DNA of 33,790 bases. Origin: Pelagophyceae sp. CCMP2097 (taxonomy: Eukaryota; Sar; Pelagophyceae). The DNA is taken from NCBI GenBank assembly GCA_026770575.1, contig MU657240.1, positions 25,226-59,015 of the forward strand, in the 5' to 3' direction. Below, in pieces: positions 1 through 33,790 of this stretch; position 1 is the first letter of the stretch; the number at the start of each line of letters is the position of its first letter. A program made the translations under genes and the position numbers. The notes under the pieces were generated by a model that worked only from the letters and a program-made list of their open reading frames with translations, had not been told where the DNA came from and ran no database searches.

Positions 1-1240
1 GCTCAAACAGCGGTTGTGAATATAGGGACTGATTTAAATCTTTTGAATTCCCACTCAGAACAAATTTTACTTTCGGGAGCAGACAGGGAGCTCGAGAGAC
101 GCTCGAGAGACGCCCGAGAGACGCAGAGCGCGCCCGTCTATAGCACAGGGGAGACGAAGCTCCTGATATGAGTTGGGTTTTCCCAGATTACTTGAGCACC
201 TTGGAGCTGGCTCGTGTCGAGCCTACATGGCGAGTCTGGATGTAAAATTTTGGCGGCGTCATCACCGCGCGTCGCTCTCACGGCCATATCAATTTTGGCT
301 CCAGGCCAATGAGTAGAGCTGCGATCATCACCCGTCCCTTTTCGGGCTCTGGGCGCCCTCCAACTCCGCCCCAGTGGCCGAAACGCCGCACCTCGAGAGC
401 GGCATCCACGCTCAACATAGGTAAAAATGGATACCGCTCTCGAGGTGTGGCGTTTCGGCCCTCCTACCATCACCGGAAATCATTTAGTCTGTTTCCACCA
501 TATTTCCGGATTTTCCCCACTTCGTGATGCTAAAGACCCCGTTTTAGATTTAATTAACTCCAAAATTGCCTTAAATGGCCTCTCCTAATCCCGTATTTTT
601 TCGGCCTGTGTGACAAAAGGCTTTTTGGCGAAGGGCTCTTTGGCGATGTAATGAGCAAAAGCACGGTGGCTCACGCGACGCGTGTCGTGGACGATGGGTA
701 AAAGAGGGGGTTCAAGGAGGGTCCTGGGACCCCGCTCTTGCGTGGCGCCGTGGTCACGGTGTATAAACCCAAACTGCTGTTCAAACCAACAACCCCCCTT
801 GATTTACGCCAACCCCTCGACCGCGCGTTGTGCAGCTTGCGGCGACCGTCGCATTTCCTATAGGACCGTAGCATTCCCTATAGGACTTCCTAGGGAAGTA
901 AGAAGGTGTTGGAGGAGACTCAGTCGCCAACCTGGTCTGACACATCTCCGAGTACAATGGCGTCGGTGCCCCGACCCGTGGCCCGGCCGGGCGCCTTTGG
1001 CGCGGCGGGTTTTCTAAAATGGTGGGTCCCACGGAATTGGGTGGCCGTGCGGTCGCGAGCGGCGTCGACGTCACAAGGACGCTGGCTCTCAGGAAAGGGG
1101 CACCGCGCTCCCAGAGCAGGCTTTCTTTGGCAGGCACCTCTTCGACTCTGGCGAGGCCCCGAAAAAGTTGGGAATCCGATGGTATTTCGATCCCATGGTA
1201 TTTCTCTTAAAATGCGAGATGATGCTAGATGACAATCATG
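1..1240. other. Downstream flank of the CCDC146-like gene, no gene seen
   Basis: No credible exon was found on either strand. The stretch lies 3' of the minus-strand gene that stops at 1241. It holds an inverted repeat at 376-460, an AT-richer part around 500-610, and a short direct repeat near 850-890 in which CCTATAGGA occurs twice. The short open frames here overlap one another on both strands and show no recognisable motif. Confidence 0.6.
376..460. repeat. Inverted repeat (hairpin), 32-bp arms
   Basis: Positions 376-407 and the reverse complement of 429-460 agree at 30 of 32 bases, with a 21-bp AT-richer loop at 408-428. Both arms contain CCTCGAGAGCGG. The palindrome explains why both strands show similar short open frames here. 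It could be a foldback element or a structured 3' region. No flanking target duplication was identified. Confidence 0.85.
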
Positions 1241-4200
1241 TTAGATGACAATCACGGGCGGTACCGGGACGCGAATGTGCCGCGATGTGGCTCCCGGCAC
1301 GGTGGGTTTAAAGGGTGCAAGGTTGCCGTACGGCTTCGGAATGCCAAGGCCCGCCGCGGCGTCCGGAATGTACGCGTTCGGACGCGGCTCCGCAGTCGTC
1401 CGTACCTACGCGCGGCCGTCTCCGTGCTGCTTGTACCCGCGAGGAAACGCACCGTGCCCGGGGCGTCTGGCTGCGCTTGCGGCGCCGCTTGCAAACCGCG
1501 CGGCTGCGATCGTTCCAAAAGCCGCCGCTCGAGCTCGCGAGCCGCGTCTTCCGTCGGCGCCGCGTCCTGGGCCGCGTGCCATTTGGCCTCCTCGAGGCGT
1601 GTCGTCACCTAAACCTCGAGTGATCAACGACTGAAATAACATATATTCGGTGCCTCGTCTTCAAAATAACATCCGTCGTCTTCAAAATAACATCAGTCTC
1701 GTCTTCAAAAAATAAGATCCGTCCAAACTTCAAAAAATAACATCCGTCCAACTTCAAAAGCCGTCCAAACTTCAAAAAATAACATCCGTCCAAAAAATAA
1801 CATCCGTCCAAACTTTCGGCGCCGCGGCGGACGTCGCGCTTCTGCTGCTGCAGCTTCATCGCCGTCGCCTACGCCAAAGTCGAAAAAGCGCAAGGCAAAG
1901 CCCACCGGCGCGCTCCTGGCAAACGAGGCTTCCAAGGCAGACCTTCCAGAGATGCGAGGGGTATTGTTGAGATCTCGTTCATCGAAAGCTCCGAAACCAC
2001 GCACCTGGTACATGGACAGCTCCGAGACCACGGCCATCATGCGCCGCGTCGCGTCGCGGATCTTCGCCTGAAGGATTTTTGGATTTTTGGATTTTTGGAT
2101 TTTTGGATCTTTGGAAAGGGGCCTCGTCTCAAGGGCGCCCCCCAAATTCGTGGCCGTTGGAACGGACCTGATATCCGTTGACCTGCCTGGCCAAGTCGAG
2201 CGTCTCGCCGCGACCGGATGCCGCGCGGTGCTGCAATTTCGCGGCGAGGTTGGCGACTTCCTCCAGGACGAGCTCGTTCTCCAGCAAGGCCTCCTTTTTG
2301 GCCTAGATGCGTGCCCTCTCGGAAAGTTTAAAAATTAAAAAAATTAAAATTAAAATCGAAAACGCACGTTCAACCGCTCCTCCAACACGGCCGTCTTGGC
2401 CGCCAGCGCGTCTCTATCGGCGTCGTCGCCCGGCAAGGTGCGCCACCTCGTCAAATTCGCCGGCGACTCCAAATCCGAGCACAGCTGCTCCGTCGACGCC
2501 CTCGCTAAACGAAGTTCCGCCTAAAGGGGGCGCGTCGGGCGTCGACGGCGAACCTGTTCGTCTTGCTTGCTTGACTTCAAATGCGGTTCAAATGCACTTT
2601 ACAATCCACCACTTCAAATGCAGTTCAAATGACCCAAACGCACTTTACAGTCCACCACTGCTTTGGCCAGCAGCGGCAGCTGCGGCAGCTGCTTGCGGGC
2701 CACTGCCACGTGCCGCTGCACCTCGGCCAGCTTGAGGCGCAAAGCGCGCGCGTCCTCGGTGCGCTGGCGCACGCCAACGTCGCCGGATTTTATGGTGAAC
2801 TCTTGCAAGTTGACCTAATTTCAGTTCCAAATTTTTCAATTCCAATTCCAAATTTTTCAATTTATTTTGGGGCGGGTCGGGACCGTTGCGAGGGCTGCTC
2901 GAGGGCCGTCGAGGAGGGCCGACTCGAGGACCGACTCGAGGACCGTCTCGAGGACCGTCTCGAGGACTGTCTGCAGAACCGTCTCGATGCCGTCTCGAAA
3001 ACTGTCTCGAGAACCGTCTCGAGGACCGTCTCGAGGACCGTCTGAAGGTCGTTTTGAGACCGTCTCGGTGCCGTCAAAGGGGGCCGTCAAGAGGGCCGTC
3101 GGGAGACCATCTCGAAGACAGCCAATAGGGCCGTCGAGAGGCCGCCTCGAAGACCGTCTCGAGGACCGTCTCCAAGCCGCCTCGGGGGTCGTCTCGAGGG
3201 CCATTTTCAAAGCCGTCTTCAGGGCCGTCTCGAGGACCGTCTTGAAGGCCGTCTTCAGGGCCGTCTGAATGGCCGTCTTCAGGGCCGTCTTCAGGACCGC
3301 TTCGATGCCGTCTCCGAGCCGTCTCGAGGGCCGTATAGGGGCCGTCTCGAAGGCCGTCAAGAGGACCGTCTCGAGGTTCGTCTTCAGGACCGTCTCAGGG
3401 CTGTCAAGAGGGCCGTCTCGAGGGCCGTCTCGGGGCCGTATCAAGGGCCGTCTCGAGGGCCGTCTCGAGCTCGTCTCGTTGACCGTCTCGACGACCGTGT
3501 TAAGGTTGTTTTGAGGCCGTCTCGATACCGTCAAAGAGGGCCGTAGGGAGACCATCTCGAAGACCGTCTCGAGGGCCGTCTCGAGGGCCGTCTCGAGGGC
3601 CGTCTCTGGGATCGACTCGAGGGCTGTCTTCAAAGCTGTCTGAAGAGCCGTCTCGGGGACCGTCTCGAGGGCTGTCTTCAAAGCTGTCTGAAGGGCCGTC
3701 TCGAGGACCGTCTTCGGGACGGCCTCAAGTACGTTTTGAGGCCGTCGAGAGCATCGTCTCGAGGGCCGTCTTCCGGGTTTCGACATGGTCTCCGAGCCGT
3801 CTCGAGGGCCGCATAGGGGCCGTCTCGAGGGCCGTCAAGAGGGCCGTCTCGAAGGCCGTTCCAAAGGCCGTTCCAAAGGCCGTCTCGAACTTTATCTCGG
3901 GGTCATTTCGGGGCCGTCTCGAGGGCCGTCTCGGCGACCGTCTCGGCGACCGTCTCGAGGACCGTCTCGAGGACCGTCTCGAGGACCGTCTCGAAGCCGT
4001 CTTGAGGGCCGCCCAGAAGGCCGCCCAAGAGGCCCGTCCGTCGTTCCCCCCGCCATTCCCCCGCACCTTTTCGTAGAGGATGCAGAGCTCGTCGTTGCGG
4101 TCGATGAGGTTGATTCCAGTGCCGTTGCGCTGTTCAACGGCCTAATAATCATCATCCCGAATCACATCGCAGGGCGGCCCGTCCCCGAGGACCGGCGTCG

Positions 4201-7200
4201 AGCCCCAAAGGACCTTGCCCCAAAGGACCTTGCCCGAGGCTCAACCAACTTGCCTTTGCGTACGCGGCCTGCAGCCGGAGCATCGCCCTCTCCAGGCCGT
4301 TCAAAATGCCGTTGAGTTTGTCCAGCTCGACGATTTGCTGCTCGACGACCTAGGTATGTTCATAAATTGCAAATCGCGGGGTGGCGTCCGCCGATCCGGG
4401 GCATAGAGAGGCCTGTGCTCTCCGGGGCCGTCTCGGGGGCGGTGGCAAGGTCGAAGATCGGCACCGCCGTCTCCGGGCCCGTGCAGCGGGCCGTTGAAAC
4501 CGTGCAGCGGGCCGTTGAAAAGGAAAGGCCCAGGCCACTTTGGGCTGCCGTCGTTTCGATTTGCCGCCTCGGGGGGCCGCTGCGAGGGACCGCCCCTCCG
4601 GGGCCGTCGCGAGGGGCCGCCGGATGGACCCGAGTTTCCACGGGCTTGCTTTTGGGGTTTTCGGCGAGTGCGCCACGGAAAGTGCGCAACGGAAGGTGCG
4701 CGACGGAAAGTGCAAAAACGCACCTCTTGCTTCTTGCGGTATTCGGCCTGGCTCCTGTACAAGTCCAGCCGGAGCCCGTCTCTTTGCGCCTGCGCCGCCG
4801 CGTGCTGCGCGCCTTCCTTGGCCAAAGCCTTGTCTTTGGCGAGCGACTCGTTGCGCAAAATTTCCACCTAGTCGAAGCGGTGCAGTTTCGAAGTGACCAT
4901 CTTGTGCAAGCACCTCGTTCATCAAGATCTTGATCTTCTCCTTCATCTCCGCCAGTGCCTGCGCGCCATTCGAAGGCGCCTTGCCAAGAAACAACGCACC
5001 TGGCTCGAGGCCTGGATGAAGTTTACGTATTTGTTCCGTTCGTTCTTCACCACGTCGTACAGCGCGGAAAACTCCTTTAAGCGGTTCGAAACTTCGTTGC
5101 TCTTCTTGGACAAGTCGAGCAGGATGAGCTCCTTGACCTTGACCTGATTGCGCGCGTCTTTGATGCGAGTCGACCACGTCTTGCGAGATGCGAATGGGGA
5201 AGATTTTGAATCGCGAGACACAAATGGATTTGAGTACCTCTTCTTGAGTCTCCTTTTCTGCAGTGTCCGCCCGCGCCGCCTCGCGCGCCTTCATCTCGCG
5301 CTGCGCGGCGAGGACGGAGAGGAGTTTATTCTGGCGACGCTCCTCCGCCGTCCACTCGGCGATCGCGTCTTCCATGGACCCGACGTCCGTGAGCAGCGCT
5401 TCTAAGGCTTGCCTACGAAGAATCCGCATCATCGTTTAAAATTGAAATAAAAAAATCATCACAAAATGGAGATGGACGAGGCCTCACCTCTTGGACTTTT
5501 CGACGCCCTCTTGCCTTAACAGCCGCGCAATCGCCAAGTCGACGTCCTGCCGCGACTTTTCAATCTCGTTGCCCGTCTTGGCGTTTTCAGCCTCGATCGA
5601 TCGAAGCAAGTGCTCCGAGTCGGCCACCTACCGGGAAGAAAAACTCGGACGGCCCCCGGACTTGAGAAACCATACGGCACCCCCCAGGCGAGGAGCCGGA
5701 GAGGGATCCTGCGAGGGCCCGAACGCGGGTATCTTGCAAGGACGTTGCGCGGGGCTTGAGAGGGCCCTTGAAAGAGGCCAAAGCAGGGGCCCGTCCGGAG
5801 AAGGGCCCTCTCTTCGCCGCCCTCTCTCCGCTGCCCTTTGGACGGCCCCGCGCCCTCGGTCCCTCGAGGAAGGCCTTTGGGACGAGGCTTCTCGAGCCTC
5901 TCGCGACGGCCCTCGAAGAGACGGCCCCTATTACGGTCCTTTGGAGGCCCGTCTTTCGAAACGGGCCCAAAGACTCGGATGCGGTCCCTCGAGGCGGCCC
6001 CTCGGATCGGCGGGCCCTCTCGGTCCTGATGGAGTCCCTCTATACGGTCGTTTGAGACGGGTCATCGAGAGGCGGGCCCTCGAGACGGTCCCTCAACGGC
6101 CCCTTTGGACAAGGCCTCTCTATGCGGTCCCTCGAGACGAGCCCTCGAGACGGCCCGGCGAGACGAGCCCTCGAGAAAGGCCTTTGAGACGGGCCCTCGA
6201 GACGGGCCTCGCACGAAGCGGTCTTCGAGAGGCGGTCTTTCTCTCAAGCGGATCGGCGGGCCCTCTCTCCGGCCCCTCTGAACGGGCCCTCTCTCCGGCC
6301 CCTCGCGGTCCTTCAAGAGTCCCTCACTCCGGTCTTGCTGCAGCCCTTTCTACACGCCCCCCGGACGAACCCTCCTCGAGACGGCCCTTTCCAAGGACGG
6401 GCCCTCGTACGGTCCCGTCTCGCAACGGACCCTCGCACGGGTTGCCCCTCGAGACGGACGGTCCCTCGAGACGATTCTTGGACGATTCTTGATGGTTTCT
6501 TGGACAGCTTCTCGCTCTCAAGGCGGGCCCCTCGTGACGGGCCCTCGGGACGGGCCCTCGGGAGACGGGCCCCTCGGGAGACGAGCCCTCGGGAGACGGG
6601 CCCTCGGGAGACGGGCTCTCGGGAGACGGTCCCGAGAGACGGGCCCTCGAGACGGGCCGGATAAATGACCGCAAAAGAGGCCTTCCAGGGGTCCGCCCGG
6701 AGAGCTTTTCAAAAGCCCTTGAAAGGGGCCTTGCAAGCGACGGTGCAGAGGCCGGGCAAGTGACCGCCAAAGAGGCCTCGCAGGGGCCCGCCCTTCAAGC
6801 TTTTCAAAAGCCCTAAAAAGAGGCCCTGCAAGGGACCGCGCAGAGGCCGGGCAAGTGGCCGCCAAAGAGGCCTTGCGGGGGCCCGCCCTTCAAGCTTTTC
6901 AATTTGTGCTGATCCCCCGGGTTCTCGGGTTTGTCAAACGACCCAACCCACTTTTCAGGGTCGGCCGTGGGTTTGGGCCACGGCTCGACCGGGTCAAGGG
7001 CCAAAACGCGCCAACCGGGCAAAACTCGACGCGCCGGTTTCGGGGCAACCCGCTGAAGCTCCTTGCAGAAGACTCCTGAATCGCGTCCCACGGGCCATTT
7101 GCCACGGGCCTTTTTCGGCGTCGTCCACGCACTTGCGCTTGGAGCATGGGCAACAAGTCCTGCGCCGCCAAAGCGGCCGCCTTCTTCTTGCGGCATTTCC

Positions 7201-10200
7201 GCCGCAGCGACTCGAGCTCCTTCTTCGCGAGCGAGCGCACGTCCGCCTCGTGGCGCGCGTCCGAGTCGACCTGAGGGGGACGCGTCTTCCACCACGCCGA
7301 GGCCGAAGCGCTCTGAGACCCCTCGATTCGCATCGCCGCCTGGGACGCCGCCTTGAAACGGCCTTGCGCGCGAGCTCCAACCGAAATTTCGCCTCGCCGA
7401 GTTGGTGCGTCCGGGCCTAGGCGGTGCGTCCGAAGGGGCCTCGTTTGGACCGTGGAGCACGCAGGGGCCGTCTCGAGGGAGAGGGCCCGCCTCGGAAGCA
7501 TTTTGAAGAGGCCCCGACCGGCGAGAGGGCCCCTCGACACGGCGCTCTCAGGTCCGAAATTGGGACTTTCTTAATCACACACCACACTAAAGCCGCCTAA
7601 TATCTCAATAAATCATTTTTAGGACCTACTCAAATCTTTTAAATCCCTTATTGAGAGGCAAAAACGGGGCCAGAGCTGTTTGGGGCCCCGTAACGCCCCC
7701 CCAGTGACCGCGGGAGGTGCCTCGTTATAAGCAAGATTGTGTGTCTCGACGAGACGAGTAACCTTGCTTAGAACGAGGCACCTCCCGCGATCACTGGGGG
7801 CGACTTAGGGCGCGGGCACTGAAAGCCGACATTTCAATCTCGCCGCACACGAGCGGCCCAGGGAAACTGAGTGTACCAGCGCAGAGTACATCGCGGGTGC
7901 TTTGAGACTGCCGCAAAATCCCGGTTGTGGGCCCGACTCCACCAGCGTGAAGATCGTCTAAACTCGAGTGCTCCGTGTGCAAATGGCCATCGCTAAACAT
8001 ATAATACAATTTCCAATTTCCCTTAAATCGATTTTGAGAGCGCCGTGTCGTGTCGAACGTCTTCAGGAGACTCGCCCGTCTCACAAGCCCGTCTCGAGGG
8101 CCCCGGGAGGGGGGGGCCGCCAAGAGGGCCGTGCGCACCCCGGCGGACCGAAACCGCGTAGGGGAACGTGCATCGTCCCTCGAGGCCCCTGCCGTCTGGC
8201 CACCCGCTCGGACCGTCGAGCGTCCCCTCTCGTGGACCGTCTCGGGCCCGTCTCAAGGGCCCCTCGAGAGGCGCCGTCTCGAGGGCCCGTCTTCCCGTGC
8301 AGAAGAAGTGTCTCGAGGCGCCGTCTCGAGAGCCCGTAATCGGGCCCGAACAGAAGGCCCGTCTCAGGGGCCTGCCTCGAGGGCCCGAACAAAGGGCCCG
8401 AATAGGGACACCGTCGCAAGGCCCCGTCTGAAGGCCCGTACAGAGCGGCTGCTTAAAGGCGCCGTCTCGAGGGCCCGTCTTAAAGCCCGTACAGAGGGAC
8501 TGTCTCGAGGCACCAACTCGAGGAGCCGTCGAAAGGCCCGTGCAGAGGGACTGTCTGGAGGCACAATCTCGAGGGCCCGTATCGCACGCCGCGCAGGGCC
8601 CGTAGAGGCCCCGCGCAGGACCGTGTGAGCTCCCGTGGCGGCGGGGGGCGCCGAGCGCAGCGTCCAGACCGGGTCCATCGGGCCGCCTCCGGGCCCGCAC
8701 GCGTCCGTAGAAGGAGCGTATAGGAGCCTCCGGGCCTTGAAAAGTGGTCCGAGTCATTTGAAAGTCCGGGCCCCGCGCCCTCTCCCCGCGTCCTCTCCCC
8801 GCCCACACACGCCCGGCGTCTGCGCTCACGGCTGCGTCTACGGAAGACCGTCTGCGGAAAAAAGTGCCTTCTCAATTCCTCCAAAGAGCGCCTCTCTCAG
8901 CGACCGCACGCCGAGCTTGAGCTCAAGAGCGCAGAGGCGTGGCATTGTGTTCGCACTTGCGGGTAACGCGCACCTTAGCCGCGTTGCCACCTTTTCCCAC
9001 CTTTTCCCACCTTTTCCATTTCCCACCTTTTCCCACCATTTCCCACTTTCCCTCAAACAAAACGGCCCTCTCTCCGCTTTCGCACCTTTTCCACGGCCAC
9101 GTTCCTCCCCACGGCGTCGACGTCGCGCTGGCGATGCGCGATCGTGTCGCGGTGCAGTTCCAGCTTGTGCCTCAGATTGGAACGGACGTCGTCGGCTTCC
9201 GCGCGCTTGCACGACTGCTTGGTGATCGTCTTATCTAGAGCTCTGCTCCGCGTCGTCACGCCTACCGCGCACGTCGCCGCCCGCGCTCCTTGGCGACGGC
9301 TCCCCGCCTTTGTTGGACGCCGGGATTCGTGCGCGAAATTTCCGACTCCATCTTTTCGATGGCTTTTTGGACACTCTCAGACTGTTTCCGAATGCGTTCC
9401 GGCTCGATGGCGACTTTTTGCAAAGCGTCCTTGGCCGAGTGCAGGCACGCCGCCGCCGAAAGCTTCTCCACCTAACACGACGGGCGTCGCCAAGCTTGGA
9501 ATCCACCTGGCCAGCCCGTGCCGAGGAAATCCGGGATACGACGATTGAACCCCGTCGAATGAGAAAGGCAAAGGGACAGTACGAGGGCCCGTCTCAAGGA
9601 CCGTCTCGGTCACTATCACGACTCGGGGAACCGACCGTATGAGGGACAGTACGAGGGTCCGTAAAATAGAAATCGTACGAGGGCCCGTCTCAGACACCGT
9701 AGAAAGGACCGTTCGTTTACGGGACTTTCAAAAGGACCTTTAAAAGTGACCGTGCGTTTACAAAGTCCGGAAAAGAGACCGTCTCGAGGCCCTTTGAAAG
9801 GACCATTCGAGGGGCCGTTCCATGGCCCGTATAGCGCGTAAGTGACTGTCGAGGCCCGTCCAAGGATCCGTCTCAGGGGCCGTGGAACTTATAAGAGGCC
9901 GTAAGGGACCGTCCGTTTTCAAGACTGTCTTGGAGACGGCGCGTTAAGAGAAGATCCTCGGAGGCCGTCTAGGAGACCGTCGAAGGGGCCGTAAAAAAGG
10001 GCCCGTCTCGGGGGCCGTCTAGGAGACCGTACGAGGGGGCGTCTACAGAACCGCCTTGGAGACCGGACGTCAAGGGGACTGTCTAGCAGGCTGTCTCGGG
10101 TACCGTTAGGAGAGTGTTCAAGGGGCCGTCTCGGAGACCATACTAGGAGCCGTCAACAGAACCGTATACAGGACGTCCGTATAGAGGGGCCGTCTCCAGG

Positions 10201-12090
10201 ACGTCGGTCCCAGGGCCCGAAAAACGGGCCGTCTTCGGAACTCTAGAAAGACCCGTTTAGGGTCGTCAAATGGACCGTTTAGGGGACCGTCTCGAGGACC
10301 ATATTCAGGACCGCCTTTGATCACGGAAGGGGGGCTGTCGTGGAGTCTCAAGTGACCGTTGAAAAAAGACCGTCCATCTTGAGGGCCGTTTCAAGGGGCC
10401 GTTTCGAGGGGCCGCCAAGAAGGACGGTCAAGGCCCTGATCCCTCTGCTGTCGCTCCGGGTCGGCCTCCGTTTCGAGGGATAATCGAGAGGGGCCGTCTC
10501 GAAAGACCGTAGAGAGGGGCCGTCTCGAGGGGCCGCATCGATGGACCGTTGCGAGGGGCCGTCTCGAGAGACCGTTTCGAGGGGCCGTCTCGAGGCACCG
10601 TTTCGAGGAGCCGCACCGAGGGACCGTCGAGAGGGGCCGTTTCCAACGTCTGTCGAAAGGGACCGCTTCCAACGTCTGTCGAAAGGCCGTTTCAAGAGGC
10701 CGTTTCGAGGGTCGATGCACCGACGCGGCAAGACACGGCTAATTGTTCAAACCTATCTAGAAGCACCCGCTTCCGCGCCGCGTCCCGCGTCAGCGTCTCC
10801 TCCGTCCGCCTAGACCAGCGTGGCGCGGAAGAACGGAGGACGGGCGGGCGCCGAAAGGAGGCCGAGCCGGGACGACGATAAAAGATGATAAAAAAGACGA
10901 TAAAAAAGATGATAAAAAAGACGATAAAAAAGACGATAAAAGACCACGGGCAAACTCACCGGAACTGCTCGCGGGCCTGGGCGAGGACGGCGTCGAGCTT
11001 GGCGAGGTCGGGCCGGACGAGGGCCTCGTTGTCTCGCTGCAGAGCTTCCGCCTACGTTTCACGGCGATGCGGCGACCGTCGTCCGTCGTCCAGAGTGCGT
11101 CGGGTGCCGCCGCTCGTGTCGGCGCCGGGTCTGCCGACTGCGCAGGTCTTTCGGCACCGACAGCACTGGGACTTTTAAAGAGTTGCGTGACGCGGCGCGC
11201 GCACGGCCAAAGCCAGCTCGCCGTGCGTTCGCTCCAGCTCCGCCGTCTCGTACCTGGACTCCGAGATGAAGGAACCGCAAAAGGGACTGCGGGGGGGCGG
11301 CCGTCGGAGGAGCTGTCGCTCGGAACGCCGTTGAGCGCCCAAAAGGGACCCTCCGAAAGGGACCCTCCGAAAGACCGACAGCGTCCGTACAAAACGGTCG
11401 CAAGGGACCGCCCGAGCGTCCGTCGAAGGGACCGTCCAAAGGGACAGGCGAAGGGACCCCGAAGAGGGCCCGTACGAGGGACCGTTTCAGGGACGACGTC
11501 GTACGAGGGCCCCCGTCAGCATGGCCTTCGTCGGGCCCACTATCATCGGCCCCGCCATCTCAAGGCCCGCCATCACAAACCCCGCCATCTCAGGGCACTG
11601 CCGTCGCGGCCCTCGCCATCTCAGGGTCCGTCGTGCCGCGCTTTTGCGTTTCCCGCCTCTGGCGCGGGTCGTCGCTTTGAGACCGTTTCCTTCTGTTCAA
11701 AGTCGTCTAGGACACGCTGCAGTCTAGCGCGCTCCTACATGCCGCGTGTCCCCGCGCTGTCCCCGCACGTCCCCGCGCCCGCGGAAGCGTCTCTCCGGGA
11801 GGGCAACTCGTCGACGACGGCACCTCGTCAACGACACGCACCTCGTCGACGACGGCGAGGTCTTTCTGTTCGTTCTCGTACGCCTCGCGGAGCCGGTCCG
11901 CCTTCAGCCGTTCGCCCAGAACCTCGTTCTGCACGCGCCGCAGAGCCTTGACCAGCGTCTTCTCGGAATCGCGCAGCGCGTGGACCTCGGCGCTCTGCTT
12001 GACCAGCGCCGCTTCTAAAACATCCGCGTCCGCCGCCGGGACGGCGCGCCGAACCTCCTGAACGCGCGCGATGATGAGGTCCGGGTCCAT
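1241..12090 (-). CDS. CCDC146: CCDC146/MBO2-like coiled-coil protein, 23 exons
   Basis: Predicted ciliary/centriolar coiled-coil protein. CCDC146 relatives act at centrioles and in flagella, and Chlamydomonas MBO2 is needed for normal flagellar beating. Exons in transcript order: 11842-12090, 11684-11734, 11205-11258 (start uncertain), 10960-11051, 10737-10809, 9273-9471, 9086-9234, 7360-7416, 7133-7270, 5488-5627, 5238-5412, 5000-5143, 4914-4958, 4724-4867, 4254-4349, 4067-4141, 2644-2814, 2368-2520, 2168-2302, 2005-2067, 1833-1868, 1453-1608, 1241-1405. These sum to about 919 aa plus stop; human CCDC146 is about 955 aa. Family blocks compared with remembered human protein: [49 protein letters not shown], and the tail [12 protein letters not shown] then [11 protein letters not shown]. 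The rest is charged heptad-type coiled coil. The start ATG at 12090 opens the first coiled-coil exon; an upstream in-frame ATG at 12141 is possible. The exon 2/3 junction is the weakest. One intron (4142-4253) is GC-AG. Introns run from 47 to about 1670 bp and carry the repeats listed separately. Confidence 0.9.
1609..1832 (-). repeat. Intron filled by AATAACATCCGTC-type tandem repeat
   Basis: Near the 3' end of the CCDC146-like gene, this intron is largely degenerate copies of a unit read on the plus strand as TTCAAAATAACATCCGTC. The donor is GTCCGC at 1832 and the acceptor TAG lies next to 1608. The repeat stays open in one minus-strand frame, giving a false C-terminal open frame rich in DGCYFL. 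I chose the donor that keeps phase 0 and matches the CCDC146 family spacing. Confidence 0.7.
2870..4055. repeat. Degenerate 12-bp repeat array (CGTCTCGAGGGC) in an intron
   Basis: The plus strand reads runs of CCGTCTCGAGGGCCGTCTCG with many point changes and occasional length changes. The array fills the 1252-bp intron 2815-4066 of the CCDC146-like gene. Each unit carries the palindrome CTCGAG. Because 12 is a multiple of 3, several frames on both strands stay open and give ETAL-, RGPS- and RDGP-type repeat translations. The flanking exons are intact, so this is intron content rather than coding sequence. Confidence 0.85.
5640..6660. repeat. 12-bp repeat array, opposite orientation (CCCTCGAGACGG)
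   Basis: This is the same core repeat as in the other CCDC146 introns, but the plus strand reads GGCCCTCGAGACGG. It lies in intron 5628-7132, directly followed by a longer-period array (6662-6899) and a dispersed element (6900-7055). The three modules recur in the same order and orientation in the TBC-gene intron at about 31140-32072. Confidence 0.8.
6662..6899. repeat. Tandem array of about 95-bp units (GGCAAGTGACCGCC type)
   Basis: About two and a half units share blocks such as GCAAGTGGCCGCCAAAGAGG, CAGGGGCCCGCCCTTCAAGC and TTTTCAAAAGCCC. A related array occurs at about 31560-31870. It is part of the composite repeat in intron 5628-7132. No coding potential was identified. Confidence 0.75.
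6900..7055 (+). repeat. Dispersed element, copy A
   Basis: It begins CAATTTGTGC and contains GTGGGTTTGGGCCACGGC and GGGCCAAAACGCGC. Copies B (30967-31138) and C (31919-32072) share these landmarks in the same order. Orientation is assigned by the plus-strand reading. It ends about 77 bp from exon 7133-7270. It could be a SINE-like or non-autonomous element; no coding frame or terminal repeats were seen. Confidence 0.75.
7694..7802. repeat. Large hairpin with about 40-bp arms inside a CCDC146 intron
   Basis: Arm one (7694-7737) is nearly the reverse complement of arm two (7761-7802), with about two mismatches and a 2-bp length difference in a C/G run. Both carry GCGGGAGGTGCCTCGTT. The loop contains a second palindrome, GTCTCGACGAGAC. 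It lies in intron 7417-9085 beside an AT-rich stretch (about 7555-7660). A foldback transposable element or a structured intronic RNA are both possible. Confidence 0.9.
8050..8640. repeat. 12-bp repeat array in intron 7417-9085
   Basis: Degenerate copies of GTCTCGAGGGCCCGT, in the same orientation as the array at 2870-4055. The array is spaced by unrelated sequence from the hairpin at 7694-7802. No conserved exon of the CCDC146 family appears to be missing here, because the flanking exons align consecutively with the family. Confidence 0.75.
8985..9056. repeat. CCACCTTTTC short tandem repeat next to a splice donor
   Basis: Repeats of CACCTTTTCC with an interspersed CCATTTCCCA variant. It lies just downstream, in transcript sense, of the donor GTGCGAAAG at 9081-9085. 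In the transcript it would be a GGGAAAAGGTG run. It is unrelated to the 12-bp array family. Confidence 0.85.
9570..10735. repeat. 12-bp repeat array in intron 9472-10736
   Basis: Diverged and then cleaner copies of CCGTCTCGAGGGGCCG, best preserved at 10480-10640. It fills the intron between two phase-compatible coiled-coil exons of the CCDC146-like gene. The translations rich in RPLETAP are repeat artefacts. Confidence 0.8.
10880..10946. repeat. GACGATAAAAAA short tandem repeat
   Basis: Five or more copies of GA(C/T)GATAAAAAA. They lie about 13 bp downstream, in transcript sense, of the donor GTGAGTTTG at 10958-10959. Lysine/isoleucine-rich open frames here are artefacts. Confidence 0.9.
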
Positions 12091-12589
12091 GCCAACCGTC
12101 GGCGGCCCGCGCGGGGAGAGGCCGGCCAGACGCAAAACCAACGCGTTTTAAAGACTCGCCAAAATGGGGCAACGGCGCGGGGAAAGGAGGCGCTCCCTCC
12201 GGAGGCGTGTGAGCCGCCGCTGCGCTGGGACATGTGCGTCGGCCGACGGCGCGGGAATTTATTTTTTTGCGGACGCGCCGGCTGTCGGAAGCCTCTTTTG
12301 AAACTATTTTCCGACTCACCGCCGATGACGAATCACGGTCGGGTGTTTCACGGCGCCTTATGGCGAGCGACCGGGTTTGGCGACGCTTCGCGCTGCGCGG
12401 TCGGCAGCGCTGTGAAGCTGGAGAGCGAGGCCCCTCGGAGCAGCAGCGTGGGACCCCTTGGATCACCGCCGTCTCGGGCTGCTTCGGCCGACGCTTGGCG
12501 GTGTCTGCCCCCCCGGGTTCAAGCGCAGGACTTCGGCGGGGGCCGACGACTCGGACTCGCGGTCGAGGGACCGGTGGAAGACTGCTTCC

Positions 12590-12920
12590 AACCACTTCAT
12601 TGCAACCTCGAGATACCGCGACAGGCGACACCCTCCCCACGGCCGATGGCGCGCATATCATTAATGTTTGAGGTCGGGGCGCCGGCATCGGCGGTGGATC
12701 GAGGGTGCTCGGAGTCCGCACTTGCGTGGATCGGTGCGCAGTCGGGGTTGTGGAGGAGGGCGGGCGTGGGGCTCGTTGGCAGGGCGGGCGGCGGAGCTCG
12801 TTTGCGGCAGCCGGCAAAGTGGCGCGGCCACGCTCGAATAGGGGATTCGGAGGCTCTTCGAGCGTCGTTATGGACGCGATCGGGTGGCGATGGCTCGGTG
12901 CGTTGACGCGGTCGTTCGGC
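12590..12920 (+). repeat. Dispersed repeat, copy 1 (partner at 25390-25735)
   Basis: It shares long blocks with 25390-25735 in the same orientation, for example GTGGATCGAGGGTGCTCGGA, GGCTCTTCGAGCGTCGTT and GTGGTCGTTCGGCG-like sequence. The edges are fuzzy. Both copies can be read in a plus frame containing FGGSSSVV, so it may be a decayed coding repeat. No terminal repeats were identified. Confidence 0.75.
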
Positions 12921-13028
12921 GTTTCTCGCGTTCTGCGTGGGTGTTTCTCTGGATTCGTTCGTGTTCGGGGGGCTCGTTCAGGGGTTGTTGGGAGGCCCGT
13001 CGGTCGGCGGGCGCGTACCTCGGAGGGC

Positions 13029-13316
13029 GGGCGGGCGGGCGTAGTCCGCGATGGAAGGGGGTGAAAGATTCGTCGTCGGAGCCGGCACAGTCGACAATGG
13101 TTCCCGGATTTTGCTCTGGTGTCAGAACTCGAGATGGAACTCGAATGACCGGGTGGTCGGAAGGGCGGGCGGGGGGGGGGGGGGGCGGGCGGGCGTAGTC
13201 CGCGATGGAAGGGGGTGAAAGATTCGTCGTCGGAGCCGGCACAGTCGACAATGGTTCCCGGATTTTGCTCTGGTGTCAGAACTCGAGATGGAACTCGAAT
13301 GACCGGGTGGTCGGAA
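13029..13316. repeat. 154-bp direct tandem duplication with a poly-G tract
   Basis: About 130 bp from GGGCGTAGTCCGCGATGG to GGGTGGTCGGAA occur twice at an offset of 154 bp (13029-13162 and 13183-13316) and look essentially identical. A G-run of about 15 bases lies between them. The near identity suggests a recent event or an assembly artefact. Confidence 0.9.
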
Positions 13317-13515
13317 TGTGCTTCGTCTTGGACTGGTCCTCCTCCTCCTTCAGGCGTGGGTGCGGTACCACCAGATCCACTGGCCCTACAGTCGTTTGAC
13401 GGTCCAACACTCCGACACTTTGACGCGTCTCAAAAAGGTTCACGTAAAGACGCCGCGATTGAATGTACGTCTTCGCGCGCGGCCGCGTCCGGCTTGACGA
13501 GCCTATCGGATTGAC

Positions 13516-16500
13516 TCAAGGCGAGCGCTCTTCAAGAAGAGACAACGATCTCAGCTCGACCACTGAGCTCTCTGTCGAAAGATTCGCGCGAAAGACGGTC
13601 GACGCCGCGGCGTGCCCGCGCGCGGCGAGCCAGCGGTTCCAGCGCCGGATCGCGCGGAGCTCGCCGAGCAGCATCGGGTCCGGCACCAGCTCGTCGGCGC
13701 CGGCCGCGGCCTCGGGGAGCGGCGCCGATCGCTCGATCTTTGTGTGCATCCCGCCCCACGGCTTCTTCCGGCCGCTCTGCTGGCGCAGGTAGTCGACGGC
13801 GACGAAGAACTCGTCGTCGAAGCGCTTCTCGGGCAGCGAGTCCTTGAGCGACTTGCCTACAGACGTCGTCAGGCGTGATTTGACTTTTCCGAGTCCCCGT
13901 AATGTGTCGAGTCTTGAAGAGACTCGTTTGAGGACGCTGCCGGGCACGGAGCGCCTCGACGCCTATCGAGGTTGATCTCAAACGAATCGAAAACTCCGGC
14001 TATTCACGAACACGTTTTGCAGGACGCCGGATGCGGACCGGAGACGTATAGCGGCGGCAGCGGCTTCTTGGCCGCGGCGCGCTTCTGGTTCATCTTGTCA
14101 AAGGCGGCGACGACTTTGATCATGACCGCGCTACGAAAGGAGGATCAGACGTTTGAGCGTCGTTCGAGCAGCAGTGGTCTCACCGCTTGCCGGCGCCGTG
14201 GAACTTGAACGCGGCCAGCGACGGGCAAATGTTGTAGAAGCGCTTCGTCTTCGTAGCCTTGCCGACGAGCATCGTCGCGCAGTTGTACATCGCGGCGGCC
14301 TGCGTCGGCGAGGATGGGGCGTCGAGTGGACGTTGTGAGATGTGCTTGGGAAAGTCGGCTCTCGAACATCGACTCTCGACTCGACGACAAAACGAAGAGC
14401 TTGCAGGACGCCGCGCGCGTGCCTCGACTTCCGTCTCGCAAAAGCCGAGCTTGAATGCGCCGCGGAATGCGCGGCTTGTGCCCGGAATGGACAGTTCCGC
14501 CACAAAGCGCCCCTCGACGCATTGGACGCCGAAGAAGCGGTCCTGCGCACAACACAAGAATCATGGATGATCAGAGACGCACACGACGTCGAAGAAGAAG
14601 ACAGAAAACGACAGGCCGGGTCCAAAGAACGCACCATGTCCGTCGCCTCGGCGAACGCGTGCTCGAGCGAGTAGAGGCACTCGAGCGGGTCGCGCGGGAA
14701 GTTGTAGACGTAGTTCGGCTCGAGGCCCTTGGCGACGCGGAGCTCGGCGTGCAGCCGCTCCCGCTCCTCGCGGTGCAGCGCCGTCGCCAGCGCGTCCGGG
14801 CCGAGGTATCCATCGGATCTCCCGACCGACTTGCGGCCTCGCCAGCGCGGGTCGGCCGGTGCGGTGCGCTTCTTGGAGAGGTGGCCGTCCTTGGCGTGGA
14901 ACGTGTAGTAAAAAGTGTTGGATTTCTTTACACTGCTGTTGGTCCGCGCGTGCACCTCGACGCCGTAGAAGCCGTAGAACTCTCTCTGTAGCGCACCGGG
15001 GTACGGCGACGCCATGCACGTCTTGGCGAAGCGCATGTGCTTGAAGAGGCCGTAGCAGAAGCCTAGGATGAAACGCAGGGTCGAAACATAAATGTCACGT
15101 GTGAGAATGCCACCTCCTCCCAAAACAACAAACCACCGCGTTCCCCCGAAGAGAAGACCATCCTCTCTCGACGTGCGTCCTTTCTCGGCCTTCCAATAGT
15201 TTGGGCAGAGGTTGAATCGACGACGCCGTCTTCGGACGCGCCGCGCTGGCGAACTTCTCCAGGTCGTTGATGGACAGGCCGCCGAGCGTGTGCGCGATGA
15301 TCGGGAACTTCTCCATCGCCTTGAGCAAGGCGGGGAGCCGGCGCCTATTTTGTTCTCGTCTTTGCCGCGACCCTCGGACAACGTTTGGAAAAGGCGACTC
15401 CTCGACTCAACCAACGAAAGACACGACTGAGAAGATGATCGATGGTGGACTCTGGCGCGGGATACAGCGCGGCGTGCGCCCAGACGCAGTCGGGCGTGAA
15501 GTCCTCCGAGGGGCACGCAGGCGCCTCCGTGCCCGCGGGAATGCGCGACGGCACCGGCACGAGCGGCTTGAACCTGGCAGTGCACGCGGTTGTGTCAAGA
15601 GGGAGGAGCAATATAATCAAGTAGAGTTCGAAACATGATTGCTTTGGAACCGAAGCGGGGCGAACGTCGGGATCTCCGGCCAGACGCTCCGTCGGCGCGT
15701 GAAGCGCGTCGCGACGGGCAGGCCCTCGCGGAAGTTGACCACGTCCTCCGCCTCGAGCCGCTCGAACTGGTTCACGAGGTCTTCCGTCGCCGCGCTCGTC
15801 GCGCCTATAGAAAAATTGAGATATACGTAAAGGGGACGACCGATGTCACATTTTATTCTACACTCGATTTCTCCACTCGATGTGCGCAAGGACGCAGGTG
15901 GACTTGCACTTCGCGAGCATCCGCGGCCACTTGGCGCGCAGGTGCTTGCTGAGCTCGGCCTGGGTGACCTTGATCGCCTTGAGGCGCCGCCGCAGCTCCT
16001 TCTTGGTCTTCTTGTTCGCGCAGAGCCGTCCAAGCTCAGGCTTGAGCTGCCGCAGCTTGATCATGAGCTACGGACGGGCTGTTTGACGATTATGCCAGGC
16101 AGGGGTCTCTCGACGAAGCAGCGTTCAAAGCTTACCTTGGCCCGGCGTCGAGACCACTTGTCGGCGTAAAAGAGCTGGTTCGCAGGCTGAGCAGGCCTTG
16201 GGATCTTGCTCCTGGTAACCTTACCCGACGAAGAAGTAACTCTGGGCCCATTGGCTGTATGCAAACGCGGCGTCGGCACCTACGCAGGCATTAGCGTTAA
16301 AGACTAGCACAATTCAAACGTCGAAGAAGAAACGTATAGTTCGCACCACGTTCGCCTCGCGCCAGGCCGCGTGCCGCATCGCCGCCTGTGACTTGGAGAT
16401 CCACAAACGACGAAACAGAAGATCAAGAGAAGAAAACGCACCGAGAGGCGCGACAGCCCGTCCTCGTCGAAGCCGTCAGAGCCGTCGGAGTCGACGGCGC

Positions 16501-19500
16501 GCTTGCCGAGCCAGCCGACGATGCGGTCGCGCTGCCCGTCCGCCGGCTTCTCGGCCTCGAGCGAGCGCAGGAAGTGCCGCCGGCGAATGTCGGCGAACGG
16601 GTTCTCCGACGATGCCGCCGTCCGCTCCTGGATGCCCTCGTGCAAAGCGATGCGCCGCGCGAGCTGGTCGTCGTTCAGCTGGCCCACGCAGCCGAGCTTG
16701 CGCAGGTGCTCGCGGTGGCCGTCGAGGCACTTCGTGCGGCGCTCCAGGCCGAGGAGCACAGAGAAGTGGACCTTGGAGCCGTGCTCGGCGCTGCACTCGA
16801 GGCAGTAGAGAACGCGACCGGCCGGGAGGCCGCCGGAAAAGCCGGCGCAGTACGAGTGGCAGTACTTGTCGCAGGACCGGTCCTTCTTCTTGTCCGCATT
16901 GCAGCGGAAGAGCAGCGCCTGCTCGCACGAGTCGTGGCAGACCTCGCAGCGCGGCCGCACTTCAATGGGCTGCGCCTCGACTGGCCGCGCCTTGAGAAAC
17001 CGCTGCACGTGCTCAAACTCGAGCCGCCGCATCCGGTCGTCGCTCCACCGGTTGCGGTTCTTCTTGTCGACCTCGACGGCCGACGCCAAAAGCTCCTCCT
17101 CCAACTCCGCGTGCTTCGACGCCTCGCGCGCCGATTCGTCGGCAGCGTTCGGATGAGCCCGGCGCTCGGCCTCGGCGGCCATGGCGCGCTCGGCGACGGC
17201 CTTGGCGACGCGCGCGTCCATCCAGGCCTCGTAGCGCGGCGCGCGGAGCATGTCGCGGTACAGCTCGAGCCACCGCTTCGCACCCGGCGTGCCCTCGTCG
17301 ATGCGCCGCTTCATGACCTCGTCCATGCGCAGCGACAGCGGCGGCTTAAAAGGCGGCTCGACGAACGCCTCGCTCGAGTACAGGCTCCAGAACGGCCGCA
17401 GCATCTCCTTGAAGTAGTCTGCGTCGGGATCGTAGACGTCGCCCTCCTTGGGCAACGACACGCCCGCGTACCGCAGCCGCGCCGCCATGACTGGGTCGAC
17501 GCGCCGCCCCGTCTCGGGCAGCGGCCGGTACAGCTCCGGCTGCAGCGCCTTGTTCAGGTCGACGCGCACGTGGTGCGGCAGCGCCCACGTCGACTCGTGC
17601 GTGCCAATGTCGCAGAAGTAGTTCTGGTAGTACCGGCCGCTGTAGCACTCGACGAGGTCCCACTTCTTCAAAATGGCCGCGCGCTTCTTCTGCGCCTCGG
17701 TCACCGGCCGGACGATGTGGTCCTCGCGCTCCTCAGTCTGCCGCGCGAGTTTCGGGTTCGCGCGCCGCCAGGCCTCGTGCTCCTCCTGGTAGAACGGCCA
17801 GTTCGGCAAGCCGCACGCGTGCAGTGTCGTCGCACGCACCAGCACCAGGTCCTCAAACTTGAGCAGCGCGTTCGAAGTCCACCACTCCGGGTCAGCCTCT
17901 TCTTGCCGTCGCAGCGCCTCCTTGGCCAGGTCCTTGAGGATGCGGCTCCGCTTGCAGTCGCGGATGAACGCCTCGAGGTTCAGGCCGCCCGGCAGCGCCA
18001 GCGCCACGCGCCGGTTGAGCCGCGGCGCCTCGACCGCCCGAAGCTGCGCCGACGGCTGCGTGGTGGCCGTACGCGGAGAGCTGCTCGTCGCCGCGGTCGG
18101 CAGAGGCCCTCGAGGAACTTTGGCGGCGTCGAGGGGCGCCGCGTACTTGGCCGCAAGGTGTGCCGGTCTCAGGACCTCGAGGGCGCGCTGGAGCTCGGCG
18201 ACTGTCGCAAAGTGCGGCTGCGCGCGGCAGATGAACCAATCGTGGCCCTGCACCGTCTCGCGCGCGAAGCCGAGCGCCGCGAGGACGCACTGCGCCGCCG
18301 GGACATCGAGGTAAGCCTTGACGTTCGGGTTCGACAACTTGAGCCAGCGGTACGTCGGCTCCTCCGGGTACGCGTAGATGCACTTGAGCACCAGGATCAG
18401 CGCCTCACGCGACTGCGACGAGAGCCATTGCAGGCCGAGTGTCGTCGAGACCTATTTTCAATTTTGAGCTTTGGAGGCGTGTTCGACCAAAAGGCACGTT
18501 CACGTACCGCCGGGGCCTGCGGTGCGACGACCGGTGCTGCCTCTAGCGCCACTATCGGTGCAGCGTCGCGAGCAGGTCGCTGCGAGTCGCCTCCCGAACT
18601 GCTCGTCGTCCCTTGCCGCTTCTTCCGTCCGTCTTGCGCGGCCTGCGACCGCTTCTCTTGCCGCGGCGGCTCGGCGTCGGCGTCGTCGCGCTGGTCGTCA
18701 ACGAGCACCAGCGCCAGGCTCGGCTGCGTCTTGGCGGCCTCGTCGCGCGACCTAGAAGTTTCCATTGTGCGGGCCGTCGTCAGTTGTCGGACATTCTCGA
18801 GGGCCCTTTTTAAAAGGCGCCTCTTTTCGACGCTGCGTCGCGCGGCTCGGGTCGCGCGGCGGATCGGGCCGGTCGCGCTGCCGGCGCGTCGACGTGCTGT
18901 TCCGACCTGTGGTGCACATTGTGAAGAAGGGACCACGTGCGGACGACGACGTTCGACTCACGACTGCGTGTCTCGCGTCTCGACGTCGTCCAGCGCCAGC
19001 GAGGCCAGCGGTGGCGGCGACCTATATCTCGTCGGGGTCGCGACAACGACCGTTCCGCCAAACACACATTTCAAACACGGTCAGCTCACCTCGTCGCGTC
19101 GTCGGAGCGGTCGAAGCGCACCAGCTGCGCGTCGTCGAGCTGCGCGTCGTCGAGCAGCACGGCGTCCAGCTGCGCGGCCTCCAACTTCTTCTTCGCCTTT
19201 TTCCGTTTCCTCTTGGCCTCCTTGCGCCATTCCGTTTCGGCGCGCTGCGCGAAAAGCGCCACCTTCCACGCATTCTGCCGGGCCGTGGCGCCGATGAAGC
19301 CGGTGCAGTCGCGGCGGCCGCAGAAGCACGGCGGGAACGAGCCCTCGAACGTCGTGAGGCAGATGGGCTCTTGCGCGTAGTTGAGCGTGAGCCAGGCGCC
19401 GCTCGGGATGTCCTTCGTCGCGACCAAAAAGATGCGCTGCACGCCGTCGATCTCGAACCTATAACGAGTGGTCAGCAGGTTGAGTAGGAAGGACCACGGC

Positions 19501-22500
19501 ATCGTAGGTTCCCAAGGAAGCCGTTGGACACGGAGCGCGCGCCACTCGAGTGTCCTACAGCAGAAAAAGTCAATATGCGGCAAAACGTTCGAGGAAGAAA
19601 TAGGTTCATCGTCAGAGGCATGGACTCTTGGGCGTAGTTCAGCGTGAGCCAGGCGCCGCTCGGGATGTCCTTTGTCGCGACCAGGAAGACGCGCTGCACG
19701 CCGTCAATCTCGAACCTATAAAGAGTGGTCACCAGGTTGAGCAGGGAGCACCACGGCATAGTTGGACACGGAGCGCGCGCCACTCGAGCGTCCTATGCCA
19801 ACCAGAGTCAATGTGCAGCAAAACGTTCGAGGATGGATACTGTTCGTCGTCAGAGACAGGCGCGCTTACGTGTTCGGGTGCGTGCAGGCGTTGTTCGCGA
19901 ACCGCGCCAGCGAGCCCGATTCCTCGGCGTCGATGCACATCTTCTTGCCCTCGAGCCAGACCGTGTAGCGCGTCGGCGGCCGCTTCAGCCGCTCGGCCTC
20001 CGTGACGCACTCGCCCAGGTACTCGACGACGACATCGCCCCGCGTCATGGTGGCCGTCGTCTTCAGGCCGAAGCCCGCGCCCTTCCTGGCCTTGTCGACG
20101 CTCAGCACCGGCCTAAGGTGGCAATGTCGGTCGACGGCGCTCCATAATCACCCCGCCTCTCGCGCTCGACGGCCACGCTTTTGGGCCATGCCCGGCGCCC
20201 CCACGCCTCTGATGCCGCTCCCGACGCGGTCTGTGACGACGGTCCGGGTTTTCCAAGCAGAAATCGCCGACTCTGGTCCCGGCCAGTCCCGCGGCAGCGA
20301 GCCGGCGAACTTCTGGCGCCACCAGCCCGGCTTGTTGCCCGTGATGGCGTCGTCCTAGAGGGAGGGCGATGAAGCTTCGCGCATCGTCCCTTTCCAAGGA
20401 AATATTGTCGAGCCTCTCGTTCGCACGCAGAGCCGCCGCACGGGCGCTCATGTGGAATCCCATGATCACGTATGAGCTCAGAAAGAGGCCATAAGAACCC
20501 ATGGGATTCCGTATGAGCCCTGGGCTGTTTGTTCGGGCGATTTTGTTTCCGTCGACGGGCCGTCTACGGACCGTCGAGGGGTCGCATCGGACCATGCAGA
20601 GGGCGCCTCGGACCTTCTAGGGTGGATATAAAACCGTCGGGGCGCCGAAGAGTGTCTTTGAGCCCACCGTCAGACCGTGGGGGCATGGGACCGTCTAGGG
20701 GATGTTTCCAGACCGTCTATGGACCATCACGAGGGTGCATCGGATATTTTAAAGCCCATAAAAGACCGAATAGGGGCCGTGTAGGACCGTCGAGGTCCAC
20801 GTAGGACCGTGGGGGGTGCGCATGGGACCGTCTCGGGTCATAAAAGGACCGTAGTGGACCGTAGAGGACCGTAAAGGGTCCCAAAAGGACAGCCCGTAGA
20901 GAGATCGTATGGGACCGTCGAGTGGCCACATATAAGACCGTCGAGGGGCCGCATCGGATCGTGGCGTCGCGAATTGTATATCTGACAGAAGTATTTTGGA
21001 GCTTCTCCTCACGACCGTCGCACAAAGGAATCAGTGAAAGGCACTGCGTGCGCGCGGCGGGCCGGTCCATGAGCTCAAAGGGCTCGCCGCCGTCGCGGAG
21101 GTAGCCGCTGTAGGCCTTCGCGGCCTCGCGCAGGTCGTCGTCGGAGCGCTGCGAGAAGAGCAGCGTCGGCTCCTTTGTCGTGCCGTCCGCCTTGGCCTTC
21201 TTGCCGCAGTTGTCGAGCACGACGCGCAGCTGGTCCTTGAACTGCTCCCGGTCGAGCCGGCCGCCCTTGTCGGCGAGGAAGATGCCCATGCCCACCAGGT
21301 TGTTGTCGTCCTCGAAGGCCTTGGTCGCGTAGCTGCGGGAATCGAATGTCGGTGGGCGACGAAGAGGGATCGAAGACGAGCTCGTGGGGCAGGGACCGTC
21401 ACACTCTCCTCTCGTCGAGTCCGATGAATATCTTGAGATGGATGCATCTCTTGCGCTGTCGAAACTTTCGGACGCGGCCGTGAAACCCGAGCGAGGCCTG
21501 GTAGAGCATGCCGAGCCGCGTCGGCTTCGACGAGTCCTTGGTCGCGCAGCGCCGGAGGCCGACGTGCTCCCAGACCTTGACCGCGGCCCGCGTCGCGCTG
21601 AGGACGATGGCCTCGACGCCGAGGCGGCGCCCGAGCGCGATGATCAGGTCGAGCCTATTCCAGGTGTCGGTGAGTGAGGATCGACCGGGAGGTGGGCGAG
21701 GATGAGAGACATGGTCGCCCCCACTCTGCACGCAGTGCCGCTCGCCTCTTTTCGAAAACAGGACAGATTTGTGAAATTGTGCGGATCGGGCGCCGGTGCA
21801 GACTCGAAGTGCAGCAGGCCGTGGCCTCGCGCCTCGGGCATCGTGACGGCCGCGTCGACGTAGAAGATGATCGGGTGCTCCTGCGATGTGCGAAAGGTGC
21901 GAGATGCCGGAAATCGGTCGTCGTCGTCCCGCAAAAACTTCAGAATGCAAAAAGACGCACCTCCCGACAGCTCGACTTTGCCCTTCCACTCGAGCCGCTT
22001 CGGCAGGACGACGGCCTGGAAGACGACGGTCGACAGCTTGTGCAGAACCTAGGCGAGAAAAATGCCGGACGAGTGCGAGAAGAAGCAATGTTGCACTCCG
22101 TCGGCAAACGAGGGTCCCCGTACGCACCAGGGAGAGGAGCAGCTTGAGCTCTTCCGCCGTGCCGTCGATGATCTGCATGATGTGGCTCTCCCAGGTAAAC
22201 GGCGTGGTCGGCAGCGGGCCGTAGTCCTCCTCGTCGTCCTCGTCGCGCCGCGTCCACTCCTCGGGCCACATGAAGCCCTCGGAGAACCAGTCCTTCCAGC
22301 CGTAGCGGAGGATCTCCGCCACCTTTGGGGCTCCGGATGCCGTCAGCTTGCCGTTGAAAACGAACTCGGTGAACATGGCCGCCGTCTGAAGGGAGCCCTT
22401 GAACTTGGAAACGACAAACTCGACGTCCTTGAGCGCCGCGATGAGCTCCGGGTACAGGTTGCGCACGAGGCGCTCGCGCTCGTGGCGCGGCGACGACCGC

Positions 22501-23315
22501 CGCTCGACGAGCGCGTTCCTAGCGGGGAGCGATGGGTCACGTTTCGAGGCGGGGCCGCGTGTTCCAACGACGATGCAATGAAAATCTTCAACGACGACAG
22601 GCCATCTTTCGACTTTCAAAGGCCGCCGACGCGCATGCCACGACGGGGGCTGGGGGCGTTCGTCGGGGGAGGACCTCTCGAGTGGAGCAGAGCGACCACC
22701 GCGCGCCCCCTTTCAAAGGAGAAGAGACGAGTTTCTTCAACGACGGCGGGTCCTTTTTCGACTTTCAGAGGGCGCCGACGCGCGCGCCACGACCGGGACG
22801 GAGGCGTTCACCGGAGAAGGACCGCCCCGAAGAGGCGCACGAGGAGCCCCCGCGACGAGTCGCGGCGCCCCCTTCCAAAGAAGAAGAAACAAGTTTCTTC
22901 AACGACGGCGAGTCACTTTTCGACTTTCAAAGGGCGCCGACGCGCGCGCCACGACCGGAACGGAGGCGTTCACCGGGGAAAGGCCGCCCCGAGGGGGCGC
23001 TCGAGGAGCCCCCCTGACGAGTCGAGGTGCCCCCTTCCGAAGAAGAAGAAACGAGTTTCTTCAACAACGTCGGGTCATTTTTCGACTTTCAAAGGGCGCC
23101 GACGCGCGCGCCACGACGAGGGTTGGGGCGTTCGCTGGGGTAGGACCGTCCCGAGGGGGCGCACGCAAGGCGACTCACGCGATGTCGACGCGGTCCCGAC
23201 GCTTGAGCTTGTCTTTGCGCGCGACCTTCTCTGCGTAGTCAGGATCTGAGCCCGACGAGTGCAGATCGCTGCCGCCTCTTTTCTTATGCGAAGACGCCTT
23301 GTCGCGCCGCCCCAT
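13516..23315 (-). CDS. Composite chromatin protein: GNAT, SET, PUB-like, WW, PHD, HMG, AP2
   Basis: Exons in transcript order: 23179-23315, 22128-22518, 21804-22048, 21487-21654, 20987-21332, 20272-20354, 19870-20112, 19090-19458, 18962-19021, 18508-18751, 16442-18451, 16347-16385, 16136-16279, 15908-16067, 15651-15804, 15451-15573, 15238-15344, 14635-15062, 14429-14542, 14184-14299, 14039-14130, 13516-13856. They sum to 2038 codons. The start ATG (23315) opens MGRRDKASSHKK. Domains: GNAT about 225-345 (VTMPEARGHGLL, then AAVKVWEHVGL); SET about 457-575 (GAGFGL, FANNACTHPNT, LTLNYAQE); post-SET CFCGRRDC about 580-592; PUB-like about 785-860; WW about 1023-1056; PHD about 1264-1314 (CEVC to CLEC); HMG about 1470-1546; AP2 about 1818-1880. 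A tentative FYRN-like stretch surrounds FCYGLFKHMRF. Predicted roles are lysine acetylation and methylation of nuclear protein, with chromatin reading and DNA binding. Weakest point: the join 20987/20354 (donor GTCAGA) is supported only by phase, so GNAT and SET halves could be separate genes. Promoter is divergent from the TBC gene. Confidence 0.75.
14184..14542 (-). other. AP2/ERF DNA-binding domain encoded by two exons
   Basis: Exon 14429-14542 encodes FFGVQCVEGRFVAEL and RAFRGAFKLGFCETE. Exon 14184-14299 continues AAAMYNCATMLVGKA and TKTKRFYN. Joined in phase 0 across an intron with donor GTCGAGG, the order matches the AP2/ERF fold: three strands with a G-x-W/F-V-A-E core, then the alanine-rich helix. 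The YRG-type start is FFGV here. It belongs to the C-terminal part of the composite chromatin gene. Confidence 0.8.
15908..16279 (-). other. Split HMG-box with a lysine/arginine-rich insertion
   Basis: Exon 16136-16279 ends with RSKIPRPAQPANQLFYADKW, a typical HMG-box start. Exon 15908-16067 carries VTQAELSKHLRAKWPRML, a typical helix 2. Between them lie roughly 30 extra basic residues (for example KKTKKELRRRLK) not expected in a canonical box. The intron after 15908 is GC-AG (donor GCAAGT), which is required to keep phase. An atypical or non-specific DNA-binding box is inferred. Confidence 0.65.
16442..18451 (-). other. Large exon encoding PUB-like, WW and PHD domains
   Basis: A 670-codon exon. 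PUB-like: PTYRWLKLSNPNVKAYL followed by CVLAALGFARE, as in PUB domains that bind p97/VCP tails in other proteins. WW: KKWDLVECYSGRYYQN then THESTWALP, with both signature tryptophans and the central aromatics. PHD: CEVCHDSC, CNADKKKDRSCDKYCHSYC and CLEC give zinc-ligand spacing close to a C4HC3 finger. The exon ends GLSRLS before donor GTGCGTTTTC. The 969-aa frame on the opposite strand (16388-19297) is its antisense shadow. Confidence 0.85.
19090..20112 (-). other. SET domain and post-SET motif, with duplicated exon between
   Basis: Exon 19870-20112 encodes the N-terminal SET half: GAGFGLKTTATMTRGDVVVE, then YLGECVTEAE, and FANNACTHPNT in place of the usual NHSC-x-PN. Exon 19090-19458 encodes FEIDGVQRIFLVATKDIPSG, then AWLTLNYAQE, and the post-SET-like CFCGRRDC. 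The tail is very basic (KRKRKKAKKK), possibly a nuclear localisation signal. The reaction inferred is SAM-dependent lysine methylation. The NHSC to NNAC change may affect activity. Confidence 0.85.
19626..19715 (-). other. Extra copy of the SET exon (90 nt, phase 2 to phase 2)
   Basis: A second copy of the FEIDGVQRVFLVATKDIPSG coding segment, flanked by acceptor TTTATAG and a possible donor GAGTCCATG. It is exactly 30 codons between phase-2 boundaries. It could be included as a cassette, or could replace exon 19090-19458 and join the phase-2 acceptor at 19021, which would delete the post-SET motif. The copy lies in a larger duplicated block (about 19371-19625 against 19631-19860). It may equally be a decaying pseudo-exon. 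Confidence 0.75.
20550..20965. repeat. GGACCGT-type repeat array in an intron
   Basis: Degenerate repeats of GGACCGT(C/A)(T/G)AGGG lie in intron 20355-20986 between the GNAT and SET halves of the composite gene. It resembles the 12-bp family but mostly lacks CTCGAG. A short inverted repeat GGAATCCCATG / CATGGGATTCC lies beside it at about 20456-20511. Confidence 0.65.
21487..22048 (-). other. GNAT-type acetyltransferase core (two exons)
   Basis: Exon 21804-22048 encodes PIIFYVDAAVTMPEARGHGL. Exon 21487-21654 continues ALGRRLGVEAIVLSATRAAV, then KVWEHVGL. Together these give GNAT motif A (R-G-x-G acetyl-CoA loop with its helix) and motif B (an aromatic before hVGF/L). The join is phase 2 to phase 2. 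The substrate is unknown; histone or other chromatin protein is inferred from the companion domains. Confidence 0.75.
22565..23165. repeat. 162-bp tandem repeat, about four copies, in first intron
   Basis: The landmark GTTTCTTCAACGACG recurs at 22731, 22893 and 23055, a period of 162 bp, with a more diverged first copy near 22585. Each unit also has TTTCGACTTTCAAAGGGCGC and CGCGCGCCACGA. Since 162 is 54 codons, frames remain open and give false 161- and 395-aa plus-strand frames. It occupies most of intron 22519-23178 of the composite gene. Confidence 0.9.
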
Positions 23316-25389
23316 CGTGTCGAAACGCCTTGCCCCGCTCTCGCCGCGCCGATGCCACGTGCAAACAGGAGCTCCCGACGCTTCGAAGCTGCTGACGAAA
23401 GCGGCGAGATTCTTCAAGATCTGCTTCAAGACCCGGAACATTCCTCAGAATTTGGCGCGGGTTCCGCACGATTCGGCGAAGCTTTTGCATCGAGGCGCCG
23501 AGTGCCAAGCGTCGCGCCCCTCCCGCACACTGAGGGTTGAGTGCGCCCAGCGCCCATGCGACGGCGGGCCAGGGCAACTTGGTCGGCGGTCCCTCCGTGC
23601 TCTCGAGCGCGGTGCAGGAGGCGGCAATTCTTGCCTTTGCTGGAGGGAGGGAGGCGCGCTTTCGCTGCGAGTCGGCTTACGCCGGCCGTGGCGGCTGTGC
23701 GATGCGCGGCCTTCGATTTGATCCACTGTCACAGTGCTCTGATCCGCAGCTACAGAGCGCGCGGCGGAGACGTTTGACCGGGCTTCACGACGGGGCTTGG
23801 ACGGTGCTCTCGCGCCGTGAGCGGACGACGCGGCCCAGGCGACGGACGCGGCGCGGACGGAGCCGCATCATTTTCCCGGAAGGAGGCACCATCTTGCGCC
23901 GCCCGTTTTTGATTCAGGATTGGAGAGAACCGAAAACGACGTTTGATGGTTCTTAGACGGTGCTGTCGTGTCCTGGACGCGCGGCGGGCTGCGACGATTA
24001 CGTGTGCATCGATGGGCTCCTTATTCTTCGAGTTCGAGGTGCATGTGGTGCCGGAGCATCCGCCGGCTCCTGCGATAGAACCATTTTTTTCAGTGCCGCT
24101 GCAAAGGGCTTGTGCTCTTTTTCGCCGCAACCCTCGGGCGCGCCTGCCTCTTTTGCGCCTGTCGCACGTTTTTTCATAGAGGATCGCACCGAGTCGGGAA
24201 CCCACGAGGCCCGCGCACCTTACAAGTTGGTCGTGGGCATCGCGCCGGCCTCCGCAGTACAAGGGGTATCGCTAATGACGCTGAGGACTTTCTGTCCATC
24301 GGAGTTTTCGTCGGTTGGAGTTTGGCCCTGTTGGGAGTCATAGAGGACGTCGCGCTGAGTCCGGCAATGCCATGGCCCAAAAAAATCTTTTGTTAAAAAC
24401 GCCCAAACTAAAAATCAGAACGTCTGTTTTGGCTCGTCTGAAGCGCCACTCGCGGCACTCGTACGGGACAAGTCAAATACCACCCCAGTACGTATGGACC
24501 CGCCCCGTCACATAGCCAGTTTTTTGATCCGGGCGGTCCTGCGATGGACAGCCGGGCCCGAACCTTCGCAATACGGAGGCAAAATCAGTTCAAAATCAAG
24601 GTAAGGAGGCAAATGAAGATTTTATCAAGTCCAAAATATTGGGGAAAACGCTTGTTCACGCCCTTGCAAGGCGCCCTCCTCGAGGCTGATCATGTCACGG
24701 ACACCCCGGGGGGCAGGGAGGCCCATAGCGACCACGCCCACCCCCGCAGGCGGCCTCTGGGAGGCACAAACTTGCGCCCATTGCAGGCTGAGATCGGCTT
24801 TATCGCCGGCCTCCGCAGTGCTCTTGACGGCGAGGATCCCACCCCGGCTCGCAGGGGATTGCAAGCGCAGAGAGGGTCAGACGCTCGCCGCGCCCGCCGA
24901 GCACGAGGGCGGTCTCCAAAGGCCTCTCGAGTACTCCTAAAGTCTAGTACTCGATGGTCGCGCTCCAAATCCTGAACGAGCCCACGGCGGCGACAGAGCA
25001 AGGCGGTCGAGGAGTCCGACCGCGTACGCTGCGCTCCGGGCGAAGCTCGATCCCGAGTCGGCGGCATGTTCCTGTCTAGCACGAGTCAGCGTGCTCCCAT
25101 CGAAGCCCGCGGGCGCGCCCTCGAATGGCAGCAGTGGAGCCCGTCGAGGGCGCGGTCAACGCGGCGCGCACGCTGCAGCGGGTGCCGCTTGCACTTGCTG
25201 CGTCCGACGGCCAACGCGCCAGCTCATCCGGTCGAGACGGCCTCAGGGACGGCGTTCACGCTCCTCGCACACTTTGACGGAAGATCGTTTTCGGAAACGT
25301 CTGACGGCGATGTGCCGGGGTCACTTGCAGGAAGTTTGACACCAGTGTACATACACCTCCGTGCCCGGTTCCTTGGTACTGGGACCGGC

Positions 25390-25735
25390 GACGATTCCGC
25401 ACGATGACCCGATTCTCAAGGCCGCGGCAGATGACCCCCCTGGCTGATGGGTATCTTATCAGGTTCTGGGCGCCGGCTCGGCTCGCGGCGCCGCCATCGG
25501 CAGTGGATCGAGGGTGCTCGGAGTGCACAGCTCGCAGTGCGTTAATCAGAGCGCGGTCGAGGACTCGTGCGTCGGGAGGCTTGCGGGCGTGGGCTCGATG
25601 GAAGGGCGGGCGGCCGAGCTCGTCGACGGCAGCCGGCAAAGCGCTCGAATTGGGAATTCGGAGGCTCTTCGAGCGTCGTTGTGGACGTGATCGGCGTGGC
25701 GACGGCTCGGTGGGACGTGGTCGTTCGGCGTCGCA
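25390..25735 (+). repeat. Dispersed repeat, copy 2 (partner at 12590-12920)
   Basis: Matches copy 1 over GTGGATCGAGGGTGCTCGGA, GGCAGCCGGCAAAG, GGCTCTTCGAGCGTCGTT and the following GTCGTTCGGCGT. The middle is diverged by indels. It has the same orientation as copy 1. Both copies lie in intergenic DNA, unlike the intron-limited families. Confidence 0.75.
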
Positions 25736-25999
25736 TGGGAGTCGCGATCGAGAATGGGCCCGGGCTTCCGGGGTCTCCACGTCTGCGACAATCTCGGTAA
25801 GCCTCACACAACGTCTGCTACAATTTCAGGGCCGTTCGACCCAACCCGACCCAGCTTCCGGAATTCCCAGCCGTCGCAGTTTCGTTGTCTCCGTCTTGGC
25901 GCGTCCCCGCCGCAGACGGCTTAGATAGCCCCAGCCGCGATGCGCCTCGCCTCCGAGCTCCCGAGTCGGAGAGTTTCGGGGAAGTCATGTTCCCCTAGG

Positions 26000-26070
26000 T
26001 TCGCAGACGTTTGCAGACGTTTGCAGACGTTTGCAGACGTTTGCAGACGTTTGCAGACGTCCGCAGACGC
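26000..26070. repeat. 10-bp tandem repeat (GCAGACGTTT), about seven copies
   Basis: Near-perfect units TTGCAGACGT with the last copies drifting to CCGCAGACGC. It lies in the intergenic region about 650 bp upstream of the PDZ-TBC start codon. Confidence 0.95.
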
Positions 26071-26719
26071 GGACGGACTTCGTCCTGCGGGTTGTAGGCG
26101 ACCTTCGACGCCAGCTGCCGGTGACCGCAGTGATCATGGCGGCGTCCAATGCCCTTGGTCATCCTCGTCGCGACGCGCCGCCCTACGGATTTCTTCCCTG
26201 AGCTTCTGAGTCTGAGAAAACCCAGGGATCTTTTCGTCCCCGAGCTTCCCGAGTCTTGAGAGCCCGGGGAGCTCTCGTCCCCCGAGCTTCGAGTCTGAAA
26301 GCCCCAAGGAAGCAGGGGTTCCAAGTAGCCTTCTTCCGTGAGACCTTCGGGTCGAGAGGTGTGTTTATGCATCGGGTGGAAAGTTCCCTTTAAGAAACTC
26401 AGCAACCTCCGGGCCTCCCTGCCGAGGCAGAGAAGGGCCCCGAAGCACACCCGGGCCCTTTTGCCAGCGGCCGAGTTCCTTTTTAGAATGCGCTGCGTGC
26501 GTGCACATCAAGAGCCATCCCTTTTATTTAGCGAGTGCAACGCCAGGACGTCGCGACGCGTCAGTTGACGCTGCCTCTTCCTCGCGAGGGTACCTTCGTC
26601 CTCGGCCCGGGCCCTCTGGCCTTCCGCCTCGCGCCCTCCGGCGCGCAGCCGCAGCCGCAGCCGCGCGCGCCGGAGGCACCGCGGGGCACGCCAGAGGGCT
26701 CCCGCAGCATCTGTGCCGC

Positions 26720-29700
26720 ATGCCCTTCACTCTCACCATCGCCGAGCCGGGCCCGCTCTACGTCCGCCTCAAGTACGACGCCGCGACGGGGCAGGTCCGG
26801 GCGAGGGCCTGCGTCTCCTCGACGGAACACGCCGTCTGGAACCCGAGCGGCCCTGGCGCGGGCGGCCCTCGCATCGGACCCGCACCCCGCACCCCGGGCC
26901 CCGGGCCGCTGCCGGGGCCTCTGCTGGGGCCGCGGGCCCCTGTGCTGCGTCACCGCGAGCCCGAGTCTTTGAGAGGAATCGTCGAGGCTTGCCGCACCAG
27001 GTCAACGACTCGACGGTAGGTGAATAACTACGACTCTACACCTCACGGCGGCCCTGGTCCCGTCGAGGCCTGCGCGAGCGTCCGGGTGGGGGACGCGCTG
27101 CTGAGCGTCGGAGGCGTACCGCTCAAAGGTGTGGAACAGCGCCGCGAACGGGCGACCCGGACCCATCAGAGAGGCGAGACTCGCGCCGAGGGCGAAGCGA
27201 ATCGTCAAGAAGCCGTCTTTGCGCGCTGGAAGGACGTCCCCGCACTTCGATTTACGGCGCACTGACGCCGCGCCTCTAGGCCTGGGGTTCCAAGCGAGCA
27301 TCCGTTGCGCGCCGCGTCGGCGAGCGGCCAATTATCAACGGACGGAGCGTCGCAGAGTGTCGCCGAGGCGTATACCGTGGCCGTAGCCTAGACCTCTGGG
27401 CAGCCAGGCGCCATCGTGATCGTGGGATGTTGGATTCATACATCGGATCCCGTATGAGGTGCCATGTGGGCTCGTGGGTGAGACCGTTTCGCGGGCAAAC
27501 CCCTCGATGGGCCAGAGCCTGGAGGCATGGCCAGAGAACCTTGGAAACCCGGGTCCTCGCAAGGCGCGCCGCCCTCGCAAGGACTCCGACGAGGCCCTTG
27601 CAAGGCGCCTCGAAAAGGGCCCTCGCGCGGTCTTTTCATCCTCTGCGTCTCGGTGGCCTCTTCGACGGCTCCTCGTGCTTTCGAAAAAGGCACCTCGTGC
27701 TTTTGGGCAGGCCTTGAAGCGCGGTTCCTTGCGAGGCCCCTCGAAAAGGGTCCTTGCACGAGGCCTCTGGACGGTCCGTTGCGAGACGCTCACCCATAGG
27801 CGTCATCAAGCAGTCTGCGCATCCGCGAATCTTGGTCTTCGAGCGCGCCTCGACTTCGGACGAGCCGCCACGGCGGGACGCGCCCGACGTTTTGGGCCAG
27901 CTGCGGTCGACGGCGCTCAAGCTCGGCGGCATCAAAGCACCGCGCGAGGCGCCCGTCTCCGCCGCTTTTGACCGCGCGGCAATCTTGCGCGCCCTCGACT
28001 CGTCCGATGTCATCGACGAGGCGACACTGCGCGCGTTTTCCAGCGCGGGCCTGCCGCGATCGGGCGGCACGCGGCCGCTGGTGAGTCTTACAAGAGAGCC
28101 ATCCAAAAGGAGCGAAAGACGGCTCCGTGAAAACGTTCCCGCAAAGACCACACATGCTAGGTCTGGCGCCTCTTACTTCGTTATTTACCTCTCGTGCGGT
28201 GCGAGTGGTGCGGCCACGTGGATGCGCAGCGGGCGCTGTATTCGCAGTTTCTGAGCGAGTTCCAAATGGACGAGGTGAGGTATTTTGATGGTATTTTGCG
28301 GCATTTCCCTGGTATTTCCCTGGTATTATCTGGTATTTAATGGCATCGTGGGGCGATCGACCAGGGCGCGGCCTTGAGAGGGCCAACGAGGCCACCTTGG
28401 TGAGGGTCCGAGGAGACGGCCCTCGAGACGACGGTTTTGTAGACGGTGACGGTCCGAAGAGACTGCCCTTGCGACGGTTTTGTAGACTGCCCTTGCGACG
28501 GTTTTGTAGACGGCCCTCGAGGCGGCCCTCGAGGCGGCCCTCGAGGCGGCCCTCGAGACGGCCCTCGAAGCGGCCCTGAGACGATGATCACGACGGCCCT
28601 TGAGACGACCCCGAGGCAGTCTCGAATCGGTCCTTGGGACGTCCTCTCGACGCCGTCGAGACGGTGCCGAGACGGCCTCGCGGCTGTCCTCGAAAAGGCC
28701 CCATGATGGCCTCTCGGCGGCCTCTTGATGACCTCTTGATGACCTCATCGGGTCTGAAAAATGTGATCGAAATGTCTAACGGTCTTCGAGACGGGTCTTC
28801 GAGACGGGCCTTCGACGGCCTTGAGACGGCGTCGAGACGGGCCAGAAGATGGTCCTCGACACGGACCCAAGGCGGCTTCGAAACGGTCCTCGAAACGGTC
28901 CTCGAGCCGGTCCTCGAGACGGCATCGACGGTCCTCGAGACGGTCCTCACGACGGTCCTCGCGACTGTCCTCGCGACTGTCCTCGCGATGGCCCTCGAGG
29001 CCGCCCTCGAAACGTTCTCCGAGACGGCCTCTCGACGGTCCCAAGACCCCCTCGAGACGGTCCTTGTGACGGTCCTCGTGATGGCCTCCAAGATGGCTTC
29101 GAGACACTCCCAGGACGATCCTCGAGACGGCCCTCGAGACGGTCCCACGACGGCCCCCACGGCGGTCATTAAGACGGCCCTCGGTCTCAAGACGGCCTCA
29201 CGACAGTCCTCGAGACAGCCCTCGAAACGGTCCTCGAGACGGCCCCTGTACGGGGCCCTCTGGACGGGTTGTACGACGGCCCCGAGGCGAAGTCCGTGGC
29301 CACCTCGGACCGTCTCGAGACGGTCTCGGAGACGGTCCTCGAGAGGGTCCTTCAGACGGCCTTTGAGACGGTCTCAAGACGACGCTCGAGACGACGCTCG
29401 AAACGGTCCTTCAAACGGCCCTCTCGATGGCCTCGGTCTTGAAAACCGGCTCTGGACGGCCCTCTGCATCGCCTGGAAGGGCGACGTCTGAACCCCGAGA
29501 CGGTCCCCTTTGACGGCCCCAAAGACGACCCAAAGGTCTCAAGACGGCCTCGAGACGGTCTTCAGACAGCCCTCGAGGCGGTTCCGTCGAGCATCTCCTC
29601 AAGGCGGTCCTCGAGGCGGCCTCGGCCCTTGACACGGCCTCTGTACGGGGCCCTCTTGACGGGTTGTACGACGGCCCGGAGGAGGGGTCCGAGAGACGGC

Positions 29701-32700
29701 CTCGAGACGGGCCTCGAGACGCCTGCGAGGCAGTCCTGGAGATGGCCCCTTGAGCAGTCCCCGAGAGGGTCCTTCCGACGGCCGCATCGCAAAGAATGGC
29801 GACCAAGTCTTTGAGGGCGGACCGCGGAATCGTAGGAGCAGTCCGAGGGCGGCAGCGGCACCATGTGGGCGCAGCAGCAGCTGGACTCGCAGCTGATCGG
29901 CGAGATCCGCAAAGACGTGCGTGGGAGCGCTGCTCTTTGAAATGCACTGTTTAAATTGACTGACTCTTGAATCAAACCCTCGAGCAATTTGAAAGGGTGG
30001 ATTTTAAGCAAGCAAGGCAGTCGAATCCGTAGGTGATCCGGACGCTGCCGAATTTACAATTTTTCACAGAGGCCGAGGGCCCGCTGCGGCACGCCGCCAT
30101 GGAACGGATCCTATTTGTCTACGCCAAGCTGAACCCGGGCGTGCGCTACGTGCAGGGAATGAACGAGGTGACTCTTTTGCGGCGTGTTGCCAAAAGCGAA
30201 TTCGGAGTGCGCCGCATCGACGCGGAGGCGCCCGGTAGGTGCTCGGCACGATCTTCTTCTGCTTCGCGAGCGACGAATCCGACTGGAAGGCGCACGCCGA
30301 GGCGCGTGCCTGCGGGGCACAGGGAAGCTCCACGCGGGAAAGGGTCCCAGAGGCGCGGGCGAGATTCCAGCCTGGGTTGGGACGGCAGAGATTCCAGCCT
30401 GGGTTGGGACGGCAGAGACTCGACGGACCCTCGACGGCGCTGACGTGGTTCCTCGACGGTCCCGGACGGCCCTCAACGGCCCTCAACGGCGGAACAATTG
30501 TAACCGTAGGCCGACGCCTTCTTCTGCTTCACCGCGCTCATGGCCGAGATGCGCGACGTCGGGAAACAGCGTCTCGTTGTTGTCGCCGATGGGCGGCCGC
30601 CGCGAGGCTTCGCAGCGGCGTGGCTCGGGGCGGCGGCCGGGCTGGGATCGAGTGCAGTACGGCCGCTCGTATGACGATGCTCGAGTTGTCCCCGTCGAAA
30701 GATACTCTGGCCACTGAACCCGTCGAGTATTTCCCCCGTAGGTGTACATGCACTCCCTGGACAACTCCGACTCTGGCATCCACGGCAAGATCGGCCGCCT
30801 AGACGCCATGCTCCAGGCGCGTCGCCTGCGCCGCCTTGTGGTCCTCTGTGCTCGGCAAGCGCCTTGTGGGTCCTCTGTCGGGTTTTCAATTTGTCGTGCT
30901 CGGCAAGCGCCGGCCCCGAGTCAGGAGCAGAGACAGTGTATTCGGGTCGGGTCGAGTCGGGTTGCTCAATTTGTGCCGCACCCAAAGGGTCGCGGGTTTG
31001 TCGAGATACCAAACACGCCTTCCAAGGGTCGGGTTCGGGCCACGGCCAAACCCGCGGGTCGACGGGTCGGCCAAAACGCGCAAACCCGGCAAACCCGACC
31101 TACGGGTTTCGAGCAAACCCAAACCCGCCCTGCTCCTATCTCAGGCTCCTCGAGACGGCCCCTCGAGACGGCCCTTTGAGACGGCCCCTCGAGACGGCCC
31201 TTTGAGGCGGCCCCTCGAGACGGCCCTTTGAGACGGCTACTCGAAACGGCGCCTTGGGACGGCCCTTCGAGACGGTGCCTCGAAACGGCCACTCGAAACG
31301 GCGCCTTGAGACGGCCCCTCGAGAAGCTCGGAAGGTCTCTTTGATGGTCGCTTGAGCGCCCCCTCGGAGAGTTCTTTTGAGCAGTTACTTGGACGGTCCC
31401 TCGACGGGCCCTCTGTGACCGTCGCTTTGACGGTGACCCCTTGACGGTCCCTTGGACGTTCACTCGGCTGCCGGCCCCTCGACTGCGGCCTCTCTGCGAC
31501 GTCCCTGGACGGTCGCTCGGACGGTCGCTCTGACGGGCCCACGGAGTCGCCGCGGGTCTCTTGCAAGGAACCCTGCGTGGGGGCTTGAGAGGGGCCTTGA
31601 AAAAGGCCTGGCAAGTGACCGCGCAGAGGCCTTGCAAGTGGCCGCGAAAGAGGACTTGCAGGGGCCCGTCCGGAGGCAAGGGCCCTTCAAAGAGCCCTTG
31701 CAAGCGACCGCGCAGAGGCCGTGCAAGTGGCAACAAAAAGAGGCCTTGGAGGGGTCCTGAGGACCCTTTGAGGGCCCTTGAAAGAGGCCGCCCGTCGAGG
31801 CCTTGTAAGTGACCGTGCATTCGGCCGGGCAAGTGGCCGCTCAAGAGGCCTTGCAGGGCTGTCGGACACCCGGTGGCGGCGGCAGGAGGCCGCCGCAGGG
31901 ATGGTGTTTTCGGGTTTGCAATTCGTGCCGCACCCAAAGGCTTCGTCGAGCGACCAAAACCCGTCGTCTCGGGTCGGGTTCGGGCCACGGCCAGACGGGC
32001 GGGTCGACGGTTTGGCCTCAACGCGCAAACCCGGGTTTTTCGGGCAACCCAAAACCCGTCGTTGCTCCTGCCCCGAGCCGCGTCCGGCCTTGGAGGCGAG
32101 GCTAGGCGCACGACCCGCAGCTGCACGCGCACCTGCGCGCACATCGTTTAGACCCTGGCTTTTACGCGTTGCGGTGAGGCCGCCGCGTCGGAGGCGCGTC
32201 GGGAAACGCGTCGGCAGACGGAATACGAGTTGACCAGAGGCTGTGACGCCGGGTGTGGCCTTTCGCGGCGCGGGCCTCTGCCGCACACCGACGTGCATTC
32301 TCTGACAGACGGCGCATTTCTGGCCCGAAACGGCCTCTGGCTCGTGAGGCGCGAGGGTTGAATACCCCGTAGGTGGATCACGACGTTGCTGGCGCGCGAA
32401 TTCGACATCGGGGACACGATGAGACTTTGGGACGCGATTCTGGCCAACACGGCGCGCGTCGATTTCCTTCTCCACTTTTCTTTGACAATGCTCCTCGCGC
32501 AGCGCACCGCGCTCCTCGAATCGGATTTTGCGGAATGCTTGCAGCTTTTGCAGTACGGCAAGCAGCGTCGGAGACGCGGTCCCTTTTCCACGGTCCTTTT
32601 TCCAACGGTCCTTTTTCCAAACGGTCCCTTTTCCAACGGTCCTTTTTCCAACGGTCCCTTTTCCACGGTCCTTTCTTTGACAGACGTCGTCTGTTGCCTC

Positions 32701-32916
32701 TGCAGAGGGGACCCTCTTCCGAGGCTCGCCCCTAGGCGGTACCCGGCGTCGGATCCGGAAATGCTGCTCAGACGCTGCCGAGCGCTGCAGGCTGCACCTG
32801 CGACCAAGGAGGGCGGCGTCGCTGGCGCACTCGCGACCTTTGCGAATCTGCAAAAGGCCGTGCAGCAGGCCGGCGTCGAGGGTGTGTCCGCGCTGCAGAC
32901 CACGTGGTTCAAGTAG
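26720..32916 (+). CDS. TBC1D13: PDZ domain plus TBC1D13-like Rab GTPase-activating protein
   Basis: Exons: 26720-26794, 27020-27128, 27800-28080, 28161-28274, 29836-29916, 30033-30167, 30239-30301, 30510-30557, 30742-30816, 32106-32173, 32373-32552, 32736-32916; 470 codons with stop. The start is MPFTLTIAEPGPLYV. PDZ-like region about 1-80 (GPLYVRL loop, VRVGDALLSVGGVPLKG, HPRILVFER). TBC domain about 150-405: VWRLLLRYLP, then IRKDVIRTLP with the arginine finger R223 (IxxDxxR), YVQGMNE with the glutamine finger Q261, HAEADAFFCFTALMAEMRD, RLWDAIL, and LLQRYPASDPEMLLRRCRAL. The TBC part follows human TBC1D13 (about 400 aa) closely. TBC1D13 stimulates GTP hydrolysis by Rab35 in animals; the Rab partner here is unknown. 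The PDZ addition is not part of animal TBC1D13. The weakest join is 27128/27800, where the PDZ second helix looks short and a small exon may be missed. Two introns are GC-AG (donor GCGCGT). Confidence 0.88.
28360..29770. repeat. 12-bp repeat array (GACGGCCCTCGA) in TBC-gene intron
   Basis: The plus strand reads GACGGTCCTCGAGACGGCCC with variants. It fills most of the 1561-bp intron 28275-29835, between TBC exons that join in phase. It is the same family as the arrays in the CCDC146-like gene. Translations such as [10 protein letters not shown] are artefacts. Confidence 0.85.
30363..30417. repeat. 27-bp tandem duplication in a TBC-gene intron
   Basis: GATTCCAGCCTGGGTTGGGA plus GGCAGA occurs twice in direct succession in intron 30302-30509, which has the GC donor. 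Confidence 0.9.
30967..31138 (+). repeat. Dispersed element, copy B
   Basis: Starts CAATTTGTGCCGCACCCAAA and contains GTCGGGTTCGGGCCACGGCC and GGCCAAAACGCGCAAACCCG. Same orientation as copies A and C on the plus strand. It lies in intron 30817-32105 of the TBC gene. A fragment of its head also appears at about 30883-30915. Confidence 0.8.
31140..31510. repeat. 12-bp repeat array (CCCTCGAGACGG) in TBC-gene intron
   Basis: Clean GGCCCCTCGAGACGGCCC units to about 31330, then increasingly degenerate. It leads into the longer-period array at 31560-31870, mirroring the module order at 5640-7055. Confidence 0.8.
31560..31870. repeat. GCAAGTGGCCGCG-type array, second locus
   Basis: Blocks such as GCAAGTGACCGCGCAGAGGC and CTTGCAGGGGCCCG match the array at 6662-6899 in the same plus-strand orientation. 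It lies immediately before dispersed element copy C. Confidence 0.75.
31919..32072 (+). repeat. Dispersed element, copy C
   Basis: Starts CAATTCGTGCCGCACCCAAA, contains GTCGGGTTCGGGCCACGGCC, and ends in GGGCAACCCAAAACCCG. It ends about 34 bp before the acceptor of exon 32106-32173. Closest to copy B. Confidence 0.8.
32553..32735 (+). other. Frame-neutral intron with TTTTCCAACGGTCC repeat
   Basis: The intron has donor GTACGG and acceptor CCCCTAG, is 183 bp (61 codons) long, and has no in-frame stop. Retention would insert a PFSNGPFSN-type repeat into the TBC C-terminal helix region. Splicing is favoured because joining gives LLQRYPASDPEMLL, close to the TBC1D13 family sequence. The repeat itself spans about 32578-32672. 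Confidence 0.75.
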
Positions 32917-33248
32917 CCGAGTCTGGCCTTCTTGGAGCCACGCAGGCTGCCAAGACCGCAATGACCGCAAGCCCCGCGCCGGAAACGGCGCGCGACGACG
33001 CGCGAGCTGCACGCCCCTAAAGGTCGCCCGCCGCGCCGGCGGTGCTCCCTAAACGCTTTCGACCGACTTTGGACATCTCCGCAACTGTGGCACGCCAGCA
33101 GTGCTCCCGGGGACTTAGGCGGCGTGTCGTGGACGAGGAGGGCGTGGACTTTGCAGTGACAGCCCGGCAACTGGAGCATGTCCATGGGCTGTCAGCCAAG
33201 GGTCCGCCCAGAGGTGGCCACGCCAATTCGACAGCGGAGTAACAATGA

Positions 33249-33473
33249 GCGGCCCTCGCAGATCGGTCTCAGAGCGACGGGCCCCTTGAGGAATTTGAGC
33301 GTGAAATAGAAATTCGCAATCCCGTCCTTCGGCAGCTCAGCAGGCGCCTCTGGCTTGGAGACGACGCCCGTCGCATCCTCAAACGCAGGAATCGCCTAGG
33401 CGACCACGAGATGTCGTCTATACCTCCGAAGATTGCACTCGGGAACATGAGGCATGAGGGTTTTAATTTATAA
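33249..33473 (+). CDS. Unexplained open frame, possible exon or coding remnant
   Basis: Open for 74 codons to TAA, with natural-looking acidic/basic composition (for example GPLEEFEREIEIRNPVLRQL and SIPPKIALGNMRHEGFNL). There is no ATG near its start; a CAG at about 33269-33271 could be an acceptor, which would make it a terminal exon of a gene whose other exons were not found. I do not recognise the family. A decayed mobile-element or gene fragment is equally possible. Confidence 0.25.
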   Translation, partial: AALADRSQSDGPLEEFEREIEIRNPVLRQLSRRLWLGDDARRILKRRNRLGDHEMSSIPPKIALGNMRHEGFNL

Positions 33474-33509
33474 TCCGGAAAGCGACATTGGGTGCAGTGT
33501 GCATCTCCC

Positions 33510-33687
33510 ATGCAGATCGGCGGCGCTCGCAGGGAGAGAGTGGTCGAGTGTCACGAGGACGCAGACCGTTCTATCTCACTGGGCGATTTCGATGGGCAAT
33601 GCAGATTGGCGGCGCTCGCAGGGAGAGAGTGGTCGAGTGTCACGAGGACGCAGACCGTTCTATCTCACTGGGCGATTTCGATGGGCA
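33510..33687. repeat. 89-bp direct tandem duplication at window end
   Basis: Two nearly identical copies (offset 89 bp) beginning ATGCAGAT(C/T)GGCGGCGCTC and ending GGCGATTTCGATGGGCA. A plus frame opening ATGCAGATCGG at 33510 remains open to the window edge. Because 89 is not a multiple of 3, the second copy is read in a different frame, which argues against a long-conserved protein. Confidence 0.9.
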
Positions 33688-33790
33688 TTGTGGGGTGCTC
33701 AGGTACACGCAGCGGTTCTCGCCGGCGGCTCAGTTCCAAAGCGAACAGCGATTTTCTCGTGCGCCGTCCACATATTGTGGGCGGAGCGCG

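What the first reader, a model, noticed from the sequence alone, without database searches (positions are those of the whole stretch)
13516..23315. One gene model fuses acetyltransferase, methyltransferase, readers and DNA-binding domains
Twenty-two exons chain into 2038 codons carrying GNAT, SET/post-SET, PUB-like, WW, PHD, HMG-box and AP2 domains. I know of no described protein with this set and order. If it is one polypeptide, it would couple two histone-writing activities with methyl-lysine reading, p97-type binding and sequence-specific DNA binding. The GNAT-to-SET join (20987/20354) is supported only by reading phase.
Basis: partly seen in the sequence, partly recalled or inferred. Interest (0 to 1): 0.88.

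Follow-up and report, generated by a model that had tools for sequence, protein, structure and literature searches.

The report
Clustered chromatin-writer genes, variable tail
The window holds one copy of a long gene that recurs about twenty times in this genome, with most of the copies examined decayed; it carries a histone-methyltransferase (SET) segment beside an acetyltransferase-like segment, likely joined in one protein, and its copies differ most in short stretches near the end that might choose its DNA targets.

Summary
The gene model is largely real but not a one-off. The exon series recurs in this genome: 21 places match the SET piece and 19 of them have the GNAT-like region within 6.5 kb. 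The weak join is SET to PUB (19090-18451), a barely constrained linker. Phase conflicts vanish with GC donors, two of which read GT in sister copy H. GNAT-like and SET exons show dN/dS 0.16-0.35. By profile, SET is firm (NSD/ASH1-like), PUB passes in two sister copies, GNAT is weak (IDM1_C, E 0.0047); WW, PHD, HMG and AP2 are not confirmed. The window copy has an extra G in exon 3 and a duplicated SET exon pair; 8 of 9 other aligned copies carry two or more lesions. One copy lies inside another between perfect 27-base repeats. Exons 21-22 hold hypervariable segments. Expression is untested.

The parts
23179..23315 (-). E1, predicted start exon (ATG at 23315), donor GTGAGT
   Evidence: A-B dN/dS 0.06
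22128..22518 (-). E2, N-terminal region of unknown fold
   Evidence: dN/dS 0.33
21961..22048 (-). E3, start of GNAT-like segment; one extra G at its end in the window copy against 9 of 9 others
   Evidence: dN/dS 0.16
21804..21880 (-). E4, GNAT-like (EHPIIFYVDAAVTMPEARGHGLLHF)
   Evidence: dN/dS 0.24
21487..21654 (-). E5, GNAT-like (LDLIIALGRRLGVEAIVLSATRAAVKVWEHVGLRRC)
   Evidence: IDM1_C E 0.0047 with E3-E4; dN/dS 0.35
21056..21332 (-). E6, after the GNAT-like segment; donor GCGCGC in 10 of 10 copies
   Evidence: dN/dS 0.34
20355..21055 (-). GNAT-SET intron, 701 bases here, 95-96 bases in copies C, E, F, G, J: carries an insertion of about 600 bases
20272..20354 (-). E7, between GNAT-like and SET
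   Evidence: dN/dS 0.29; its donor GTCGGC is conserved
19870..20112 (-). E8, first part of SET (NNAC in place of NHSC)
19626..19792 (-). first copy of the SET exon pair (19792-19781 and 19715-19626, with GC-donor intron); duplicated in the window copy
19090..19554 (-). E9 (19554-19543) and E10 (19458-19090): rest of SET and post-SET cysteines
   Evidence: dN/dS 0.31
18508..19021 (-). E11-E13, linker with uncertain exons: E11 19021-18962, E12 18906-18793, E13 18751-18508; the weak join
   Evidence: dN/dS 2.77, 0.93, 0.70; E11 frame unclear; TAA in the E12 frame
16442..18451 (-). E14, 670 codons: PUB at its start, WW-like and PHD-like stretches further on
   Evidence: PUB; WW-like and PHD-like by eye; open in this copy
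16347..16385 (-). E15, short exon, donor GTGCGA
15908..16279 (-).
15238..15804 (-). E18 (15804-15650, 3' end uncertain by 16 bases), E19 (15573-15468), E20 (15344-15238)
14635..15062 (-). E21, with two hypervariable segments
14423..14542 (-).
14039..14299 (-). E23 (14299-14184) and E24 (14130-14039)
13520..13962 (-). E25 (about 13962-13948, uncertain) and E26 (13856-13520), C-terminal part; exact stop not settled
12600..23970 (-). approximate extent of the repeated unit; both ends vary between copies

Best explanation
The window holds one copy of a clustered family of about twenty long genes whose GNAT-like, SET and PUB exons are likely spliced into a single protein that would modify histones at sites that its hypervariable C-terminal part might choose. 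Shown by sequence: the exon series recurs in order and strand in other copies; GNAT-like and SET parts lie one ordinary intron apart in 5 of 10 aligned copies; these exons are under purifying selection; exons 21 and 22 hold hypervariable segments. Inferred and untested: one transcript from 23315 to about 13520; methylation by the NSD/ASH1-like SET (H3K36 class by kinship); histone acetylation by the GNAT-like part, as in plant IDM1 (recalled); p97-type binding by PUB; target choice by the variable segments. The family likely grows by duplication and by insertion of whole units, most of which then decay.
For: Same order and strand of pieces in other copies; 19 of 21 SET places have the GNAT-like region and 20 of 21 have E14 within 6.5 kb. 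GNAT-SET intron of 95-96 bases in 5 of 10 copies. Donors conserved, with GC to GT exchange in copy H after E17 and E22. After E10 the GT is kept in 9 of 9 copies with that exon while the in-frame TGA is present in 4 of 9, which speaks for splicing rather than a stop. Pooled dN/dS 0.16-0.35 in E3-E6, 0.30 and 0.31 in SET; against copy B 0.00-0.20 in E1-E5 and 0.08-0.13 in SET. SET E 1.8e-13, NSD3 7.3e-16. PUB over cut-off in two copies.
Against: No transcript. Linker E11-E13 is near neutral, E11 has no clear frame, the window copy has a TAA in the E12 frame. The window copy has an extra base in E3. SET's NHSC is NNAC in 10 of 10 copies, so activity is uncertain. GNAT is sub-threshold, without a PDB match and without an IDM1_C match genome-wide. 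No DNA-binding domain was confirmed. In the tail dN does not exceed local dS. E6 and E13-E14 between A and B have dN/dS about 0.6, and pooled PUB 0.78.
Confidence: 0.5

Rival explanations
1. Two neighbouring genes on one strand: a GNAT-SET gene that ends near 19086 and a PUB-to-tail gene that starts in the linker. They are copied together because they are neighbours.
For: Linker E11-E13 is near neutral (dN/dS 2.77, 0.93, 0.70); TGA directly after the E10 donor in 4 of 9 copies; an ATG near 18764 lies in the E14 frame.
Against: The TGA is absent in 5 of 9 copies while the GT is kept in 9 of 9. E13 ends at a conserved donor GTACGT or GTGCGT in 9 of 9, so something is spliced into E14. E13 length changes are multiples of three in E, F, H, J, but not in G and K. 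Only about 640 bases lie between E10 and E14.
Confidence: 0.27
2. The unit is a mobile DNA element and the protein is part of its equipment: it jumps as a block of about 10.7 kb and makes a long target duplication.
For: Copy D lies in an intron of copy C between two perfect 27-base repeats (C77:185630-185656 and 196369-196395). About twenty copies, most examined ones decayed.
Against: Of six copies tested (A, B, D, E, G, H) only D has such a repeat; E has 13 bases. The 6.8-kb interior of D is unsequenced; its 5' part is 98.9% like B, its 3' part 93.1% like A and 87.1% like B, so D may be composite. Unit ends vary, no mobility enzyme was recognised, and 16 of 27 E14 places lie on two contigs, as segmental duplication would give.
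Confidence: 0.2
3. The window copy is a pseudogene, and the finding describes a dead relative of a working gene such as copy B.
For: Extra G in E3 against 9 of 9 copies, duplicated SET exon pair, TAA in the E12 frame; 8 of 9 other aligned copies carry two or more lesions.
Against: Its E14 is the only match over all 670 codons without a stop in the list (B has an unsequenced stretch there). No other stop or frameshift in its constrained exons. A-B dN/dS is low in E1-E5 and SET. The extra G could be an assembly error.
Confidence: 0.4

Closest known systems
NSD/ASH1L-type SET methyltransferases
   Same: SET and post-SET align end to end, E 7.3e-16 to NSD3 and 3.4e-15 to ASH1L
   Different: NHSC is NNAC; no pre-SET/AWS domain appeared in the Pfam scan; fused with GNAT-like and PUB parts
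Plant IDM1-type acetyltransferases (PHD plus GNAT)
   Same: Best Pfam hit of the GNAT-like exons is IDM1_C (E 0.0047)
   Different: Below the curated cut-off; PHD not confirmed; SET is absent from IDM1 (recalled)
PUB-domain proteins (peptide N-glycanase, HOIP; recalled)
   Same: PUB profile passed in two sister copies
   Different: Rest of the chain unrelated; the window's PUB found no PDB match
PRDM9 and KRAB zinc-finger clusters (works like, not member)
   Same: Chromatin-modifying body with a fast-changing part; a multi-copy clustered family as for KRAB genes (recalled). PRDM9 deposits H3K4me3 and H3K36me3 (abstract of PMC12828234, seen in the listing)
   Different: No zinc fingers seen; DNA binding of the variable segments not shown; dN does not exceed local dS

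Membership tests
SET domain (PF00856) | profile match over the curated cut-off | tested here: met
   51.3 bits, cut-off 22.4, E 1.8e-13
SET domain (PF00856) | NHSC motif for cofactor binding (recalled) | tested here: not met
   NNAC in 10 of 10 copies; the later tyrosine of LTLNY or LALNY is kept where the exon aligns
SET domain (PF00856) | methyltransferase activity | not testable with these tools
   needs expressed protein
GNAT acetyltransferase | profile match over the curated cut-off | tested here: not met
   IDM1_C 17.5 bits, cut-off 33; no PDB match; no IDM1_C match genome-wide
PUB domain (PF09409) | profile match over the curated cut-off | tested here: met
   met in two sister copies (37.1, 34.4 bits against 34.3); the window copy reaches 29.1
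WW domain (PF00397) | profile match | tested here: not met
   no family place at E<=1; best PDB hit PRPF40A E 0.21
PHD finger | profile match | tested here: not met
   Pfam gives only C1-like_CT E 0.24; in the PDB a BAZ2B zinc-finger chain E 4.3 behind unrelated hits; Cys/His spacing by eye only; no genome-wide PHD search
HMG box (PF00505) | profile match | tested here: not met
   none for joined E16-E17 of copy B or in any family place
AP2 domain (PF00847) | profile match | tested here: not met
   none for joined E22-E23 of three copies, none in the PDB with an 8-row profile, none in family places
mobile DNA element | target-site duplication and fixed ends in more than one copy | tested here: inconclusive
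   27 bases around D; none of 14 or more in A, B, E, G, H; F, J, K, C, I not tested
PRDM9-like target-diversifying writer | DNA-contact residues under positive selection | tested here: inconclusive
   variable segments have dN 0.43-0.52 and dS 0.52-0.84, ratio 0.58-0.84; contact residues unknown

The most novel reading that the evidence does not exclude
A self-spreading, clustered family of dual histone writers, acetyl- and methyltransferase in one chain, whose DNA-reading tail diversifies from copy to copy: a protist counterpart of PRDM9 or of KRAB zinc-finger clusters, built from unrelated parts.
Probability: 0.13. Interest if true: 0.88.

Novelty: new variant of a known kind. Interest (0 to 1): 0.58.

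Why it matters
I know of no described protein with GNAT-like, SET and PUB parts in one chain; my two protein searches and paper searches (listings only) showed none, but the protein searches scored no SET protein either and are therefore weak. If expressed, the gene would put two histone-writing activities in one chain. If its tail reads DNA, it would be an independent case of chromatin writers that diversify their targets. The comparison also shows how decayed copies can settle a gene model, GC donors included, without transcripts.

Tried and rejected
Rejected: the GNAT-SET gap as a gene boundary (intron of 95-96 bases in 5 of 10 copies); the donor at 20986; frame conflicts as signs of many lesions in the window copy (GC donors resolve those after E9, E17 and E22; the one at E3 remains); a viral origin as a lead (no relative of E14 in viral contigs).

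Led nowhere: AlphaFold2 on single exons without an alignment (mean pLDDT 35.4 for E21; 36.8 for E14), so no fold search was run; protein searches (no hit at E<=0.001); NCBIfam; Pfam on E18-E20 and E26. One search used wrong frames for E11-E13 and E20 and is replaced; only the intron distance (0.20) is taken from it. The gene finder was trained with two exons off frame and served only as a guide. I wrote the contrast tested after seeing the data. The lineage of the genome was not determined.

Dropped before counts: of about 24 family places I fetched 12 and aligned 10; D (unsequenced interior) and M (internal deletion, N run) were not aligned. C and I were left out of the tail counts. In the 27 E14 places, C1 (40% identity, a PUB gene of the host), C239 and C27 are not full copies. 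For one search I left out three rows (C174, C87, C47; 30-36% identity, other SET genes) and short rows inside places already listed.

Full report
What is there. The window is C77:25226-59015 of an unnamed 66-Mb eukaryotic assembly in 638 contigs. On the minus strand an ATG at 23315 opens a chain of exons that runs to about 13520. Pfam finds SET (E 1.8e-13) and a sub-threshold PUB; the GNAT-like exons match only IDM1_C, weakly. PDB comparison places SET with NSD3 and ASH1L, through the post-SET cysteines.

The gene is a family. tblastn of the model's pieces against stretches fetched around similar SET matches found the pieces in the same order and strand in other copies. Genome-wide, the 670-codon exon E14 has 27 places, three of which are a host PUB gene or fragments; the SET piece has 21 places and the GNAT-like region 22. 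Of the 21 SET places 19 have the GNAT-like region within 6.5 kb and 20 have E14. The two SET places without it are C459, which has an N run in front, and C27, a 60%-identical relative. Of the 27 E14 places 11 lie on C20 and 5 on C77.

The joins. I aligned ten copies. GT or GC donors and AG acceptors are shared at most junctions, with exceptions in single copies. Several junctions need GC donors: GCGCGC after E6 in 10 of 10 copies; GC after E9 in 10 of 10; GC after E17 in 8 of 9 and after E22 in 7 of 8 copies with that exon, GT in copy H both times; conversely copy K has GC after E3 where 9 others have GT. The GNAT-SET intron is 95-96 bases in copies C, E, F, G and J and 701-883 in A, B, H, I and K, by insertion. 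The weak join is the linker 19090-18451: its splice sites are conserved but its sequence is near neutral, and E11 has no clear frame. In favour of continuity, GT after E10 is kept in 9 of 9 copies while the TGA it overlaps is there in only 4 of 9.

Constraint and decay. Pooled dN/dS over all pairs of ten copies is 0.16-0.35 in E3-E6, 0.30 and 0.31 in SET, 0.32-0.53 in E14 outside PUB, 0.78 in PUB and 0.49 overall. Between the window copy and copy B it is 0.00-0.20 in E1-E5, 0.08 and 0.13 in SET, but 0.61 in E6 and in the sequenced half of E14. Copies C, E, F, G, H, I, J and K carry two or more stops or frameshifts in the exons counted, and C and I are interrupted or truncated as well; B shows none outside an unsequenced stretch of E14; the window copy has one extra G in E3, a duplicated SET exon pair and a TAA in the uncertain E12 frame. 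SET's NHSC motif reads NNAC in 10 of 10 copies, so that change predates the copies.

The tail. E21 and E22 hold short segments in which nearly every copy differs, set in a conserved frame. Over 8 copies dN there is 0.43-0.52 and dS 0.52-0.84, against 0.06 and 0.12 in the rest of E21 and an intron distance of 0.20. E16 is also raised (0.34 and 0.47). Between the window copy and B, E21-E22 have 52 nonsynonymous to 25 synonymous changes, E1-E10 27 to 48 (Fisher p 1.7e-4); but E13-E14 have 23 to 13, so the shift is not special to the tail. dN does not exceed local dS, so positive selection is not shown; exchange of old cassettes or misalignment remain possible. By eye E22-E23 resemble an AP2 domain, but no profile test agrees.

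Movement. Copy D sits within an intron of copy C, between two identical 27-base stretches of C at C77:185630-185656 and 196369-196395. That is the mark of an insertion with target duplication. It is the only one of six copies tested with such a repeat. D's interior is unsequenced, and its two ends resemble different copies. No mobility enzyme was recognised. A mobile element is therefore a serious rival, not a conclusion.

Reading. I take it as a lineage-specific family of predicted chromatin writers that duplicates, decays and varies in its tail. What it works like: PRDM9 and KRAB zinc-finger clusters; PMC6116924, PMC12828234 and PMC4592553 were seen only as listing and start of abstract. It is not filed as a member of those families. 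Two searches of the paper library, listings only, showed no such architecture; search 82 on GC-AG introns in haptophytes gave no answer on lineage.

Noticed in passing
window 22703-23165: A 162-base unit repeated about 2.9 times fills intron 1; intron 1 differs in length between copies.
   Followed up: partly
window 13025-13316: A 154-base unit repeated 1.9 times at 99% near the 3' end of the repeated unit.
   Followed up: no
window 2880-4011 and 28779-29242: Long arrays of degenerate 12-base units (GGACCGTCTCGA and ACGGTCCTCGAG types).
   Followed up: no
window 30033-30443 (+): An open frame with a stretch (ILFVYAKLNPGVRYVQGMNEV) that looks like a TBC/RabGAP domain, by eye and recall only.
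   Followed up: no
G000:C27:374361-375371 (-): A divergent relative: SET piece 60% identical, a short E14 piece 86% identical, no GNAT-like region found nearby.
   Followed up: no
G000:C1:324500-324775 (-): A PUB domain over the cut-off (54.9 bits) that is 40% identical to the family's PUB: a candidate host source of that part.
   Followed up: no
G000:C87:82968-83234 (L003): A SET match in a frame reported as 17,920 codons with one TAA: a very long gene, or an effect of unsequenced bases.
   Followed up: no
L025:1190-5265, copy K: About 4.3 kb inserted in E13 of copy K.
   Followed up: no
window 20355-21055: Insertion of about 600 bases in the GNAT-SET intron of copies A, B, H, I and K, absent in C, E, F, G and J; its nature was not studied.
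   Followed up: partly
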